Shown here: piece after piece, positions 1-64,000 of the stretch
Layout: the number at the start of each line of letters is the position of its first letter
Numbering within the stretch: position 1 is the stretch's first letter
NCBI RefSeq assembly: GCF_026340675.1
Contig: NZ_JAPEOX010000002.1
Span: 1,364,001-1,428,000, forward strand
Direction: 5' to 3'
Origin: Streptomyces sp. NBC_01264
Lineage (GTDB): Bacteria; Actinomycetota; Actinomycetes; Streptomycetales; Streptomycetaceae
Length of the DNA: 64,000 nt
Notes under the pieces: model-generated
The model's database searches: none
What the model was told of the DNA's origin: nothing
What the model saw: only the letters and a program-made list of their open reading frames with translations
Program-made: the position numbers and the translations under genes

Positions 1-126
1 GAAGTCCACGATCATGAGCACGATCAGCAGCGCCGCGTAGATCAGCGTGTACATCCAGTACTCCTGGCGCCGGGCGCGACCGTTGAAGTCGACGTAACGC
101 TTGACCACATCGGTGAAGTAGTGCAT
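1..126 (-). CDS. DUF805 family membrane protein, N-terminal part only
   Basis: Only the first 42 codons lie in the window; the gene runs off the left edge. The ATG is at 126-124. The peptide begins MHYFTDVVKRYVDFNGRARR, continues with an EYW sequence and then enters a hydrophobic helix (about residues 27-41). A short amphipathic start, an F-x-GRARRxEYW motif and a first transmembrane helix are the hallmark of the DUF805 (YhaH-like) inner membrane family, which usually has four helices and no established biochemical role. Nothing can be said about the missing C-terminus. Confidence 0.8.
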   Translation of the reverse strand, partial: MHYFTDVVKRYVDFNGRARRQEYWMYTLIYAALLIVLMIVDF

Positions 127-397
127 GGGTCCCCCCAGAGGACGACGTTCCGGCCCACCCGGACGGAGCAAGCCGGGGCAGAATTTATGCCCCGCTTACG
201 TCGCGGTCAAGCCATTTGGCGAGGCACCAAAAGGGTTACCTTTCGCCGCTCGACGACTCAAACACACCGGTACCGGGCGCAACTTGGGACCCCCTGCCCC
301 CAGGCGCTCACCGCCCGTGACGAAATGACCTGACGGAAGTCTTACGGCGGGGCGTGGGAGCCCCCCGCCGGCCCCGGCGGTCCGTAACGTCCCGGTC

Positions 398-1402
398 ATG
401 CGCGTACTCGTCACCGGCGGATCCGGGTTCATCGGCTCCCACATCGTTACCACTCTGCGTCTCCACGGCCACGACCCGCTCGTCCTGGACCTCGTTCCCC
501 CGGCGGACGGCGGCGCGTTCGTGCGGGCCGACGTCCGCGATCCAGAGGCCGTCGCCGAGGCCCTGCGCGGGGTGGACTCCGTCTGCCACCAGGCCGCGAT
601 GGTCGGCCTCGGCAAGGACTTCGCGGACGCCCCGGCGTACGTCTCCCACAACGACCTCGGCACGGCGGTGCTGCTCGCCGCCATGGCGGACGGCGGGGTC
701 CGGAACCTGGTGCTCGCCGGCTCGATGGTGGTCTACGGGGAGGGCCGCTACGAGTGCCCGCGCCACGGGGTGGTCCGCCCGGGCCCGCGCCGCGCCGCCG
801 ACCTGGCGGCCGGCCGCTTCGAACCGCACTGCCCCGTCTGCGACGCGGAGCTGACGCCGGGGCTGGTGGCCGAGGACGCGCCGACGGATCCGCGCAACGT
901 GTACGCGACCACGAAGCTGGCCCAGGAACACCTGGCGGCCTCCTGGGCGCGCTGCGTGGACGGCCGCGCGGTGTCGCTGCGCTACCACAACGTGTACGGC
1001 CCGGGTATGCCGCGCGACACCCCGTACGCGGGTGTGGCCTCCTTCTTCCGCTCCTCGCTGGCGCGGGGCGAGGCACCGCAGGTGTACGAGGACGGCGGCC
1101 AGCGGCGGGACTTCGTCCACGTCACGGACGTCGCGGAGGCCAACTTCCTGGCTCTGGAGGCCTCGACGCCGCCCGGCGCGTGCACCGCCTACAACACCGG
1201 CAGCGGAACCCCGCACACGGTCGGCGAGATGGCCACCGCCCTGGCCACGGCCCACGGCGGCCCCGCTCCCGTGGTCACCGGAGCCTTCCGCCTGGGCGAC
1301 GTCCGCCACATCACGGCCGACTCCCACCGCCTGCGCACGGACCTGGGCTGGCGCCCGGAAGTCGACTTCGCCGAGGGCATGACGGACTTCGCCCACGCCT
1401 GA
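398..1402 (+). CDS. NAD-dependent epimerase/dehydratase (extended SDR) with a Cys-rich insert
   Basis: A 334-residue extended short-chain dehydrogenase, predicted to act on a nucleotide-sugar in the cytoplasm. The Rossmann NAD site TGGSGFIG is at residues 6-13, the catalytic serine is in LAGSMVVYG (S109), and the YxxxK pair is Y169/K173. Between the serine and the tyrosine lies an insert with CPRH (120-123) and CPVC (145-148), spaced like a small zinc knuckle; this is seen, its metal binding is inferred. No clear Shine-Dalgarno sequence precedes the ATG at 398, so a leaderless transcript is possible. It lies beside glycosyltransferase genes, which fits a role in envelope glycan precursor supply. 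The exact sugar substrate cannot be read from the sequence. Confidence 0.85.
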   Translation: MRVLVTGGSGFIGSHIVTTLRLHGHDPLVLDLVPPADGGAFVRADVRDPEAVAEALRGVDSVCHQAAMVGLGKDFADAPAYVSHNDLGTAVLLAAMADGGVRNLVLAGSMVVYGEGRYECPRHGVVRPGPRRAADLAAGRFEPHCPVCDAELTPGLVAEDAPTDPRNVYATTKLAQEHLAASWARCVDGRAVSLRYHNVYGPGMPRDTPYAGVASFFRSSLARGEAPQVYEDGGQRRDFVHVTDVAEANFLALEASTPPGACTAYNTGSGTPHTVGEMATALATAHGGPAPVVTGAFRLGDVRHITADSHRLRTDLGWRPEVDFAEGMTDFAHA

Positions 1403-1489
1403 CCCGGGCCGGGCCCAGGCGGCCGCCGGCAAATCCGGCCCGCCTGGCCCCGCCCGGCCCATGGGCCCGCACCTCCAAGGCGGCCGCCG

Positions 1490-1556
1490 GCCAAATCCAG
1501 CCCCGCCGGCGATTGAGGCGCGGGGGTCCGGGGGCTGGCCCCCGGCAACGGCGCCG
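1490..1556. repeat. Streptomyces-type intergenic GC repeat with hairpin
   Basis: The gap between the epimerase and the kinase gene contains a stretch built around CCCCGCCGGCGATTGAGGCG followed by a GGGGGCtgGCCCCC hairpin. Short elements of this kind are familiar as dispersed intergenic repeats in Streptomyces genomes (general knowledge; copy number not tested here). A partial second copy of the leading segment, GGCGGCCGCCGGC followed by AAATCC, occurs just before it near 1420-1435. It lies between convergent genes, so it may serve as a bidirectional terminator. Confidence 0.5.
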
Positions 1557-1593
1557 CACCCGTCCGCGGCGGGGACCACCATCCAGCCCCGGC

Positions 1594-2744
1594 TCAGACC
1601 GGCAGCGGCAAGGTCACCTCGAACCGGCATCCTCCGGGAACGTTCCACACCGCCGCCCGCCCCTCGTGCGCCTCCACGATGCCCCGTACGATCGCCAGCC
1701 CCAGCCCGGCCCCCGCCGGCGGCGCCGGCACCGACGCCACCCCCGTCACCCCCGCCGGAGGCGTCCGCGCCTGCGTGCCCCGCCACCCCGTGTCGAAGAC
1801 CCGCGGCAGGTCCTCCGCCGGGATCCCGCCGCAGCCGTCCGTCACGGAGACGACCACCGCTCCCCCGTCGGCCCGCACCGAGGCCGCGATCGCCACGGTG
1901 CCGTCCGCCGGCGTGTGCCGGATCGCGTTGATCAGCAGGTTGGCCAGGACCCGCGTCATCTCCTTGCCGTCCACCTCCACCGGCACCCGGTCCACCGCTC
2001 CGCCGTCGAGCCGTACCCCGCGCTCCCGCGCCAGCGGGTGCACCCCGGACAGTGCGTCGCCGACCAGGTCGTACACGGACATCCGGCTCGGGCTCAGCGC
2101 CAGCGCCCCCGCGTGGATGCGGGACAGTTCGAAGAGGTCGCCGACCATGGAGTTCAGCCGGTCCACCTCGGTGCGGATCTGCCGGTGGTAGCGCGCCTGA
2201 TCCTCCGCCATGCCGTCCTCCAGCGCCTCGGACATCGCCCGCAGCCCCGCGAGCGGGGTCCGCAGATCGTGCGAGATCCAGGCCACCAGCTCCCGCCGCG
2301 AGGTCTCCAGCGCGCGCTCCCGTTCCCGGGACACCGCCAGCTTCCCGCTCGTCGCCGCCAACTCCCGCGACAGCGAATCCAGTTCCGCCGTCGCCAGTCC
2401 GGGCGGCGCCGCGAAGCTGCCGCCTTCACCGAAGTCCCGGGCGGCCAGCGACAGCTCTCTGCTGCGCGCCACCACCCAGCGTCCCAGCACCAGCGCCACG
2501 GCCAGTGAGACCATCGCCGCCATGGCCACGACCAGGGTGACCACCCCGAGGTCGTGCCGGGAGAGGAACATCGCCTGGGCCACGGCGAGCGTCCCGGCCA
2601 GCATCGCGGTGACCGTCACGGCGGCGATCACCGTCAGGGACACCGCCACCGACCGGTGCCGCACCAGCCTCAGCACGAGCGCCCCGAGCATTCCCGCGCA
2701 CACGGCCCCGCCGAACGCGAACAGCGCGATGAGCAGTATGTCCT

Positions 2745-2748
<4 letters not shown>
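1594..2748 (-). CDS. Two-component sensor histidine kinase
   Basis: A 384-residue membrane kinase. Two or three hydrophobic helices fill the first ~95 residues, followed by a HAMP-like linker. The H-box WISHDLRTPLAG carries the phospho-acceptor histidine, and the ATPase part shows the N-box NLLINAIRHTP, the G1 box DGCGGI and the G2 box GAGLGLAIV. The ATG at 2748-2746 overlaps the stop of the upstream response regulator gene by four bases (ATGA), so the two are translationally coupled. The extracytoplasmic loops are very short, which suggests sensing within or near the membrane. The signal is unknown; the neighbouring glycan genes and a shared upstream motif (3610-3627 and 9583-9600) suggest which genes it may control. 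Confidence 0.92.
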
Positions 2749-3548
<800 letters not shown>

Positions 3549-3609
3549 ACCGTCCACCCTCCCACCCGCGGGCGCCGGGCCGGGCCCCGGACTGCGTCCG
3601 TGGGAGCGA

Positions 3610-3627
3610 CGTCCGCGTTTCGTAAGG
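3610..3627 (+). promoter_or_regulatory. 18-bp motif, copy 1 (upstream of glycosyltransferase gene)
   Basis: CGTCCGCGTTTCGTAAGG ends 44 nt before the GTG start at 3672. An identical 18-base sequence lies on the minus strand at 9583-9600, 36 nt before the molybdopterin oxidoreductase gene. Identical sequence, the same orientation towards a start codon and similar spacing argue for a promoter element or an operator. Its position between the divergent response regulator and glycosyltransferase genes makes that regulator the first suspect; this is inference. Confidence 0.6.
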
Positions 3628-3671
3628 AGTCCACGGCCCTTTTGCGGGGCCCCGGTTCCTACGGTGAATCC

Positions 3672-4382
3672 GTGAGCGAAACCGTGACGGTAGACGTCGT
3701 ACTCCCCTGTCTGAACGAGGCGGAGGCCCTGCCCTGGGTCCTCGCGCGCATTCCGGACGGCTGGCGGGCCCTGGTCGTGGACAACGGTTCCACCGACGGC
3801 TCCGCCGAGGTCGCGCGGGCCCTCGGCGCGACCGTGGTCACCGAGGACCGGCGCGGTTTCGGAGCCGCCTGCCACGCCGGGCTGCTCGCCGCCGAGGCGG
3901 ACGTCGTCTGCTTCTGCGACTGCGACGCCTCGCTGGACCCCGGGCTGCTGACCGGCTTCGTGGCGGCCGTCGCCGCGGGCGAGGCCGATCTGGTGCTCGG
4001 CCGGCGCCGGCCGCAGGGCCGCGGCGCCTGGCCCGCGCATGCGCGGGCCGGAAACCTGGCCCTGGCCCGGCTGCTGCGCCGGCGGACCGGCCTGCGGCTG
4101 CGCGACCTGGGCCCCATGCGGGCCGGGCGCCGGGAGGGCCTTCTCGCGCTGGACCTGTCGGACCGGCGCTCCGGCTACCCGCTGCAGATGGTGGTCCGGG
4201 CCGCGGACGCGGGCTGGCGGATCCGGGAGGTGGACGTGCCGTACCTGCCGCGCTCGGGGAAGTCGAAGGTGACGGGCACCTGGCGGGGCACCTGGCAGGC
4301 GGTGCGCGACATGAGCCGGGTCCTGGCACAGCCGGCCGACGGCCGGACCGCCGCGGACGCGCACCCGGGCGGTGCGCGATGA
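3672..4382 (+). CDS. Family 2 (DPM1/DGT-like) glycosyltransferase
   Basis: A 236-residue GT-A enzyme. VDVVLPCLNEAEALPWVL is the nucleotide-sugar binding start, VVDNGSTDGS contains the conserved acidic pocket, and CDCDASLDP supplies the DxD-like metal site. There is no C-terminal membrane domain, so the enzyme is soluble or peripheral. Family members move a sugar from a nucleotide or polyprenyl donor; the substrate is not predictable. The GTG at 3672 is chosen because the frame upstream lacks glycosyltransferase sequence. The stop overlaps the next gene's ATG by four bases, starting a three-gene operon with a DUF2064 protein and a methyltransferase. Confidence 0.88.
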   Translation: MSETVTVDVVLPCLNEAEALPWVLARIPDGWRALVVDNGSTDGSAEVARALGATVVTEDRRGFGAACHAGLLAAEADVVCFCDCDASLDPGLLTGFVAAVAAGEADLVLGRRRPQGRGAWPAHARAGNLALARLLRRRTGLRLRDLGPMRAGRREGLLALDLSDRRSGYPLQMVVRAADAGWRIREVDVPYLPRSGKSKVTGTWRGTWQAVRDMSRVLAQPADGRTAADAHPGGAR

Positions 4383-5005
4383 ACACGACGACCACGCTGA
4401 TGGTGATCGCCAAGGAGCCGGTCCCGGGCCGGGTCAAGACCCGGCTCACCCCGCCGTTCACCCCGGCCGAGGCGGCCGCGCTCGCCGAGGCCTCGCTCGC
4501 CGACACCCTCGCCGCCGTGGCCGCGACCCCCGCGCGGCGCCGGGTCCTGGTCCTGGAGGGCCGGCCCGGCCCGTGGCTGCCGCCCGGCTTCGAGGTGGTC
4601 CCGCAGTGCGCCGGGAGCCTGGACCTGCGGCTCGCCGCCGCGTTCGGGGCCTGCGACGGGCCCGCGCTGCTGATCGGCATGGACACCCCACAGGTCACAC
4701 CGGAGCTGCTGGACGTCGACTGGTCGGCGTACGGGGCCTGGTTCGGGCCCGCCGTCGACGGCGGGTTCTGGGCCCTGGGACTCGCCGTCCCGGACCCGGC
4801 GCTGCTGCGCGGGGTACCCATGTCGCTCCCCGAGACGGGCGCGGTCCAGTACGAACGGCTGCGCGCGACCGGGCTGCGCACCGGCCGGCTGCCCGTCCTG
4901 CGGGACGTCGACACCGCCGGGGACGCCCGACTGGTCGCCGCCGAGGCCCCGGCGGGCGCCTTCGCCGCGCGGCTGGCGGACCTCACCCGGCCGGTCCTGC
5001 GATGA
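4379..5005 (+). CDS. DUF2064 / TIGR04282-type glycosyltransferase-like protein
   Basis: A 208-residue nucleotidyl/glycosyltransferase-fold protein. The start MVIAKEPVPGRVKTRLTPP is the family signature, where the basic residues resemble the NTP-binding loop of cofactor guanylyltransferases, and GMDTPQVTP and PAVDGGFWALGL are the later conserved blocks. The family often sits beside GT2 enzymes and SAM methyltransferases, as here. Its overlaps with both neighbours (ATGA at each end) indicate tight coupling. Whether it transfers a sugar or makes an activated sugar is not established for most members. Confidence 0.85.
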   Translation: MNTTTTLMVIAKEPVPGRVKTRLTPPFTPAEAAALAEASLADTLAAVAATPARRRVLVLEGRPGPWLPPGFEVVPQCAGSLDLRLAAAFGACDGPALLIGMDTPQVTPELLDVDWSAYGAWFGPAVDGGFWALGLAVPDPALLRGVPMSLPETGAVQYERLRATGLRTGRLPVLRDVDTAGDARLVAAEAPAGAFAARLADLTRPVLR

Positions 5006-5706
5006 CCACGCTCACCTCGGGCGACGCCCGGGCCGGCGGTCCGGTCACCGCCTGGTCCGCCGATCCGTACACGGTGGCCCTGCGGCGCGGCCGCGGGCCG
5101 CTCTATCTGCGGCGGGGCGACGGATGGCTCCTCCCGCTGGACGTGGAGCGCTGGTGCGAGGCTCCGGACGGCGCCGACCGGACGGTGCTGGGCCGCTGCC
5201 GCGGCGCCGTCCTGGACATCGGCTGCGGCCCCGGCCGGCTGGTCTGCGCGCTCGCCGCCCGCGGACACCGGGCCCTGGGCATCGACGTCAGCCCGGAGGC
5301 GGTGGCCCGGACCGCCCGCACGGGTGGCACCGCCCTGCACCGGTCGGTCTTCGACACCCTTCCCGACGAAGGCCGTTGGGACACGGCGCTGCTCATCGAC
5401 GGGAACATCGGCATCGGCGGGGACCCCACCGCGCTGCTGCGCCGGACGGCCGAGGTGCTCGCGGTGACGGGCTCGCTGATCGTGGAGTGCGTGCAGGCGG
5501 AGGCCGGGGCCGACGTGGACGAACGCTGCGAGGTCCGGGTGGCCGACGGCCGTGGCGGCCTCGGCGTTCCGTTCCCCTGGGCCCGCGTCGGCCCGGCGGC
5601 CCTGACCCGGCACGCGGCGGCCGCGGGCTGGACCCCGGCCGGCCACTGGACCACGGCGGGCCGGGCCTTCACCGTACTGACGCGGGGAGCGGCCCCGTCC
5701 CCGTAG
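5002..5706 (+). CDS. Class I SAM-dependent methyltransferase
   Basis: A 234-residue protein with the SAM-binding loop VLDIGCGPGRLVCAL (about residues 70-84), the acidic residue of motif II in ALGIDVSPEAV, and LLIDGNIGIGGD near the active site. The N-terminal ~55 residues carry a WSADPYTVAL segment typical of methyltransferases found with GT2/DUF2064 genes. The ATG at 5002 overlaps the preceding stop by four bases and is the last gene of the operon. The methyl acceptor is unknown; a lipid-linked sugar or cell-wall glycan is a reasonable guess from context only. Confidence 0.85.
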   Translation: MTTLTSGDARAGGPVTAWSADPYTVALRRGRGPLYLRRGDGWLLPLDVERWCEAPDGADRTVLGRCRGAVLDIGCGPGRLVCALAARGHRALGIDVSPEAVARTARTGGTALHRSVFDTLPDEGRWDTALLIDGNIGIGGDPTALLRRTAEVLAVTGSLIVECVQAEAGADVDERCEVRVADGRGGLGVPFPWARVGPAALTRHAAAAGWTPAGHWTTAGRAFTVLTRGAAPSP

Positions 5707-5770
5707 TAGGAGCCCCGTAGCCGCAGTCCCGTAGCCGCGTCCTCGTAGCCGCAGCCCCGTAGCCCGGGCC
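5701..5770. repeat. Short imperfect tandem repeat after operon
   Basis: Four or five degenerate ~14-15 bp units with the core CCCGTAGCCGCAG follow directly after the methyltransferase stop and fill the gap to the convergent serine hydrolase gene. The units contain many TAG triplets in one frame. No strong hairpin is visible; slippage during replication is the simplest origin. Confidence 0.6.
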
Positions 5771-5771
5771 G

Positions 5772-6887
5772 TCAGTGCAGTCCGCCGTACGCGGCCATGA
5801 CGATCTCCATGCCGCGGTCGTCCTGCTCCCGGTCCCGGTCGGTCATCTGGTTCATCACGTAGGCCACGGTCATCCGCGCGTCTGGATCGCTCACCACCAG
5901 CGAGCCGCCCCAGCCGCCCCAGCCGAAGGTGTTGCCGAACTTCCCGAAGCCCGTCGTCCAGGACATCGGCGTGCCCAGGACGCGGTCCGGGCCGCTGAAC
6001 ACCTCCTGCCACGCGGGCTCGCACCCCCGGGGCGACAGCAGGCGCACACCGCCGGCCGTCCCCCGGTTCGCCAGGACCGACTGGACCAGGGCGACCGAGC
6101 GGGCATTGCCGAAGCCGTTCACGGCGGGGATCCGCGCACGGCGCCAGGCGGGAGAGTTGACGTCCCTGACCCGGACGGCGAGGCCGGTGTCCTCGCGGGG
6201 CGCGCCGTCCGGTCCGGGCGGCGCACTGGCGGCGTACGCGTCGGTCAGGGACGGCGGCGGGATGAGCGGTGCGACGCGGTGGTCGTGCTCGGCGGGCAGC
6301 CCGATGTGGAAGTCCGCGCCCAGCGGCCCGGCGACCTCCTGCGCGAAGAACTCGCCGATGCCGAGGCCGGTGACGCGGCGGACGATCTCGCCGACGAGGA
6401 ACCCGAAGGTGAGTGCGTGGTACCCGGCGGCCGTTCCCGGTTCCCAGGCGGGTGCCCGCGCGGCCAGGCCCGCCGTCACGCCCTCCCAGTCGTACAGTTC
6501 CCCGACCGTCCGCAGCCGGGGCAGATCCGGCAGCCCCGCGGTGTGCGAGAGCACGTGCCGTACGAGCACGCCCTCCTTGCCCGCCGCGGCGAACTCGGGC
6601 CAGTAGGCGGCGACCGGCGCGGACAGGTCCAGGAGGTCCCGGTCGGCGAGGATCAGCGCGCACAGGGCCGTCATGTTCTTCGTCGTCGAGTTCACGCAGG
6701 CGAGGGTGGAGTCCTGCCATGCGACGGAGCGGTCCGTGTCGGCGTACCCGCCCCAGAGGTCGACCACCGGCTCACCGTCCACGTGGACCGCCACCGAGGC
6801 ACCCACGTCGCGCTTCTCGAGCAACCCCGCGAGTGCCTCGTGAACAGCGCCGAACCGCGGCGCGCAATATCCCTTAATGTCGTTCAT
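5772..6887 (-). CDS. Serine hydrolase of the beta-lactamase/EstB family
   Basis: A 371-residue esterase or penicillin-binding-protein-like hydrolase. The nucleophile motif SxxK is STTK at residues 67-70, and the tyrosine motif appears as YHA (in GYHALTFGFLVGE), as in EstB-type esterases rather than true class C lactamases. A Gly-rich WGGWGGS segment near the C-terminus matches the KTG-like strand region. No signal peptide is visible, so the enzyme is likely cytoplasmic. The ATG at 6887 gives the family N-terminus; an upstream ATG at 6938 would add 17 unrelated residues. It is divergent from an AraC-type regulator gene across an 86-bp gap containing an inverted repeat. Confidence 0.85.
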   Translation of the reverse strand: MNDIKGYCAPRFGAVHEALAGLLEKRDVGASVAVHVDGEPVVDLWGGYADTDRSVAWQDSTLACVNSTTKNMTALCALILADRDLLDLSAPVAAYWPEFAAAGKEGVLVRHVLSHTAGLPDLPRLRTVGELYDWEGVTAGLAARAPAWEPGTAAGYHALTFGFLVGEIVRRVTGLGIGEFFAQEVAGPLGADFHIGLPAEHDHRVAPLIPPPSLTDAYAASAPPGPDGAPREDTGLAVRVRDVNSPAWRRARIPAVNGFGNARSVALVQSVLANRGTAGGVRLLSPRGCEPAWQEVFSGPDRVLGTPMSWTTGFGKFGNTFGWGGWGGSLVVSDPDARMTVAYVMNQMTDRDREQDDRGMEIVMAAYGGLH

Positions 6888-6920
6888 GGGACCGAGCCTC
6901 GGGCAGCGCCAGGGCTTGCC

Positions 6921-6952
6921 GCCCGACAATTCCCGCACCGGATCCGTCGGGC
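6921..6952. promoter_or_regulatory. Inverted repeat between divergent hydrolase and AraC genes
   Basis: GCCCGAC (6921-6927) and GTCGGGC (6946-6952) form a perfect 7-bp inverted repeat with an 18-bp spacer in the short divergent gap. It is a plausible operator or overlapping promoter site for both genes; the regulator gene lies only 22 bp away. Confidence 0.4.
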
Positions 6953-6973
6953 GGGCAGGGAAGGACGGACAGC

Positions 6974-7843
6974 GTGCTGGAGCGGCTCAACCAGGCGTTG
7001 GAGCACCTGGAGTCCCGCCTCGACCAGGAGATCGACATGGCCGAGGTGGCCCGGATCGCCGCCGTGTCGGAGTACCACTTCCGCCGGCTGTTCTCCGCGC
7101 TCGCGGGGATGCCGCTCCCGGTCTACGTGCGGCGCCGGCGGATGACGCTCGCCGGGGCCGAGGTGCTCGCCGGGGAGCTGACCCTGCTCGACGTCGCGGT
7201 GCGCTACGGGTACGGCTCGGGCGAGGCCTTCGCCCGCGCGTTCCGGTCGGTGCACGGCATCGGTCCGGGCGAGGCCCGGCGCACGGGCGCGGTGCTCACG
7301 GCGCAGCCCCGCATGTCCTTCCGGGTCGTCGTCGAGGGCAGTACGGCCATGCGGTACCGGATCGTGGAGAAGGGGCCGTTCCGGGTGCTCGGCCGCAAGG
7401 CCCGGGTCCCGCTCGTGCACGAGGGGGCCAACGCGGCCGCCACGGCCCACGTGGAGAGCCTGGACGAGTCGGCGGTCCTACGGATGAAGGAGCTGCCCGG
7501 CCTGGAGCCGGAAGGGGTCCTGTCGGCGGTGGTCTACCTGACCGACAGCCGGGACGAGGGTGCCGAGGCGGACTACTGGGTCGGTGTGGTGAGCGGTCCC
7601 GGGACCACCGCCCCGGAGCTCGACGCCCTCGACGTGCCGGCCGGGACCTGGGCTGTCTTCGACAACCACGGGCCCTATCCCGACGCCCTCCAGGAGCTGT
7701 GGCGGGACGTGTTCACCCAGTGGTTCCCCTCGAACCCGTACACGAGCCGGCCGGGTCCGGAGCTCCTGCTGACACGGCCGGTGGCGATCGGCGCGGAGAC
7801 CGGCTCCCAGCTGTGGATCCCGGTCGAGCGGGGCAGGAGCTGA
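6974..7843 (+). CDS. AraC-family regulator with GyrI-like effector domain
   Basis: A 289-residue transcription factor. Two AraC helix-turn-helix units occupy residues ~1-105 (IAAVSEYHFRRLFSALAGM and VAVRYGYGSGEAFARAFRS), followed by a GyrI/Rob-like small-molecule binding domain from about residue 110 to the end (FRVLGRKARVPLVHEG, GTWAVFDNHGPYPDA). This is the Rob/TipA-like 'HTH first' arrangement that binds hydrophobic ligands. The start is a GTG at 6974. Its divergent partner, the serine hydrolase, is the likeliest target; a hydrolase controlled by a drug-sensing regulator suggests ester detoxification, which is inference. Confidence 0.9.
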   Translation: MLERLNQALEHLESRLDQEIDMAEVARIAAVSEYHFRRLFSALAGMPLPVYVRRRRMTLAGAEVLAGELTLLDVAVRYGYGSGEAFARAFRSVHGIGPGEARRTGAVLTAQPRMSFRVVVEGSTAMRYRIVEKGPFRVLGRKARVPLVHEGANAAATAHVESLDESAVLRMKELPGLEPEGVLSAVVYLTDSRDEGAEADYWVGVVSGPGTTAPELDALDVPAGTWAVFDNHGPYPDALQELWRDVFTQWFPSNPYTSRPGPELLLTRPVAIGAETGSQLWIPVERGRS

Positions 7844-7855
7844 CGCCGCGCCGGG

Positions 7856-8317
7856 CTACCCCTCGCCCGGCGCGGCGCCCGGCCCGTCGCCCGGCCCGTC
7901 GCCCGGCGCTGCGCCGCCGGAGGCGCGTCGCCGTGACCGCCGCCACCGGCCGCCGGCCGCCGTCACCCCGGCGGCCACCGCCACCGCGGCGAGCACCAGG
8001 AGCAGGTTCCGCCCGTACGGCAGCGGCAGGGCCGACGGGTTCGGCGGCGTCCCCGGTCGCAGCAGCAGGGGCAGGGTGACCAGTACGAGCACGCCCGCCG
8101 TCAGCAGCGCTCCCCGTACGAGGCCCCGCGCGGGCACGGCGGCGACCGCGAGCCCGGCCAGCAGGACGAGGGGCGCGATGATCCCGTCGTGCAGGACGAC
8201 CGCCCCGCCCATCCACACCAGCACGTCGAAGGGGTCGGGGAGGACCGCCAGCAACCGGCCGCCGATCGCGATCAGCAGCAGCCCGGCGGCGCCCAGGACC
8301 AGGCGCAGGCTCTTCAC
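7856..8317 (-). CDS. Small integral membrane protein, partner of the molybdopterin oxidoreductase
   Basis: A 153-residue protein with about four hydrophobic segments (around residues 5-22, 33-55, 60-80 and 100-120) and a basic, Gly/Ala/Pro-rich tail of about 30 residues. The GTG at 8317-8315 overlaps the stop of the upstream oxidoreductase gene (GTGA), so it is co-translated with it. I do not recognise a named domain. The tight coupling to a membrane molybdenum enzyme suggests an accessory membrane subunit or assembly factor. Confidence 0.75.
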   Translation of the reverse strand: MKSLRLVLGAAGLLLIAIGGRLLAVLPDPFDVLVWMGGAVVLHDGIIAPLVLLAGLAVAAVPARGLVRGALLTAGVLVLVTLPLLLRPGTPPNPSALPLPYGRNLLLVLAAVAVAAGVTAAGGRWRRSRRRASGGAAPGDGPGDGPGAAPGEG

Positions 8318-9546
8318 AGCACCTCCAGCCGGGTGACCCATTTGGTCTGCAGGACCCCGGGCCGGTTCGGCGCGATGACGCGCGCGGGGTAGCCGTGGTC
8401 GGCGCTCAGCACCTGGCCGTTCAGTTCCAGTGCGAGCAGGGTCAGCGGGTCCTCGGCGTAGTCCCGGCCCATCTCCATCACCCGGTAGGCGCCGCCCGTC
8501 TCCAGCGAGGTGACCCTCAGTCCGGCCCCGGCCGGGGCGCCGGCCCGCGCCATCAGGTCGCGGATCCGTACGCCGCTCCAGCGCGCCTCCACGCTCCAGC
8601 CCTCCACGCAGGCGATCGGCAGCCGCGCCTGCGCCCTTGGCAGGGCGTGGAGCTGATCGATCGTCAGTGTGTAGGGGGTCGGGCCCCGCACCTCCAGCCG
8701 CCAGTCCCGTACCGCCTGCCCGGTGATCCCGGCGGCCGCGGCGGTGCGGTTGACCGGGAGCCCCTGCGGTCCGTGGTCGGGATGCCGGGGCGCGAGCAGG
8801 TCGAGCCGCTTGAGCGGGGTGAAGGACTGGCCGACGGTGGTGAGGGTGACGGCTCCGACGGCCGCACCGACGCCGAGCATCAGGGAGCGCCGGTCCGGGC
8901 CGTCCTGGGCGGGGAGTTGGAGCGTGCCGGGTGACCGGCTGCTCCAATGGGCCTTGATTTCAGGCGCCTTGACCGCGAGGTGCAGGAGCAGCGAGCCGGT
9001 CACCACCCAGGCGAGCGCGAAGTGCGTCTGGATGAAGCCGAACGGCCATGGATACCACTCGGCGATGTTGAGGAGTCCGGTGAAGACCTGGAGGACGGCG
9101 GAGGCCACGAGCACCGCCACCGACAGCCGTTCCAGCCCGTGCCGGACACCGCGCACGGGGGGCCACACGAACAGCCTCGGGTACACCGCCCACAGTTTCG
9201 CCAGCAGCAGCACGATCGCCGCGAGCCCGGTGGCGATGTGCAGGCCCTGGCTGAGCCGGTAGCCCCAGACCGGGCGGCTGGGCAGCGAGTTCTCGGCCCA
9301 ACCGGGCGGGTGCTGGAGGTAGTGGCTGATCAGGCCGGTCAGGAAGCAGACGGCGAAGGCGGCGCCGAGCCAGCGGCCGAGCGAGGTGGCGGTACGGGCA
9401 TCGTGCAGCCGGCCGCCGAAGGAGGGCGGCCGGAACGGGAAGCGGGAGGCCGGTTCCGGCGGGACCGGGGGCGGAGGAGGCGTGGGCGGCGGGGCGGACG
9501 GAGGTGGCGGCGCGGACGGAGGCACGGGCGGAGTCATGCCCTCCAT
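8314..9546 (-). CDS. Membrane molybdopterin-dependent oxidoreductase (cytochrome b561-like + sulfite-oxidase fold)
   Basis: A 410-residue fusion. A proline-rich cytoplasmic tail (~40 residues) leads into a four-helix cytochrome b-like membrane domain with several His residues suited to haem binding (ISHYLQHPPG, LHIATG, THFALAW, LLHLAV). It ends in a sulfite-oxidase/YedY-like molybdopterin domain. The molybdenum cysteine ligand is in IACVEGWSVEARWSG. This resembles YedY and YedZ joined in one chain, so it probably moves electrons between the quinone pool and an extracytoplasmic substrate. The start is either ATG 9546 or the in-frame ATG 9537, which has a close GGAGGG. It is followed by the coupled small membrane protein. 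Confidence 0.85.
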   Translation of the reverse strand: MEGMTPPVPPSAPPPPSAPPPTPPPPPVPPEPASRFPFRPPSFGGRLHDARTATSLGRWLGAAFAVCFLTGLISHYLQHPPGWAENSLPSRPVWGYRLSQGLHIATGLAAIVLLLAKLWAVYPRLFVWPPVRGVRHGLERLSVAVLVASAVLQVFTGLLNIAEWYPWPFGFIQTHFALAWVVTGSLLLHLAVKAPEIKAHWSSRSPGTLQLPAQDGPDRRSLMLGVGAAVGAVTLTTVGQSFTPLKRLDLLAPRHPDHGPQGLPVNRTAAAAGITGQAVRDWRLEVRGPTPYTLTIDQLHALPRAQARLPIACVEGWSVEARWSGVRIRDLMARAGAPAGAGLRVTSLETGGAYRVMEMGRDYAEDPLTLLALELNGQVLSADHGYPARVIAPNRPGVLQTKWVTRLEVL

Positions 9547-9582
9547 GAGAGCGCCGCCGGGCCCCGCGCGGGCGGCCCGACA

Positions 9583-9600
9583 CCTTACGAAACGCGGACG
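9583..9600 (-). promoter_or_regulatory. 18-bp motif, copy 2 (upstream of molybdopterin oxidoreductase)
   Basis: Read on the minus strand this is CGTCCGCGTTTCGTAAGG, identical over all 18 bases to 3610-3627. It ends 36 nt before the ATG at 9546 and lies in the 105-bp divergent gap with the GT87 gene, so it could act on both. This suggests that the oxidoreductase and the glycosyltransferase operon share a regulator or sigma factor. Confidence 0.6.
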
Positions 9601-9651
9601 CCGGGCCGGGTCGCCCGCCCGGCGGCGCCCCGCGCTGCCAGGCTGGCCCGT

Positions 9652-11109
9652 ATGGACCACCCCCGCGCCCGGCCCCTCCTCACCACCGTGCTGCTGCTCG
9701 CCGCGCTGACCGCCGTTCTCGTGCCCGCCGTCCGCGAGGAGGGCTACTTCGCCGACCCGGCCCGGCTCACCTGGTGGTACGCGGCCGCCTGGACGCTGTT
9801 CGGGGCGGCCGCCTGGTCGCTGCGGCGGGTCCCGGAGCGGTACGTGGTCCCGCTCGTGCTGGCGGGTGCACTGGCCGTCTGCGCGGCGGGGCTCTCCGGG
9901 CCGCCGCTGACCAGCACCGATTCCTTCCGCTACGCCTGGGACGGGCGGGTGCAGGCCGCCGGGATCTCCCCCTACGACCACGCCCCCGCCGATCCGGCGC
10001 TGCGCACCCTGCGCGACGACTGGCTGTTCCCGCGCGGCGGGGCCGCCTGCGCCGGGCCCGACCGGGTGGCCATCGAGCCGGGGGTGTGCACCCGCATCAA
10101 CCGGCCCACCGTCCACACCGTCTACCCGCCCGTCGCGGAGGGGTACTTCGGGCTGGTCCACGCCCTGTCCCCGGCGGGCGTGCGGCACAAGGCCCTGCAG
10201 ACCGGCGGGGCCCTGCTGGCGCTCGCCGTCACAGGGGCGCTGCTGCTGGTCCAGCGCCGCCGGGGCGCGCGGCTCCGTACCGCCGCGTACTGGGCCTGGT
10301 GTCCGGCGGTGGCGGTGGAGGCGGTGAACAACGCACACGTGGACGTGCTCGCGGTCCTGCTGTCGGTGGCGGCGCTGGGGATGGTGGTGCGCCGACGCGC
10401 CCTCGGCGGCGCCCTGTTCGGGCTGGCGATCGCGGCGAAGCTGCTGCCCGCCGTGCTGCTGCCGGGCGCACTGGCCGGCGTACGGCGGTGGCGGGACGCG
10501 GCGGCGCTGCTGCTGCCGGCGGCCGCTGTGGTGGCCCTGACGTACCTGCCGTACGTACTGGTCTCCCGCGCGTCGGTCTTTGGTTATTTGGGCGGCTACG
10601 CCGAGGAGGAGGGGTACGAGGACCCGGGCGCGGGCGGCCGCTACGCGCTGCTGCGCCTCGTGCTCCCGGACTCCTGGTCGGTGCCCGCGGTCGCGGTCGG
10701 GATGCTGGCGGTGACGGCGTACGTCTGGCGCCGCGGGGATCCCGAACAGCCCTGGAGCGCCGCGCTGTTGGTGACGGGTACGGCGTTCCTGCTGATGACG
10801 CCGGGGTACTCCTGGTACGCGCTGCTGCTGATCGCGCTGGTGGCGCTGGACGGCCGCGCCGAGTGGCTGGGGGTGGCGCTCGCGGGGGCGGCGGCGTACG
10901 TCTCGGTGCGCGCGCTGGGCGGGGCTACGATCCCGGTGGCGTACGGGCTGGCGGGCGCGGCCGTGCTCGCGGGATGGGCGCTGCGCCGACGGGCGGCGGC
11001 CCGGGGAGGAAGGGGATTCACCCCGGACCGCCGCCGCCGCACGCTCCCCGGAGCGGTCAGCCGATGTGGAACGGGTCCCCGTAGACCTTCCAGTCCAGGG
11101 GGGTGTTGA
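9652..11109 (+). CDS. Polytopic GT87/DUF2029-type mannosyltransferase
   Basis: A 485-residue GT-C style enzyme with about ten hydrophobic helices. The periplasmic loop after helix 3 holds TSTDSFRYAWDGRVQAAGIS, the conserved acidic/Arg region of polyprenyl-phosphomannose dependent transferases, and PTVHTVYPPVAEG is a second conserved loop. It probably uses a lipid-linked sugar on the outer face of the membrane. The last ~50 codons, rich in Arg and Pro, overlap the 3' end of the convergent chitosanase gene by 53 bp. The original stop may therefore have been lost upstream, near 11020, with the frame now running on into antisense sequence. Confidence 0.82.
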   Translation: MDHPRARPLLTTVLLLAALTAVLVPAVREEGYFADPARLTWWYAAAWTLFGAAAWSLRRVPERYVVPLVLAGALAVCAAGLSGPPLTSTDSFRYAWDGRVQAAGISPYDHAPADPALRTLRDDWLFPRGGAACAGPDRVAIEPGVCTRINRPTVHTVYPPVAEGYFGLVHALSPAGVRHKALQTGGALLALAVTGALLLVQRRRGARLRTAAYWAWCPAVAVEAVNNAHVDVLAVLLSVAALGMVVRRRALGGALFGLAIAAKLLPAVLLPGALAGVRRWRDAAALLLPAAAVVALTYLPYVLVSRASVFGYLGGYAEEEGYEDPGAGGRYALLRLVLPDSWSVPAVAVGMLAVTAYVWRRGDPEQPWSAALLVTGTAFLLMTPGYSWYALLLIALVALDGRAEWLGVALAGAAAYVSVRALGGATIPVAYGLAGAAVLAGWALRRRAAARGGRGFTPDRRRRTLPGAVSRCGTGPRRPSSPGGC

Positions 11110-11902
11110 GGTTGAGGTTGTCCTTCTTGAGCCACACCCGCTGGGCCGTGTCGACGCGGCTCGTGTCGCTGTGTGCCTCCTCCTGCTTCATCGCCCAGAC
11201 CCGGGCGTCGAGGAAGGCGTTCAGCCAGGTGGTCTCGTTGCCGCCCTGGGCCGGGGGCTTGGCCTTGGTGAGGGCGCGCTTGCGGATGTTGCGGAAGCTG
11301 GTGGAGTCGCCGCCGTCGCCGTGCATGACGATGGCGTCGTAGTAGGTGAACTGCCCGAGCACGCCGACTCCGTCGGACTTGCCCTGCTTCACCGCCGGGT
11401 TGAAGTAGACGCGGTCGCGCTCGTGGTCCTGGGCCTTCTTGAAGTCGGAGTCGGAGGCCGCCTTCACCCAGTCCTTGGTGAAGTTGGGGTCGAGGCCGGC
11501 GTGCGAGTCGCTGCCGTCGACCTTCCGCAGGGCGGGCAGGTACTTGGCGAGCACGTTGCCCGGCTTGATCTGCGTGTAGTACTCGACGAGTTCGAGCATG
11601 TCGTGGGTGCCGGAACAGAACCCGATGATGCCCGCCGTGTAGCCGCGGCCGTCGTCTATGTCCTCGATGTACTTGTACTGCGCCTTCCAGTTCAGCGAGG
11701 AGTTCTCGGCGCTGGAGACGATCTGCATGGCGATGTCCTTCTTCACCGGATCGTCGAGTCCGACGGCGGCGGCCGACGCCTGCGCGGAAGCCGGAGCCGC
11801 GGCGGGGGCGGAGGCGGTCGCGTGGGCGGTGACGGGCACGGCGAGAAGGGCGGCGCCGAGCAGGGTACTTACGGCCAGTCGCTTGCGGTGGGGGGTGAAC
11901 AC
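11057..11902 (-). CDS. csn: Secreted chitosanase, glycoside hydrolase family 46
   Basis: A 281-residue exoenzyme that hydrolyses internal beta-1,4 bonds of chitosan. A signal peptide (RKRLAVSTLLGAALLAVPVTAHA) spans residues ~6-28, then an Ala-rich linker. The mature domain starts near LDDPVKKDIAMQIVSSAENS, where the GH46 acid glutamate lies (SAENSS); the partner aspartate is in YIEDIDDGRGYTAG. The GTG start at 11902 follows a strong GGAGG spaced five bases away. Upstream lies an imperfect palindrome like those that control chitosanase genes through ROK-type repressors. The 3' end overlaps that of the convergent mannosyltransferase gene. Confidence 0.95.
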   Translation of the reverse strand: MFTPHRKRLAVSTLLGAALLAVPVTAHATASAPAAAPASAQASAAAVGLDDPVKKDIAMQIVSSAENSSLNWKAQYKYIEDIDDGRGYTAGIIGFCSGTHDMLELVEYYTQIKPGNVLAKYLPALRKVDGSDSHAGLDPNFTKDWVKAASDSDFKKAQDHERDRVYFNPAVKQGKSDGVGVLGQFTYYDAIVMHGDGGDSTSFRNIRKRALTKAKPPAQGGNETTWLNAFLDARVWAMKQEEAHSDTSRVDTAQRVWLKKDNLNLNTPLDWKVYGDPFHIG

Positions 11903-11940
11903 AGTTCCTCCATGAGGGAGTTGATGCTCGGGCGACTTCG

Positions 11941-11957
11941 TTAGGAAACTTTACTAC
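11941..11957. promoter_or_regulatory. Imperfect palindrome upstream of chitosanase (CsnR-like operator)
   Basis: TTAGGAAACTTTACTAC is an 8-1-8 palindrome with two mismatches, 39 bp upstream of the chitosanase GTG. Streptomyces chitosanase genes are known to be repressed by the ROK-family protein CsnR at a TTTCC-containing palindrome; the likeness is from memory and was not aligned. It is one of the few A/T-rich stretches here and may overlap the promoter. Confidence 0.5.
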
Positions 11958-12028
11958 CAGAAGTCGCGCCACCTCAAGACCTGGGCACGACCCGCTCCTG
12001 CCGGACGGGGTTCACGATTCCCGCCCCT

Positions 12029-12100
12029 TGCATATGAGAGGCTGCTCGGGGCATGCTTACGCAGATGCGGCCGCCTGTGGCCACTGAAACCTCATATGCA
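12029..12100. repeat. Paired 10-bp inverted repeat TGCATATGAG / CTCATATGCA
   Basis: TGCATATGAG at 12029-12038 and its exact reverse complement CTCATATGCA at 12091-12100 are 72 bp apart end to end. Each arm contains the palindrome CATATG. Two A/T-rich half sites in otherwise GC-rich DNA look like a looping or two-site operator for the divergent pair rather than chance; a stem with a 52-base loop would be weak. Confidence 0.55.
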
Positions 12101-12117
12101 CGATCAACGGCAAGCGC

Positions 12118-12230
12118 GGTCCCGCGCGGGGCGAGCGCACGAGCGGGCGCACGCACGACGCGAGAACGCGAGCGACGCGGGAACGCGGGCACGCGGGCAC
12201 GACGCGAGAACGCGCACGACGCAGGAAAGG
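12118..12230. repeat. Degenerate GC tandem repeat upstream of methyltransferase
   Basis: Units related to GACGCGAGAACGCG and CGGGCACGCGGGCACGACG recur, imperfect and interleaved, up to the ribosome site of the next gene. Any reading frame here is low-complexity (Arg/Ala/Glu/His), so translation of this stretch is unlikely. Confidence 0.55.
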
Positions 12231-12239
12231 AAGGCGCCG

Positions 12240-13213
12240 ATGGCCGTCCTCGTCATCGGAGACGCACCCACCGCCGCCATCGAGGCGGCCGGGCTGCGGA
12301 TCCACCCGTGCCGGCCCGACGCCGACGACCCCCTGCCGGACACCCTCGCCGGGATCGACGCGCTGATCCTCTCCCCCGGGGCCACCCCCGCCGCCCTTCC
12401 CCTCGTCGGGCCGGCGCTGGCCGCCGAAGTCCCCGTCCTCGCCCTGGGTGACGGCGCACGACTGCTCACCGAGGCGGCGGGCACGAAAGGCGCCGGAGGT
12501 GGCGGGACCCCGGGCCCGAGCACCGACCCGCTCCTCGGCGGCGGCCGCGCGCCGCACGGGTTCCGCGTGGGCGCCAGCGCCTGGGGGCTCCCCGTCCCCG
12601 GCGAGGCCGACCGCGAACTGCTGTGCCGCTTCGCCGAGTTGGTCGCCGGGCGGGCCGAAACCACCGCCACCCGCACCTTCTTCACTCCCCGGGCCGCCGC
12701 CTGGGAGGAGCGGTTCGCCTACCAGACCCCGGCCTACGAGGCCGCCGTCGCCCGGATGGGGCTGCGCCCCGGGCAGTGCGCGCTCGACCTGGGCTGCGGG
12801 CCCTGGTCGGAGCCGCCGGCACGGTGATCGGCGTCGACGTCACGCACGCCATGCTTGACGCCGCCGCCCGCGCGGGGCACGGCGGCCCGGCGCGGCTGCT
12901 GCTGGCCGACTGCGCGCGGCTCCCGCTGGCGGCCGGCGCCGTCCACGGCATCTTCGCCGCCGGGCTCCTGGACCATCTGCCGCGTCCGGCCGCCGCCCTG
13001 CGCGAGTGGGCCCGCGTCACCGCCCCCGGCGGGGAACTGCTGCTCTTCCACCCCTCCGGCCGGGCGGAGCGCGCCGCCCGCCACGGGCGCGCCGTCAGCC
13101 CCGACGACCCGCTGGCCGAACCGAACCTCCGCCCGGCCCTCGAAGCGGCGGGCTGGCACGTGGCCACGTACGAGGACGCCCCCACCCACTTCCTGATCCG
13201 CGCGACCCGCTGA
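12240..13213 (+). pseudogene. Frameshifted fusion: GATase1-like domain + SAM methyltransferase
   Basis: The frame from ATG 12240 (AGGAAGG ahead of it) encodes an N-terminal domain of about 90 residues resembling a class I glutamine amidotransferase fold (VLVIGDAPTAA, DALILSPGATPAALP, VPVLALGDGA). It then reaches the methyltransferase SAM loop at CALDLGCG before stopping at 12827. The rest (GAAGTVIGVDVTHAMLDAAA through to HFLIRATR*) continues in another frame to 13213. About eight residues normally found between GCG and the second strand are missing, so a small deletion of non-multiple-of-three length near 12800 best explains the break. The other half-motifs look well kept, so the damage is recent or is an assembly error. 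Confidence 0.75.
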
Positions 13214-13246
13214 CCGGGCGGGGGCGGTCACGGGGCGGGGCTTCGC

Positions 13247-13885
13247 TCAGCCCTCGGCGCGAGCCGCGCCGCCGGCCGCGCCGTGGGCCGCCAGGCGGGC
13301 GCGCAGGCCCCGCTCCACCTCCGGCCACTCCGGACGCGTGATGCTGTACACCGCCGTATCGCGGATCCAGCCGTCCCGCATGACCATGTGGTGCCGCAGT
13401 ACGCCCTCGTGCTGCGCGCCGAGCCGGGTGATCGCCGCCCGCGACTTCGCGTTCCGCACGTCCGTGAGCAGCTCGACCCGGTTCATCCCCATCGTCTCGA
13501 AGGCGTGCGTCAGCATCAGCAGCTTCGCCTCCGTGTTCGCTCCGCTCCGCTGCCGGGACGCGGCCAGGAAGGTCCAGCCGATCTCCAGTCGCCGGTTCGC
13601 GGTGTTGATCACCATCAGCCGGGTCGACCCGATGACCCGCCCCGTCGCCGCGTCCACGGTGGCGTACGGGAGCTGTGTGCCCGCCGCCCGTCCCGTGACC
13701 GCGTCCTCGATGTAGCCCCGCACGTCGTCCGGGTGCGGGACCGTGGTCACCGCGAGCTCCCACAGACTGCCGTCGCGGACCGCCTCGCACAGGCCGTCGT
13801 GGTGGCGGAGCTCCAGCGGCTCCAGCCGTACCCGCTCCCCGACCAGCTCAGCCGTCACCGTGCCGTCCGCCACCCGCTGTTCCAT
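13247..13885 (-). CDS. GNAT-family N-acetyltransferase (RimJ/RimL type)
   Basis: A 212-residue acetyltransferase using acetyl-CoA. ERVRLEPLELRHHDGL is the usual first strand, VIGSTRLMVINTANRRLEIGW is the core sheet, and SRQRSGANTEAKLLMLTHAFE is the acetyl-CoA loop and helix. NRVELLTDVRNAKSRAAI with the GAQHEGVLRHH block is typical of RimJ/RimL-like enzymes that acetylate protein N-termini or small amines. The C-terminal Ala/Gly/Arg tail is non-conserved. It starts at ATG 13885 with a weak ribosome site; the substrate is unknown. Confidence 0.85.
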   Translation of the reverse strand: MEQRVADGTVTAELVGERVRLEPLELRHHDGLCEAVRDGSLWELAVTTVPHPDDVRGYIEDAVTGRAAGTQLPYATVDAATGRVIGSTRLMVINTANRRLEIGWTFLAASRQRSGANTEAKLLMLTHAFETMGMNRVELLTDVRNAKSRAAITRLGAQHEGVLRHHMVMRDGWIRDTAVYSITRPEWPEVERGLRARLAAHGAAGGAARAEG

Positions 13886-13975
13886 GCCTGGCCTGCCCGT
13901 TCTTCGTCGCCGCGCGCCAACGCAGGGACCCTACCCGGGCAGGCCGGTGCCCTTCACCCGCATTTCCCGCCGCGG

Positions 13976-15064
13976 TCAGAGCCAGCCGTTGCGCCGGAAG
14001 CCCCGGTGGATGACGAAGCAGGCGACGGCCATCACGCCGAGCACGAGGGGATATCCGTAGGTCCAGTGCAGTTCGGGCATGTGGTCGAAGTTCATGCCGT
14101 AGACCCCGCAGACCATCGTCGGAACGGCGACGATGGCCGCCCACGCGGTGATCTTGCGCATGTCCTCGTTCTGGGCGACGGTCACCTGCGCGAGATGGGC
14201 CTGCAGTATCGAGTCGAGGAGGGCGTCGTACGCGGTGATCTGGTCGGTGGCGCGGGTCAGATGGTCGGCGACGTCCCGGAAGTACGTGCGCATCTCCGGC
14301 GGGATGACCGGGATCGGCTGGGTGCTCAGCTGCTGGAGCGGGCGGGCCAGCGGGGCCACCGCCCTGCGCAGTTCCAGCAGTTCGCGCTTGAGCTGGTAGA
14401 TCCGGCCGGCGTCCCCGCGGCCGCCGTGCTCGCTGAAGACCATGGTCTCGACGGCGTCTATGTCGTTCTGCACCGCGTCCGTGACGGCCACGTACTCGTC
14501 GACCACGTGGTCGGCCAGCGCGTGCAGGACGGAGACCGGCCCCTTGGTCAGCCGTTCGGGGAAGGTCTCCAGCTCCTCGCGCACCGACCCGAGGGTGCCG
14601 CGCCCGCCGTGCCGGATGGTGATGACGAAGTCGCTGCCGGCGAAGGCCATGAGCTCGCCGGTCTCCACCACCTCGCTGGTCGCCGTCAGTTCCTCGTGCT
14701 CCACGTACCGCACGGTCTTGAACACGGCGAAGAGGGTCTCGTCGTAGCGCTCGATCTTGGGCCGCTGGTGGGCCTGGACCGCGTCCCCGACGGCGAGCGG
14801 GTGCAGGCCGAGCAGCTCGGCGAGCCCCGCGAACTCCTCCTGCGAGGGCTCGTGCAGGCCGACCCAGACGAAGCCCTCGCCCGTCTTGCGGACGCGGCGC
14901 AGCGCCTCGCCCACATCGGCGTGGCCGTGCCCGTCCTGGCGTACGCCGTCCCGGTACACGATGCAGTTGACGACGGCGCTGCCGAGCGGGGAGCGGGCCG
15001 GGTGACTGAGGTCGACGGCCCGCCGGTAGCTGCGGCGCACGGCCCGGCGCAGGGTGCTGAACAT
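13976..15064 (-). CDS. corA: CorA-like Mg2+/Co2+ transport protein
   Basis: A 362-residue divalent cation channel. A long cytoplasmic domain rich in acidic and coiled-coil helices is followed by two C-terminal membrane helices. The YGMNF signature between them is the selectivity filter that defines the CorA family. The ATG at 15064 is 14 bases from the nearest GGGGAG, but an in-frame TTG at 15070 is eight bases from it and may be the true start, adding two residues. It is a single gene between convergent and co-directional neighbours, and no M-box-type leader is evident. Confidence 0.9.
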   Translation of the reverse strand: MFSTLRRAVRRSYRRAVDLSHPARSPLGSAVVNCIVYRDGVRQDGHGHADVGEALRRVRKTGEGFVWVGLHEPSQEEFAGLAELLGLHPLAVGDAVQAHQRPKIERYDETLFAVFKTVRYVEHEELTATSEVVETGELMAFAGSDFVITIRHGGRGTLGSVREELETFPERLTKGPVSVLHALADHVVDEYVAVTDAVQNDIDAVETMVFSEHGGRGDAGRIYQLKRELLELRRAVAPLARPLQQLSTQPIPVIPPEMRTYFRDVADHLTRATDQITAYDALLDSILQAHLAQVTVAQNEDMRKITAWAAIVAVPTMVCGVYGMNFDHMPELHWTYGYPLVLGVMAVACFVIHRGFRRNGWL

Positions 15065-15147
15065 GGACAACGGACGTACTCCCCTTCGGCGGATCAGCGG
15101 CCAGTGTGCCACCGGCACGCGCCCCGGCCGACCAGCCTGCCCCGGGC

Positions 15148-15540
15148 CTAGGCCCGGTCGATGAAGACGCTCGTGGACTTGACCCGTGCGGTCGCCCTCG
15201 CGCCGACCTCCAGGCCGAGTTCCTCCACGGCCTCCCGGGTCAGCAGCGACACGACGCGGTGCGGTCCGGCCTGGATCTCCACCTGTGCGTCGACCGTGCC
15301 CAGTTTCACGCCCGTCACGATGCCGGGGAAGGCGTTGCGCGCCGAGGTGTACGGGGCCCCCTCGTCGTCGCCGCCCTCCTGCGCGACCTCCACGCAGAAC
15401 GCGGCGAGGTCCGGCCCGTCGACCATCCGCCGGGTGCCGTCCCGACGCGTCGGGAACCTTTCCGCGTCGGCCCACCGCCGGGCCGTGTCCACGCTGACGC
15501 CGAGCAGTCGCGCCGCCTGACCGATGGTGTAGGACTCCAT
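15148..15540 (-). CDS. HTH + TOBE (molbindin) molybdate-responsive protein
   Basis: A 130-residue protein. Residues 1-50 form a MerR/excisionase-type helix-turn-helix (YTIGQAARLLGVSVDTARRWAD), and residues 65-128 form a TOBE/Mop oxyanion-binding domain (SARNAFPGIVTGVKLGTVDAQVEI, ending TSVFIDRA). This layout is common in Actinobacteria beside molybdate transport genes, but none is in view here. It likely senses molybdate or tungstate. Start at ATG 15540. The gap upstream contains a perfect 57-bp palindrome. Confidence 0.88.
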   Translation of the reverse strand: MESYTIGQAARLLGVSVDTARRWADAERFPTRRDGTRRMVDGPDLAAFCVEVAQEGGDDEGAPYTSARNAFPGIVTGVKLGTVDAQVEIQAGPHRVVSLLTREAVEELGLEVGARATARVKSTSVFIDRA

Positions 15541-15652
15541 GCCCGCAGCCTAAGCCCTCCCCCGACCGGTCCCCGCAGGCCAAGGCCCCGGCCCCGGCCC
15601 GCGCGAGATCCCCGCAGGGCCTCGGCGGGCCCTCCGCGGGCCGTCGGTCCCC

Positions 15653-15709
15653 CTAGGCCGTCTCTTTCGGATCTTGCCGGCCCGGCAAGATCCGAAAGAG
15701 ACGGCCTAG
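15653..15709. repeat. Perfect 57-bp palindrome flanked by CTAG, MITE-like
   Basis: A 28-base arm at 15653-15680 is matched without error by 15682-15709 around a single-base centre. Each arm begins or ends with CTAG; inside that the arm reads GCCGTCTCTTTCGGATCTTG and then CCGG. The right arm includes the stop codon of the ArgP-type gene (15706-15708). It could work as a terminator, although no T-run follows. A 4-bp CTAG flank with abutting terminal inverted repeats is also what a minimal IS5-type miniature element would leave. Confidence 0.8.
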
Positions 15710-16602
15710 TCCAGCGCCCCCGCCGCCGCCCGCGCCACCGCCTCCGCGACCATCGACAGCACGGGCGAGTCCAGCTTCCACTGCTGCCAGTACAGCGGGA
15801 TGTCCAGGCTCCGCCCGGGCGCGATCACCACCAGCCGCCCCGCCTCCAGCAACGGGTCGGCCTGCACCATCGGCAGCATCGCCCAGCCCAGCCCCGCGGC
15901 CACCGCGTCGCAGAAGCCCTCCGACGTCGGCACGTGGTGGCGCACCGCGGACGCCGTGGCCTCCGCGTCCCCCGTCACCACCCGCACGAACTCGTCCTGG
16001 AGCAGGTCCCGCCGGTCGAACACGACGACCGGCGCCCGCCTCAGGTCCCGCTCCACCGTGCCCCGCAGGTGCCGCGCCGCGAACTCCGGGCTCGCCACCG
16101 CCCGGTAGCGCACGAGCCCCAGCCTGCGCGCCGTGCACCCCGCGACGGGCACCGGCTGCGAGGTGACCGCCGCCATCACGCGTCCGTCCCGCAGCAGCTC
16201 GGTGACGTGCGCCTCGTCGTCCCGGTGCAGTTCGAAGCAGACCGGCGGGTCCTGCGGCACCGCCGTCAGCGCGGGCAGGAACCACGTGGCCAGCGAGTCC
16301 GCGTTGACCGCGATCGGCAGCCGCACCGGCCCCAGGCCCTCGGCCATGCCGAGCTCGGTCCGCGCGTCGCGCTCCAGCCGGACGAGCTGCCGCGCGAAGC
16401 GGACGAGGACCTCCCCCGACTCGGTCGCCCGCACGGGCTTGGTCCGCATCAGCAGCACCCGCCCGGTCCGCTGCTCCAATGCCTTGACGCGCTGGCTGAC
16501 GGCGGAGGGGGTCACGTTCAGGGCGGCGGCCGCCGCGTCGAAGGTGCCCTCGTCGATCACCGCGAGCAGGGTCCGTACCTGGTCGACAGGCAGCTCATCC
16601 AT
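15706..16602 (-). CDS. LysR-family regulator of the ArgP/LysG type
   Basis: A 298-residue LysR regulator. The N-terminal winged helix covers residues ~4-62 (VRTLLAVIDEGTFDAAAAAL, SAVSQRVKALEQRTGR) and the co-inducer domain follows. ArgP-like features are LMRTKP early on and VPTSEGFCDAVAAGLGWAMLP near the end. It sits divergent from a LysE/ArgO-type exporter gene, the classic LysG-LysE arrangement in which the regulator activates export when intracellular lysine or arginine is high. The ATG at 16602 is chosen; the stop codon lies inside the 57-bp palindrome, so the last residues may have been replaced. Confidence 0.9.
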   Translation of the reverse strand: MDELPVDQVRTLLAVIDEGTFDAAAAALNVTPSAVSQRVKALEQRTGRVLLMRTKPVRATESGEVLVRFARQLVRLERDARTELGMAEGLGPVRLPIAVNADSLATWFLPALTAVPQDPPVCFELHRDDEAHVTELLRDGRVMAAVTSQPVPVAGCTARRLGLVRYRAVASPEFAARHLRGTVERDLRRAPVVVFDRRDLLQDEFVRVVTGDAEATASAVRHHVPTSEGFCDAVAAGLGWAMLPMVQADPLLEAGRLVVIAPGRSLDIPLYWQQWKLDSPVLSMVAEAVARAAAGALD

Positions 16603-16609
16603 CACAGCT

Positions 16610-16635
16610 GCTAAAGGTACGTAAGAATCTTTAGC
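16610..16635. promoter_or_regulatory. Dyad operator between argP-like and lysE-like genes
   Basis: GCTAAAG (16610-16616) and CTTTAGC (16629-16635) form a perfect 7-bp dyad with a 12-bp spacer in the 70-bp divergent gap. The A/T content and spacing fit a LysR-type binding site (T-N11-A class), so it probably serves both autoregulation and activation of the exporter gene. Confidence 0.6.
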
Positions 16636-16672
16636 TGTACTCCTCGCCGCGCCGCTGCCTACCGTCGAAGAC

Positions 16673-17308
16673 ATGACCCACGGCATCATCCCGGCCGCCC
16701 TCGCGGGCTTCGGCACCGGACTTTCCCTCATCGTCGCCATCGGCGCCCAGAACGCCTTCGTCCTGCGCCAGGGCGTACGCCGCCAGTCGGTCCTCGCCGT
16801 GGTCGCCATCTGCGCCCTCTCGGACGCCGCCCTGATCGCGCTCGGGGTGGCCGGCGTCGGTGCGTTCGTCACCGCCTGGCCGCCCGCCCTCACCCTCGTC
16901 GGGCTCGTCGGCGGCGCCTTCCTGATCGGGTACGGAGCCCTCGCCGCCCGCCGCGTGCTGCGCCCCGACCCGGGTGCCGCCCTCGAGGCGGGCGCCACCG
17001 GCGGGGTCACCGGCTCCGCCTCCGCCCGGCGGGCGGTGCTGACCTGCCTGGCCATGACCTGGCTCAACCCGCACGTGTACCTCGACACCGTGCTGCTGCT
17101 CGGATCCCTGGCCGTCGGCCGCGGCGACCTGCGCTGGGCCTTCGGAGCCGGGGCCGTCCTGGCGAGCCTCACGTGGTTCGGCGCGCTCGGCTACGGCGCC
17201 CGGCTGCTCAGCGGCCCGCTCGGCAGGCCCGCGGCCTGGCGGGCCGTGGACGGCCTCGTCGCGGCGACCATGGTCACGATGGGCAGCCTGCTCCTCGCCC
17301 GGGCCTGA
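16673..17308 (+). CDS. LysE/ArgO-family amino-acid exporter
   Basis: A 211-residue inner membrane exporter with about six hydrophobic helices. LSLIVAIGAQNAFVLRQG near the N-terminus and TWLNPHVYLDTVLLLGS mid-protein are the LysE/ArgO signatures (GAQN and the NPH turn). It exports basic amino acids such as lysine or arginine, driven by the proton gradient, and protects against their accumulation. It is divergently paired with an ArgP/LysG-type activator across a 70-bp region with a dyad operator. Confidence 0.92.
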   Translation: MTHGIIPAALAGFGTGLSLIVAIGAQNAFVLRQGVRRQSVLAVVAICALSDAALIALGVAGVGAFVTAWPPALTLVGLVGGAFLIGYGALAARRVLRPDPGAALEAGATGGVTGSASARRAVLTCLAMTWLNPHVYLDTVLLLGSLAVGRGDLRWAFGAGAVLASLTWFGALGYGARLLSGPLGRPAAWRAVDGLVAATMVTMGSLLLARA

Positions 17309-17414
17309 ACCCGCCACACGGCCGGTCCGCCCCCGACCCCCGAGGTCCACCCCATGGACCCTCCGCGAGTGGGTACGGATCACCGTGCCCACCCGCCCCA
17401 CCCCAGGAGCCCCC

Positions 17415-18494
17415 GTGCCGGATCAGCCCCCATCCCCGCCACCACCGCCCCTCTCCCCGTACACCGACTCGGTCCGCGCCTACTACGCGGCCCAGCCCTC
17501 CCCCCTCGTGGCCGCCACCGGGATCGTGCTGGACCCGCGCGGGCGGGTGCTCGTCCTCACCACCTCGTACAAGGCGGAGCTGGAGCTCCCGGGCGGGGGC
17601 GTGGAGGACACCGAGACCCCGGAGGAGGGGCTGGCGCGCGAGCTGAAGGAGGAGCTGGACCTGAGCGTGCCGGTGGGGCGGCTGCTCGCCGTGGACTCCC
17701 GCCCGCCGGGGCCCCTCGGGCGCTCCCTCGTCGTCCACGTCCACCTGGTCGGCCCGCTGACGCCCGAGGAGACCTCCGCGATCTCCTTCCCGGACGGGGA
17801 GGTCACCGAGGCGCGCTGGCTCACCCCCGAGGAGGCCTACGCGGCCCTGGACACCCGCAAGGCGTCCCGCCTGCGCGCCGCACTGGCGGCCCTGTACTCC
17901 GGCTCCCTCGCGCACCTGATCGAGGGGGTGCCGCAGCCGGGCTCCCCGGCCGGCTTCGATCCCGCGCGCCGGGCGGAGCTGGAACACGCGGGCGCCTACG
18001 ACACCGCCGGCCACCGCGCCGCCCGCCCCAAGGCCCTCACGGCGGCGAGCGTGCTGTTCACGGACTCCGCGGGCGGGGTCCTGCTGGTGCGGCCCGCGTA
18101 CGGCGACCCGGACCACTGGAACCTGCCCGGCGGCGGCATCGACAGCGACCTCGGCGAGATCCCGCGCGCGGCGGCCCGCCGGGAGGTCCTCGAGGAACTC
18201 GGCCTCGACCTCGCCCCGGGCCGGCTGCTCGCCGTCAACTGGTCCCACCGCCCCGGCTATCCGGCAAGGGTCCGCTTCCTCTACGACGGCGGCACCCTCG
18301 ACCCCGCGACTCTGGCCCGGATCCGCCTGCCCGCCACGGAACTCCTCGAATGGCGCACGGTCCCCCCACCCGAACTCCGCCGCTACACCAAACCACCCCT
18401 CCGCCGCCAGATCGAAGCCTCCCTCACAGCCCGCACCACGGCCACCGGCCCCCTCGAACTGCACGCGGGGCGGCCGGTGGCCCAGGCGAAGTAG
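17415..18494 (+). CDS. Tandem Nudix hydrolase
   Basis: A 359-residue protein with two complete Nudix domains. The first Nudix box is near residues 60-85 (GGGVEDTETPEEGLARELKE then ELDL); the second is near residues 240-265 (GGGIDSDLGEIPRAAARREV then LEELGLDL). Both keep the REuxEE metal-binding glutamates. Each domain would cleave nucleoside diphosphates linked to another moiety; why two are joined is unclear. The GTG at 17415 has GGAG six bases upstream and is preferred to the GTG at 17385. It ends 7 bp from the stop of the convergent FG-GAP gene. Confidence 0.85.
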   Translation: MPDQPPSPPPPPLSPYTDSVRAYYAAQPSPLVAATGIVLDPRGRVLVLTTSYKAELELPGGGVEDTETPEEGLARELKEELDLSVPVGRLLAVDSRPPGPLGRSLVVHVHLVGPLTPEETSAISFPDGEVTEARWLTPEEAYAALDTRKASRLRAALAALYSGSLAHLIEGVPQPGSPAGFDPARRAELEHAGAYDTAGHRAARPKALTAASVLFTDSAGGVLLVRPAYGDPDHWNLPGGGIDSDLGEIPRAAARREVLEELGLDLAPGRLLAVNWSHRPGYPARVRFLYDGGTLDPATLARIRLPATELLEWRTVPPPELRRYTKPPLRRQIEASLTARTTATGPLELHAGRPVAQAK

Positions 18495-18501
18495 GGCGGG
18501 A

Positions 18502-20382
18502 TCAGAAGAGGCCGGCGACCGCGGTCGCCCAGCCGCTCGCCCCGACCAGCAGGGGCGCCTTGAGCCCGGCCGGGCCGCCCGGGTAGAAGAGCAGGCAGCC
18601 GGTGGGGCAGGTGGTGGTGGCCGCCTTCCCCGCGCTGTCGACGTACTCCACCTTCCGTGCGGGATCGGCCGCGGTGGTGGCCCACAGGTCGCCCTGCTCC
18701 TGTCCCGCCTTGGGCTGGAACTGGCTGTACTTGATGACCTGGCCGTCGCTGGTGAGCGTCTTGCTGACGACGGTGCCCTGGGCGTTGCCGTGGCTGACGA
18801 TCAGCGGGCGGTTGGCGGGCTGCCACCCGGCGGCGTAGACGGCGCGGGGCTGGAGGCCGAATCTCCCGTCCTTGCCGATCTTTCCGGGGTAGAGGTACAG
18901 GTTCCCGTCGCTCTTGTTGCGGGCGAGGACGTCCTTCACCCCGTCGCCGTTCTGGTCCCCGATGCCGAGGATCGCGTAGTTCTTCCAGGTGGTGCCGCCG
19001 GTGTAACCGGGGTCCTGGAAGTCGAAGGGCTTGGTCTGGTCGGCGCTCCCGTCGGCCGTGGTCCGGCCGGAGTAGACGCGCAGGCGCGCTCCGGAGCACG
19101 CGTCGTCCACGCATTCGACGACGGCCAGGTCGTTGCCCTTCCTGAAGCCGTCGCCGGAGCGCTGGTCCAGATCGCCGGGGGCGATGATCTGCTGGACGCG
19201 CCCCCACCCCCTGGAGCCGAGGGCGGCGGGCGGGGTCAGCTCGCGGCGGGTGTCGTACAGCACGTCGCCGAGCCCGTTGCCGGGATAGAGGTAGAGCTTG
19301 TTGTCGCTCAAGCGCGCGATGACGTCCTCGTAGCCATCGGGTGCGGCCGAGGAGCCGGCGTAGCCGGTGAAGTCACCGCCGTGCGCGATCAGCGCACCCT
19401 TCCAGCCGGATTCCGCGATGACGCGCCTCTGCACGCGGCCCGCTCCGTTGCCGGCGTAGAAGCGCAGACCGCCGTCCGGTTCCGGGCCCAGCAGGTCGAC
19501 GAAACCGTCTCCGTCGAGGTCGCCGGGCAGGTCTCCGATCGCCCGGTTCAGCGGGGTCTGCCCGGCCGGGTAGACGAAGGAGGGCGAGGTGACCACCAGT
19601 ACCGTGCCGGCGTCGCCCGGCGAGGAGTTGCCGGCCTTGTCGAAGGCGCCCACGTACAAGGTGCTCCCGGTCTGGCCCAGGAGGAGGATTTCGACGACGG
19701 CTTCGGTGGCTCCCTCGGCGAGGGGAACCCGGTTGCTCCCGGCACAGGGGGTGCTGGACGCGGAGAGAGGGCGGCCCATCGACCAGCAGAAGCCGGCGAG
19801 GTCGGTGGCCGCGTGCTTGAACTTGAGCCGCAGCCTGGTGCGCGCCTGCTGGCTGGTGAGGGCGGTGCCGTCCTCCTTGGTGACGGTGACGGGGCCCGTG
19901 GGCGCCTTCGCGTCGACCCGGAAGGCGCATTCGGCGGTGAAGGCGCTGTAGCCGCCCTCCTGGTCCTTCGCGCGGACCTTCCACTTGTAGCTGCCGGTGG
20001 GGAGGTTCTTGGCGAGGACCCTCGCGGTCGCCGTGCCGCCGCTGGACACGGTGGTGACCTCCGAGACCGGTACGGCCGCGCCCGCGGCGGTGGTGACGAC
20101 GAACTGCGGGGTGACGGTGCCGCCGTCGTTGTCGCGCAGTCCCGCGGTCAGGGCGAGGCCGCTGTTGCCCATCAGGCCGTTGCAGGCGACGGGCCTGTTG
20201 CCGTCGCCCGCAGGCTCCCAGCTCCCTTCGAAGGCTCCGGCGCTGACGACCTCGGGCTTGGTCGGGGTCGCCGCGGCCGCGCCCTGCGCGGAGAGCAGCT
20301 CTGCCGCCGTGAGCGGGAGGACGAGGGTGAGGAGGGTGGTGAGTGCGCGGGGCAGGCGTATGCCGGCTCTTCGGCGAGTCAT
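18502..20382 (-). CDS. Secreted FG-GAP/VCBS repeat protein
   Basis: A 626-residue exported protein. A twin-Arg/basic start (MTRRRAG) leads into a signal helix and an AAAA cleavage region near residue 40. The middle resembles Ig/fibronectin-like beta domains (residues ~50-260). The last ~350 residues carry four or five FG-GAP blades with calcium-loop sequences such as DLDGDGFVDLLG, GDQNGDGVKDVLAR and LYLYPGNGLGD, suggesting an integrin-alpha-like beta-propeller that binds Ca2+ outside the cell. No catalytic domain is recognised. The ATG at 20382 is chosen over an upstream ATG at 20463, which would precede the basic n-region with 27 unrelated residues. Confidence 0.8.
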   Translation of the reverse strand: MTRRRAGIRLPRALTTLLTLVLPLTAAELLSAQGAAAATPTKPEVVSAGAFEGSWEPAGDGNRPVACNGLMGNSGLALTAGLRDNDGGTVTPQFVVTTAAGAAVPVSEVTTVSSGGTATARVLAKNLPTGSYKWKVRAKDQEGGYSAFTAECAFRVDAKAPTGPVTVTKEDGTALTSQQARTRLRLKFKHAATDLAGFCWSMGRPLSASSTPCAGSNRVPLAEGATEAVVEILLLGQTGSTLYVGAFDKAGNSSPGDAGTVLVVTSPSFVYPAGQTPLNRAIGDLPGDLDGDGFVDLLGPEPDGGLRFYAGNGAGRVQRRVIAESGWKGALIAHGGDFTGYAGSSAAPDGYEDVIARLSDNKLYLYPGNGLGDVLYDTRRELTPPAALGSRGWGRVQQIIAPGDLDQRSGDGFRKGNDLAVVECVDDACSGARLRVYSGRTTADGSADQTKPFDFQDPGYTGGTTWKNYAILGIGDQNGDGVKDVLARNKSDGNLYLYPGKIGKDGRFGLQPRAVYAAGWQPANRPLIVSHGNAQGTVVSKTLTSDGQVIKYSQFQPKAGQEQGDLWATTAADPARKVEYVDSAGKAATTTCPTGCLLFYPGGPAGLKAPLLVGASGWATAVAGLF

Positions 20383-20515
20383 GGAAATGGTGAGTCCCTC
20401 TGCGGATGTCCGGGCGTGGATCACCGCAGGGTAGGGCACGCGGTTCGCGTGAGCACAGCGCAATCTGAGTGCACATCACCACGCCGACACCAGCCTTGAT
20501 CCCACATGATCTGGT

Positions 20516-20926
20516 TCAAGACAGCCCGGACGGCTCCTTCGGTTCGGTCGCGAGCTGGATCAGGTTGCCGCAGGTGTCGTCGAGGACGGCGGTGGTGACG
20601 GGGCCCATCTCCAGCGGCTCCTGGGTGAAGCGGACGCCGAGGGCGCGCAGGCGCTCGTACTCCGCCGTGACGTCGTCCACGGCGAACTGGGCGAGCGGGA
20701 TGCCGTCCTCGACGAGGGCGTCGCGGTAGGTCCTGGCGGCGGGGTGGCCGGCGGGTTCCAGGAGGAGTTCGGCGGCGCCGGGCTCCTCGGGGGAGACCAC
20801 GGTCAGCCACCGGGCGCCGCCGCCCAGCGGGACGTCGTGCTTCTTCACGAATCCGAGGATCTCGGTGTAGAAGTGCAGGGCCTTGGCCTGGTCGTCGACG
20901 AAGACGCTGGTCATGTGGATCTTCAT
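20516..20926 (-). CDS. VOC-family (glyoxalase/bleomycin-resistance fold) protein
   Basis: A 136-residue metal-binding vicinal-oxygen-chelate protein with two beta-alpha-beta-beta-beta halves. MTSVFVDDQAKALHFYTEIL opens the first half, and VLDDTCGNLIQLA carries the usual C-terminal metal ligand region (here Asn-Leu-Ile-Gln rather than the more common Glu). The ATG overlaps the stop of the ArsR gene upstream (ATGA). ArsR-VOC pairs are common in Actinobacteria; the protein may bind or modify a small toxic molecule sensed by the ArsR protein, but the ligand is unknown. Confidence 0.88.
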   Translation of the reverse strand: MKIHMTSVFVDDQAKALHFYTEILGFVKKHDVPLGGGARWLTVVSPEEPGAAELLLEPAGHPAARTYRDALVEDGIPLAQFAVDDVTAEYERLRALGVRFTQEPLEMGPVTTAVLDDTCGNLIQLATEPKEPSGLS

Positions 20927-21225
20927 GGGGTGCTCTCTTCCGGTCCGGACGGGTCGGGCGTGGGCCATCGCTCGGCGATCTGGCGCAGCGGGGCGGTGTT
21001 CAGGTCGTGGAACTTGTACCGGCCCTCCCGCCTGGTCTCGACGAGTCCGGCGGCCTCCAGCACGGCGAGGTGCTGGGAGACGCCCTGGCGCGAGATGCCG
21101 CGCTGGTGCTTCATCGTCAGTCGCGAGCAGATCTCGAACAGCGTCTGCCCGGACTTCTCGGCGAGCTCGTCGAGGATGGTGCGGCGGGTCGGGTCGGCCA
21201 AAGCTCTGAAGAGTTCGTCGGCCAC
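20923..21225 (-). CDS. ArsR-family winged-helix repressor
   Basis: A 100-residue regulator with the ArsR core: DELFRALADPTRRTILDELA, then the recognition helix in SRQGVSQHLAVLEAAGLVE and the wing TRREGRYKFHDLN. No Cys metal-binding box (ELCVCDL type) is present, so it is of the non-metal ArsR class often found with VOC or SRPBCC proteins. The start is taken as GTG 21225; a TTG at 21246 would add seven residues but lies inside the likely operator. It is the first gene of a two-gene operon. Confidence 0.88.
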   Translation of the reverse strand: MADELFRALADPTRRTILDELAEKSGQTLFEICSRLTMKHQRGISRQGVSQHLAVLEAAGLVETRREGRYKFHDLNTAPLRQIAERWPTPDPSGPEESTP

Positions 21226-21234
21226 CGCTCCAGC

Positions 21235-21258
21235 ATAGGCAAGCAATCACTTGCCTAT
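21235..21258. promoter_or_regulatory. ArsR operator candidate
   Basis: ATAGGCAAG (21235-21243) and CTTGCCTAT (21250-21258) form a perfect 9-bp inverted repeat with a 6-bp spacer, ten bases upstream of the ArsR GTG. Position and symmetry fit autorepression of the arsR-VOC operon. Confidence 0.7.
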
Positions 21259-21306
21259 CAACTCCGGCCCGCCGGTGAATCCTTTTCGGGCCTCCCCGCC
21301 TCCTAT

Positions 21307-21337
21307 CCCCGTACCGGCCGAACGGGCCGGTACGGGG
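21307..21337. promoter_or_regulatory. 13-bp perfect inverted repeat before a small ORF
   Basis: CCCCGTACCGGCC (21307-21319) pairs exactly with GGCCGGTACGGGG (21325-21337) around a five-base loop. It ends only four bases before the GGAGG of the 29-codon ORF at 21354. As RNA it would be a very stable hairpin at the ribosome site; as DNA it could be an operator or a terminator of transcription entering from the left. Confidence 0.6.
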
Positions 21338-21353
21338 ACAGGAGGAAACACTC

Positions 21354-21443
21354 ATGATGATCACCAGCCTCGTAGTGATCGGAGCCCTGCTCGTGGGCGC
21401 GTGCAGTTGGCATCTGCTGCGTCGCCACAGGAGCCGGACCTGA
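21354..21443 (+). CDS. 29-residue hydrophobic small protein
   Basis: ATG 21354 follows GGAGG by eight bases, a better ribosome site than most in the window. The peptide is MMITSLVVIGALLVGACSWH followed by a basic tail ending RSRT: one hydrophobic helix, a single Cys in LVGAC, then Arg/His-rich residues. It could be a small membrane peptide or a leader peptide for the sigma-factor operon 49 bp downstream. LVGAC resembles a lipobox, but the basic n-region that a lipoprotein signal needs is missing. Function unknown. Confidence 0.55.
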   Translation: MMITSLVVIGALLVGACSWHLLRRHRSRT

Positions 21444-21492
21444 CCGGAACCGGGCACGGGAGACCTTCTGGAACGACTGGAATGAGCAGCGC

Positions 21493-22086
21493 ATGAACCA
21501 ACGCTTCCGCTGGCCGGACGAGCGGCTGATCAGGGCCGCCCAGGACGGCGACGCCACCTCGCTCACCGCGGTCCTCATGGAGTCGCAGCCCCATGTGCGC
21601 AAGTTCGCCGTCTCGCTCTGCGCCTCGCCCCAGGACGCGGAGGACGCGGCGCAGGAGGCGCTGATCATCCTCTACCGGAAGATCGGCACTTTGCGGGCCA
21701 CGGGCGCCCTCGCCTCGTGGATGTTCCGGATCGTGCGCAACGAGTGCCTGCGGCAGCTGCGGCTCGTGGTCCCGCGGAGCGACGGAGCCCCGGACGACGC
21801 GACGCCGGCGGAACCGTCCGCCGAGGACTCGGTGCTGCACCGGCTGGAGGCGGAGCGGGTCGCGTCCGCGATCAGCGCCCTGCCCCGCGACCAGCGCCAG
21901 GTCCTGATCCTGCGGGACGTCCAGGGCCTGCCCGGCAGGAGGGTCGCCGATGTGCTCGGCCTGAGCACCACCGCGATGAAATCGCGGCTGCACAGGGCAC
22001 GCGCGGCGCTGCGCCACTCACTGGCAGCGATCGACCGACCGGTCGCACAACCGGTCGCACGAGAGGAAGGAGACGTAGGGCGGTGA
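21493..22086 (+). CDS. ECF-type RNA polymerase sigma factor
   Basis: A 197-residue sigma-70 family protein with only regions 2 and 4. Region 2 (residues ~10-80) includes AEDAAQEALIILYRKIGTLR and ALASWMFRIVRNECLRQLR; region 4 (~120-180) includes LPRDQRQVLILRDVQGLPGR and a helix-turn-helix ending RLHRARAALR. A polar tail follows. The next gene overlaps it by four bases and encodes a small membrane protein, which may be an anti-sigma-like or redox partner. Start ATG 21493; the promoter it recognises is unknown. Confidence 0.9.
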   Translation: MNQRFRWPDERLIRAAQDGDATSLTAVLMESQPHVRKFAVSLCASPQDAEDAAQEALIILYRKIGTLRATGALASWMFRIVRNECLRQLRLVVPRSDGAPDDATPAEPSAEDSVLHRLEAERVASAISALPRDQRQVLILRDVQGLPGRRVADVLGLSTTAMKSRLHRARAALRHSLAAIDRPVAQPVAREEGDVGR

Positions 22087-22355
22087 ACTACGCGAGTACG
22101 TCCCTCCCGCGCCACCTGGCGCGCGGCGCCATCGGCTTCGGGCTGATCATCGGCTCGATCGCGCTGGTGCCCGTCGTCGGTCCGGTCGCCCTGCTGGCCG
22201 CCCCACCGGCTCTCATCGCCTTCCGCGGCTGCCCCACGTGCTGGATGGTCGGCCTGGTGCAGACCATCTCGCGCGGCCGCCTCGAGCGCCGGTGCGTGGA
22301 CGGGGTCTGCACCCTCACCAAGGCCCACCCCGCGGCCAGGACTACGGAGACATAG
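22083..22355 (+). CDS. Small membrane protein with two Cys pairs, sigma operon
   Basis: A 90-residue protein coupled to the sigma factor gene by a GTGA overlap. Two hydrophobic helices fill residues ~13-45. After them come FRGCPTCWMVG, a CxxC motif, and RCVDGVC, a CxxxC-like pair. The layout recalls the DUF2892/YgaP-type membrane module, where a Cys motif follows the second helix. Because it is co-translated with an ECF sigma factor, a thiol-based membrane sensor that holds the sigma factor is attractive, but this is inference. Confidence 0.65.
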   Translation: MNYASTSLPRHLARGAIGFGLIIGSIALVPVVGPVALLAAPPALIAFRGCPTCWMVGLVQTISRGRLERRCVDGVCTLTKAHPAARTTET

Positions 22356-22412
22356 CGGGGCGCGCGGCAGGGCGGGAGCCGTACGGGGGACGGCTCCCGC
22401 TCCGCCGCCAGT

Positions 22413-23201
22413 TCAGCGGGTCGGGCGCCTGCCCCGGCCGTTCCACGCGCGGGCCGTCAGCGCGATCGAGCCGTCGGCCTCGACGGGTACGCGAGCACGC
22501 AGACGCTCGCGCAGTGCGTCGTGCCGCTTCCGCGGGAGCGAGGCGAGGTACGACGGCGCGGGCCCTTGCCCGCCCAGGAAGGGAGCCCAGTAGGCCTCGA
22601 AATCATCGAAGCGGGTGGGGATGTCGATCGCGTCGACCGCCACGTCCGCCCATCCGCCCGCCCGCAGCAGCTCGGCCAGGGGCCCGGGCGCGCACCAGGG
22701 GAACCGGCGGGCCTCGTCCAGTTCCCGGCTGCCCGCGTCCAGGGAGACCGCGGCTTCCCAGAAGGAGCGGATGAGTTCCATGCCTCCCCGGGTGTAGTCC
22801 CAGACGTACGCGGCGACCGCGCCGCCGGGGCGCACGATGCGGGCCATCTCGGCCACGGCCCGCTCCGGAGCGGGGAGGAAGTTGAGGACCAGGCCGCTGA
22901 CCGCCGCCGTGGCCAGGCCGTCCGGGAACGGCAGCCTCGTCGCATCGCCGCGTACGAACCCGGCCCGGGCATCCGTGACGTGCCGCCGGGCGTACCGGAC
23001 GTAGCCGTCCGACGGGTCGGCTCCCACGACCCGTTCGGGGTCCGCCACCTTCAGGACCGCCTGTGTGACGGCGCCCGTGCCGCAGCCGATGTCCCGCCAG
23101 TCGCCGCCCGCGGGGACCTCCAGCCGGCGGACGCACTGCGCCGCCACCTGCCGGCTCCACCGCCCGATGTACGGCTCGTACGCCGCCCCTTCGCCCCACA
23201 C
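22413..23201 (-). CDS. Class I SAM-dependent methyltransferase
   Basis: A 262-residue methyltransferase of the UbiE/arsenite-methyltransferase-like group. The SAM loop is DIGCGTGAVTQAVL (about residues 37-50), motif II is VVGADPSDGYVRYAR, and GDATRLPFPDG and VRPGGAVAAYVWDY follow. The start is a GTG at 23201 with a poor ribosome site, 20 bp after the stop of the flavin oxidase gene, so it is probably expressed from that transcript. The methyl acceptor is unknown. Confidence 0.85.
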   Translation of the reverse strand: MWGEGAAYEPYIGRWSRQVAAQCVRRLEVPAGGDWRDIGCGTGAVTQAVLKVADPERVVGADPSDGYVRYARRHVTDARAGFVRGDATRLPFPDGLATAAVSGLVLNFLPAPERAVAEMARIVRPGGAVAAYVWDYTRGGMELIRSFWEAAVSLDAGSRELDEARRFPWCAPGPLAELLRAGGWADVAVDAIDIPTRFDDFEAYWAPFLGGQGPAPSYLASLPRKRHDALRERLRARVPVEADGSIALTARAWNGRGRRPTR

Positions 23202-23220
23202 CGCGGCGCCCGCCGCTCCG

Positions 23221-24597
23221 CTAGGGCCTGATGTTCTGGTTCAGGTGGAAGAGGTTGCCCGGGTCGTAGGTTGCCTTGACCGCGGCCAAGCGGTCGTAGT
23301 TGCCCTTGTAGTTGGCGCGGATGCGGTCCTGATCGTCGTCCGCCATGAAGTTGACGTAGCCGCCCTCCTCCGAGTGCGGGGCGGTGGCCTCGTAGTAGTC
23401 GCGGACCCAGGCCGTGTTGGCCTCGTTGTCGGCGGGGTCCGGCCACATGCCCGCGATGACGGTGGCGAAGGAGGCGTCCCGGTACGCGAAGGCCGTGGCG
23501 TCCGGGGCGACGCGGTGGCAGGCGCCGTTGATCGGGTAGATGTGGACCGTGGAGTTCACGGCGGGCACCCGGGGGCCGTGCACCAGGTGCGCCTCGATGG
23601 CCTCGTCGGTCAGCTCCGTCACGAAGTTGGCCTTCCAGTAGTGCTGGAGGCCGGGCGGCACCAGCGCGTCGAAGGCGCTGTTGAGCGCGGGATACGGCAT
23701 GACGCCGACATGCTCGGCGACCACCGGGGCGAAGTCGTGGAAGGGCTGGAGCGCGCGCTCGCCCTCCTCCACCGGGCCCGCCCAGCACGACACCATCAGG
23801 ATGAAGGTGTCGCCGTGCCGGTCCTGCGGGATGAACGGCAGCGGCGGGGCGATCTGGAAGGCCGGGAACCCGCCGAGTTGCTCCGGCGCGTCGGCGATGA
23901 AGTCCCGGTAGCCGCGCAGCACGGCGCCGGCGTTGTCCAGTTCGTAGAGGATCGGCCCGCCGTAGATGTCCTTGACGGAGCTGAGCCGGAATTCGAAGGA
24001 GGTCACCGCGCCGAAGTTGCCGCCGCCGCCGCGCAACGCCCAGAAGAGGTCCTCGTGCTCCTTCTCGCTCGCCACGACGAGCTGTCCGTCCGCCGTCACC
24101 ACATCGGCCGAGATCAGGTTGTCGCAGCTCAGACCCAGGCCGCGGTCGAGGTAGCCGATGCCGCCGCCCAGGGTGAGGCCGCCGACGCCGGTGGTGGAGA
24201 TGATCCCGCCGGTCGTCGCCAGCCCGAAGGCGTACGTGGCCGCGTTGAAGTCGCCCCAGGTCGCGCCGCCTTCGGCGCGCGCCGTCCGCCGTACGGGGTC
24301 GACGCGGACGCCGCGCATCGCGGACAGGTCGGCGACGACGCCGTCGTCGCAGGTGCCGAAGCCGGGCACGCTGTGCCCGCCGCCCCGGACGGCCAGGTCG
24401 AGCCCGTTCTCCCGGGCGAAGTCGACGGCCGCCATGACGTCGCCCGCGTTGGCGCAGCGCACGACGACGGCCGGCCGTCTGTCGATCATGGCGTTGTAGA
24501 CCGTGCGGGCCTCGTCGTAGTCCGCGTCCCCCGGAGTGACGACGGTGCCGCGCACCCGTTGGCTCAGCTGCTCCACAGTGAGGTTGCCCATGGCCAT
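23221..24597 (-). CDS. Bicovalent FAD oxidase of the berberine-bridge (BBE) family
   Basis: A 458-residue secondary-metabolism-type oxidoreductase. The PCMH FAD domain has the RGGGHSVPGF motif whose His forms the 8-alpha bond, and GLGLSCDNL supplies the Cys expected to make the second, 6-S-cysteinyl bond. The C-terminal BBE element VNFMADDDQDRIRANYKGNY and NLFHLNQNIRP complete the family pattern. Such enzymes oxidise alcohols, sugars or amines with O2. AGGAGGAGCG precedes ATG 24597. The methyltransferase gene 20 bp downstream is likely co-transcribed, as expected for a tailoring pair. Confidence 0.92.
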   Translation of the reverse strand: MAMGNLTVEQLSQRVRGTVVTPGDADYDEARTVYNAMIDRRPAVVVRCANAGDVMAAVDFARENGLDLAVRGGGHSVPGFGTCDDGVVADLSAMRGVRVDPVRRTARAEGGATWGDFNAATYAFGLATTGGIISTTGVGGLTLGGGIGYLDRGLGLSCDNLISADVVTADGQLVVASEKEHEDLFWALRGGGGNFGAVTSFEFRLSSVKDIYGGPILYELDNAGAVLRGYRDFIADAPEQLGGFPAFQIAPPLPFIPQDRHGDTFILMVSCWAGPVEEGERALQPFHDFAPVVAEHVGVMPYPALNSAFDALVPPGLQHYWKANFVTELTDEAIEAHLVHGPRVPAVNSTVHIYPINGACHRVAPDATAFAYRDASFATVIAGMWPDPADNEANTAWVRDYYEATAPHSEEGGYVNFMADDDQDRIRANYKGNYDRLAAVKATYDPGNLFHLNQNIRP

Positions 24598-24729
24598 CGC
24601 TCCTCCTGCCCCGGCCCGGGGCGGAGTGACCTCCAGCGAGCCCAGGGCTGTCCGCCAGTGGATAGGCCCTCAATTCACGCTACGCCGAATGGGTGGAGCG
24701 GCAATCCGAACCGCTCAGGCCGTGCCCGC

Positions 24730-25371
24730 TCAGGCCTTGTCCGTGGCGCTCCAGCTCGCTCGCCGAAGGACCTCGACCAGCTCCTCGGGGTCGGGGGCGG
24801 CGTCCGCGGGATCGTCGGGCCACTGCTCGACGATGGCGGTCGCCCACTCGGCCCAGGTGGCGACGAGTCGGTAGTAGTCGGTGAGGAAGCGGCCGACGAG
24901 CAGCGTCTGGGCGGCCCGTTCCGGGAACGGGGCCTCGCCGGCGAGATGCGCGTGCGCGGTCGCGGCGTTCCCCTGGTTGCGCTCCTCGGCCCAGGCCCGG
25001 GCGCCACGGAGGGTGGCCAGGGTGTCGGCTCTGGTGCCTGAGTCCGCGAAGAACACCTTCAGGAGCTGTTCGGACTCCAGGACCGGCCCGGCGCTCGGCT
25101 CGGGAAGCCAGTCGGCCAGCGCGCGCCGCCCCTCGGCGGTGATGCGGTAGACGGTGCGCGGCCGCCGTCCGACCGCTTCGCGCGTCGCCTCGGCCAGGCC
25201 GTGGCGGACGAGCTTCTTCGGCTCCTCGTACAGCTTGCTCTGGGCGCGGGGCCAGATGCGGCCCAGGCTCCGGTCCATCTGCTGGGCGAGCTCGTAGGTG
25301 CTCCAGGGCCGGACCGAGAGCAGGCCGAGGATCGCGTACGACGTGGTGGTGAGTGCCGGGCCCATTGACAT
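24730..25371 (-). CDS. PadR-family regulator, leader replaced by an insertion sequence
   Basis: A 213-residue PadR regulator. The winged helix covers residues ~5-90 (SYAILGLLSVRPWSTYELAQ, QSKLYEEPKKLVRHGLAEA, RTVYRITAEGRRALADWL) and a C-terminal helical dimerisation domain follows. ATG 25371 is only six bases from the end of the insertion sequence. The native AAGG ribosome site is now on the far side of the element, near 27131. The reading frame is open across the IS end up to an ATG at 25419 that overlaps the transposase stop (ATGA), so translation may now start there with 16 extra residues. Its likely operator is at 27149-27169. Confidence 0.85.
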   Translation of the reverse strand: MSMGPALTTTSYAILGLLSVRPWSTYELAQQMDRSLGRIWPRAQSKLYEEPKKLVRHGLAEATREAVGRRPRTVYRITAEGRRALADWLPEPSAGPVLESEQLLKVFFADSGTRADTLATLRGARAWAEERNQGNAATAHAHLAGEAPFPERAAQTLLVGRFLTDYYRLVATWAEWATAIVEQWPDDPADAAPDPEELVEVLRRASWSATDKA

Positions 25372-25377
25372 CGCCAG

Positions 25378-25398
25378 GGGGCTGTCGATTAATAACTC
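25378..25398. repeat. IS left terminal inverted repeat
   Basis: Outer end GGGGCTGTCG, inner end TTAATAACTC. It matches the right repeat in 20 of 21 positions (A/T difference after GTCG). The padR reading frame stays open across it. Confidence 0.88.
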
Positions 25399-25415
25399 AT
25401 GGATCTTGGTGGGTG

Positions 25416-27068
25416 TCATGGGGCTGTGAGGTTGTGTCCGGCGATCTGAGCGAGTTGCTGAGCTGAGGTCACGGTGAGAGGGCCGGTGGGAACGGTGTGG
25501 CTGAGTGCGGCGAGGACGGGGGTGGTTTCCCGGAGGGTCGCGCCGATCCTGTTCTTGGTCAGGCCGGTCGCCTCGGCGAGCGGGGCCTGGGCCATGGTCC
25601 AGCGCTTGGCGAGAAGAAATACGGTGAGGTGGTCGGCGGCGGAGAGTCGTCGGCCGCCTGCGCCAGGGCCGCCGTCGGGGCGTTTGCCGGGCAGCAGGAT
25701 GGGCGGGTGTTCGTCGCACCAGGTGCGGTAGCGGGTGACGAGGTCGTCGAAGGCGGCGGGTTCCAGGCCGGTGAGGCTGGGATGCCGGAGCCAGGCGGGA
25801 AGCTTGTCGCCGGCGGGGAATCGGCCGAAAGCCCGGTCACGGGGCTGCTGAATGAACGGTGCCAGAGGTTCGGGGCGCAGGGTGTAGTTCCAAGTGCCGT
25901 GCCACTCGTGCGGGGTGAGCGGAAGCCGCTCCATGATGTCGTCGGGAACGGTGACGCCGGTGGGGTAGGCGTCGGGGTCGAGTTCGGCGTGGACGGTGAG
26001 CCCGGTGCGGGTGCGGGTGGCGCCGATGGTGTTGACGACGACTTCGTGGCTGGTCAGGGGCCTGCCGCGCCAGTTGATGCTGATCTGGGAGAACAGCCGG
26101 TGCTCTATCTTGTTCCACTTCGAAGTGCCCGGAGGGAAATGGCACACCGACACTGACAGGCCCGTGGCCAGGGCGAATTCGGCGAGGTGTCGCTTCCAGG
26201 CGCGGACCCGGTATCCGTTGGAGCCGCCCGCGTCGGCGGTGATCAGTAGACGGGACGCGTCCGGGTAGCGGTGCCGTCCCTCACCGTCCCACCAGCGACG
26301 CAGGGTGGCCACGGCGAACGCCGCGGTATCGCCGTCGCAGCCCACTGAGACCCAGCCGGCGTCCGTGCCGATGTCGTAGATCCCGTATGGCACGGCCTTG
26401 AGCGCGCCCTTCTCCGGGAAGTCGTGAGCGCGGACCTCGACCGGCTGCCCGGCCCGGTGCCACTCCCGCCCGCCGACCGCGTACCGGCCCAGGGTCTCCT
26501 TCTTCTTGGCATCCACGCTGATCACCGGCTGTCCGTCCGCAAGATGTGCGGTGGCCTGCTCGTTGATATAGCGGAACTGGGCGTCGCGGTCCGGGTGCCG
26601 GGCGCCCTCGGTCGTCCGGGAGGTGCCCTGCAGGGAGAAACCCTCGGACCTCAGCAGCCCGGCCACCGTGTCATGGCCGACCCAGTGGCCCTGCCGCGAC
26701 AGCTCGGCGGCCAGGGCCCGGGTGGACTTCACCGTCCACCGCAGCGGCGACTGCGGATCCCCCCGCTCTTCCGGCTCGACCAGCGCCAGCAAAGCCGGTA
26801 CCAGGTCAGGATCGATGTCCCTCAGCCGCTTCCGTCCCGCACCCGCCGCCCGAACCCGACCATCGGGCACCGCACCCTGTACCAGCTCCCGCAGCCCGCG
26901 CGACACCGTGGACTCCGCCACCCCCGCAGCACCAGCCACCAGCCGAATCCCGCCGTGCCCCCGCACACGGGCGACAGCGCCCAGCACCAACCGCTGCTGA
27001 CGCTCATCCAGACACGGCAACAACAACGCCAACGTCTCCGCCAGCTCCGACTCGATTCCCTCCGCCAC
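25416..27068 (-). CDS. ISAzo13-family DDE transposase
   Basis: A 550-residue transposase. An N-terminal helix-turn-helix region (GIRLVAGAAGVAESTVSRGL) precedes an RNase H-like DDE core. ISVDAKKKETLG holds the first Asp, TADAGGSNGYR the second, and PPGTSKWNKIEHRLFSQIS carries the Glu; these blocks are typical of ISAzo13 / Rhodopirellula-type transposases. The start is a GTG at 27068. The stop at 25418-25416 overlaps an ATG that is in frame with padR beyond the IS end. No frameshift or internal stop is seen. Confidence 0.9.
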   Translation of the reverse strand: MAEGIESELAETLALLLPCLDERQQRLVLGAVARVRGHGGIRLVAGAAGVAESTVSRGLRELVQGAVPDGRVRAAGAGRKRLRDIDPDLVPALLALVEPEERGDPQSPLRWTVKSTRALAAELSRQGHWVGHDTVAGLLRSEGFSLQGTSRTTEGARHPDRDAQFRYINEQATAHLADGQPVISVDAKKKETLGRYAVGGREWHRAGQPVEVRAHDFPEKGALKAVPYGIYDIGTDAGWVSVGCDGDTAAFAVATLRRWWDGEGRHRYPDASRLLITADAGGSNGYRVRAWKRHLAEFALATGLSVSVCHFPPGTSKWNKIEHRLFSQISINWRGRPLTSHEVVVNTIGATRTRTGLTVHAELDPDAYPTGVTVPDDIMERLPLTPHEWHGTWNYTLRPEPLAPFIQQPRDRAFGRFPAGDKLPAWLRHPSLTGLEPAAFDDLVTRYRTWCDEHPPILLPGKRPDGGPGAGGRRLSAADHLTVFLLAKRWTMAQAPLAEATGLTKNRIGATLRETTPVLAALSHTVPTGPLTVTSAQQLAQIAGHNLTAP

Positions 27069-27106
27069 ACCGGAATCCTACGGGGCAACCAGCCCCAGAA
27101 ACCGAG

Positions 27107-27127
27107 GAGTTATTAAACGACAGCCCC
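27107..27127. repeat. IS right terminal inverted repeat
   Basis: Outer end CGACAGCCCC, inner end GAGTTATTAA. It lies 39 bp upstream of the transposase GTG and probably contains its promoter. Confidence 0.88.
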
Positions 27128-27141
27128 CAGCCTTGAGGCGT

Positions 27142-27169
27142 ATTCCGGAATAGTCTCTTTGGGACTATT
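27142..27169. promoter_or_regulatory. PadR operator candidate, now cut off from padR by the IS
   Basis: ATTCCGGAAT (27142-27151) is a palindrome, and AATAGTC (27149-27155) with GACTATT (27163-27169) forms a 7-bp inverted repeat with a 7-bp spacer, 18-45 bp upstream of the methyltransferase start. Before the IS arrived it lay about 20 bp from padR, the usual place for an autoregulatory site. Confidence 0.6.
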
Positions 27170-27186
27170 TTGCGCCAGCATAGGCG

Positions 27187-28089
27187 GTGATGGTCATGAT
27201 CAGCACTCTTCGGGTCGATCCCGCCAACGCCGAACAGGCCCGCGCCTGGGACGGCCATGAGGGCGCGTACTGGGCGGAGCACGCCGATCGGTACGACCGG
27301 GCGATGCGCGCCCACCACCCGCACCTCCTCGCCGCGGCCGGCATCTCCGCCGCCGACCAGGTGCTGGACATCGGCTGCGGCACCGGCGAGACCACCCGCG
27401 ACGTCGCGCGACGGGCGAGCGGCGGCCGGGCCCTGGGCGTGGACCTGTCGGCGGAGATGCTGCGGGGGGCACGGGAGCGTGCGGCGGCCGAAGGACTGCG
27501 CAATGCCGACTTCGTGCAGGCCGACGCCCAGGTCCACACCTTCCCCTCCGAGGCGTTCGACGTGGCCGTCAGCCGCAGCGGGACGATGTTCTTCGCCGAC
27601 CCGGTCGCCGCCTTCCGCAACATCGCCGGCGCGCTGCGGCCCGGCGGACGCCTCGTCCAACTGGTCTGGCAGGCCCCGGCGGAGAACGAGTGGTTCCTCT
27701 CCTTCACCCGGGCCCTGGCCGCCGGACGCCCGCTGCCCACGCCCGCATCCGACGCCCCCGGGCCGTTCGCGCTCGCGGACCCCGAGCGGGTCCGGACCGT
27801 CCTCGCGGCCGCCGGCTTCACCGGCATCCGGCTGGAACCCCACAGCGAGCCGATGTGGTTCGGCGGGGACTCCGCCGACGCGGAGCGGTTCCTCCTCGGC
27901 ATGCTCGGCTGGATGCTCGACGGACTCGACGACGAGGGCCGGCGGCGCGCCGTCGAGGACCTGCGAGCCACCCTCACGGCCCACGAAACCACCGACGGCG
28001 TCCGCTACGCCTCGGCGACCTGGATCATCCGAGCGACCCGGCCGCCGGCCACCACTACCGCCAGCGCCACCGCCACCGCTACCGGCTGA
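27187..28089 (+). CDS. Class I SAM-dependent methyltransferase
   Basis: A 300-residue enzyme. An N-terminal helical segment (ARAWDGHEGAYWAEHADRYD) precedes the SAM loop VLDIGCGTGETTRDVA; ALGVDLSAEML and RPGGRLVQLVWQ follow. It belongs to the UbiE/methyltransf_11 group. The first start is GTG 27187, with in-frame ATGs at 27190 and 27196 that are equally possible. The C-terminal Thr/Ala tail overlaps the convergent OYE gene by 11 bp. It is probably controlled by the divergent PadR protein, and the IS insertion may have changed that control. Confidence 0.85.
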   Translation: MMVMISTLRVDPANAEQARAWDGHEGAYWAEHADRYDRAMRAHHPHLLAAAGISAADQVLDIGCGTGETTRDVARRASGGRALGVDLSAEMLRGARERAAAEGLRNADFVQADAQVHTFPSEAFDVAVSRSGTMFFADPVAAFRNIAGALRPGGRLVQLVWQAPAENEWFLSFTRALAAGRPLPTPASDAPGPFALADPERVRTVLAAAGFTGIRLEPHSEPMWFGGDSADAERFLLGMLGWMLDGLDDEGRRRAVEDLRATLTAHETTDGVRYASATWIIRATRPPATTTASATATATG

Positions 28090-29209
28090 GCGACTTGAGC
28101 GCCGCCGCGTCGTACGGCTTCAGCTCGTCGAAGCGGTTGTCGAGCACCTTCGCCGCCCACTGCGGGTCCTGGAGCAGCGCCCGGCCGACGGCGACCATGT
28201 CGAACTCGTCCCGTTCCATGCGGTCCAGGAGGTTGTCGATGTCGCCGAGCGCCGCGCCCTCGCCGGCGAAGGCGCGGAGGAAGTCGCCGTCGAGGCCGAC
28301 CGAGCCGACGGTGATGGCCGGCCTGCCGGTGAGCTTCCTGGTCCAGCCCGCCAGGTTCAGGTCCGAGCCCTCGAACTCCGGGATCCAGTACCGCCGGGTG
28401 GAGGCGTGGAACGCGTCGACGCCGGCCGCCGTCAGCGGGGCCAGGATGGCCTCCAGTTCCTCCGGGGTGTGCGCGAGCCGTCCTTCGTAGGCCTCCTGCT
28501 TCCACTGGGAGTAGCGGAAGATCACCGGGAAGTCGGCCGCTACGCGCTCGCGGACCGCGGCAACGATCTCCGCGGCGAACTTCGTACGGGCCACCGCGTC
28601 GCCGCCGTAGGCGTCGGTGCGGCGGTTGGTCCGCTCCCAGAGGAACTGGTCGATCAGGTAGCCGTGGGCGCCGTGCAGTTCGACACCGTCGAAGCCGATC
28701 CGCTCGGCCTGCGCCGCGGCGTCGGCGAACGCGCCGATGACCTCGTCGAGGTCGGCGCGGGTCATCGCCCGGCCGGTCCCCTCGGTGCCGTCGACGCGGA
28801 TCCCGGAGGGCCCCATGGCGGGGGCGTCGGCGTACGGCGCCTCGCCCTGCTTGCGCACCATGCCTATGTGCCACAGCTGCGGCACGATCGTGCCGCCCGA
28901 CTCGTGCACGGCCGCGGCGACCTTCTCCCACCCCGCCAGCTGGTCCTCGCCGTGGAACCGCGGCACCCGGTCGCTCTGCCCGGCGGAGTCGTGCCCGACG
29001 TAGGTGCCCTCCGTGACGATCAGGCCCACACCCGCGGCGGCGCGGCTGGCGTAGTACGCCCGCACGTCCTCACCGGGCACGCCGCCCGGGGAGAACTGCC
29101 GCGTCATCGGCGCCATCGCGATGCGGTTGGGAACGGTCAGGCCGTTCAGCTTGACGGGCCGGGACAGGATCTCGGCGGCACGGGAGGCGGTGGACGTGGT
29201 GACGGTCAT
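28079..29209 (-). CDS. Old-yellow-enzyme family NADH:flavin oxidoreductase
   Basis: A 376-residue FMN-dependent ene-reductase or amine dehydrogenase-like TIM barrel. VPNRIAMAPMTRQ is the FMN-phosphate start, GFDGVELHGAHGYLIDQFL holds the substrate-binding His pair region, and DMVAVGRALLQDPQWA is the C-terminal FMN-binding block. It reduces activated C=C bonds or detoxifies quinones and nitro compounds with NAD(P)H. It is divergent from a MarR regulator gene across an operator-like dyad, a standard electrophile-response arrangement. Confidence 0.92.
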   Translation of the reverse strand: MTVTTSTASRAAEILSRPVKLNGLTVPNRIAMAPMTRQFSPGGVPGEDVRAYYASRAAAGVGLIVTEGTYVGHDSAGQSDRVPRFHGEDQLAGWEKVAAAVHESGGTIVPQLWHIGMVRKQGEAPYADAPAMGPSGIRVDGTEGTGRAMTRADLDEVIGAFADAAAQAERIGFDGVELHGAHGYLIDQFLWERTNRRTDAYGGDAVARTKFAAEIVAAVRERVAADFPVIFRYSQWKQEAYEGRLAHTPEELEAILAPLTAAGVDAFHASTRRYWIPEFEGSDLNLAGWTRKLTGRPAITVGSVGLDGDFLRAFAGEGAALGDIDNLLDRMERDEFDMVAVGRALLQDPQWAAKVLDNRFDELKPYDAAALKSLSR

Positions 29210-29258
29210 TCGGGTCCTCCGGGTTGAGCTGCGGCTCGTCGGATCACGACGAGAAGTG

Positions 29259-29276
29259 CATAGTACACACGCTATG
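29259..29276. promoter_or_regulatory. MarR operator candidate in OYE/marR gap
   Basis: CATAG (29259-29263) and CTATG (29272-29276) form a dyad with an 8-bp spacer within an A/T-rich part of the 125-bp divergent gap, about 50 bp from the OYE ATG and 58 bp from the marR GTG. Size and location fit a MarR dimer site controlling both genes. Confidence 0.55.
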
Positions 29277-29334
29277 TATCATGCATATTGCGGCGTCCGC
29301 GACAATGGGACGTCAGAAGGAACGGGGAGGCGCA

Positions 29335-29832
29335 GTGCTGGAGAGACTGGAGAAACTCGAGCGGGAGCTGATGCTCCTCGCGCGACACCAGGTGCTGGCC
29401 CGGCGCGAGCGCGACCCCGAGCGCCTGGAACGGTCGGCGTACCTGCTGCTGAGCCGGATCGACACACAAGGCCCCATGTCCATCGGGCAGTTGTCGGAGG
29501 CCTTCGCGCTCGACACCTCGACCGTGAACCGCCAGACGGCCGCGCTGCTGCGCTGCGGACTGGCCGAGCGCGTCCCGGATCCGGAAGGTGGCATGGCCCG
29601 CAAGCTGCGCATCACGGACGAAGGCGGGCGCCGGCTCCGCGAAGACCGCGAGGTCAACCGGTCCTGCCTGGCCCGGGTGGTCGCCGACTGGTCCCCCGAG
29701 GAAGTACGGCAGCTGGAAGACGCCCTGATCCGCCTCAACCGCAGCGCCGAGGCCCTCGAAGGACGGCACTGGCCGCGCACCGAGGAGGACGGCACCCACA
29801 CCGCGTGCCGGCCGCAGGTACCCGCACCGTAG
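29335..29832 (+). CDS. MarR-family regulator
   Basis: A 165-residue winged-helix regulator. The DNA-binding core is MSIGQLSEAFALDTSTVNRQ with AALLRCGLAERVPDPEGGMARK as recognition helix and wing. Long helices on either side form the dimer. The GTG at 29335 follows GGGGAGG by four or five bases and is preferred to ATG 29306 or 29224, which lack ribosome sites and would add non-family residues across the operator. It is the likely repressor of the divergent OYE reductase gene. Confidence 0.88.
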   Translation: MLERLEKLERELMLLARHQVLARRERDPERLERSAYLLLSRIDTQGPMSIGQLSEAFALDTSTVNRQTAALLRCGLAERVPDPEGGMARKLRITDEGGRRLREDREVNRSCLARVVADWSPEEVRQLEDALIRLNRSAEALEGRHWPRTEEDGTHTACRPQVPAP

Positions 29833-29848
29833 GAGCCGTCGCGACTGC

Positions 29849-29892
29849 GGCCTTTCGTGCGCCCCTCACGGGGCCCGGACGCACGAAAGGCC
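29849..29892. terminator. Bidirectional terminator, marR / tRNA-Pro
   Basis: GGCCTTTCGTGCG (29849-29861) pairs exactly with CGCACGAAAGGCC (29880-29892); an inner CCCC/GGGG pair continues the stem. It sits between the marR stop and the 3' end of the tRNA gene on the other strand, and the CCTTT/AAAGG arms give short T-runs in both directions. Confidence 0.75.
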
Positions 29893-29937
29893 GTCCTCCC
29901 ATGGATGAGAGAACGGCCTCCGACCTGCGTTTCCGCA

Positions 29938-30014
<77 letters not shown>

Positions 30015-30147
30015 ATACGCGTTGACCTGGGGTTTCCCCTGTTTGAACGCGCAGGAGAACGATACCGCACTTCCGGAGGTGATCGCGCGCACCTTTCCGC
30101 CCCGCGCCGGGGCGAGGGGCGCGGCGAGGGCGGGAAGACCGGGGTGG

Positions 30148-30178
30148 TTGACCTCAAGCGTGCTTGAGGTTGCACGAT
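30148..30178 (+). promoter_or_regulatory. SoxR-like box and promoter of split transketolase operon
   Basis: ACCTCAAGCGTGCTTGAGGT (30151-30170) is a perfect 9-2-9 palindrome whose CCTCAAG-N4-CTTGAGG core equals the consensus SoxR box. TTGACC at 30148 can act as the -35 and CACGAT at 30173 as the -10, with the 19-bp spacer typical of MerR-family activation. Transcription would then start at about the ATG (30185), giving a leaderless mRNA. Confidence 0.7.
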
Positions 30179-30184
30179 CGGTCC

Positions 30185-30889
30185 ATGACGCCGACAGCAG
30201 CCGCGGACGCCCGGTTCCGCCACGAAGACCTGGGGGCCCTCATGGCCCTCATGACCGGGGCCGAGAAGCACGGTCCCGCCGCCACCTCCACGCTCGACGC
30301 GCTGTGGGTGCTCTACGACCGGATCCTGCGGGTCGGGCCCGACAGCGCCGGGGATCCGGGGCGGGACCGGTTCCTGCTGTCGAAGGGGCACGGACCGATG
30401 GCCTACTACGCCGTCCTCGCCGCCAAGGGGTTCTTCCCGGTCGACTGGCTCAGCGGGTTCGGCGCGTACGACTCGCCCCTCGGACACCACCCGGACCGGA
30501 CCCTGATCCCCGGAGTGGAGATCGGCAGCGGGTCCCTCGGGCACGGGCTGCCGCTCGCCGTCGGGAGCGCGCTCGGGCTGCGCGCCCAGGGGCTCACCGA
30601 CCCGGCCGTGTGGGTGTTGATCGGGGACGCCGAGCTGGACGAGGGGAGCAACCACGAGGCGATCGCGTACGCCGGCTCGGCGGGTCTGGAGCGGTTGCAC
30701 ACGATCGTGATCGACAACGACTCCGCGACCCACGGCTGGCGGGGCGGCGTCGCCTCCCGCTTCGAGGCCGCCGGCTGGTCCGCGGTCACCGTGGACGGCC
30801 GGGACCACGCGGCGCTGCACACGGCCTACACCACGCCTCACCCGGGCCGGCCGCACGCCGTGGTCGCCCGGGTCGAGAAGAAGTACTGA
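30185..30889 (+). CDS. Transketolase-like, N-terminal (TPP-binding) subunit
   Basis: A 234-residue thiamine-diphosphate binding half of a split transketolase. RFLLSKGHGPMAYYAVLAAKG and GSGSLGHGLPLAVGSALG are the diphosphate-proximal motifs, and IGDAELDEGSNHEAIAYAG with VIDNDS is the GDG(x)~30N metal site. It pairs with the gene 62 bp downstream that supplies the pyrimidine-binding half. Split transketolases in Actinobacteria may serve the pentose phosphate path or dedicated sugar synthesis. Start ATG 30185; the promoter looks leaderless and SoxR-like, so induction by redox-active compounds is suggested. Confidence 0.88.
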   Translation: MTPTAAADARFRHEDLGALMALMTGAEKHGPAATSTLDALWVLYDRILRVGPDSAGDPGRDRFLLSKGHGPMAYYAVLAAKGFFPVDWLSGFGAYDSPLGHHPDRTLIPGVEIGSGSLGHGLPLAVGSALGLRAQGLTDPAVWVLIGDAELDEGSNHEAIAYAGSAGLERLHTIVIDNDSATHGWRGGVASRFEAAGWSAVTVDGRDHAALHTAYTTPHPGRPHAVVARVEKKY

Positions 30890-30922
30890 AGAAGCCGAAG
30901 AAGCCAAGAAGTACTGAAGAAG
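30878..30922. repeat. 17-bp direct duplication around the stop of the first transketolase gene
   Basis: AAGAAGTACTGAAGAAG occurs at 30878-30894, where it encodes the KKY* end of the gene, and again at 30906-30922, 28 bp later. It looks like a recent tandem duplication of the gene's last codons within the linker between the two subunit genes. Confidence 0.8.
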
Positions 30923-30951
30923 CAGTAGCCGGCCATCTCCGAGGGGGAGAC

Positions 30952-31851
30952 ATGGACACCATGCGCGAACGGTTCATCTCGGTCACGTCGCGGACGCTCG
31001 ACGAGGATCCGCGGCTGGCCGTGGTCCTTGCCGAGATCACCATGGACGGCTTCCGGCCCGCCCAGGAGCGCCATCCGGACCGGGTGATCAACGTGGGAAT
31101 CCGCGAGCAGCTGCTGATCGGCGTGGGCGGCGGCCTGGCCCTCACGGGGCTGCGCCCCGTGGTGCACACCTTCGCCAGCTTCCTCGTGGAGCGGCCCTTC
31201 GAGCAGGTCAAGCTCGACTTCGGGCACCAGGGCACGGGCGGGGTGCTCGTCAGCGCGAGCGCGAGCTACGACTGGCCGGCCGGCGGGTTCACGCACATGG
31301 CGCCGGGCGACGTGGCCCTGCTGGACACCCTGGACGGCTGGACCGTGCACGTCCCGGGCCACCCGGACGAGGCCGAGGCGCTGCTGCGCCACGCCTACGC
31401 CGCCGGGGACGAAAAGGTCTACGTCCGGCTCTCCGCGCAGTCGAACACGGCGGCCCGTCCCGTCACCGGCCTGCACTTCCAGACCGTACGGGAGGGCCGT
31501 GCGGGCGTGGTCGTCGCCGTCGGGCCCCTGCTCGACAACGTCCTCGCCGCCACCGAGGGCATGGACGTGACCGTGCTGTACGCGCCGACCGTACGGCCCT
31601 TCGACGACGCGGCACTGCGCGCCGCCGTCGGGCACGGCCCGGCTGACGTGGTGCTGGTCGAGCCCTACCTCGCGGGGACCTCCACGGCTGCCGCGAACCG
31701 GGCGCTCGAAGCGGTCCCGCACCGGGTGCTCGACCTCGGGGTCGGCCGCGCCGAGCTGCGCCGCTACGGCACCATCGAGGAGCACACGGCGGCCCACGGA
31801 CTCGACCCCGCCGCGCTGCGTGCGCGGATCGCCGCCTTCACCCCGCGGTGA
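30952..31851 (+). CDS. Transketolase-like, C-terminal (pyrimidine-binding) subunit
   Basis: A 299-residue partner of the preceding gene. It carries the pyrimidine-binding domain with the catalytic-type glutamate in RVINVGIREQLLIGVGGGLAL and the transketolase C-terminal domain (VVVAVGPLLDNVLAAT, DVTVLYAPTVRPFDD). The FVERPFEQVKLD-type block is intact (FLVERPFEQVKLDF). GAGGGGGAGAC lies ahead of ATG 30952. Both halves together equal one full transketolase-like heterodimer. Its 3' end overlaps that of the convergent MmcQ-like gene by 14 bp. Confidence 0.88.
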   Translation: MDTMRERFISVTSRTLDEDPRLAVVLAEITMDGFRPAQERHPDRVINVGIREQLLIGVGGGLALTGLRPVVHTFASFLVERPFEQVKLDFGHQGTGGVLVSASASYDWPAGGFTHMAPGDVALLDTLDGWTVHVPGHPDEAEALLRHAYAAGDEKVYVRLSAQSNTAARPVTGLHFQTVREGRAGVVVAVGPLLDNVLAATEGMDVTVLYAPTVRPFDDAALRAAVGHGPADVVLVEPYLAGTSTAAANRALEAVPHRVLDLGVGRAELRRYGTIEEHTAAHGLDPAALRARIAAFTPR

Positions 31852-32257
31852 GCGGCCTCCTCGGCCCCGGGCCGTCCAGTTCCGGATGGGCGGCCGCCAG
31901 CCGCTTGGGGGCCGCCTGGCGCCAGGCGTCGGTCAGGATCGAGCGCAGCTCGGCGGTGTCCTCCACCGCCGCGAGCCGGACCCGGAGCCACGCGTAGTTG
32001 TCGTCGTGGCCGGGCCGTATGAAGAACTTCTCCGGCTCCGCGGCGATCAGCTCCTCGCGGTCCTCCCGGGGACACTTCACCCCGATCGAGGTGTCGTCGT
32101 CGGCGAGCGCGGCGAAGATCTTCCCGCCGCTTCCGCCCTTGCGGTCCTTCCCGTTCGCTGCGCCCACTCTGAAAGTGGGCATGCCCCAGGCGAGCTTCTC
32201 GCTGCTGCCCGGGAGCGAGAGCGCGATCTCCCGGACGTCGTCCGCCGTCGTGGCCAT
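31838..32257 (-). CDS. MmcQ/YjbR-family protein
   Basis: A 139-residue CyaY-like fold protein. DDVREIALSLPGSSEKLAWGMPTFRVG is the family start (the Trp-Gly-x-Pro region), IGVKCPREDREELIAAEPEKFF and WLRVRLAAVEDTAELRSILTDAWRQAAP follow. Members may bind DNA or act beside MarR/methyltransferase genes; no firm function is known. ATG 32257 follows GGAG by seven bases and fits the family N-terminus better than ATG 32338. Confidence 0.88.
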   Translation of the reverse strand: MATTADDVREIALSLPGSSEKLAWGMPTFRVGAANGKDRKGGSGGKIFAALADDDTSIGVKCPREDREELIAAEPEKFFIRPGHDDNYAWLRVRLAAVEDTAELRSILTDAWRQAAPKRLAAAHPELDGPGPRRPLTAG

Positions 32258-32338
32258 CCCCCGACTCCTCTCCGACACAGGTACGGACACCGACACCGAT
32301 GGTGCCTCGTCTCCGACCGTAGACCCGGGCACTGACAT

Positions 32339-32905
32339 TCACCCCCGGGCCGCCCCAAGGGCCGCCGCCCGGTCCTCCCGTCCGTGCAGCAGCTCCACCA
32401 GCTCCGCCGCCAGTGCCTTCACCGTCGCGAGCCCCGCCAGCCCCCACCGCCTCGGCACCACGTCCACCACGCACACCGTCCCCAGGACGATCCCGCGCCG
32501 GTCGGTGAGCGGCGCGCCCGCGTAGGACCGCACCCCGCTCTCGTCCACGACGGCATTGCCCGCGAAGCGCGCGAAGTCCCGTACGTCCTCCAGCACCAGC
32601 GCGCGCCGCCGTACGACCACGTGCGGGCAGTACCCGTGGTCCCGGGGGAGCGCGCGCGCCGGATAGCCGCTTGCCGGGGCGTCGGCCGCGTGGTGCAGGC
32701 CGGCGAAGAACTGCCGTTCCTCGCTGATGAAGTTGACGCCGGCGTACGGCGCCGCGAGCTCGTCGGCGACCCGCCGCGCGAACGCGTCCAGCTCACCGTC
32801 CGTCCGTTCCCCCAGCCCCAGTTCGCGCAGCCGCAGCACGCGCGCGGGCGCCTCCCGGTCCACCGGTGTGAGCAGCAGGTGTCCGGTCGATTCGTAGTAC
32901 GTCAT
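32339..32905 (-). CDS. GAF-domain protein downstream of the conservon
   Basis: A 188-residue protein with one GAF sensor domain spanning most of its length: VADELAAPYAGVNFISEERQF at the start of the sheet and RSYAGAPLTDRRGIVLGTVCV at the C-terminal ligand pocket edge. A single Cys in HGYCPHVV matches redox-type GAF proteins of Actinobacteria. GGGGGAG precedes ATG 32905. It follows cvnD by 20 bp on the same strand, so it is likely part of the conservon transcript and may feed a signal into it. Confidence 0.85.
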   Translation of the reverse strand: MTYYESTGHLLLTPVDREAPARVLRLRELGLGERTDGELDAFARRVADELAAPYAGVNFISEERQFFAGLHHAADAPASGYPARALPRDHGYCPHVVVRRRALVLEDVRDFARFAGNAVVDESGVRSYAGAPLTDRRGIVLGTVCVVDVVPRRWGLAGLATVKALAAELVELLHGREDRAAALGAARG

Positions 32906-32925
32906 GGTGTCTCCCCCACATCACG

Positions 32926-33567
32926 TCACTCCGCGCGCCGCGCGGACCTCATGGACATCTCGTACTCCGGGTGCGTCGCACGCGTCGGGTGCGACGCGTC
33001 GAGCAAGTGGTGGACCAGGGCTGCCAGCACCCCCGTTCCGGAGCTCGGCAGGCGGGCATCGCAGCGCACGACGGGCACCTCCGCGCCGATCCCCATGGCG
33101 TCCCGCACCTCGCCGGGGGTGTAGCGGTGCCCGCCGTCGAACTCGTTGACGGCGACGATGTAGCCGACCCTGCGCCGCTCGAAGAAGTCCACGGCGGGGA
33201 AGCAGTCGGCGAGGCGGCGCGTGTCGGCGAGCACCACCGCCCCGAGCGCGCCCGTGCACAGCTCCTCCCACAGGAACCAGAATCGCTGCTGGCCTGGGGT
33301 GCCGAAGAGGTAGAGCACGTTCCGCTCGTCGAGGGTGATCCGGCCGAAGTCCAGGGCCACGGTCGTGGTCGTCTTCGCCTCGACCCCGTCGAGCGGGTCG
33401 GCGGCCTCGCCCGGCCCGCTGAGCAGCTCCTCCGTGCTCAGCGGCTCGATCTCGCTCACCGCGCCCACGAAGGTGGTCTTGCCCGCCCCGAATCCGCCCG
33501 CGACCAGGATCTTCAAGGTCGCGGAGGATGCGCGGGCGGCCGGGTCAGAGCCGTTTGCGCAGGCCAT
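32926..33567 (-). CDS. cvnD: Conservon small GTPase, CvnD
   Basis: A 213-residue Ras-like GTP-binding protein. The P-loop is GGFGAGKTTFVGAV (about residues 24-37). VALDFGRITLD and LYLFGTPGQQRFWFLW hold the switch II region with FGTPGQ in place of DTAGQ, a mark of conservon GTPases. VNEFDGG replaces NKxD. It is the fourth cvn gene and overlaps cvnC by 23 bp. In Streptomyces, conservon products form a membrane complex resembling a eukaryotic G-protein-coupled system, affecting development and antibiotic output. Confidence 0.93.
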   Translation of the reverse strand: MACANGSDPAARASSATLKILVAGGFGAGKTTFVGAVSEIEPLSTEELLSGPGEAADPLDGVEAKTTTTVALDFGRITLDERNVLYLFGTPGQQRFWFLWEELCTGALGAVVLADTRRLADCFPAVDFFERRRVGYIVAVNEFDGGHRYTPGEVRDAMGIGAEVPVVRCDARLPSSGTGVLAALVHHLLDASHPTRATHPEYEMSMRSARRAE

Positions 33568-33964
33568 CGAGCACCGCCCGGAGCAGGGACTGGTCGTCGT
33601 CGGCGAAGGAACCGCCGGTGGGGAAGCACGGCGCCCGCACCGTCACGGCCCCGTGTTCCATCAGGTCGCCGAGGACGACCTTGACCACCACCGCCGGCAG
33701 CCTCAGGTGTCCGGCCACCTCGGCGACGGTGACCGCGGCCGAGCCCGCGCACAGCCGGAGCGCGAGGACGTGCTCGGCGCCGAGGGGGCCGCGCGGGCGC
33801 ACTCCGGTCGCCGTCACCAGCGACAACAGGTCGAGGGCGACGGACGGTCGCGTCCGCCCGCCGCTCGCGGTGTACGGACGGATCACCCGGCCCGCCGAAT
33901 CGTCCAGCCACGGCGCGTCGCGCGGTCCCCCCGGCGCCGTCGTCCCCCGGGCACGGGCCCTCAT
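33545..33964 (-). CDS. cvnC: Conservon DUF742 protein, CvnC
   Basis: A 139-residue DUF742 winged-helix-like protein. RVIRPYTASGGRTRPSVALDLLSLV and LRLCAGSAAVTVAEVAGHLRLPAVVVKVVLGDLMEHGAV are the two family blocks; the second forms the helix-turn-helix. The ATG at 33964 overlaps the stop of cvnB (ATGA), and the 3' end overlaps cvnD. It is thought to help assemble the conservon complex at the membrane; direct DNA binding is not demonstrated. Confidence 0.92.
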   Translation of the reverse strand: MRARARGTTAPGGPRDAPWLDDSAGRVIRPYTASGGRTRPSVALDLLSLVTATGVRPRGPLGAEHVLALRLCAGSAAVTVAEVAGHLRLPAVVVKVVLGDLMEHGAVTVRAPCFPTGGSFADDDQSLLRAVLDGLRKRL

Positions 33965-34422
33965 CGCTCCGCGCCAGCGGCGGGCCGCCTCGGCGGGGCC
34001 GCGAGGTACGGACGGACGCTCTTGACCAGCATGGCCATCTCGTAGCCGAGCACGCCGGCGTCGGCCTCCCGGTCGGCCAGTACGGCCAGGCAGGTGCCCG
34101 ATCCGGCCGCCGAGACGAAGACGAGGGCGGTGTCGAGCTCGACCACCACCTGCCGGACCTCGGCGCCCTCCGCGAACCGGGACCCGGCGCTGCGCCCCAG
34201 GGCGTACAGCCCGGAGGCGAGGGCCGCGAGGTGGTCGGCGCTGTCGGCGTCGAGCCCGTGCAGGCAGGTGACGAGCCCGTCGGCGGTCAGCAGGACCGCG
34301 CTGCGCGTGTACGGAACCCGCTGGACCAGGCCGCTGAGCAGCCAGTCGAGGTCCGAGAGCCGCGTGGTCGTCGTACTGATCGTGGTCGCCGTGCTGATCG
34401 TGGTCGCCGCTTCGCCGCCCAT
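33961..34422 (-). CDS. cvnB: Conservon roadblock/LC7 protein, CvnB
   Basis: A 153-residue protein with the roadblock/LC7 fold: LDWLLSGLVQRVPYTRSAVLLTADGL then FAEGAEVRQVVVELDTALVFVSAAG and LAVLADREADAGVLGYEMAMLV. An N-terminal Thr-Ile-Ser-Thr-rich stretch encoded by near-repeats precedes it. Roadblock proteins regulate the partner GTPase (CvnD). The start is ATG 34422, 38 bp after the end of cvnA. Confidence 0.92.
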   Translation of the reverse strand: MGGEAATTISTATTISTTTTRLSDLDWLLSGLVQRVPYTRSAVLLTADGLVTCLHGLDADSADHLAALASGLYALGRSAGSRFAEGAEVRQVVVELDTALVFVSAAGSGTCLAVLADREADAGVLGYEMAMLVKSVRPYLAAPPRRPAAGAER

Positions 34423-34460
34423 GGGGGTGCGCTCCTTAGCTGTCGGGTGAGAGGCCGGGG

Positions 34461-36119
34461 TCACGTCTGGTGCTCCGACTGGGCGAGGCCGAAGCCCCGT
34501 TGGAAGGCGGCCATCAGGCCGGGGTCGTGTACGGGCCGCTCCGTGCCCGCGCCGCCGCCGGGCCGGGGTACGGGGGCCTCGCGCAGCTGCGGCGCGAGGT
34601 GTTCCTGGGCCCGCCGACGGGGCAGCGGCGGGCGCTCGCCGCCGTCCCTGGCGGCCGGTACGGCGGGGAGCGGCGGCGCGCCGGGCGCCGCGGCGGCCCT
34701 CACGGGCGCGGCAGCCGGGGATGCCGCGATCGTGACGCCGGAGGCCGTCACCACCGGTTCCGCACCCATGGGTTCCGCACCCACCGGTTCCGCACCCGCA
34801 GAGGGCTCCGGCTGCCCGGGCAGGGGTACCCGTACGGGCTCCAGCCGTGGCGCTCCCGCCCCCTCGCCGGTCCCCCAGGAGGTGGCCCGGGAGCCGCCCA
34901 GGGCGTCGGCGGCGCTCGGCGCCTCGGCTCCCATCAGCTCCTGGGGCAGGACCAGTACGGCGAGCACGCCGCCGTAGATGTTCGACTTGAGCTCGACGGC
35001 GATCCCGTGCCTGCGGGCCAGCGCGGAGACGACGAAGAGGCCGATCCGCCCGTCGGCCAGCAGGTGCCGGACACTGATCTGGTCGGGGTCGCCGAGCAGG
35101 GCGTTCATCCGGTGCGCCTCCTCGGGCGGCATGCCGAGGCCCCGGTCCTCCACCTCGACCGCGATCCCGGCCGTGACCCGCTCCGCGCGCACCACGACAT
35201 CGGTGTCGGGGGCGGAGAACACGGTGGCGTTCTCGACGAGTTCGGCCAGCAGGTGCACGACGTCGGCGACGGCGTGGCCGCGTACGGAACCGCCGGCGGG
35301 GGGCACGACCTTGACCCGGGTGTACTGCTCGACCTCCGCGACCGAGGAGCGCAGTACCTCGCTCAGGTCGACGGGCCGGGTCCACTGGCGGCGCGAGGCC
35401 GCTCCGCCGAGCACCGCGAGGTTCTCCGCGTGGCGCCGGATCCGGGTGGCGAGGTGGTCGACGTGGAAGAGCTCCTTGAGCAGGTCCGGGTCCTCGACCG
35501 TGTCCTCCAGGTCGTCCAGCAGCGAGATCTCGCGGTGGACGAGGGACTGGAGGCGGCGTGCGAGGTTGACGAAGACCTCGACCTTGCGGTCGCTGTCCGA
35601 GGGCGTGACGGGGCCGCCGAGGCGGACCAGGGTCGCGTGGGCCTGTTCGCGGGCGCCGCGCAGTTCCTGGGCGAGCAGCCAGAACTCGTCGATGCCCGCC
35701 GTCTCGGGGCCGAAGGACGGCCCGGCCGGCCCGCCGCGCACCGGGCGCGCGGGCAGTTCGCCGCGCTCCAGGCGGTCGGCGGTGGTGTGCAGCTCCTGCC
35801 GGCCCCGGACGCTGGAGCGGCGCAGCGCCTCGCAGCGGTCGCGGACGGTCTTAGCCGCGCGCTGGGCCCCGAGCAGGGCGGCCGCGAGCGCGCCGGCGAA
35901 GAGCAGGGCGCAGCCGCTGAGCACCGGCCACAGCCGGGGGTCGCGGGCGCCCGCGCCGCCGCCGAGCTGGAGCGCGAAGAGCACCGCGGCGGCGCCGCTG
36001 AGCCCGGCGGCGAGCGTGGGCAGCAGGGCGGCGCGGATCAGCTGGGGCCGTATCTGCCGGCCGGGACCGGTGACGGCGTGTCTCGACGGGGAGTGGCGGG
36101 CGGCGCGGAGTCCGGACAT
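34461..36119 (-). CDS. cvnA: Conservon sensor kinase-like protein, CvnA
   Basis: A 552-residue membrane protein with two N-terminal helices (residues ~30-50 and ~62-82), a cytoplasmic coiled region, and a HATPase domain (LAELVENATVFSAPDTDV as N-box, EDRGLGMPPEEA as G1, GLFVVSALARRHG near G2). The Pro/Ala-rich tail includes three tandem 5-residue units (GAEPV/M) encoded by 15-bp repeats near 34750-34800. The H-box is not canonical, as in other CvnA proteins, so it may sense rather than phosphorylate. ATG 36119 has GAGG six bases ahead. It heads the conservon operon. Confidence 0.92.
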   Translation of the reverse strand: MSGLRAARHSPSRHAVTGPGRQIRPQLIRAALLPTLAAGLSGAAAVLFALQLGGGAGARDPRLWPVLSGCALLFAGALAAALLGAQRAAKTVRDRCEALRRSSVRGRQELHTTADRLERGELPARPVRGGPAGPSFGPETAGIDEFWLLAQELRGAREQAHATLVRLGGPVTPSDSDRKVEVFVNLARRLQSLVHREISLLDDLEDTVEDPDLLKELFHVDHLATRIRRHAENLAVLGGAASRRQWTRPVDLSEVLRSSVAEVEQYTRVKVVPPAGGSVRGHAVADVVHLLAELVENATVFSAPDTDVVVRAERVTAGIAVEVEDRGLGMPPEEAHRMNALLGDPDQISVRHLLADGRIGLFVVSALARRHGIAVELKSNIYGGVLAVLVLPQELMGAEAPSAADALGGSRATSWGTGEGAGAPRLEPVRVPLPGQPEPSAGAEPVGAEPMGAEPVVTASGVTIAASPAAAPVRAAAAPGAPPLPAVPAARDGGERPPLPRRRAQEHLAPQLREAPVPRPGGGAGTERPVHDPGLMAAFQRGFGLAQSEHQT

Positions 36120-36399
36120 CGGCGTCCTCGGTAGGTGGGGCCCGGGCCCCGGGCTTCCCGGGATCCGGTGTTGATCACCGGATACCCACGCTAGACCGCA
36201 CGCTCGGCCCCAGGACGGCGAGTTGGGGAACTTCGCCCGTGCGCTTCCCGCTCCCGATGGAGCGCTCGCACGACAGCCCGAATGCGCCGGGAGCGCACAC
36301 GCCCCGGCGCCCCACGGGCACGCGCCGCCTCCCGGAGCCCCCGCCCGCACCTCGGCCCCCTCCCGCCCCACCGACGGCGGCCGGCCGCCCGAGGGCCGG
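36120..36399. other. Conservon upstream region
   Basis: This gap between cvnA and the MBL gene should hold the conservon promoter. A relatively A/T-containing stretch at about 36168-36192 (TGTTGATCACCGGATACCCA) is the most promoter-like part. Open frames on the plus strand here are Pro/Arg/Ala-rich and have no ribosome site, so I see no gene. Confidence 0.5.
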
Positions 36400-36446
36400 C
36401 ACGGCGGAGCGGGCCCTCCCGTACCGGGAGGGCCCGCTCCGCCGTG
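36400..36446. terminator. 21-bp perfect hairpin after the MBL-fold gene
   Basis: The arm at 36400-36420 (starting CACGGCGGAGCGGG) pairs without mismatch with 36426-36446 around a five-base loop. It is 18 bp beyond the stop of the minus-strand MBL gene. No T-run follows in that direction, as is usual for Streptomyces terminators; GGTTTC follows on the plus side. Confidence 0.8.
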
Positions 36447-36464
36447 GTTTCTGCCCGGGGACTC

Positions 36465-37664
36465 CTAGGAGCCCACCGCCTCCGGCTCCTCGCGGGTCAC
36501 GGCTGCCGGCCTCGCGGCCGCGGCGGGGCGGGCCGGCGTGACCGGCGGGGGTGAGCCCGCGGCCACGAAGGGGCGCCACCACGGCGCGCTCGGCGCGTCG
36601 GCCGCGCCCGGCTCGAACGGCTGACCCGGCACCGGCAGGGCGATCGCCGCCCCGACGCCCTCGGCGGCGGTCACCGTGCCCTCCCCCGGCTCGTCCCACG
36701 GGTGCGGGGCCAGGTTGAAGGTGCCCCAGTGGATCGGCAGCATCGTGCCGCGCGCGGTACCGCCCTGGAGGTCGAGGTGGGCGCGCACGCCCTCCTCGGG
36801 CGTCATGTGGATGTCGGTCCAGAACTCCGAGTACGCCCCGATCTGGATCATCGTCGCGTCGAAGGGGCCGTGCGCCGCGCCGATCTCCTTGAAGCCGGAG
36901 AAGTAGCCGGTGTCACCGCTGTGGTAGATCCGGTGCTCGTCGCCCGCGACGACCCAGGAGGCCCACAGGGTGAACTGCTGGTTGCGCAGGCCGCGACCGC
37001 AGAAGTGCTGGGCCGGGGTGGCGGTGAGCGACAGTCCGGCGACCTTGGTGGTCTCGTTCCAGTCGAGCTCGCGCAGCCGGTCGGCCGGGACGCCCCAGCG
37101 CTCCAGGTGCGCGCCGACGCCCAGCGGGACCGCGAAGACCGTGTCCGTACCGGCCAGGGCCTTGATCGTCGGCAGGTCGAGGTGGTCGTAGTGGTCGTGC
37201 GAGATCACCACCACGTCGACCTCGCCCAGCGAGGCCAGCGGTACGGGTACCGGGTGCAGGCGCTTGGGCCCGGCGAAGGGGAAGGGGGAGCACCGCTCGC
37301 CCCAGACCGGGTCGAAGAGGACCCGGCGCCCGTCGATCTCCGCGAGCACGCTCGAATGGCCCATCCACGTCAGCCGCAGGCCGCTCTTCGGGGGCTTCGA
37401 GAGCTCCGCGAGGGTCGTCGGGTAGACCGGGATGGGGGCGCCGGGGCTACGCCGGAGCCGCTGCTCCTTGTGGAAGTAGATCTTGGCGAACTCGGCCATG
37501 GACCCGGAGGGTCTGGTCCTGGTCCCGGCCGGGTTCTGGAAGATTCCGTCGGCGAAGTTCGGCGAACGCCGGATCCGCTCCAGCCGGGCACCGGACGGGT
37601 CCGCGCCGAAGGCTTCGGGCCGCAGTGCGCGCAGCCGTGGACGCAAGGGACGGGAGCCGGTCAA
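36465..37664 (-). CDS. MBL-fold metallohydrolase (NAPE-PLD/UlaG-like)
   Basis: A 399-residue metallo-beta-lactamase-fold hydrolase. The metal motif HxHxDH is SHDHYDHLD, further ligands lie in HFCGRG and SGDTGYFSG, and PIHWGTFNLAPHPWDEP is the NAPE-PLD/RomA-like C-terminal block. Such enzymes act as phosphodiesterases on lipid or sugar substrates. A TTG at 37664 preceded by GGAGG four bases away is the best start; the ATG at 37739 would add 25 residues without a ribosome site. The C-terminal ~50 residues are low-complexity Ala/Pro. A strong hairpin follows. Confidence 0.85.
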   Translation of the reverse strand: MTGSRPLRPRLRALRPEAFGADPSGARLERIRRSPNFADGIFQNPAGTRTRPSGSMAEFAKIYFHKEQRLRRSPGAPIPVYPTTLAELSKPPKSGLRLTWMGHSSVLAEIDGRRVLFDPVWGERCSPFPFAGPKRLHPVPVPLASLGEVDVVVISHDHYDHLDLPTIKALAGTDTVFAVPLGVGAHLERWGVPADRLRELDWNETTKVAGLSLTATPAQHFCGRGLRNQQFTLWASWVVAGDEHRIYHSGDTGYFSGFKEIGAAHGPFDATMIQIGAYSEFWTDIHMTPEEGVRAHLDLQGGTARGTMLPIHWGTFNLAPHPWDEPGEGTVTAAEGVGAAIALPVPGQPFEPGAADAPSAPWWRPFVAAGSPPPVTPARPAAAARPAAVTREEPEAVGS

Positions 37665-37786
37665 GGCGCCTCCAGTGTGGGGGGGTGCGGGCAGGGCGTT
37701 TTCATGATTACCACCATCCCAACGCACGACACTCCCCAAGGATTCCGCTACGCGCCCACGAACGCGTTCCGCCCCTGCCCGGCCCC

Positions 37787-37826
37787 CTCTCCCCCGGCCC
37801 CTCCGCCTCTCCCCCGGCCCCTCCGC
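37787..37826. repeat. Two tandem copies of a 20-bp C-rich unit
   Basis: CTCTCCCCCGGCCCCTCCGC occurs twice head to tail (37787-37806, 37807-37826), just beyond the stop of the SGNH hydrolase gene. On the minus strand it is G-rich and purine-rich; it may be a slippage product. Confidence 0.8.
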
Positions 37827-37856
37827 GCACCGCCCCCGCAGCCCCCCGCACCCGCT

Positions 37857-38786
37857 CTACAGCGGCAGCAGGTCCGGCCGCTTCGGCTCCACATGGTCGC
37901 CGGAGGACTCCCCGCGCAGCCGTCGGCCGATCCACGGCACGAGGTGCTCGCGCGCCCAGTGGATGTTGTCGCGGGTGGTGTCCACCGACCCGCGCGGCCG
38001 CATCGGCGGCCAGGGCTGGTCCGGATCGGCCGGCGTGTCGAGGCCGAGCACCTGGGCGGCGCGCAGGGCCACCCGGGTGTGCCCCTCGGGCGACAGGTGC
38101 AGCCGGTCGTCGTCCCAGGCCCGCCGGTCCTGTATGGATTTCAGCGACCAGAGGTCGAGCACGGGGCACTCGTACCGGTCGGCGATGGACCGGACGTGCG
38201 CGCTGAACGTGGCGATCTTGCCCCGCATGTGCTTGAGGACCGGCACGTCGCGGGTGTCGAAGCCGGTGGTGATCACGACCAGGCCGACGGATCCGGTGAG
38301 GTCGCGCACGGCCGCCTCGTACCGTTCGGCCACGTCGTCCGGATCGCTGCCGGGCCGGATGATGTCGTTGCCGCCCGCGCAGAAGGTCACCAGGTCCGGC
38401 GCGAGCTCCATGGCCCGGGGGACCTGCTCGGCCACGATCTGGTCCAGCAGGCGGCCCCGTACGGCCAGGTTCGCGTAGCGGAAGGCCCCGGAACCGGCGG
38501 GCCCTGCGGAACCGGCCGGTTCGCCGGGGCCGCCGGATGAGCCGGGGTCACCGGATGCACGGGATGCGCCGGAGTCACTCGATGCGCCGGAGTGCTCGTA
38601 CCGCTCCTCGCACCGGTCGGCCAGAAGGACGGCCAGCCGGTCCGCCCATCCGAGGAAGGTGTCCCCCGGTCCCGGGTCACCCACGCCCTCGGTGAAGCTG
38701 TCCCCGAGCGCCGCGTACGAGCCAATGGTCTTCGTCTTGGATGTCGTCGTCGCTGCCACGGGACCCCATACTTCACTGCGGATCAT
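37857..38786 (-). CDS. SGNH/GDSL-family hydrolase
   Basis: A 309-residue lipase/esterase-like protein. Block I is ALGDSFTEGVGD with the nucleophile Ser, block III is FCAGGNDIIRPG, and block V is RLHLSPEGHTRVA with the catalytic Asp-x-x-His-like pair. A Ser/Gly/Ala-rich insert of about 35 residues (residues ~70-105) is encoded by degenerate repeats at 38520-38590 and probably loops out. No signal peptide is seen. Start ATG 38786; a GTG at 38759 is an alternative. Substrate unknown. Confidence 0.88.
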   Translation of the reverse strand: MIRSEVWGPVAATTTSKTKTIGSYAALGDSFTEGVGDPGPGDTFLGWADRLAVLLADRCEERYEHSGASSDSGASRASGDPGSSGGPGEPAGSAGPAGSGAFRYANLAVRGRLLDQIVAEQVPRAMELAPDLVTFCAGGNDIIRPGSDPDDVAERYEAAVRDLTGSVGLVVITTGFDTRDVPVLKHMRGKIATFSAHVRSIADRYECPVLDLWSLKSIQDRRAWDDDRLHLSPEGHTRVALRAAQVLGLDTPADPDQPWPPMRPRGSVDTTRDNIHWAREHLVPWIGRRLRGESSGDHVEPKRPDLLPL

Positions 38787-38895
38787 GACCTACGCGACCG
38801 TAGCCAGGGCCTCACGGACCGTGATCTTCACCACCCCGTGCCCCGGGAATAGCGCACCGGTCGGCGGCCGGCTTCGTGGCCGACGGGGGCGGGCG

Positions 38896-39336
38896 TCAGT
38901 GACCGACGGGGGCGGGCGAGATCTGCTGGAAGAGGCTGATCAGGTCCGGGGCGACCCACTCCTCGGCGATCCGGTCGCCCTCGAAGCGGTAGACCTCGAC
39001 GCTCCGGTAGCCGACCTGCCGTCCGGTCGCCTCGAACTGCTGGAACGCGCCCCGGTGCGTGCCCTGGAAGTGGACCAGCACCGTCACCTTGTCGCCGACG
39101 CCGAACATGTCCCGCACGTCGATCTTCAGGTCGGGGAACGCATCCTTCATGAGCTGCGTGCCCGTCCGCCAGGTCTCCCGACCGCGCAGGGGGTCCGGGG
39201 ATCCGGGGACGTTGGCGATGAAGTCCTCGCTCAGCAGTTGCCCGGCGGCGTCGATGTCACCGCTCTCCAGCAACCGGTACGCGGTGCGCAGCAGGGCCAT
39301 GTTGTTCTCGACAGCGGTGATCGCGGTCTCGGTCAT
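38896..39336 (-). CDS. SnoaL-like ester-cyclase-fold protein
   Basis: A 146-residue NTF2-like cone-fold protein. FIANVPGSPDPLRGRETWR, FPDLKIDVRDMFGVGDKV and HRGAFQQFEATGRQVGYRSV match the SnoaL-like polyketide cyclase group, and the C-terminal EEWVAPDLISLFQQI is typical of the 'ester cyclase' subset. It probably binds a hydrophobic small molecule. GAGG lies nine bases before ATG 39336; the longer ATG at 39429 has no ribosome site. Confidence 0.85.
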   Translation of the reverse strand: MTETAITAVENNMALLRTAYRLLESGDIDAAGQLLSEDFIANVPGSPDPLRGRETWRTGTQLMKDAFPDLKIDVRDMFGVGDKVTVLVHFQGTHRGAFQQFEATGRQVGYRSVEVYRFEGDRIAEEWVAPDLISLFQQISPAPVGH

Positions 39337-39500
39337 CGGGCAAGTCCTCGCGGGTGACCGTCCCGTGAGCTCGGTTCGCCCCGGGCCGGATGTCACCCAG
39401 TACAAACCGTGACGTCGCGGCAAGGTCAAACCGGTCGCGGTCCGCTCCCGGCACGCCTTCGTGCCGGTGCGGGCGGGGCCCGGGTCACGGGGTCACCGGG

Positions 39501-40040
39501 TCACCGCGTCCCGGCGGCGCCGGTGCGGCGAGGGCCCGGCGCCTGGCGACCGCCGCTGCGGCTGGGGCCGGGTGCGGGCAACTCGCGCAGGCGCCGCACG
39601 TGCTCCTGCTGGATGTTCCGGCTGAAGGTGAGGAAGTCGGCGACCAGTTCGAGCTGTTCGGCGCTGTAGCGGCCCATGACCTGACGCGTGGAGTCCTCTA
39701 TGAACGGAGCGATCAGGGCGTAGGTCTTCTCGGAGGCCTCGGGTGTGACGCGCACCAGGGTGCGGCGGCGGTCCGTGGGGTGCGGGGTGCGGGTGAGGTA
39801 TCCGGCCTTCTCGAGTCGGTCGAGCATCGTGGTGACGCTGCCGGTGGTCAGCCCGAGCTGCGCACTGAGCGTGCTGGGGGCGGCCTCCTCGGTGGCCATG
39901 AGGATCTCCAGGCACCGCAGATCGGTCTCGTTGACGCCCAGCAGGCGTGCCGTCTCCCGGTCGTAGTCGTCAACGACCGACTGGTAGTCCTGGACGGCTT
40001 TACCCAGCTTTGCCCCGACCCCCTCTTCTTCGCTTGACAT
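39501..40040 (-). CDS. MarR-family repressor of the MFS/monooxygenase block
   Basis: A 179-residue MarR regulator. The winged helix reads PSTLSAQLGLTTGSVTTMLDRLEKAGYLTR with the wing HPTDRRRTLVRVT, and dimerisation helices flank it. A basic Arg/Pro/Gly tail of ~25 residues is unusual. It is divergent from a block encoding a small protein, an MFS pump remnant and a FAD monooxygenase. Two copies of a dyad lie in the gap, one overlapping its own ATG (40040), so autorepression plus control of the block is likely. Confidence 0.9.
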   Translation of the reverse strand: MSSEEEGVGAKLGKAVQDYQSVVDDYDRETARLLGVNETDLRCLEILMATEEAAPSTLSAQLGLTTGSVTTMLDRLEKAGYLTRTPHPTDRRRTLVRVTPEASEKTYALIAPFIEDSTRQVMGRYSAEQLELVADFLTFSRNIQQEHVRRLRELPAPGPSRSGGRQAPGPRRTGAAGTR

Positions 40041-40087
40041 TCAAGCCATCTCCGCTCATGGTGGATATCAGTTGCTCGACATTCAAG
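40033..40087. promoter_or_regulatory. Two spaced MarR boxes, C(T/C)TGACATTCAAG type
   Basis: CTTGACATTCAAG (40033-40045, a perfect 5-3-5 dyad) and CTCGACATTCAAG (40075-40087, one mismatch in the dyad) lie 42 bp apart, four helical turns, on the same face. The first overlaps the marR start; the second sits upstream of the divergent operon. Confidence 0.7.
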
Positions 40088-40184
40088 ATACCTGAGATTC
40101 GAGGCAACGAGGAAAGTGCGCGACGTACCGGGCGACCGCGCCCGACCGCCCACGCCCTCACACCCCACGGAGAAGAGCACCGCC

Positions 40185-40667
40185 ATGTCTGAAACTGAAA
40201 CCGCCCTGCCTGAAATCGCCACGTCTGGAACTGCAACGCCTGAAACCGCAACGCCTGAAGCCGCCTTCACCGCCGACGAGCGCCTCGTCCTCCAGACCGC
40301 CGCCCACGGCGTCGTCGGCCTGATGGCAGCCGCGGACCCCGGCCTCATCTCCTCCACCCGTTCCGGCATGGCCGGCGGCAAGGCCCTGTCCTCCGCGACC
40401 GGCGCCATCGGCCGGGTCCTGGCGCAGAGCCCGAAGGGCATGGAGCTCGGCGGCAAGTCCACCGCCGATGTCGCCGACCAGGTCTTCACCGCGCTGACCT
40501 CCTCGATCGCCCTGCTCAAGGCCAAGGCCCCGCAGGAGATCGACAACTTCCGCGACACCATCGCCGTCATCATGGACGCCGCCTCCCGCGCCCACCGGGG
40601 CGAGGCCGGTCCCGCCGAGGCCTCCATGATCCGCAAGATCACCGCGACCCTCGACGCCGCCGCCTGA
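40185..40667 (+). CDS. Uncharacterised 160-residue protein in MarR-controlled block
   Basis: I do not recognise the family. The first ~28 residues are a Thr/Glu/Pro/Ala repeat (TPETATPE type) encoded by imperfect 15-bp units at 40190-40262. The remaining ~130 residues look like an all-helical, Ala-rich soluble domain (FTADERLVLQTAAHGVVGLM, VADQVFTALTSSIALLKAK, EIDNFRDTIAVIMDAA). There are no Cys residues and no membrane segment. It is first in the block and followed 8 bp later by the MFS remnant, so it may be linked to stress or toxin handling. The start is ATG 40185 with a weak GGAGAAGAG ahead. Confidence 0.75.
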   Translation: MSETETALPEIATSGTATPETATPEAAFTADERLVLQTAAHGVVGLMAAADPGLISSTRSGMAGGKALSSATGAIGRVLAQSPKGMELGGKSTADVADQVFTALTSSIALLKAKAPQEIDNFRDTIAVIMDAASRAHRGEAGPAEASMIRKITATLDAAA

Positions 40668-40675
40668 CATCGCGC

Positions 40676-42036
40676 ATGGACCTGCTCGACAACACGATCA
40701 TCAACGTCGCGCTGCCCTCCATCCACCAGGACCTCGGCGGCACCTACGCCGCCGTGCAGTGGATCGCCGCCGGCTACACCCTGGCCTTCGCCCTCGCCCT
40801 GATCACCGGCAGCCGTCTCGGTGACGTCTTCGGCAGGCGCCGGCTCTTCCTCACCGGCGCCGCCGGCTTCACGATCGCCTCCGCACTGTGCGGGATCTCC
40901 CAGGAGCCCTGGCAGCTGATCGCCGCCCGCGCCGCGCAGGGCGTGATGGCCGCGCTGATGATCCCGCAGGTCCTGGCGATCATCCAGACCATGTACGCGC
41001 CCAAGGACCGCGGCAAGGCGATCGGCATGTTCGGCGCGCTCGCCGGCATGGCCACCGTCGGCGGCCCCGTCCTCGGAGCCGTGCTCACCAGCGGCGACGT
41101 CGCAGGCCTCGGCTGGCGTTCCATCTTCCTGGTCAACGGGCCCGTCGGCTCGTCGCCATCGCACTCGCCGCCAGACACCTCCCCGAGTCCAGGGCCCCGT
41201 ACGGGACCCGCCTCGACCTCCCCGGTGTGCTCCTGTCCTCACTCGCCCTGCTCATGCTGATCTACCCGCTGGTCAAGGGTCAGGACCTGGACTGGCCCGC
41301 CTGGACCTTCGCCTCCATGGCCGGCTCCCTGCTCGTGCTCGCCGCCTTCGTCGCCCACCAGAAGCGGCGTACCCGTACGACCGGCTCCCCGCTCATCGAG
41401 CTCAGCCTGTTCCGCTACAAGTCCTTCTCCGGCGGCCTCCTGGTCAACCTCCTCTTCATGGGCGGCGTCGTCGGCTACTTCCTGGTCTTCACCGTCTACC
41501 TGCAGACCGGTCTCGGCTTCTCCGTCATGCGCTCGGGCCTGACCAACCTGCCCTGGGGCCTCATGGTGCCCGTCTTCGCCGGGGTCGCCGCCGGAGTGCT
41601 CGCACCCAAGCTGGGCCGTCCCGTCCTGCAGGCCGGTCTGATCCTCGACATCATCGCGATGCTCACCCTGATGTGGACGGTCGGTTGCGGCGAGGTGACC
41701 ACGGTCAAGCTCATCCCGGCCCTGCTCATCGGCGGCATCGGCATGGGGCTGGTGGTCGCCCCGCTCCTCGACTTCACCCTGGCGGACGTACCCGTGGCCG
41801 ACGCGGGCTCCGCCTCCGGCCTCTACAACACCATCCAGCAGGTCGGCAGCGCCATCGGCATCGCCGGGCTCGGCGCCTTCTTCTTCAGCCGCGCCGGCCA
41901 CCACGTCCCCGGCCCCGCGACCTACGATCCCGCGCTCCAGCACACCCTGTGGCTGCCCGTCGCCGCCTTCGCCGCCGCGCTCGCCGCCACCTTCCTGATG
42001 CCGCGACACGCAGCCCACCACGACGACGCCCGATGA
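40676..42036 (+). pseudogene. MFS drug exporter (DHA2, 14-helix type), frameshifted
   Basis: The frame opens at 40676 with MDLLDNTIINVALPSIHQDL, the middle of the usual first helix; 15-20 residues before it are missing. It continues with SRLGDVFGRRRLFLTG (motif A) and WRSIFLVNGPVG. A one-base deletion near 41148 (GGCTC where GGCCTC is expected) shifts the frame; the remainder LVAIALAARHLPESRAPYGT through to the terminal helices is in the next frame to 42036. The protein would normally be about 460 residues and pump hydrophobic drugs with the proton gradient. With both a 5' loss and a frameshift it is probably inactive. Confidence 0.82.
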
Positions 42037-42050
42037 GAGGGACACCCACC

Positions 42051-43247
42051 ATGAAGGCATTGATCATCGGTGGCGGCATAGCCGGACCCACCGCCGCCAT
42101 GGCCCTGCAGAAGGCGGGCATCGACTCTGTCGTCCACGAGGCCCACACCACCGATGCCGACGGAGTCGGCGTCTTCCTGACCCTCGGCTCGAACGGCATC
42201 GACGCCCTGCGGACGATCGACGCCGACGCCCCGGCCGTCGCCGCCGGCTTCGCGACCCCGGCGATCGGCATGGTCTCCACCACCGGCAAGGCACTCGGCG
42301 AGGTCCGCACCAGCCGCCCGGACGGAGACATCACCAGCCGGACCCTCAAGCGCGCCGACCTCTACCGCGCCGTCCGGGACGAGGCCCTGCGCCGCGGCAT
42401 CCGCATCGAGCACGGCAAGCGCCTGGTCGACGCGCAGGACACCGGCGACGGCGTCCGCGCGGTCTTCGCCGACGGCAGCGAGGAACACGGCGACCTGCTC
42501 ATCGGATGCGACGGCATCCACTCCACCGTCCGCGGCCTCATCGACCCCGCGGCTCCCGCCCCCACCTACTCCGGGCTCATCGGGCTCGGCGGCTACACCC
42601 GCGGAGTCCCCGTGGACGCGCCGACGGGCAGCTACCGGATGATGTTCGGCAAGCGCGCCTTCTTCGGCCACGTACCCGCCCCCGACGGCGAGGTCTGGTG
42701 GTTCGCCAACGTCCCCCGGCCCCGGGAGCCCGCCCCCGGCGAGCTGGAGAACATCGGCTCCGAGCAGTGGCGCCGGCGCCTCACGGACCTCTTCCGCGAC
42801 GACACCGGCCCCGCCGCGTCCCTCATCCGCGCCGCCCAAGAGATCACTCCGGCCACCCCCATGCACGCCCTCCTGACCCTCCCCGCCTGGCACCGCGGCC
42901 GGATGATCGCCATCGGCGACGCCGCCCACGCCCCCTCGCCCACCTCCGGACAAGGCGCGTCCCTGTCCATCGAGGACGCCGTGGAGCTGGCCAAGGCACT
43001 GCGCGACCAGCCCACCATCGTCGGCGCCTTCACCGCGTACGAGGCCCTGCGCCGCCCGCGCGTCGAACGGATCGTCAAGCAGGCCGCCCGGGTCAACACC
43101 AACAAGGCCGCCGGCCCGGCCGGCCGGATCGTCCGCGACCTGCTGATGCCGCTGCTCCTCCCCCGCCTCGCCAACGGCAACCAGACCCGGCAGACCTACG
43201 GCCACCACATCGACTGGAACGCCACGACGACCGGCCGCTCCGTGTGA
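42051..43247 (+). CDS. FAD-dependent monooxygenase (PHBH/TetX-like)
   Basis: A 398-residue group A flavin monooxygenase. The FAD site GGGIAGPTAAMALQKAG is at residues ~7-23, the DG motif is LLIGCDGIHSTVRG, and the second FAD block is GRMIAIGDAAHAPSPTSGQG. These enzymes hydroxylate aromatic compounds or inactivate drugs such as tetracyclines and rifamycins using NAD(P)H and O2. Context (MarR repressor, drug pump remnant) favours xenobiotic inactivation. ATG 42051 is taken; ATG 42033 overlaps the MFS stop (ATGA) and would add six residues. Confidence 0.88.
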   Translation: MKALIIGGGIAGPTAAMALQKAGIDSVVHEAHTTDADGVGVFLTLGSNGIDALRTIDADAPAVAAGFATPAIGMVSTTGKALGEVRTSRPDGDITSRTLKRADLYRAVRDEALRRGIRIEHGKRLVDAQDTGDGVRAVFADGSEEHGDLLIGCDGIHSTVRGLIDPAAPAPTYSGLIGLGGYTRGVPVDAPTGSYRMMFGKRAFFGHVPAPDGEVWWFANVPRPREPAPGELENIGSEQWRRRLTDLFRDDTGPAASLIRAAQEITPATPMHALLTLPAWHRGRMIAIGDAAHAPSPTSGQGASLSIEDAVELAKALRDQPTIVGAFTAYEALRRPRVERIVKQAARVNTNKAAGPAGRIVRDLLMPLLLPRLANGNQTRQTYGHHIDWNATTTGRSV

Positions 43248-43249
43248 CA

Positions 43250-43537
43250 TCAGTGTCCGTCGGCCGACGCCTTCAGCAGCCGGTCCAGCTCGCTTCCGGC
43301 CTCGCCGTAGCCCGCGTCCGAGATCCGTTGCAGCTCTCGGAGGTCTCCGGAAGCGACCGCGCGTCGAGTGAGCAGGAGCCCGGCGTGCAGGGATCCCTCG
43401 TCCAGCAGCCCGCTCAGCTCCTGGAGGTCGCCTGCCTCGTCCGCCAGGTCGGCCAGTCGGTCCAGAGCGGTCTCGTTGCCCCCATCGGCCAGCTCGCGCA
43501 GGGTGTCCCGATCGATGTTCGTGTTCGTGTTCGCCAT
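43250..43537 (-). CDS. Small helical-repeat protein controlled by divergent MerR
   Basis: A 95-residue acidic protein made of three or four amphipathic helical units (DTLRELADGGNETALDRLADLAD, DLQELSGLLDEGSLHAG, DLRELQRISDAGYGEAGSEL), resembling short Sel1/TPR-like or HEAT-like repeats. Function unknown. The minus-strand promoter TTGACC-(20)-CACCAT would start transcription at or next to the ATG at 43537, so the mRNA is probably leaderless. The MerR dyad lies between the promoter elements, which suggests direct control. Confidence 0.7.
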   Translation of the reverse strand: MANTNTNIDRDTLRELADGGNETALDRLADLADEAGDLQELSGLLDEGSLHAGLLLTRRAVASGDLRELQRISDAGYGEAGSELDRLLKASADGH

Positions 43538-43555
43538 GGGGCCATGGTGCAGCCC

Positions 43556-43574
43556 TGACCCAGGGGAAGGGTCA
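43556..43574. promoter_or_regulatory. MerR operator inside a long-spacer promoter
   Basis: TGACCC (43556-43561) and GGGTCA (43569-43574) form a dyad with a 7-bp spacer. On the minus strand it sits between a TTGACC -35 and a CACCAT-like -10 separated by about 20 bp, as in MerR-activated promoters. It is 18 bp from the MerR start. Confidence 0.65.
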
Positions 43575-43591
43575 AGTGGGACGATGGCCAG

Positions 43592-44323
43592 GTGATCACC
43601 ATCGGGCAGCTGGCCAGGTACGTCGGGGTGTCGGTCAAGACCATCCGCGTCTACCACGACAAGGGACTGCTACCGGAGCCCGACCGCGATGCGTCCGGCT
43701 ACCGGCGTTACGGTGCGAGCGACGCCGTCGAGTTGATCAAGATCCGAACACTGGCCGAAGCCGGTGTCCCGCTGGCCCGCATTCGCGATCTGAGAGGGTC
43801 GGGCGAGGAGGAACTCCGGCAGGCGCTGGGCGAGATCGACGACGAACTCGACGCCCGCATCCGCAGCCTGCAGGATGCGAAGGACCGCCTGCGCCGGCTC
43901 GCCGCCGGACGTCTGGTGCCGTTGCCCGACGAAGTCGCCTCCCATCTGGGCGACCTGACCCGTTGGGGTTTCACGCCCCGATGGGTGGACCTGCAACGCG
44001 ACCTGTGGATCCTCGTGTTCGCCACCCACCCGGACCGCGCGACCCCCCTGTTTCACGACCAGGCCGACATCTTGGCCGACCCGACGCTACGGCAGCTCTT
44101 CCTCGGCTACGACCATGCGTACGACCTCGACGCCGACGACCCGCGCCTCGACGACCTCGCCCGCCGCATCGCCGAGGCGAACCGGGAACGCTACGGGTCC
44201 GACGAGCTGCCCGGCCTGGATGCGGACTCCGAGATCCCCGCCCTCATCCAGGGCACGGTCAACGCTTCGTCCCCGGCATGGGAACGACTCGACTCGCTGA
44301 TTCGCGCCCACCTGAACGCATGA
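43592..44323 (+). CDS. MerR-family regulator with long C-terminal domain
   Basis: A 243-residue regulator. The MerR helix-turn-helix is residues 1-70 (TIGQLARYVGVSVKTIRVYHDKGLLPEP, SGYRRYGASDAVELIKI), followed by the coiled dimer helix (ALGEIDDELDARIRSLQDAK). A ~130-residue C-terminal domain of helices with Trp and His residues follows, similar to the TipA/TioE-like or DUF families that bind ligands. The start is a GTG at 43592. Its likely target is the divergent 95-residue protein gene, through the dyad between them. Confidence 0.88.
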   Translation: MITIGQLARYVGVSVKTIRVYHDKGLLPEPDRDASGYRRYGASDAVELIKIRTLAEAGVPLARIRDLRGSGEEELRQALGEIDDELDARIRSLQDAKDRLRRLAAGRLVPLPDEVASHLGDLTRWGFTPRWVDLQRDLWILVFATHPDRATPLFHDQADILADPTLRQLFLGYDHAYDLDADDPRLDDLARRIAEANRERYGSDELPGLDADSEIPALIQGTVNASSPAWERLDSLIRAHLNA

Positions 44324-44330
44324 CACCCTC

Positions 44331-44383
44331 CACTACTCGGTGGTACCGCATAGCTGTACTCGGTACTACGGAGGACCGAGGGC
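44331..44383. promoter_or_regulatory. PadR-type operator before the damaged padR
   Basis: GGTGGTACCGCATAGCTGTA followed by CTCGGTACTACGGAGG: the repeated GTAC-containing half sites (GGTACC, TGTACTCGGTACTAC) are the kind of overlapping dyad bound by PadR proteins upstream of their own genes. The end of the site contains a GGAGG. Confidence 0.5.
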
Positions 44384-44403
44384 GCCGAGGAGGAAGACGT
44401 GCG

Positions 44404-44631
44404 ATGGGCGACCTGACGGAGATGCTGAAGGGCACGCTCGAAGGGTGCGTACTCGAGATCATCGCCCGCGAGGAACGGGCCGTCCAGGTGACGAAGCGGC
44501 CGTCCGGGGTCGGCCCACCGCGCAAGTTCTACGCGCTCAACGACACCGGCCGCGAGGAACTCGCGAAGCTCTGGGCGAAGTGGCAGTACGTCTCATCACG
44601 CATCGACAAGCTCAAGGAGGGTGGGCGATGA
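44404..44631 (+). pseudogene. PadR-family regulator with an internal in-frame deletion
   Basis: The 75-residue product starts like a full PadR protein (MGDLTEMLKGTLEGCVLEII) and ends like one (TKRPSGVGPPRKFYALNDTG ... KWQYVSSRIDKLKEGGR). The 30-40 residues between them, holding the recognition helix and the GTVYTIL-type block, are missing after IIAREE. The frame stays open, so a short protein may be made, but it lacks most of the DNA-binding helix-turn-helix. Intact homologues are followed by coupled DUF1048 genes; here the next ATG (44628, overlapping the stop) ends after two codons, so the first of these is gone too. Confidence 0.8.
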
Positions 44632-44654
44632 ACTGAGCAGGCTGGGAGGCTGAC

Positions 44655-45005
44655 ATGGGCATCCAGGACATCATCGAGGGCAAGAAGCAGTGGCGGGCAC
44701 ACGCGGCCCGGGTCGACCGCGTACTGACCAACCTGGTGGTCAACGCGCACCGGCACGGCCGACCGCCCCTCGTGGTCACCGTGAACGGCCCGGTCGTCGA
44801 AGTGCGCGACCACGGCTCCGGCTACCCCGCCGAACTCCTCGACCACGGCCCCCAGCGCTTCCGCACCAGCGCGCCCGAACGCGGCAAGGGCCACGGCCTC
44901 GGCCTGACCATCGCCACCGGCCAGGCCCGCGCCCTCGGCATCGATCTGGCCTTCACCAACGCCCCGGACACCGGCGGCGCCATCGCCACCCTGCGGCTGC
45001 CGTGA
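44655..45005 (+). pseudogene. In-frame chimera: DUF1048 start fused to a histidine kinase ATPase end
   Basis: Residues 1-20 (MGIQDIIEGKKQWRAHAARV) are the opening of a DUF1048 protein, the usual partner downstream of PadR. From about residue 20 the sequence becomes the C-terminal half of a sensor kinase: VDRVLTNLVVNAHRHGRPPL (N-box), VEVRDHGSGYP (G1), GKGHGLGLTIATGQARALG (G2) and a terminal TGGAIATLRLP. The H-box and all membrane parts are absent. GGGAGG precedes ATG 44655, so a 116-residue ATPase fragment could be translated. The junction near 44712-44720 is best explained by a deletion joining two formerly separate genes. Confidence 0.8.
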
Positions 45006-45551
45006 ACACCCCCGGGAGGGCGCCGGGGTCCGGCTCGGCCACCCGGCGCCGGCGCCCCTGTGGACCGGGACGACGCCCCCGCGAACCGGGACGACGACCG
45101 CGGGACCGGGACCTATCGCAGTGACCCGTCTCACCTGCAGTTTTTCACAAGAGCAGGACATATAGGCCTTATTCGGTCCTGCCAAGTCGGCCTCGACCCT
45201 CGTCAACCGAGAACGGTGCAGCGATCGATGCACGGCCCCTGCGGGGCACGTCACGCCCGCTCAGAACTCGGTCACGAGCTGGAAAGGCATCTCAGTCACT
45301 CCCGACCTCCCAGGAAGAGACCTTGATTCGCCCTCCAGCATCACACCCATAGACCGTAACGGAACGTGACGCGTCAGGTCGGGTCTGACAGTAAATGGTC
45401 TGGCCTTCAACGACGCCTGCACAAGATCGCCGACACGCCCGTGACCTGCACGTCGAGGGGGTGGGGCGGTTCGCCGAAATGATCGGCCGGGTGGGCGGGG
45501 TGGACGAGTCAGGCTGCGCGAGGATGCTGTGGCCGATCGGTACGCCGATGG
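45006..45551. other. 546-bp non-coding stretch between chimera and AraC gene
   Basis: It holds the GC hairpin (45019-45050), an A/T-richer part around 45140-45175 and an inverted repeat GCAGGAC (45153-45159) / GTCCTGC (45176-45182). Base composition is lower in GC than in neighbouring genes, and no frame has Streptomyces-like codon use. It may be debris from the deletions on either side. Confidence 0.5.
45019..45050. terminator. 9-bp GC hairpin after the chimera
   Basis: GGCGCCGGG (45019-45027) pairs with CCCGGCGCC (45042-45050), starting 14 bp past the stop. There is no T-run. Confidence 0.55.
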
Positions 45552-46460
45552 TCAGGGGCGTTGTTGTGTGCGGAAGGTGCCGGGGGGCAGGCCGGTCTCC
45601 CGGGTGAAGAACTTGCCGAAGTTGGTGGGTTCGGTGAAGCCGAGTCGGCGGCCGATGGCGGCGACGGGCAGGTCGGTGTGGGCCAGGAGGCGGCCGGCTT
45701 CCAGGGCGACGCGGGCATCGATGAGGGTTTTGGCGTTGCGTCCGGTGGCGGCCTGGCAGACGCGGTTGAGGGTGGTCAGGGAGTAGCCGACCCGGGCGGC
45801 GTAGTCGGCGGCGTTGCGGGTGCTGGCGAAGAAGCGTTCGAGTTCGTGCTGGAAGCGCAGGAAGGTGTCGCCTGCGGTGGTGGCGGGTCCGGGCTGGCCG
45901 CCGTGCGGGGTGGGGAGTCTGGCGATGCGGAGCACGAGTGCGGCGAGAAGGTGGCGCAGGAGCTCCGCGGTCGCCGTGCTGCCCGGGTCTCGCAGGGCGC
46001 TTCGGTATTCGGCGGCCAGTTCGTCCAGGGCGGCGGTGAGCAGGGTGTTCTCGTGTGGTGCGAGGTGCCAGACGGCGGGACCGAAGGGCGTGAGCAGGGT
46101 GCGGGCGGCCCCCAGGGGCGGCAGGAAGGCGGGGGTGAACAGCACTATGGCCGCCTGGACGGGGTCGGCCGGGCGGACGGGTCGGGGCAGGCGCAGTACC
46201 CGGCCGGGGGCCACGTGCAGCAGAGTGCCCGGTAGTGAGGGGTGGTCTTGGAAATCAACCATGGTGATGGCTTCGCCCGCGGCGACCAGGATGATCTGAT
46301 GGAAATCGGTGCGGTGTACGCCGGTAAGTGCCTGCGGGGAAAGTTTGCTGGCCAGGCGCATGGTGCTGGTCACTTCTATGCCCAGCGGGGTGCGGTCGGG
46401 GTTGTGGAAGCCGTACTCGGCGACGTGCGCGCCTTCGCCAGGATGCTCGATTTTGACCAT
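45552..46460 (-). CDS. AraC-family regulator
   Basis: A 302-residue regulator with an N-terminal cupin-like sensing domain (HQIILVAAGEAITMVDFQDHPSLPG, LLHVAPGRVLRLP) and a C-terminal AraC helix-turn-helix pair (DYAARVGYSLTTLNRVCQAATG and VAAIGRRLGFTEPTNFGKFF). The start is ATG 46460, divergent from the double SnoaL gene with a 100-bp gap. It probably activates the divergent genes (SnoaL pair, MoaF-like, extradiol dioxygenase remnant). The ligand is unknown. Confidence 0.9.
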   Translation of the reverse strand: MVKIEHPGEGAHVAEYGFHNPDRTPLGIEVTSTMRLASKLSPQALTGVHRTDFHQIILVAAGEAITMVDFQDHPSLPGTLLHVAPGRVLRLPRPVRPADPVQAAIVLFTPAFLPPLGAARTLLTPFGPAVWHLAPHENTLLTAALDELAAEYRSALRDPGSTATAELLRHLLAALVLRIARLPTPHGGQPGPATTAGDTFLRFQHELERFFASTRNAADYAARVGYSLTTLNRVCQAATGRNAKTLIDARVALEAGRLLAHTDLPVAAIGRRLGFTEPTNFGKFFTRETGLPPGTFRTQQRP

Positions 46461-46560
46461 GATGCTTTCGGATCTTACCTCGCGACAGCGGCGCACCTGG
46501 CCGAAGGTGGAGGTGCGACTGGTGGAGACGGCTCCGCCTCCGCGCTGGAAGGAACGTGTC

Positions 46561-47319
46561 ATGGGCAACAAGGAACTGGTTCTGCAGGCCGCCGATGAGC
46601 TGTTCGGCAAGAAGGACCCCTCCGCGGTGGACCGCTGGGTCGCGGCCGACTACCGCCAGCACAGCTCACTGGCTGCTGACGGCCCCCAGGCACTGCGCGA
46701 CCTGGTTGCCGGTCTGCCCGACGGGTTCCGATACGAGGGCGCCCGGGTGATCGCGGACGGCGACCTGGTGGCGCTGCACGGCACCTACTACGGCTTCGGA
46801 CCGGACCCACTGGTGGCCTTCGACCTGTTCCGCGTCGACGCCGACGGCAAGCTGGCCGAGCACTGGGACGCCCTCACTCCGGTCGTGGCGAAGACCGCTT
46901 CGGGTCGTACGCAGACCGACGGGCAGGGCGAGCCGCATGATCTGGACAGGACCGAGGCCAACCGGGCCCTGGTCCTGGAGTTCGCTACGAGGGTCCTCAA
47001 GGGCGCCGACTACTCGGTGCTGACCGACTTCATCTCCACCGACACTTACCTCCAGCACAACCCGGAGGCCGCCGACGGCCTGGACGGCTTCGGCGCCGCC
47101 GCCGCGAAGTGGGGCGAGCAAGGCAAGAACCTGGTCTACAAGCAGGTGCACAAGGTCGTCGCCGAAGGCGACCTGGTGCTGCTGCAGTCCGAGGGCGAGT
47201 TCGGCGTGCCAGTGGCGTACTGGGACCTGTTCCGCGTCACGGACGGCAAGATCGTCGAGCACTGGGACGTCATCGCGCCAGTCCCTGCCGAGCTGCCGCA
47301 CACCAACGGCCTGTTCTGA
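46561..47319 (+). CDS. Tandem SnoaL/NTF2-like protein
   Basis: A 252-residue protein formed by two SnoaL-like domains of ~120 residues. The first runs from LVLQAADELFGKKDPSAVDRW to VDADGKLAEHWDALTPV, the second from LVLEFATRVLKGADYSVLTD to TDGKIVEHWDVIAPVP. The shared 'x-LFRV-x-DGK-x-EHWD' ending shows that the halves are homologous, so the gene arose by duplication and fusion. Such folds bind or cyclise small hydrophobic molecules. AAGGAACG precedes ATG 46561. It is followed 16 bp later by a MoaF-like gene. Confidence 0.85.
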   Translation: MGNKELVLQAADELFGKKDPSAVDRWVAADYRQHSSLAADGPQALRDLVAGLPDGFRYEGARVIADGDLVALHGTYYGFGPDPLVAFDLFRVDADGKLAEHWDALTPVVAKTASGRTQTDGQGEPHDLDRTEANRALVLEFATRVLKGADYSVLTDFISTDTYLQHNPEAADGLDGFGAAAAKWGEQGKNLVYKQVHKVVAEGDLVLLQSEGEFGVPVAYWDLFRVTDGKIVEHWDVIAPVPAELPHTNGLF

Positions 47320-47335
47320 GCGGCCGGAGGACATC

Positions 47336-47659
47336 GTGAGCACTCTGACCTACGCCGGGAAGAAGTTCCGGTTCACCGTGGACAACGGCACGGTGTTCCA
47401 CAACACCTACGCACCCGGCGGCACCGAACTGCGCTACGAGACCGTCGTCGGCCCCGGCACAGGCACGGTCGAAGACGTGCACTTGCACGCCGCGGAGGTC
47501 GCCACCGGGGTGTTCCTGGTCGGCTGGACGGAGAAGTCCGGCATGAGCGTCACCCACGCCATGAATATGAACACCAACACGGTCCACGCCTTCTGGACCT
47601 ACGAGACTCCCGACGGCCGGGTGGGCGAACTGCATACCGGCACCCTCGAAGAGCTCTGA
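47336..47659 (+). CDS. MoaF-like (lipocalin/calycin-fold) protein
   Basis: A 107-residue beta-barrel type protein. LTYAGKKFRFTVDNGTVFHNTYA, LRYETVVGPGTGTVEDVHLHA and VFLVGWTEKSGMSVTHAMNMNTNTVHAFW follow the repeating strand pattern of MoaF-related proteins, ending with a Glu-rich tail. The start is a GTG at 47336 with GGAGG ahead, directly downstream of the double SnoaL gene. MoaF-type proteins accompany aromatic amine or catechol metabolism, consistent with the dioxygenase remnant that follows. Confidence 0.78.
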   Translation: MSTLTYAGKKFRFTVDNGTVFHNTYAPGGTELRYETVVGPGTGTVEDVHLHAAEVATGVFLVGWTEKSGMSVTHAMNMNTNTVHAFWTYETPDGRVGELHTGTLEEL

Positions 47660-47832
47660 GGACACCCGACGGCGAGCGGCCGGTCCGCCCCCCACGGTCC
47701 GGCGGCTCGCCGCTTGGCACCCGAATCCCCCGGCGCCCGCGCCCCCCTGCGTCCGCCGCCTCCGAGGCATTCCGCGGCCGACGTCCGCGATCGGTCTTCT
47801 TCCCTCCGCGATCCGACTGTTGAGGAGTACCG

Positions 47833-48504
47833 GTGACCACCGAGGCCGGCACCATGCCCGCCGTCTTCGTCGGCCACGGCAGCCCCATGAACGCCCTGGA
47901 GCCCAACGAGTGGACTTCAGGCTGGGAGGAGCTCGCCCGGTCCATGCCCCGCCCGCGCGCGATCCTGTCCGTCTCCGCCCACTGGTACGTGCCGGGTGTC
48001 CGCGTCACCGCGGCCGAGCAGCCCCGCACCATCCACGACTTCGGCGGCTTCCCTCCCGCCCTGCACCAGGTGCAGTACCCCGCGCCGGGCTCGGCGGAGC
48101 TGTGCCGCCGGGTGACCGAACTGCTCGGCCCGCAGCCGGTGGCCGCCGACCGGCACTGGGGTCTGGACCACGGCACCTGGTCGCTCCTGGTCCACATGTA
48201 CCCCGAGGCCGACATCCCCGTCGTCCAGCTCTCCGTGGACGAGAACCTCACCCCGCGCGCATGGCGGGGAAGGCGGCGGCCCACATGCCGTAGGCGGCGT
48301 CGAGGTGGAGCCAGCCGCCGCATTCGTGGGCGATCGCGGCGATCTCGGTCCGCGACGTGGCCCATGTCCATCCTCGCGTCGTCGCCGGCGTCGACCCAGC
48401 CGATGTGGCCGGCCAGTCCCAGCAGCCGTAGACAGCGCAGTACGGACACTTGGGTGTGGCGCCCGGCCAGGACGCTCACGGGTGGGGCCTGGTTCATCCC
48501 TTGA
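47833..48504 (+). pseudogene. LigB-type extradiol dioxygenase (DODA/YgiD-like), 3'-truncated
   Basis: The start is a GTG at 47833 with GAGGAG upstream. The first ~143 residues are a good DODA-type dioxygenase: FVGHGSPMNALEPN (first metal His), ILSVSAHWYVPG (second His region), RTIHDFGGFP, and LDHGTWSLLVHMYPEADIPV. After ENLTPRA (near 48258) the frame runs antisense through a decarboxylase remnant and ends at 48504 in Arg/Ser-rich sequence. About 115 residues, including the last His ligand region, are lost. Intact homologues open catechol rings such as DOPA. Confidence 0.82.
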
Positions 48505-49032
48505 TCGTTGACGTCCCAGCCCGCGGCCCCCAGCTGGTGCTGGCGGGCGGCGGCCAGGCAGGCCAGGTTCGCCGTCGTGCAGCCCGAGGTGAGTCCCATG
48601 ACGGTGTCGGCCGGCAGACCGAAGAGGTCGGTCAGCCAGCCCTCGCAGACCTCTTCGGCCACCGATGCCAGGGGGCTGGTGTCGTAGACGGCGGCGCACT
48701 GGTCCCGGAGGCTGACGAGCCAGTCGGATGCGGTCCCGATCGGGAGCGCTCCTCCCACCACGTAGCCGAAACTGCGCGGGCCCCTGCGGGCAGGACCCCT
48801 GCTTCACCGGCCTCGATGAGCCGGTGCAGGGTCGCGAGCTCCTCGTGGCCCGCCTGCGGCAGGTCGCCCCCGAGGATGTCCCTGAGCTGCTCCGGAGAGC
48901 GGGGCCGCATGGGGCGCGGGGCCTCAAGGAAGGAGCGGGCGTAGCGGGCCGCGGTGTCCAAGATGGCGTGGCCGTCGGCGATGACCGGGGCGAGTGCCGT
49001 GGCCGGTTGATCAAGGATGTTCGCTATGCCAT
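48252..49032 (-). pseudogene. Group II PLP decarboxylase (aromatic-amino-acid type), broken in three frames
   Basis: Reading right to left, ILDQPATALAPVIADGHAIL and GGDLPQAGHEELATLHRLIEAG lie in one frame. FGYVVGGALPIGTASDWLVS, GLTSGCTTANLACLAAARQH and HTQVSVLRCLRLLGLAGHIG lie in a second. ATSRTEIAAIAHECGGWLHLDAAYGMWAAAFPAMR lies in a third. The breaks are near 48790 and between about 48365 and 48390, where some 40 residues are also missing. The start codon and everything after FPAMR (including the PLP lysine) are absent. The truncation point meets that of the convergent dioxygenase. Confidence 0.82.
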
Positions 49033-49052
49033 TTTCCGGGCGCTGTGCGGGC

Positions 49053-50189
49053 TCAGGCCCGGTCGGTGTGGAAAGCGTGGACGGCGTCGATGACGCGGTC
49101 GGTTTCCTCGTCGGTGAGTTCGGGAGCCAGGGGCAGGCACACCATGCGTGGGAGCAGGTCGAGAGTGACGGTGATGTCGGTGGTGCGGTGGGTGATGTCG
49201 CGCAGGGCGGGCTGGTGCGGGACCGCGTGCGGGTAGACCTGTTCCGTCGTGATGCCGGCACGGCTCAGGTGGGTCATGAGGGCCGCGGCGGTGGCGGGGT
49301 CGGGCAGGGTCAGCGGGTACTTGTAGTACGTGTGCGGGCGGTGCTCGGCGTCGTGCGGAGCACCGACGGGCAGGGTGGCAAAGGCGTCGGCGTAGCGGGC
49401 TGCGAGGGTCCGTCGGCGCTCGGTCCAGGCGGGCAGCAGGTCGAGCTGGTGGCGGATGACGGCGGCGTCGATCTCGCCCATCCGGGCTCGGCTGCCGCGC
49501 AGGTGGTGGGTGTTGCGCTCGCCGTCACGGCCCAGGTCGGTGAGCTTGCGCAGCAGCGGCACGAGGGCGGGGTCGCGGGCGAGGAGCAGGCCGCTGTCGG
49601 CGAGGCCGCCGAGGTTCTTGCCGACCCACATCGAGTAGCAGCCGATGTCGCCGACGGAGCCCGCGGGCCGGCCCGCGTCGGTGGCGCCGGCGGCCTGGGC
49701 GCAGTCCTCGATGACGGCGAGGCCGTGGCGGTCGGCCAGGGCGGTGATCGCGGTCATATCGGCCATCAGGCCGTGCATATGGACGGGGATGACAGCGCGG
49801 GTGCGGGGGGTGACGGCGGCCGCGGCCGCGGCCGGGTTGATGGTGCGGGTGTGCGGGTCGATGTCGACGAACACCGGGACCGCGCCCGCGGCGGCCACCG
49901 CGAAGGCGGTCGACACGAACGTCAGGGCTGGCATGATCACCTCGTCCCCGGTTCCGATCCCCAGTGCCCGAACGGCACATTCCAGCGCCATCGTCCCCGA
50001 GCTGGCGGCAACGGCGTGGCCGCGCCAGCGCTCGCCCGCCACCGCCTCCAGTTCCCGGACCCGGCGGCCGCCGTGGAAGACGCCGTCGTCGATGACCTCC
50101 TCCACCAGCCGCAGCACGTCCGCCTTGAGAGCTCGTACGCGGCGTGCGTGGAACTCGCCGGCGATCGTCCCGGCAGTCAGGGTGTTCAT
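49053..50189 (-). CDS. DegT/DnrJ/EryC1-type PLP aminotransferase
   Basis: A 378-residue fold-type I aminotransferase of the sugar/small-molecule family. AASSGTMALECAVRALGIGTGDEVIMPALTF is the cofactor-phosphate region, VIEDCAQAAGA holds the PLP-pairing Asp and Gln, and the Schiff-base Lys is in SMWVGKNLGGL (family pattern S-x-x-x-x-K-N-L-G). TYYKYPLTL and GITTEQVYPHAVPHQPAL are substrate-side blocks. It may aminate a keto-sugar or a cyclitol. It is divergent-convergent with the SRPBCC gene (same strand, 227 bp upstream) and near an SAH-hydrolase-like gene, which suggests a small biosynthetic locus. Confidence 0.9.
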   Translation of the reverse strand: MNTLTAGTIAGEFHARRVRALKADVLRLVEEVIDDGVFHGGRRVRELEAVAGERWRGHAVAASSGTMALECAVRALGIGTGDEVIMPALTFVSTAFAVAAAGAVPVFVDIDPHTRTINPAAAAAAVTPRTRAVIPVHMHGLMADMTAITALADRHGLAVIEDCAQAAGATDAGRPAGSVGDIGCYSMWVGKNLGGLADSGLLLARDPALVPLLRKLTDLGRDGERNTHHLRGSRARMGEIDAAVIRHQLDLLPAWTERRRTLAARYADAFATLPVGAPHDAEHRPHTYYKYPLTLPDPATAAALMTHLSRAGITTEQVYPHAVPHQPALRDITHRTTDITVTLDLLPRMVCLPLAPELTDEETDRVIDAVHAFHTDRA

Positions 50190-50415
50190 GGTTCTTGTTC
50201 TCCATCGTCATCACAGTCAGAGCAGGGGTGACCATGTGTTTTCAAGATCACCCTCCGGCCGGAGAACGAGGAAACGATCCGCCCGTCATCACGCGGGCGC
50301 ACCGCTGATTCGTTCGACCATCTCCTCGGCGACACGTCCGCTGGCGGGACCGCATCGCAGTCGCTCATATTCGATCGAAGGTGGAGGCTCCAGATTCCTT
50401 CGCGATTATTTCGCG

Positions 50416-50880
50416 TCAGGATGCCGTGCCGGTTTCAGGCCTGACGCCTACAGGGTTCAGCGCTTCGATTCCGGGTCGGAATACCTCGTTTGCGAACAGA
50501 TCCCTCAGCCGTGCTCCGTCGGCGGGGTCGTTCGGCTCGAACGTCGCGGTCCAGGTGACCAGGCAGGAGGCGGAGCCCGTTTCGGACACTTCCATAGTCG
50601 CGCAGTAGTTGGTGACGGTAAACGGGCTGGTCAGGAATGTGTAGGCGAGTGTGCGTGCTGCGGGATCGCACGCGGTCAGCTCCTCGCGGATGGCCGCTCC
50701 GTCGTGAGTGGTGAGGGCCCTCACCGCCCCGCCTCCAGGTCCGGGCGTGTTCTCCTGAATGCTGCGGGAGATCAGCGGATGCCACTGCGCGATGTCGCCG
50801 AATGCCACGACGCGGCCCCAAACGACTGCGGCCGGGCATGCGACATTCCCCTTCACGATCACCTTCGCGTGATTATCCAT
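50416..50880 (-). CDS. SRPBCC (START/Bet v1-fold) protein
   Basis: A 154-residue lipid/polyketide-binding fold protein. VIVKGNVACPAAVVWGRVVAFGDIAQWHPL is the usual first strand and helix, CLVTWTATFEPND the central strands, and LRDLFANEVFRPGIEAL the long C-terminal helix. Such proteins act as cyclases, chaperones or ligand binders. Start ATG 50880; it is divergent from the SAH-hydrolase-like gene across a 66-bp A/T-rich gap, so the two probably share a control region. Confidence 0.85.
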   Translation of the reverse strand: MDNHAKVIVKGNVACPAAVVWGRVVAFGDIAQWHPLISRSIQENTPGPGGGAVRALTTHDGAAIREELTACDPAARTLAYTFLTSPFTVTNYCATMEVSETGSASCLVTWTATFEPNDPADGARLRDLFANEVFRPGIEALNPVGVRPETGTAS

Positions 50881-50946
50881 TTTTCACACCGCCTCTTATC
50901 TGTTTTGCGGTTGGGGGCCTGTCCGAGTACAACAGGTCAAGATTCA

Positions 50947-52563
50947 ATGCCGAGCAGATCGAGAATTCAAAACGTGACCATCCGACGTCCGGACCAGCCC
51001 GAGCCGGCGCCCGTGGACGGCCTTGCCTCCTTCGCCTCGACCGCGGTCGATGTCACCGCCGCCCCCGAGGACGGCCCCCACCTCCTGTACCGGGCGGCCA
51101 GCCGCCTGTGCGACGCCGCCGGTCGGAACGTGGTCCTCGGACACACCGCGGGCGAGCTGACCGCGCACCTTGAACCCGGTCTGCATGCCCGGATGTTCCT
51201 CTCCACCGAGATGCGCCACGAGCACGCTGAATCGTCCCTGCTGCGCCTGAACCTGCGGCTGTCCACCACCACGGGCACGCCACCGAGCGCCTTCCTGGGC
51301 CGCTGGGCGGAGATCTGGCACCGCCAGCCCCTCACTACACAGGAAACGCAGCGGGTGGCGGGCGAGCTCCCCCTGATGAGCGCCACCGTCCAGCGGCTGC
51401 GCGAGGGCAAGCCGCTCGCGGGCTTCGCGCTGGTGGTCACCGGGCACTTCCTCACCGACCTGGTCCACCTCGTCGGCTGCCTCGCCGAACTGGGCGCTCC
51501 GCTGGAGGCCATGACGGTCCTGCGCAAGGACTACGCCTACCAGTGGCGCCACCGCGTCCACGGCCACCTCACCGACCTGGGCGTGAGCGTCCGCGACGCG
51601 TCGGATCCCGAAGCGGTCTCGCAGCACACGGTCCGGGCCCGCCGACTGGGCCTGCGCTGCCTGGCCCTGGACGACGGCGGATACGTCGTACCCGCGTTGC
51701 TGGACCCGTCAGGATCCGGCCATCGGGCGGCCGACGAGGCCGGCGCCTGGGCGGGGGTGGTCGAGCAGACCATGTCCGGAATCTACAAGCTCCAGGGTCG
51801 AGAGCAGGAGCTGCCGTTCCCGGTGTTCTCCGTGGCCCAGTCCCGGCTCAAGGGGCGCATCGAGTCGTACTGGATCGCCGAGAAGGCCGTCGCGACAGCC
51901 CTGGAACTGCTGCCCGCGACGAAGATCGAGGGCCAGCCCGCCCTGGTCATCGGCTACGGCCAGGTCGGCGCTCAGATCGCCGCGCTCCTGACGCAGCGGC
52001 GCATGCGCGTGGCGGTCCACGACGCGGACATCCTGAACCTCATCGACGCCCACGAGAGCGGCTACACCACCGCACGCGAACTGGGCACGCTCCTCACCGG
52101 GCACACACCCCTCCTCGTCTTCGGGGCCACCGGCCGCACCAGCATGTCCACCCGCGAGTTCCAGGCCCTCAAGCGGCCCGTCTACCTCGCCAGCGTCAGC
52201 AGCCGCGACATCGAGTTCGACCTCCCCGCCCTCACAACCCTGGCCCCCTCGGCCGAGGCCACGCCCGGCCACTTCCGCCGCACCCACCGTCTACCGGATG
52301 GTGTGGACGTCACGGTCTTGGCCGGGGGCCGGCCCGTGAACTTCCACGAGACCGACAGCATCAGCAACCTCCACTCCGACCTCGTCTACGCCGGCATGCT
52401 CACCGGCGCCTGCACCGTCGCCACCCGGCCCGCACCCGCAGGGCTGGACCCCGCCTGGGCCGACACCGTCCTGGAGGAATCCGGACTCCTCCAGGACTAC
52501 TACGAGCGCTACGGCCCGCCCACCACGCCCAAGAGCACCGTCCCGACCGGAAGCCGCCGATGA
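50947..52563 (+). CDS. S-adenosylhomocysteine-hydrolase-like protein, divergent
   Basis: A 538-residue member of the AdoHcyase superfamily. The NAD domain has VIGYGQVGAQIAALLTQRRM (GxGxxG) and GRPVNFHETDSISNL, the counterpart of the GRLVN(L)G element. By eye, EQTMSGIYKL matches the EETTTGVHRL block (catalytic Glu kept) and SRLKGRIES matches the TKSKFDN block (Lys kept, Asp replaced by Glu). The substrate half is unusual: the IAGCLHMT-type segment reads LAGFALVVTGHFLTDLVHLV. About 150 N-terminal residues have no counterpart I recognise. It may use NAD-linked redox on another nucleoside or thioether. Start ATG 50947 (GTG 50974 possible). Confidence 0.8.
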   Translation: MPSRSRIQNVTIRRPDQPEPAPVDGLASFASTAVDVTAAPEDGPHLLYRAASRLCDAAGRNVVLGHTAGELTAHLEPGLHARMFLSTEMRHEHAESSLLRLNLRLSTTTGTPPSAFLGRWAEIWHRQPLTTQETQRVAGELPLMSATVQRLREGKPLAGFALVVTGHFLTDLVHLVGCLAELGAPLEAMTVLRKDYAYQWRHRVHGHLTDLGVSVRDASDPEAVSQHTVRARRLGLRCLALDDGGYVVPALLDPSGSGHRAADEAGAWAGVVEQTMSGIYKLQGREQELPFPVFSVAQSRLKGRIESYWIAEKAVATALELLPATKIEGQPALVIGYGQVGAQIAALLTQRRMRVAVHDADILNLIDAHESGYTTARELGTLLTGHTPLLVFGATGRTSMSTREFQALKRPVYLASVSSRDIEFDLPALTTLAPSAEATPGHFRRTHRLPDGVDVTVLAGGRPVNFHETDSISNLHSDLVYAGMLTGACTVATRPAPAGLDPAWADTVLEESGLLQDYYERYGPPTTPKSTVPTGSRR

Positions 52564-53099
52564 CCGCCCGCCCCGAGACCGCCCGCGTCCTCGACCTCCA
52601 GCCACACCCCGAAGGCGGCTGGTACCGCAGGATCTATGCCTCCTCCGTCACCCTCCCGCATCCGACCGGCACCGGGCACCGGCCGTCGGCCACCCTCATC
52701 CACTACCTGCTCGCACCGGAAGAACGCTCCCAGTGGCACACGGTGGCCAGCGACGAGATCTGGCTCTGGCGCGACGGCGGCCCCCTCGCCCTGCGCCTCA
52801 GCCCGCCCGGACCGGCACCGACCATGGTCACCGAGCACCTGCTGGGATCGCACCGTTTCCCCGGCACCGAGCTGGAGGTGTGCGTGCCGGCCGGCCACTG
52901 GCAAAGCGCCAGCCCGGCCGGAGACCAGGAGGTCCTGGTGAGCTGCCTGGTGACCCCCGGATTCGACTTCGCCGACTTCACCCTCCTCACCCCGCAGCAC
53001 CACACTCCGGGGACGGAAGGGGAGGTTTCCCCGACGGAGCCGGAGAGAACCGGCCGGGAAGGAAACCGCCTCCCTAACCCAGTCAGGACAGGACGTTAA
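52560..53099 (+). CDS. DUF985 cupin protein
   Basis: A 179-residue cupin. LDLQPHPEGGWYRRIYASSV is the DUF985 signature, ATLIHYLLAPEERSQWHTVASDEIWLWRDGGPL holds the metal/His region, and LGSHRFPGTELEVCVPAGHWQSA is the second cupin motif. The ATG overlaps the stop of the SAH-hydrolase-like gene (ATGA), so the two are co-translated. DUF985 proteins may be sugar epimerases or dioxygenases; none is firmly assigned. The last ~30 residues are Glu/Arg/Pro-rich and non-conserved. Confidence 0.88.
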   Translation: MTARPETARVLDLQPHPEGGWYRRIYASSVTLPHPTGTGHRPSATLIHYLLAPEERSQWHTVASDEIWLWRDGGPLALRLSPPGPAPTMVTEHLLGSHRFPGTELEVCVPAGHWQSASPAGDQEVLVSCLVTPGFDFADFTLLTPQHHTPGTEGEVSPTEPERTGREGNRLPNPVRTGR

Positions 53100-53115
53100 A
53101 AGAGAGGCGAGAAGT

Positions 53116-53829
53116 TCAGGCCGTCCTGCGTGGTCCGCTGCGGCGGTACCCCTCCCAGACCGGGCCGCCCACCGCGTCGAGGACGTCTGTGACCAGCGAG
53201 GTGAGGCCCTCCGGTGCGCCGCGCAGCGCGGCTTGCGCCGTCTCGTTCAGTCGTGCGGCGAGGTCCGGGGCTACGGGTTCGAGGCGCCGGGCCAGCCACT
53301 TGCCGCCACCGAGCCACGTTTCGTGGGTCAGCAGCGCCAGTTCGCCGCTGCGCCGGACGAGTTCGGCCACGATGAACAGCCGCTCCCCCGCATCCGTGCA
53401 GGCGGCGAGGTCATCGAGGAGGTCCGTCAGCGCGTACAGGACGTCTTCGAGGGCCGTGTCGGTGACCGGCGGCGGGCCTGCGGCCGCGAGACGTTTCGCT
53501 GTTTCCGCGATCCGCACTCCTGTCCCGTCGGCATCGAGCAGCAGCGCGCCCTCGGCGCACATCCACAGCAGAGGCGAGTTACGCTGCACGATTTCTGGGG
53601 TCACGAAGGTGTGCCAGGAGTCCTCGGTGTGCACGAACAGCTCCACCGGCCAGTCCCCGTACCGCAGGCTCTCGCGGTACGGGGCAGGAGGGCCGTCGAG
53701 CAGCACGACGATGTCCAGGTCGGACCGGGCCGTACGCCGGCTGGTGAGGACACTGCCGCCAAGGAATGCGGCGCGGGCGTCGGGGTGGCGCTCCAGAACA
53801 AGGGCACGGGCAAGATCGAGTACGTCCAT
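53116..53829 (-). CDS. Nucleotidyltransferase-fold protein
   Basis: A 237-residue protein with the minimal nucleotidyltransferase core: FLGGSVLTSRRTARSDLDIVVLLDG gives the GS and DxD metal motif. A helical C-terminal domain follows (LEDVLYALTDLLDDLAACTD, LLTHETWLGGGKWLARRLEP). It resembles aminoglycoside adenylyltransferase-like proteins (ANT group), but the antibiotic specificity residues cannot be judged. It is convergent with the DUF985 gene, 16 bp apart. Start ATG 53829. Confidence 0.82.
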   Translation of the reverse strand: MDVLDLARALVLERHPDARAAFLGGSVLTSRRTARSDLDIVVLLDGPPAPYRESLRYGDWPVELFVHTEDSWHTFVTPEIVQRNSPLLWMCAEGALLLDADGTGVRIAETAKRLAAAGPPPVTDTALEDVLYALTDLLDDLAACTDAGERLFIVAELVRRSGELALLTHETWLGGGKWLARRLEPVAPDLAARLNETAQAALRGAPEGLTSLVTDVLDAVGGPVWEGYRRSGPRRTA

Positions 53830-53939
53830 GCCCCTACTCTGCCGTGGCTCACCACCTGCGAAGCACGGGACTGAACCGGGAGAGAACACCCGTTTCCAGG
53901 CCGCCGCCGGAGCGGCGAGCAGGCCCGGTGGAGTGCGGA

Positions 53940-54158
53940 CTACGGGCCGAAATGACGCAAGACCAGTCCGGCGGCCGGCAGCTCCTCCGGGCCCTCCGCG
54001 ATCCCGGTCAGGGGCAGCACGTGGCTGCGGGTGCAGGAGCCGGGCTGCTGGTGGTCGATCTCCCAGTTCCGGGCAGAGGTGTCCGTCACTGTGCTGGTCG
54101 CGTAGAGGGGCTGGCGGCAGGCCCGGCACCAGAAGAACGAGCGTTCTCGTTCCCTCAC
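53940..54158 (-). CDS. Small hypothetical protein with a CxxC motif
   Basis: About 72 residues from a GTG at 54158 preceded by GGGGGA. RSFFWCRACRQPLYA gives one CxxC, followed by RNWEIDHQQPGSCTRSHVLPL; a Cys and His pair later could complete a zinc knuckle. The frame extends upstream to 54314, but that part is low-complexity and unlikely to be coding. Not recognised; the codon use is less GC-biased than in confident genes, so it may be a real small accessory gene or a relic. Confidence 0.4.
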   Translation of the reverse strand: MRERERSFFWCRACRQPLYATSTVTDTSARNWEIDHQQPGSCTRSHVLPLTGIAEGPEELPAAGLVLRHFGP

Positions 54159-54427
54159 TCCCCCACCCCGTTCGCAGCCCGGCGAAACGGACGGGACGTC
54201 CCAGCCGCAGCACGGCACGGTGGGCAGGCCAGAGGAGGTCGTTCGACGCGGGAGTTGGTGTTCATGACTGCTGAAACGATCCCGCACTCCCGGCGGCACG
54301 GTCCCGACCGCCATCCGGGGTCACGCCTTGTCGGCCGGCCTGGCTCCGCGCGGTCATGGCGGCTGTGGGTCAGGTACGCGACCGACCGTGAGATCGCCCG
54401 TGCTGGTGCGGCCTGCGGGGCTGTGCT

Positions 54428-54835
54428 TCAGTCTGTCGTCCACCACTGTTCCAGTGCCCGCGCAGCCTGGGCGGTTTCGTGGGCCCGGGCCGTGAGCCGA
54501 GTGCGGAGTTCTTCCAGGACCTTCGGGTCGTGGAGCAGGTGGTCTTCGACGACGGCCCAGCTGGCCGTCCCGTCGCTCTGGGGCAGGGTGATGATGTGGT
54601 GGTCGGTGCGGCCGGTGATCAGGACGGCCAGCAGGGCCAGGTATTCGCGTTGCAGGCCATGGCCGAAAGCGTCGTCGTCCGGGCCGGCCAGGAGGGTGGG
54701 ATGCCCGCCTGCGAGGAGTTCGCAGGTCACGTCCGCGGCACGGAGCACTACCTCGAACCCTTCCCGGCCCAGGCGTGCCAGGACCTCCTGCAGGTAGGCG
54801 TCGAGTAAGTCGGGCCCCTCGCCTGGTGTGTTCAC
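54428..54835 (-). CDS. Uncharacterised 135-residue protein
   Basis: From GTG 54835 (GGGGG ahead) the product starts VNTPGEGPDLLDAYLQEVLA. It has a mixed alpha/beta pattern (GFEVVLRAADVTCELLAGGH, EYLALLAVLITGRTDHHII, ASWAVVEDHLLHDPKVLEEL) and ends in a long helix QAARALEQWWTTD. No known domain is recognised. Codon third positions look normal for the organism, so it is likely a real soluble protein. Upstream in-frame ATG 54862 is less likely. Confidence 0.6.
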   Translation of the reverse strand: MNTPGEGPDLLDAYLQEVLARLGREGFEVVLRAADVTCELLAGGHPTLLAGPDDDAFGHGLQREYLALLAVLITGRTDHHIITLPQSDGTASWAVVEDHLLHDPKVLEELRTRLTARAHETAQAARALEQWWTTD

Positions 54836-55348
54836 CGCTGCCCCCGTAGCCGGGAACGGCATTACGCCGGAAAGAGGACGGTCGGGTACAGCCGACCGCT
54901 TCGGGATGCTTGGCCGCCGGGGGGCGGTCCACGCACGGTGGCAGGAAGGGCTGCTTCCAGGCCGGATAGTCATCACTACGGTCGGCGGCCCGGCGTTGCG
55001 TCGTCGCCTCGGCGGCCGGCGGTGCCTACGGACGGCAGTGCCCGTCCGGGCGGCGCGGAAGCAAGGTCGGCGGACCCGCATGGGCGACGCCGCGCCCTCA
55101 GTGTGCGCGGCGGCAGGCCACATGAGCATCTCGACCCTCTGGCGGCCTGGTGGTGCGCTTCCCGCCAGGGCTGATCACCACCCGACACCGATTGATTACG
55201 GGAAGCGGTCCGGGGCAGACACCCCGGCCGTTCGCTCGATACGGTGTAAGGAACGCGTCAAAAATGGCGCGCGGTGTGCCGGGAAGTCTGGTCGGCGTCC
55301 CGGGGGCAGTGTGCCCTCTCGTCGCTGACACACCGGAGGCCCACTGCC
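54836..55348. other. 513-bp region ahead of nhaA
   Basis: No credible gene. It begins with a 400-bp stretch with nothing I can support and ends with the structured nhaA leader (55272-55339, listed separately). A promoter for nhaA is likely around 55195-55250, where A/T-containing sequence (GATTACGGG, GATACGGTGTAAGG) occurs. Confidence 0.55.
55272..55339 (+). ncRNA. Candidate structured leader (riboswitch-like) of nhaA
   Basis: Three consecutive stems can be drawn by hand. P1 is CGGTGTG 55272-55278 with CACACCG 55329-55335; P2 is CCGGGA 55279-55284 with TCCCGG 55298-55303 (loop AGTCTGGTCGGCG); P3 is GGGCA 55304-55308 with TGCCC 55312-55316 (loop GTG). All pairs are perfect and the stems abut. 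The 3' strand of P1 runs into the GGAGG (55335-55339) of nhaA, ten bases before its ATG, so pairing could hide or free the ribosome site. Li+ riboswitches (nhaA-I and nhaA-II) are known before nhaA elsewhere; whether this is one is untested. Confidence 0.55.
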
Positions 55349-56668
55349 ATGGCCGGCACCCGCTCCCCATTCCTCGGACTGCTCCCCCTGCCCGAGCGGC
55401 AGGCGATCACCCGCGCCCTGCGCACCGAGACCGTCGGCGGCCTGGTCCTCCTCGGCGCGGCCGTCCTCGCACTGATCTGGGCCAACAGCCCATGGAGCAC
55501 GGCGTACGCCTCCGTACGCGACTTCCACTTCGGGATACCGGCCCTCGGCCTGGACCTGTCCGTGGGCCACTGGACGGCCGACGGGCTCCTGGCCGTGTTC
55601 TTCCTCGTCGCCGGCATCGAGCTCAAACGCGAACTGGTCGTCGGAGAACTGCGCACCCCGGCCACCGCCGCGCTCCCCGTGATCGCCGCCCTGTGCGGCA
55701 TGGCCGTACCCGCCACCCTCTACCTGGCCACCACCACAGCGGGCGACGGCAGCAGTGCGGGCTGGGCGGTCCCGATGGCCACCGACATCGCCTTCGCCCT
55801 CGCCGTCCTCGCAGTGCTCTCCACCCACCTGCCAGCCGCGCTGCGCGCCTTCCTCCTGACCCTCGCCGTGGTCGATGACCTGGGCGCGATCCTGATCATC
55901 GCGGTGTTCTTCACCTCCAACCTGAACCCGTGGACGCTCGCCGGAGCCTTCGCGGGCCTGGTCCTCTTCTACCTGCTCCAGCGGCTGCGGGTGCGCGGCT
56001 GGTGGTGGTACGTGCCCCTCGGGCTGGCGATCTGGGCGCTGATGTACAACGGCGGCGTCCACGCCACCGTCGCCGGAGTAGCCATGGGCCTCATCCTGCG
56101 CACCACCCGCGACAAGGGCGAAGAGGTCTCACCCGCCGCCCGGGTCGCGCACCTGGTCCACCCGTTCTCCGCCGGGATCGCGGTGCCGCTGTTCGCGCTC
56201 TTCGCCGCCGGGGTGAGCATCTCCGGCCCGGCCCTGGGCGCGGTGTTCACCAGCCCCGAACCCCTCGGCGTGGTGATCGGCCTGGTGGCCGGAAAGACGC
56301 TGGGGATCTTCGCCGGAACCTACCTGGCCGCCCAGTTCACCCGCGCCCAGCTCAACCCCGACCTCGCCTGGGCCGACGTGCTCGGCCTGTCGGTACTGGC
56401 CGGGATCGGCTTCACCGTCGCCCTCCTCATCGGGGAACTCGCCTTCCCCGGCACCCAGACTGGCGAGCACGTCAAGGCCGCCGTCCTCGTTGCCTCTCTG
56501 ATCGCCGCCGTCCTCGCGGCCATACTGCTGCGCAGGCGCAACACCGTCTACCGGCGCCTGTACGAGGCGGAGAACCTCGACGCCGACAACGACGGAATCC
56601 CCGACATCTACCAGCACTACATCGAGCCCGCAGGCAACGCCGCTCCTACGGACGGGAAGCACATCTGA
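55349..56668 (+). CDS. nhaA: Na+/H+ antiporter NhaA
   Basis: A 439-residue antiporter with about 12 membrane helices. LIWANSPW and GHWTADGLLAVFFLVAGIELKRELV open the protein. GWAVPMATDIAFALAVLAVL and LTLAVVDDLGAILIIAVFF carry the conserved Asp pair of the NhaA ion site (VVDDLGAI). LSVLAGIGFTVALLIGELAF is the terminal signature. It exports Na+ or Li+ in exchange for H+. The C-terminal ~50 residues are soluble, with DADNDGIPDIYQHY, a Ca-loop-like sequence. ATG 55349 has GGAGG ten bases before it and a possible riboswitch-like leader. Confidence 0.95.
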   Translation: MAGTRSPFLGLLPLPERQAITRALRTETVGGLVLLGAAVLALIWANSPWSTAYASVRDFHFGIPALGLDLSVGHWTADGLLAVFFLVAGIELKRELVVGELRTPATAALPVIAALCGMAVPATLYLATTTAGDGSSAGWAVPMATDIAFALAVLAVLSTHLPAALRAFLLTLAVVDDLGAILIIAVFFTSNLNPWTLAGAFAGLVLFYLLQRLRVRGWWWYVPLGLAIWALMYNGGVHATVAGVAMGLILRTTRDKGEEVSPAARVAHLVHPFSAGIAVPLFALFAAGVSISGPALGAVFTSPEPLGVVIGLVAGKTLGIFAGTYLAAQFTRAQLNPDLAWADVLGLSVLAGIGFTVALLIGELAFPGTQTGEHVKAAVLVASLIAAVLAAILLRRRNTVYRRLYEAENLDADNDGIPDIYQHYIEPAGNAAPTDGKHI

Positions 56669-57033
56669 TGGCTGGCAGTGACGCCCCACTGCTGGCGCCC
56701 GTGATCGTCATCGCCGCCCTGGCCATCAGCACGGCCGTCACCGAGCTCCGACATCCGGGCAGTGCCCGGCGGCAGTGGGCGTTCACCACCAGCCCCCAGG
56801 CCATGGCGGCCGGTGCGACGGTCGCCGCGGCCACGGCCACGGCTCACTGTCGTCAGCTGAGGTTCAGACGAGGTGCAAGGCCTGAGCCTCTCCCTCTCCC
56901 TGCGGCCGCCGACAGGCGGCCACAGGCGCGTTCGCGACCTTCACTGACCTCGGCTCAGACTGGTCTCCTGACGCACGAATGCCCCGCCGGAGAGGCGGAG
57001 CATTTTTGCGTCGTCGCCGTGAACGGCGCCTGA
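56668..57033 (+). CDS. Possible small ORF coupled to nhaA
   Basis: ATG 56668 overlaps the nhaA stop (TGATG). The product would be 121 residues: a hydrophobic helix (APLLAPVIVIAALAISTAV) and then Ala-, Arg- and Pro-rich sequence with no domain. A hairpin with a T-run at 56978-57007 lies inside the frame, so the end of the ORF is unlikely to be genuine; a shorter original protein ending near 56865 or no protein at all are alternatives. Confidence 0.3.
   Translation: MAGSDAPLLAPVIVIAALAISTAVTELRHPGSARRQWAFTTSPQAMAAGATVAAATATAHCRQLRFRRGARPEPLPLPAAADRRPQARSRPSLTSAQTGLLTHECPAGEAEHFCVVAVNGA
56978..57007 (+). terminator. Rho-independent terminator of the nhaA transcript
   Basis: AATGCCCCGCC (56978-56988) pairs with GGCGGAGCATT (56994-57004) with one mismatch around a five-base loop, followed by TTTTT (57003-57007). 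It is among the few classical intrinsic terminators with a T-run in the window. Confidence 0.8.
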
Positions 57034-57253
57034 ACCGGGTTTTACGGTCCGGCAGTTGGTAGCGTCCAAGACGTAACCCTCTGAGGAGCCGGTGCTTCAG
57101 GCAGATCAACAGGGGCTCGGCGCCGAACTGTTTCGTGGACGGAGCAGCGCAGGCCCCCGCCAGCACACCCAGTCTCGCACTCATCGCCTCCGTAATGCAC
57201 GTCTCTCGTGATTACGGACCACCGGTTGCACCTGCGTGCGAGCACGGAGAGTT

Positions 57254-57505
57254 ATGACCCATCAACTGATCGAAGCCGCACCCGGGATGCCCGAACTGAT
57301 CTGGCACATCGTGTTCGCGCTGGTCTTCGCGCTGCTCGCACACCAGGTGATCAGCGTTCTCAAGGCGATGCGTCACCTGCCGCGCCGCATGGCGCCCACG
57401 CTTAAGTCGGCGCTAGACATGACAAACCCGCTCGTGGTCTTCACCCTCCACTTCGTCGCCACCCTCGTAGCGCTCGGCCTCTACGGCATCCTGGAGTCGA
57501 TGTGA
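57254..57505 (+). CDS. Small two-helix membrane protein, first of a pair
   Basis: An 83-residue protein. Two hydrophobic helices, IWHIVFALVFALLAHQVISVL and PLVVFTLHFVATLVALGLYGIL, flank a basic loop (AMRHLPRRMAPTLKSAL). ATG 57254 follows GGAG by about five bases. It is not a recognised family. Its stop overlaps the next gene's GTG (GTGA), so both proteins are made together, and the second is itself a membrane-linked DNA-binding-like protein; a small signalling pair is possible. Confidence 0.65.
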   Translation: MTHQLIEAAPGMPELIWHIVFALVFALLAHQVISVLKAMRHLPRRMAPTLKSALDMTNPLVVFTLHFVATLVALGLYGILESM

Positions 57506-58410
57506 CTGCCGCGCCGGAACCCTCGGGGGCCGTGCCAGCGGAGATCCCAAGGAACCGGGCGGGGCGAAAGCGTCTGCGCATCCCGAGCAGCACGCCTCCG
57601 GCGGCTGCCCTCCTGGCCCGGACGCTCGACGAGTATCTACCCGACCAGACCCTCCTGGTGATCGCCGAGAACGCGCATTGTCACTACGCGTCGGTGTCCC
57701 GGATCCTCCGCGCCCGACAGCGGCCCTCCTGGCATGTCTTGGAGCCACTGACGGACTACCTGCGCAGCGAGTACAAGAAGCGCAACGGCGACAGCGTTGG
57801 GGACTTCCCAAGTCGAGAAGTCTGGTACCAGATGTACGTGGACGTCATGGTCGAGGTCGAGAGGCGTCCCGAAGTCATCCGCGACGAGAAGGACAAGCGC
57901 GGCGAGGCCGGCGGCGGCGCGCCCACCGGCATGCCGAACGCCTCGTCCCGGGCGGGCGCCTCCGTAGCGGGCCGGTCCGATGCCCGCACGGCTCGTGCCG
58001 GGCGCGGCACCGGTGCGCGACAGGCATGGATGGTCGCCATGACCGGAGTCCCCGCCGTGCTGTCCGCCTTGCTCGGCCACGCCTCCTGGATGGAGGCCAT
58101 GCGGAACTGGTGCGTCATGCTCGCCGCCGCCGAGGCCATCAGCTTGTTGGGTAGAGCGCACCGCATCAGTTACGTGAACCTCGCGGTGGACCTGCGCCCT
58201 CTGCCACTGTCCGTCCGGCTGGTCGGCCGACTGCTCATGATCACCATGTTGACGTGGCCCGCAGATGAAGAGCAACTCCGCTTCCTGGAAGGGTCCCTCG
58301 CCGACTTGATGGTCATGCGCGAGCAGTCGGCGCTCCTGATGTGGAGATGTGCCGCCGGGACACTGTGGAGCAGCCTGGTTATTGCGTTCGAACTGCGGCT
58401 TCGCCGGTGA
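57502..58410 (+). CDS. HTH-like protein with C-terminal membrane region
   Basis: A 302-residue protein. Residues ~35-90 look like an XRE-type helix-turn-helix (VIAENAHCHYASVSRILRARQRPSW ... LEPLTDYLR). A charged, Ala/Gly/Arg-rich linker covers ~125-175. The C-terminal half has several hydrophobic segments (WMVAMTGVPAVLSALLGHAS, NWCVMLAAAEAISLLG, RLVGRLLMITMLTW) likely to be membrane helices. Coupled (GTGA) to the small membrane protein before it. A membrane-anchored one-component regulator is the simplest reading; no named family is recognised. Codon use is slightly less GC-biased than average, which suggests transfer. Confidence 0.65.
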   Translation: MTAAPEPSGAVPAEIPRNRAGRKRLRIPSSTPPAAALLARTLDEYLPDQTLLVIAENAHCHYASVSRILRARQRPSWHVLEPLTDYLRSEYKKRNGDSVGDFPSREVWYQMYVDVMVEVERRPEVIRDEKDKRGEAGGGAPTGMPNASSRAGASVAGRSDARTARAGRGTGARQAWMVAMTGVPAVLSALLGHASWMEAMRNWCVMLAAAEAISLLGRAHRISYVNLAVDLRPLPLSVRLVGRLLMITMLTWPADEEQLRFLEGSLADLMVMREQSALLMWRCAAGTLWSSLVIAFELRLRR

Positions 58411-59022
58411 CCCCCGCGAGGGTGACCCGGCGGCACGACGGGCGTCGCCCGTCTGGTGGCGGTCCCCGACGCGGGCGGGCCCCGACGAGGTATTCCCCAT
58501 GTTTCTATGACTCTCAGATGCAGACTCCACGTATGTCGCCTGTGCGCCATGTTGACGGCCCGGCAGAGCTGGCAGCCTTTGCGAGTTGAGGGATGGTCGT
58601 TGTTCGCCAGGAATGGGCCACTCTGCGATGACAGTTCCTGTTACCCGAAAGTGAGTATCAACCACCCCCCTACGCGCAGCGGGGACGGCATACAGAACCC
58701 CGCCACCGATCGTTCGGGGCGGGGTGGTGGGGGCAGGACATGCTGAGGGGTTTGGGGTCAGTGTGCCGCCCCGCCCACAAACGTTGGCCACCCTCGCCCC
58801 ACCACGGGGGGATGGGGTCATGGCACCGACGTCCGCTGACACGGGATTCCGCCGACGCTTAGGCGTTGGTACCCCCGCATGAGGACCGCTATGGCAGCCG
58901 CGCCGGGCCGGCAGCACCTGGCCGCTCAACCCGTCGTGGCAGGTGTGAACAGGCGGGTACGGCTGGCGCGCGGGTTTCAATTTGATCCGTGCTGGCCCTG
59001 TGCCGGGGTTGCTGCCCGGCAC
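58411..59022. other. 612-bp gap with hairpin
   Basis: No supported gene. ACCCCGCC (58697-58704) pairs with GGCGGGGT (58718-58725) in a terminator-like hairpin, and the surrounding DNA has short homopolymer runs (CCCCCC, GGGGG). Base composition is less GC-rich than in genes around 58500-58680, where ATGTTTCTATGACTC and similar sequence could be promoter or relic. Confidence 0.5.
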
Positions 59023-59478
59023 TCAGATGTCGATGCCCTGGGAGCGGATACTCGCGACCAGCCGCTCGAAGGGGTTCCACCGCCGCTTCAGATCATGCTG
59101 CATTTGGATGAGTGTGGACATCTCCGGTGGGGCCGGCCGTCCTTGCCGTACACCCGCCAGTGCTGCGCGAATCCCGGCTTCGTCCAGGTAGGTAACAAGA
59201 TCGTCAAGAGCATGCCCACCGGCGCTGCTACCGACTGCGCTGCGCCCACCGTAGGGCGCGAACCCCGCCCACCCCGCCACCGGCCCCGACGGCAAGATGT
59301 GGGTCACATACTCCGGCGCCAAGAAGATCGCCGCCGTCACCACCAGCTGCCCCGCGCCAGCTTTCCCGGGAGCCGACGAGCCGGCCGGTACCGGCGGACA
59401 TCGGTCCCGGTTCCCCCGGGGCGTCGCTGCACGTCGGTAACGCGCTGTCCGGGCCAGGAAGGCCCGCGCCGCCGACAT
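59023..59478 (-). CDS. Doubtful ORF or gene relic
   Basis: A 151-residue frame whose last third (DDLVTYLDEAGIRAALAGVRQ ... DLKRRWNPFERLVASIRSQG) looks like a real helical C-terminus, while the first 60 residues are low-complexity. A plus-strand frame over 59260-59350 (ATGPDGKMWVTYSGAKKIAA) also looks protein-like, resembling a beta-propeller blade. Both cannot be intact genes; the stretch is most likely decayed. Confidence 0.3.
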   Translation of the reverse strand: MSAARAFLARTARYRRAATPRGNRDRCPPVPAGSSAPGKAGAGQLVVTAAIFLAPEYVTHILPSGPVAGWAGFAPYGGRSAVGSSAGGHALDDLVTYLDEAGIRAALAGVRQGRPAPPEMSTLIQMQHDLKRRWNPFERLVASIRSQGIDI

Positions 59479-59551
59479 CCACCGCCGCGTGGCCCGGACT
59501 CCTCCGGCCCGACGGACCGGGACCCCCCTCCGGTCCCGGCCCCGCGGCAGC

Positions 59552-60700
59552 TCAGGCGAGCAACCGGGTCTCGGCGCTCGGCAGTTTGCTCCACCAGTGG
59601 CCGTACCGCCGGTAAACCTCCGGTTCGCGGTCGGCCAGGAAGGCCGTCAGCGCCCGGGCCTCGGCGGTGAGCGCCTCCCAGACCTCCTCCGGCAGCGGGT
59701 GGAAGGCGGTTGCCTCGATCCCGGCGCCGGACGGCCGCCACACACCGGCGACGTGGCCGTCGACCAGCAGGGTCGCCAGGGTGTCGCCGTTCATCCGCGC
59801 GACGAGCTTGCGGTACTGCGGCGGAACGATCCGGCTCCGGTCCGCGTAGGCCAGCAGCACGCTGTCCCACATGGCCATCAGCCGGGGCGGCGCGGGTGTG
59901 TCCGCCTGCGGACGCGGTGCGCCCTGGACGTCGAACAGTTCCTCGCCCTCCGGTCCCGTCAGCCGGTCGAGCCTTCCGGAGAGCTCCAGAGCGCGCAGCG
60001 CCTGGCGCACCCTGGACCGCTGGACCAGGGAGAACTGCGCCACGTCCGCCGCCGACGCCGGCCCGAACCCCTCCAGGTAGCGCAGGACCAGCGTCCGCAG
60101 GGACTCCTCCGACGCCTCCGGGTCCGCCGGTACGGCGCGCGGGCGGCTCGGCGGCGCGACGTACGACGGTCGCTCCCCGAACGACCACGGCGCGGCGGTG
60201 GGCGCGTGCAGCAGCGGTGCGTACTGCCGCAGCCCCCACCACGCTCCGGGCTGCGGCGGGGCGCCTAGCCGGTCGCCGAGCCAGGCCTCGCACTCCGCCG
60301 TCGTACGGGGCCGGCCGGCGAAGTCCAGCAGCTCCGGCACGAGGACGTCGGCGTCCTCAGCCGTCAGCCCCGAGGCCGTGAAGCGGGTCCCGAGCCGGGC
60401 GGCCCGTACGGACGGCTGCACGGCCTCCCGGAAGGGCGGGTAGTCCTCCGCGTGCACGGCGTGCAGGGTCAGTCGCATCAGCGTCGACTTGAGGACCTCG
60501 CGCCCCGTGAAGGCGGCGTCGAGGTCCGCCGGGTCGAAACCGGCGAGCCGGTTCCACAGCGCGAGGTAGGGCGAGGCCGCGTGCTGCGCCTGCAGGGCGA
60601 CCACCCCGCGGACCGCGTCACCGACGCCCATCACCTCGCGCCGCAGCAGCAACTGCCGTGCGAGGGTGGAGCGGTTGAGCTCCCCTGCGCTGATCTTCAT
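59552..60700 (-). CDS. AlkZ-like DNA glycosylase (HTH_42 / winged-helix DUF1006 family)
   Basis: A 382-residue tandem winged-helix protein of the HTH_42 family. VVALQAQHAASPYLALWNRL contains the Q-x-Q motif that is catalytic in AlkZ, the glycosylase that unhooks azinomycin crosslinks in Streptomyces sahachiroi. AFTGREVLKSTLMRLTLHAVHAEDYP and VHP-type later blocks (LLVDGHVAGVWRP) complete the family. It likely removes bulky alkylated or crosslinked bases and may give self-protection or general repair. Start ATG 60700. No biosynthetic cluster for a DNA alkylator is adjacent, so a housekeeping paralogue is likely. Confidence 0.85.
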   Translation of the reverse strand: MKISAGELNRSTLARQLLLRREVMGVGDAVRGVVALQAQHAASPYLALWNRLAGFDPADLDAAFTGREVLKSTLMRLTLHAVHAEDYPPFREAVQPSVRAARLGTRFTASGLTAEDADVLVPELLDFAGRPRTTAECEAWLGDRLGAPPQPGAWWGLRQYAPLLHAPTAAPWSFGERPSYVAPPSRPRAVPADPEASEESLRTLVLRYLEGFGPASAADVAQFSLVQRSRVRQALRALELSGRLDRLTGPEGEELFDVQGAPRPQADTPAPPRLMAMWDSVLLAYADRSRIVPPQYRKLVARMNGDTLATLLVDGHVAGVWRPSGAGIEATAFHPLPEEVWEALTAEARALTAFLADREPEVYRRYGHWWSKLPSAETRLLA

Positions 60701-60778
60701 GCCGCGCCCGTCCCGTCCCCTGTCGGAACGTGCAGCCTAACCGGCACCTCCGACAGCGCCTCGGATTCAGATTCGGAT

Positions 60779-61768
60779 TCAGATGCTGACGCCCTTCGAC
60801 CGCAGGTAGGCCAGCGGGTCGATGTCCGAGCCGTACGAGGGCCCGGTGCGGATCTCGAAGTGCAGGTGCGGGCCGGTCGAGTTGCCCGTGGAACCGGAGA
60901 GGCCGATGCTCTGGCCGCCGGTGACGCTCTGGCCCGAGGAGACGGACAGCTGGGAGAGGTGTGCGTACTGGCTGTACTTGCCGTCGGCGTGCCGGATGAC
61001 GACCTCGTTGCCGTAGGACCCGCTCCACCCGGCGGAGACCACGGTGCCGGCGCCGACCGCCTTGACGGTGGTGCCGCTGCTCGCGGCGAAGTCGACCCCG
61101 GTGTGGTACCCGCTGGACCACATGGAGCCGGCGGTCTTGTACGCGGTGGAGGTGCCGCCGCCCACCGGGGCGACGAAGCCGGTCGAGGTGGAGCCGCTCT
61201 GCTGCTTGGCGGGCGCCTTCGCGACGGGCGCCTTGCGGGCGGGTGCGGCGCCCCCGTCGGAGGAATCCGACGAATCGGCAGAAGTAGAAGAACCGGAGGA
61301 AGCGGAGGAAGTAGACTTCTTGGACGGCTTCGGCGTCTCGGCCGGCGCGGACTCGGCGGCCGCGGCCGGAGCCGAGCCCTTCGCGCCGAGCGTGAGCTCC
61401 AGGCCCGGGTGGATCAGCGACGGGTCGGTGCCGACGGCCTCGCGGTTGTCCGCGTAGAGCCGCTCCCAGCCACCGGTGAGGTGCTGGCGCTCGGCGATCT
61501 TGGACAGGTAGTCACCCGGCACCACGGTGTAGACCGTGGGCGCGCTCTGCGCGGCGGCCGGCGCGGCCTTGAGCGCGGCGGGCGCCTGGGCGGCCACCAC
61601 CTGGGGGGCCGGGACTGCGGCGGGCGCCGCGGCCGGGGCACCCGCGGCGTGGGCCGCGGTGGCGCCGAGCAGCGGAAGCGCGAGGGCCGCGCCACCGGTG
61701 CCCGCGGCGGCGAACCCGCGGGATATCGAGCGGGACTTGGGACGGCGGTGCTTACCCGTTCCGTGCAT
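60779..61768 (-). CDS. LysM + M23 peptidase, secreted cell-wall hydrolase
   Basis: A 329-residue secreted protein. A basic start and signal helix (residues ~18-45, ending ATAAHA) lead into a LysM peptidoglycan-binding domain (YTVVPGDYLSKIAERQHLTG, LYADNREAVG, LIHPGLELTL). A Ser/Ala-rich linker precedes an M23 lysostaphin-type domain with the zinc ligands in GYHTGVDFA and GPHLHFEI. It cuts peptide crosslinks in the wall, for growth or spore germination. ATG 61768 follows AGGAA by eight bases. A c-di-AMP riboswitch occupies the leader, as is usual for such genes in Streptomyces. Confidence 0.93.
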   Translation of the reverse strand: MHGTGKHRRPKSRSISRGFAAAGTGGAALALPLLGATAAHAAGAPAAAPAAVPAPQVVAAQAPAALKAAPAAAQSAPTVYTVVPGDYLSKIAERQHLTGGWERLYADNREAVGTDPSLIHPGLELTLGAKGSAPAAAAESAPAETPKPSKKSTSSASSGSSTSADSSDSSDGGAAPARKAPVAKAPAKQQSGSTSTGFVAPVGGGTSTAYKTAGSMWSSGYHTGVDFAASSGTTVKAVGAGTVVSAGWSGSYGNEVVIRHADGKYSQYAHLSQLSVSSGQSVTGGQSIGLSGSTGNSTGPHLHFEIRTGPSYGSDIDPLAYLRSKGVSI

Positions 61769-61783
61769 GGCGAATTCCTCTCC

Positions 61784-61942
61784 GACGCCTGCGAGGTGAG
61801 CTGTCGGGTTCGGACTGGAGATGTCCGGCCGCCCCTGTGCCGGTGAACAGCACATGTACGGCTTCACCCCGAGCTGTCCCGTTGTAAAGATCTCAACCGG
61901 AGATCCGGAACAGCGGCCTACCTGGTTCCCCCGCTCCTGCCG
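61784..61942 (-). ncRNA. c-di-AMP riboswitch (ydaO/yuaA type)
   Basis: On the minus strand the leader carries the conserved pieces in order: GAGCGGGGGAACCAGGTAGG, CTCGGGGTGAAGCCG and CCGAACCCGACAGCTCACCT followed by CGCAGGCG, just upstream of the LysM/M23 gene (ATG 61768). These match the ydaO-type aptamer, which in Actinobacteria precedes wall-hydrolase and resuscitation genes and turns them off when c-di-AMP is high. The boundaries are approximate. The ribosome site lies about ten bases beyond the 3' end. Confidence 0.85.
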
Positions 61943-62292
61943 CGCGCGTGAATAGTCGGGTGCGGTTTCCGGTCGGCGGCAGGATTAGGCGGTCCGTCCG
62001 GATCGATCGCGAACGTAATCGAGTCCGGCCGCACGGAACAAGTCATGAATTCCCCAACAGAATCTTGAAGATGACGGGCCGCCGGAATTCCGGTCACCCT
62101 GCGTCCATTCCGCACCTTCAACAACCGCCCCAGCAAGGCAATTCGCCATTCGCGATCAGGCACTCACCGTCACCGTATGATCTGGCTCACGGGGGCATGT
62201 CCGATCTCGCCTGTCGCTATGGCAAGTTGCCCATAACTGGCGTAATTCGGACACCACCGACGACGAAGACCACCACCACACGGAGGAGCCCG
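61943..62292. other. Divergent control region, peptidase / phosphatase
   Basis: This 350-bp gap holds the promoter of the riboswitch transcript and that of the phosphatase gene. It is notably A/T-richer than its surroundings (for example around 62140-62250). A nested dyad, TGTCCGA 62198-62204 with TCGGACA 62247-62253, encloses CGCC/GGCG and TATGG/CCATA pairs. No gene is supported. Confidence 0.55.
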
Positions 62293-63099
62293 GTGACCCA
62301 GCCGATACCCCAGAGTCCGCACGAGGAGCCGGCGCTGACCGGAGTGCGCAACTTCCGCGACGTGGGCGGGTTGCCGACCACGGACGGCCGGAGGGTCAAG
62401 TCGGGACGACTATTCCGAAGTGGACATCTGGCGCATGCCACCGAAAGCGACGCGGAATTCCTCGGGTCGCTCGGACTGCACACCGTCTTCGACTTCCGCA
62501 ACGGAGCCGATCACGCACTGGAGGGGCAGGACGTGGAGCTGCCCGGCGTGCGCAACGTGAACATTCCGCTGTCGGATCCGGCCGACGGCGGGGAGTTCTG
62601 GAAGATGGTCCGCGAGGGAGAGCTGGCGCAGCTCCGCGAGCTGCTGGGCGAGGGCAGGGCCGCCGACCGGATGTCCCGTTCGTACCGGTCGATGATCCGG
62701 ACCCGTACCGCCGAGCACAGCCGGGTGGTGCACGCGCTCGCCGAGGACAGCGTCCCGGCCCTCATGCACTGCGCGGCCGGGAAGGACCGGGCCGGCCTGT
62801 CGATCGCCGTCACCCTGCTCGCGCTGGGCGTGGAGCGGGAGGCCATCGTCGCGGACTACCTGGAGTCGAACCAGCCGCACAACCGCTACCGGGTCCGCCG
62901 GGGCAGCGACGCGCCCGAGGCCCGCGCCCCCGAGGTGATGGAACTGCTCGCCCCGCTCTTCGACGCCCGCGCCCCGTATCTGACCACGGCCTTCGACACC
63001 ATCGACGAAGAGTGGGGCGGAGTGGACCGCTACCTCGCCGAGGGCCTCGGGCTCACGCCCGAGACCCTCGGCAGACTCCGCGACCGGCTGCTGGACTGA
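62293..63099 (+). CDS. Tyrosine-protein phosphatase (Y_phosphatase3 type)
   Basis: A 268-residue dual-specificity-like phosphatase. LTGVRNFRDVGGLPTTDGRR and FRSGHLAHATESD are N-terminal family blocks, and the P-loop is LMHCAAGKDRAGLS (HCxxGxxR type, with Cys as nucleophile). The C-terminal part is helical. Similar actinobacterial enzymes (PtpB-like) act on phosphotyrosine or phosphoinositides. GGAGGAG precedes the GTG at 62293; the open frame upstream to 61948 lacks family sequence. Confidence 0.88.
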   Translation: MTQPIPQSPHEEPALTGVRNFRDVGGLPTTDGRRVKSGRLFRSGHLAHATESDAEFLGSLGLHTVFDFRNGADHALEGQDVELPGVRNVNIPLSDPADGGEFWKMVREGELAQLRELLGEGRAADRMSRSYRSMIRTRTAEHSRVVHALAEDSVPALMHCAAGKDRAGLSIAVTLLALGVEREAIVADYLESNQPHNRYRVRRGSDAPEARAPEVMELLAPLFDARAPYLTTAFDTIDEEWGGVDRYLAEGLGLTPETLGRLRDRLLD

Positions 63100-63138
63100 C
63101 GCCCCACGAGGTGGGCCGTCGCCCGCCGAACCGCCGGC

Positions 63139-64000
63139 TCAGCGGTTGGCGACGGCCTGCTTCACCAGCGTCCGGCCGAAGTCCCACATCAGGCCGCCGC
63201 CGCCGTGCGCCTCGTCCATGACCGTGCGGAAGGCGCCGACGAACCGGTCGACGTCCGCCTCGTCCACGATCAGCGGGGGGATCAGCTTGATCACTTCCAG
63301 GTGGTCCCCGGAGACCTGCGTGAGGATCCGGTGCTTCTGCAGCAGCGGCACCACGACCATCTGCGCGAACAGCCCCTTGCGGGCCGCCTGCAGCATGGTC
63401 CAGCGGCTCCGCAGGCCCAGCGAGGACGGCCGGCCGAACTCGATGCCGATCATCAGCCCGCGTCCCCGTACCTCGTGGAGGAGTTCGTACTCGTCCACGA
63501 GCGCGGCGAGCCGCCCGCGCAGCAGGTCTCCCGTCGCGCGGGCACGGGCCACCACCTGCTCGTCCTCCATGACGGACAGGACCGCGAGCCCGGCCGCCAT
63601 CGCCTGCGCGTTGGAGCCGAAGCTGGCGGAGTGGACGAGCACCCGGTCCATGGAGGAGTAGACCTTCTTGAAGATCCAGTCCTTGCCCAGGGTCGCTCCG
63701 ACGGGCACGTAGCCGCCGGAGAGGGCCTTGGCCACGCAGACCAGGTCCGGTTCGACTCCGGCCTCGTGCTGGTAGGCGTAGAAGTCGCCGGTCCGTCCGA
63801 GGCCGGTCTGCACCTCGTCCGCGATCAGCAGCGCCCCCCGCCGGTGCAGCGCCTCCTGTGCGGCGAGCAGGAAGCCGGGCGGCGCGGCGAGCACCCCCTT
63901 GCCCTGGATCGGCTCCACGACGAGGGCCGCCACGTCCCCCTTCTTCAGCTCCCGCTCCAGCGCGGCCAGGTCTCCGAGCACGATCCGGGTGTCCGCCAGC
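63139..64000 (-). CDS. Class III (aspartate/ornithine-type) aminotransferase, 5' end cut by window
   Basis: The last ~286 residues of a PLP-dependent class III aminotransferase. VAALVVEPIQGKGVLAAPPG and LIADEVQTGLGRTG are the cofactor Asp region, VCVAKALSGGYVPVGA carries the Schiff-base lysine, and SASFGSNAQAMAAGLAVL follows. The family transfers an amino group from omega-amines such as ornithine, putrescine or diaminobutyrate. The N-terminus lies beyond 64000. Confidence 0.88.
   Translation of the reverse strand, partial: LADTRIVLGDLAALERELKKGDVAALVVEPIQGKGVLAAPPGFLLAAQEALHRRGALLIADEVQTGLGRTGDFYAYQHEAGVEPDLVCVAKALSGGYVPVGATLGKDWIFKKVYSSMDRVLVHSASFGSNAQAMAAGLAVLSVMEDEQVVARARATGDLLRGRLAALVDEYELLHEVRGRGLMIGIEFGRPSSLGLRSRWTMLQAARKGLFAQMVVVPLLQKHRILTQVSGDHLEVIKLIPPLIVDEADVDRFVGAFRTVMDEAHGGGGLMWDFGRTLVKQAVANR

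What the first reader, a model, noticed from the sequence alone, without database searches (positions are those of the whole stretch)
55272..55339. Hand-foldable three-way junction in the nhaA leader that touches the ribosome site
Seen: three perfect, abutting stems (7, 6 and 5 bp) within 64 nt, the closing stem running into the GGAGG of nhaA. Known: nhaA is regulated by Li+ riboswitches (nhaA-I, nhaA-II) in other bacteria, and Na+ riboswitches exist. Inferred: this may be a translational ion-sensing leader in a Streptomyces, either a divergent member of a known class or a new one.
Basis: partly seen in the sequence, partly recalled or inferred. Interest (0 to 1): 0.78.

Follow-up and report, generated by a model that had tools for sequence, protein, structure and literature searches.

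The report
Widespread salt-gene RNA switch candidate
A 25-letter RNA hairpin at the start of messages for sodium pumps recurs almost unchanged in two bacterial phyla and appears to compete with structures that would switch the gene off, so it looks like an undescribed sodium-sensing riboswitch.

Summary
Beneath them lies a conserved 25-nt block, GGNGN-GCCGGGAAGNCUGGUCGGC-N (window 55273-55297). This genome has seven near-exact copies, all before Na+/H+ antiporter genes, one of them a remnant. A model matches 101 of 148 Actinomycetes genomes (96 strongly) and 12 of 151 Chloroflexota strongly. Some 72-75% of downstream genes serve Na+ or K+ transport. The block forms a hairpin with compensatory changes at three of four pairs. 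Competing helices use it: in Actinomycetota its 3' half pairs near the ribosome site (>=8 bp in 51 of 225 leaders, 2.7 expected); in Chloroflexota it is the 5' arm of terminators (10 of 17, 0.1 expected). No Rfam family reaches its threshold there. Best reading: an undescribed riboswitch class, probably for Na+, hairpin formed = gene ON. No ligand was tested, and a computed ribosome-site accessibility test went the other way.

The parts
55273..55297 (+). Conserved 25-nt motif GGTGT-GCCGGGAAGTCTGGTCGGC-G (numbered -5..-1, 1-19, 20)
   Evidence: pattern and model searches in own genome, genus, class, phylum and Chloroflexota; located in the window
55278..55281 (+). 5' arm of the core hairpin (GCCG), pairs with 55293-55296
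   Evidence: compensatory changes at 3 of 4 pairs across 67 distinct sequences, 0 of 500 shuffles reach the covariation score (with two suspected chance rows added)
55293..55296 (+). 3' arm of the core hairpin (CGGC)
55282..55292 (+). Hairpin loop GGAAGTCTGGT; nearly invariant except position 10 (55287), which can be any base
   Evidence: several searches fixed these bases, so their invariance is partly by selection; others (up to 2 mismatches; model) allowed departures
55291..55296 (+). 5' arm (GTCGGC) of the competing helix (anti-stem), overlapping the 3' half of the core
   Evidence: complete in 21 of 33 Streptomyces leaders; enrichment in 225 Actinomycetota leaders
55324..55329 (+). 3' arm (GCTGAC) of the competing helix, five bases upstream of the ribosome site
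   Evidence: part of the best fold
55304..55316 (+).
   Evidence: pairs GGG/CCC present in 33, 32 and 27 of 33 rows
55335..55339 (+). Ribosome-binding site GGAGG of nhaA
55349..56668 (+). nhaA, Na+/H+ antiporter, 439 aa, the gene presumed to be controlled
   Evidence: Pfam Na_H_antiport_1, E 1.2e-130
55240..55245 (+). TACGGT, -10-like box of this copy (inferred from sequence only); 27 bases lie between it and the motif, against usually 7 in other copies
   Evidence: sequence; spacing in other copies

Best explanation
A cis-acting RNA switch. The 25-nt motif folds into a short hairpin whose conserved loop and 5' GGNG probably form the binding pocket; in most copies outside Streptomyces it is probably the first RNA made, starting at or next to the transcription start (starts inferred from promoter boxes). 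If it stays folded the gene is ON; if not, part of it is taken into a competing helix: an intrinsic terminator in many Chloroflexota copies, or a helix ending at or just upstream of the ribosome site in Actinomycetota. From the genes, the signal is most likely a rise in cytoplasmic Na+, which the hairpin would bind. Shown by comparison: conservation, hairpin covariation, competing helices, gene set. Inferred: the ON direction in Actinomycetota, ion sensing, Na+ as ligand, and a choice made while the RNA is being copied.
For: Seven copies with at most one mismatch in this genome: four before nhaA genes (one with a shifted frame), one before an nhaA remnant, two before Na_H_Exchanger genes, a different family; 9 background sites with 3 mismatches gave 8 ORFs, none an antiporter. 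Downstream gene, named sample of 123 ORFs: NhaA 69, Na_H_Exchanger 12, CBS 5 (4 of them followed by a CitMHS/ArsB-type transporter), CitMHS 2, TrkH 1, Na_Ca_ex 1. Phylum sample of 87: NhaA 49, Mrp-type 10, P-type ATPase 2, Na_H_Exchanger 2, H_PPase 1, CitMHS 1. Two permeases tested match the K+ transporter KimA. Hairpin covariation. The pair just outside it (-1/20) is U.G, C.A or A.C in 222 of 287 and Watson-Crick in 20, with the highest mutual information of all column pairs. Competing helices: >=8 bp ending near the ribosome site in 51 of 225 leaders against 2.7 in shuffles; terminators in 10 of 17 Chloroflexota copies against 0.1. Of 7 leaders with a changed core arm, 4 have a downstream partner that covers and matches the changed base (L103, L129, L206, L281). 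A -10 box TANNNT lies in range in 194 of 311 copies against 33 in shuffles.
Against: No ligand, expression or start-site data were available. Treating the motif as occupied lowered, not raised, computed ribosome-site accessibility (-0.090 against -0.016 with shuffled linkers, 225 leaders), so the translational arm is not supported by RNAfold. RNAfold gives the core hairpin zero probability in the window copy and a cost of 10-12 kcal/mol, and 4-21 kcal/mol in 17 other leaders: it can win only with a ligand or by forming first. In the window clade the anti-stem varies only G-C to G-U and does not exceed shuffles. 7 of 17 Chloroflexota copies have no terminator by my rule, and 6 of the 10 that do are near-identical relatives. 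Some downstream genes have no obvious Na+ link (PPDK_N 3, alpha/beta hydrolase 3, DUF2254 1 of 123; DUF2254 3 of 87). The -1/20 signal weakens when each distinct 25-mer counts once.
Confidence: 0.6

Rival explanations
1. Same RNA switch, different signal: K+ shortage, Li+, pH or a small molecule that reports salt or osmotic stress.
For: The gene set also includes TrkH and TrkA_N (1 each of 123) and KimA-like K+ permeases, and antiporters serve pH homeostasis; two known nhaA-linked riboswitches sense Li+ (PMC9646797, passages and one section seen). The -1/20 pair prefers U.G and C.A, and C.A is protonation-sensitive (general knowledge).
Against: A rise in Na+ explains the widest share (NhaA, Mrp, exchangers); a K+ sensor would not explain NhaA in this sense; Li+ is rare (inference).
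Confidence: 0.22
2. The hairpin is the binding site of an RNA-binding protein that itself senses salt, rather than an aptamer.
For: A 25-nt hairpin with an invariant loop is of typical protein-binding size (general knowledge); the large predicted cost of the core would need strong stabilisation.
Against: Two phyla with near-invariant sequence would require an equally widespread protein; no RNA-binding family stands out among the downstream genes. Not otherwise tested.
Confidence: 0.12
3. A DNA operator overlapping the transcription start, bound by a transcription factor.
For: Imperfect palindrome; preferred distance to the -10 box in most copies outside Streptomyces.
Against: Competing helices and terminators built from the motif, partner changes following arm changes, non-Watson-Crick preference at -1/20; in loci of the window's genus only 13 of 74 copies have the box in range while the motif is kept.
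Confidence: 0.04
4. The reader's P1-P3 junction, or a divergent nhaA-I, nhaA-II or Na+-I riboswitch.
For: Gene context.
Against: Junction not conserved; no such Rfam match.
Confidence: 0.02

Closest known systems
Na+-I riboswitch (DUF1646 motif) and the rare Na+-II variants
   Same: Leader RNAs of Na+ transport genes; Na+-I switches genes on when Na+ rises (PMC9646797 section 5; PMC9337991 passages).
   Different: [quoted passage not shown] ours is one 4-bp hairpin within 25 nt, in Actinomycetota and Chloroflexota, without an Rfam match.
Li+ riboswitches nhaA-I (Li+-I) and nhaA-II
   Same: Most often upstream of nhaA.
   Different: No covariance-model match; our motif also precedes Mrp, exchanger, KimA-like and ABC genes.
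c-di-AMP (ydaO) riboswitch
   Same: Controls KimA-type K+ transport in Bacillus (recalled); one copy lies in this same window at 61771-61968, minus strand.
   Different: 134-position model; no match in the nhaA leader.
preQ1-type small aptamers
   Same: Very short hairpin aptamers with a terminator or ribosome-site platform (recalled).
   Different: Other genes; no Rfam match in the leader.
dauA motif of Streptomyces (SRC-36-1)
   Same: Streptomyces leader motif, three-stem junction including the ribosome site (PMC11109978 passages).
   Different: 57 representatives in Streptomyces, before STAS genes; the figure is not held, so sequences were not compared.

Membership tests
nhaA-I / nhaA-II / DUF1646 (Na+-I) riboswitches | Match to the Rfam covariance model | tested here: not met
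   none in the window at gathering score, none in the leader at E <= 10, none in 20 other loci at E <= 1
nhaA-I / nhaA-II / DUF1646 (Na+-I) riboswitches | Located upstream of Na+ or Li+ transport genes | tested here: met
c-di-AMP riboswitch | Match to the RF00379 model | tested here: not met
   found elsewhere in the window, not in the nhaA leader
Riboswitch (general) | Conserved structured element in the 5' leader of related genes | tested here: met
Riboswitch (general) | Expression platform mutually exclusive with the aptamer | tested here: met
   terminators in 10 of 17 Chloroflexota copies; anti-stems in Actinomycetota; by sequence only
Riboswitch (general) | Platform changes ribosome-site accessibility in the expected direction | tested here: not met
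   RNAfold test went the other way; a crude test without ligand or kinetics
Riboswitch (general) | Direct ligand binding without protein and ligand-dependent gene control | not testable with these tools
   needs probing and reporters

The most novel reading that the evidence does not exclude
An undescribed class of alkali-ion riboswitch, present in about two thirds of sampled Actinomycetes genomes, whose aptamer is only about 25 nt (one hairpin plus GGNG, usually at the very 5' end of the message, with a U.G/C.A outer pair), controlling Na+/K+ homeostasis genes of two phyla as an ON switch, by terminators in Chloroflexota and at the ribosome site in Actinomycetota.
Probability: 0.55. Interest if true: 0.92.

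Novelty: new variant of a known kind. Interest (0 to 1): 0.83.

Why it matters
If right, it supplies a sensor for Na+ (or a related signal) in Streptomyces and most Actinomycetes, explains how unrelated antiporter families are co-regulated, and offers a very small natural aptamer, which makes ion selectivity by RNA open to direct structural study.

Tried and rejected
Rejected: the P1-P3 junction. A two-tier G-quadruplex over the G tracts: the GTC..GAC and GCT..AGC variants break the 17-18 tract while keeping pairing. Membership of Rfam families (SpF10 22.9 bits and sR35 10.1 bits near the window motif, radC 29.3 bits in L087, all far below their gathering scores). Phage carriage: exact pattern absent from viral contigs. 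Other phyla: 1 of 200 genomes in the phylum of a Mesorhizobium genome, namely that genome itself, chosen because it had a hit (no ORF found after it), and 1 of 149 in the phylum of a Paenibacillus genome, weak (E 0.0025). The SD-release model was tested and not supported by RNAfold. A first, cruder duplex test gave a weaker signal (mean z -0.78; 40 of 210 below -2 against 5, 11 and 16 for decoys).

Rows dropped before counts: 15 of 178 instances lacking GG.G before the core, two of 69 distinct 25-mers (L123, L335) as suspected chance matches, restored (98.9% of cells paired instead of 100%), loci L335, L123, L260, L349, L388, L339, L343 left out, of which L339 and L343 later looked genuine, 3 of 36 leaders, 69 of 294 Actinomycetota leaders without a recognised ribosome site and start. 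ORF choice was by a length and codon-position rule and errs in some rows; 2 of 125 sites gave no ORF. Pfam tallies are per family and assume that the families counted do not share members.

Literature: exact motif words searched found no relevant paper; topic searches. Weinberg 2017 (224 motifs) is not held and was not read; that its motifs are in Rfam is recalled. PMC6429828 (passages) says that four motifs before sodium-associated genes had been reported earlier; I know three of them (nhaA-I, nhaA-II, DUF1646) and could not check the fourth. Papers seen in passages only: PMC9646797 (plus section 5), PMC9337991, PMC11109978, PMC11701678, PMC3765725, PMC6429828; the rest as search listings.

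Full report
The finding. All three stems exist at the stated places. They are not the best fold of that stretch (-26.9 against -34.5 kcal/mol), and in 33 leaders of the same nhaA clade from Streptomyces they are complete in 2, 4 and 3 cases, with no more pairing than shuffled columns. So the drawn junction is a property of this copy and its nearest relative.

What is really conserved. Upstream regions of nhaA in the genus share a block that overlaps the junction. In this 10.7-Mb genome the 19-mer GCCGGGAAGTCTGGTCGGC has 5 exact and 2 one-mismatch copies, none with 2 mismatches, and 9 with 3 (the reversed control pattern gives 10 with up to 3). The 7 near-exact copies lie before four nhaA genes (one with a shifted frame), an nhaA remnant and two Na_H_Exchanger genes. 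The 9 background sites gave 8 ORFs, none an antiporter.

Spread. With up to 2 mismatches the core is in 149 of 150 genomes of the genus (some 2-mismatch sites are chance; the reversed control hits many of these genomes once or twice) and in 97 of 296 of the phylum. A pattern that leaves the stem arms free but requires GG.G before the core is in 102 of 396 genomes of the phylum. A model of the 25-mer matches 101 of 148 genomes of the class at E <= 0.1, all but five of them at E < 1e-4; 12 of 151 in the phylum of a Ktedonobacteraceae genome at E <= 2.1e-5, followed by a gap to 0.04; 1 of 200 in the phylum of a Mesorhizobium genome, the chosen centre itself; and 1 of 149 in the phylum of a Paenibacillus genome, weakly.

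Genes. Of 123 downstream ORFs in the named sample 69 are NhaA, 12 Na_H_Exchanger, 5 CBS, 3 ABC, 3 PPDK_N, 3 alpha/beta hydrolase, 2 CitMHS, and 1 each TrkH, Na_Ca_ex, TrkA_N, DUF2254 and others. Four of the five CBS genes are followed by a CitMHS/ArsB-type transporter. Of 87 in the phylum sample 49 are NhaA, 10 Mrp-type, 3 DUF2254, 3 CBS, 2 P-type ATPase, 2 Na_H_Exchanger, 2 ABC, 1 H_PPase, 1 CitMHS. Two permeases tested, one from each sample, match the solved K+ transporter KimA (E 5.7e-18 and 2.3e-19). NhaA, exchanger, CitMHS, TrkH, Na_Ca_ex and the four CBS operons make 89 of 123; NhaA, Mrp, P-type, exchanger, H_PPase and CitMHS make 65 of 87. The set is what a cell needs to throw out Na+ and take up K+.

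Hairpin. In 67 distinct 25-mers the arms 1-4 and 16-19 pair in all 268 cells, with changes on both sides at three pairs in 9 cells; no shuffle of 500 reaches the covariation score, and sliding the partners destroys it. Adding the two rows I had set aside as chance gives 98.9% of 276 cells. The variants include GTC..GAC, GCT..AGC, GGC..GCC and TCC..GGA; the two TCC..GGA sites precede ABC transporter reading frames and have a -10 box at the usual distance. Just outside the stem, positions -1 and 20 are U with G, C with A or (4 cases) A with C in 222 of 287 and Watson-Crick in 20, with the highest mutual information of any column pair (0.50 bits, shuffles at most 0.064). U.G and C.A are wobble pairs of one shape (general knowledge). 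Kinship inflates this: with each distinct 25-mer counted once the counts are U.G 16, C.A 13, A.A 9, A.G 6, U.A 5, others 17.

Position. The commonest spacing between a TANNNT box and the first G of the motif is 7 bases (112 sites; 6 or 8 bases in 53 more, of 311 copies); 194 of 311 copies have a box in the allowed range against 33 in shuffles (the position labels printed there are one base off). So in most copies the message probably begins at or next to the motif. Loci of the window's genus mostly lack a box at that distance (13 of 74 have one in range, against 181 of 237 elsewhere); the window copy has a box-like TACGGT 27 bases before the motif (sequence only).

Competing structures. In Actinomycetota, leaders contain 7-nt complements of positions 10-20 of the motif 2.3 to 4.4 times more often than shuffles; positions -2 to 7 are depleted, while the extreme 5' end (-5 to 2) is also enriched, 26 of 294 against 11.8. 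A helix of at least 8 bp between positions 9-20 and a stretch ending within 10 nt of the ribosome site occurs in 51 of 225 leaders (2.7 expected), of at least 6 bp in 132 (31 expected); for the motif's 5' part as decoy the figures are 31 against 57 at 6 bp. Typical is CUGGUC with GACCAG-GAGG. Of 7 leaders with a changed core arm, four (L103, L129, L206, L281) have a downstream partner that covers and matches the changed base; in L101, L120 and L131 it does not cover it. In the window the anti-stem is 55291-55296 with 55324-55329; it is complete in 21 of 33 clade members, but varies there only between G-C and G-U, so that alignment alone does not prove it. In Chloroflexota the competitor is an intrinsic terminator whose 5' arm is the motif itself: 10 of 17 copies against 0.1 in shuffles, up to 11 bp (GGAGUGCCGGG with CCCGGCACUCC, then a U run); six of the ten are near-identical leaders, the other four use different parts of the motif. 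The two phyla thus tend to block the same hairpin from opposite sides, which is hard to explain unless the hairpin is the functional state. A folded hairpin must prevent the terminator, hence ON.

Against. RNAfold finds the core hairpin unfavourable (window copy: cost 10-12 kcal/mol; 17 other leaders 4-21), so it must be held by a ligand or win by forming first; both are inference. When I blocked the motif, computed ribosome-site accessibility fell by 0.090 (0.016 with shuffled linkers), contrary to a simple release model. The translational step in Actinomycetota is therefore open: the helix may act by position rather than by covering the site, or RNAfold may mislead in these G+C-rich leaders. 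Seven of 17 Chloroflexota copies had no terminator by my rule. A minority of downstream genes has no evident Na+ role.

Known families. No Rfam 15 family reaches its threshold there. The Na+ and Li+ riboswitch papers do not hold the words Actinobacteria or Streptomyces in the main text. PMC11109978, which analysed Streptomyces avermitilis among others, and PMC6429828 do not hold nhaA or antiporter in the main text; the latter mentions four earlier motifs before sodium-associated genes, one of which I could not identify. Exact-word searches found nothing relevant. Subscription papers and Weinberg 2017 were not available. On that basis I call it undescribed as far as searched.

Verdict. The most likely truth is a widespread, undescribed riboswitch class of two phyla serving Na+/K+ homeostasis, Na+ being the best guess for the ligand.

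Noticed in passing
window 61771-61968, minus strand: A c-di-AMP (ydaO) riboswitch by Rfam (60.7 bits, gathering 38), 5 kb from the nhaA gene: two salt-related RNA elements close together.
   Followed up: no
window 56668-57033, plus strand: A small ORF whose start overlaps the nhaA stop codon; no Pfam match. Similar reading frames follow other nhaA copies of this genome (L038; L053 7023-7718).
   Followed up: partly
L038 (own genome C1:1980370) and L037 (C1:1897302): The motif still stands before an nhaA remnant with a large internal deletion and before an nhaA with a shifted frame; whether the latter is real or a sequencing error is not known.
   Followed up: partly
L139, L140, L144, L238, L252, L261, L267, L280, L301: Motif copies before STAS, Crp-like, PEP-synthase/rifamycin-phosphotransferase-like and alpha/beta-hydrolase genes: possible regulon members without an obvious ion role.
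   Followed up: no
L211, L227, L293, L303: CBS-domain gene followed by a CitMHS/ArsB-type transporter after the motif: a candidate Na+ transport operon with a CBS regulator.
   Followed up: partly
window 55250-55272 and the same place in several accessory nhaA leaders (L004-L023): An extra CGCG(TC)..(GA)CGCG repeat lies between the box-like sequence and the motif and could form a 5' stem.
   Followed up: no
L260 2465-2483: A full match with GG.G context in a Mesorhizobium contig, the only genome hit of 200 in its phylum; no ORF found after it, chance or transfer undecided.
   Followed up: partly
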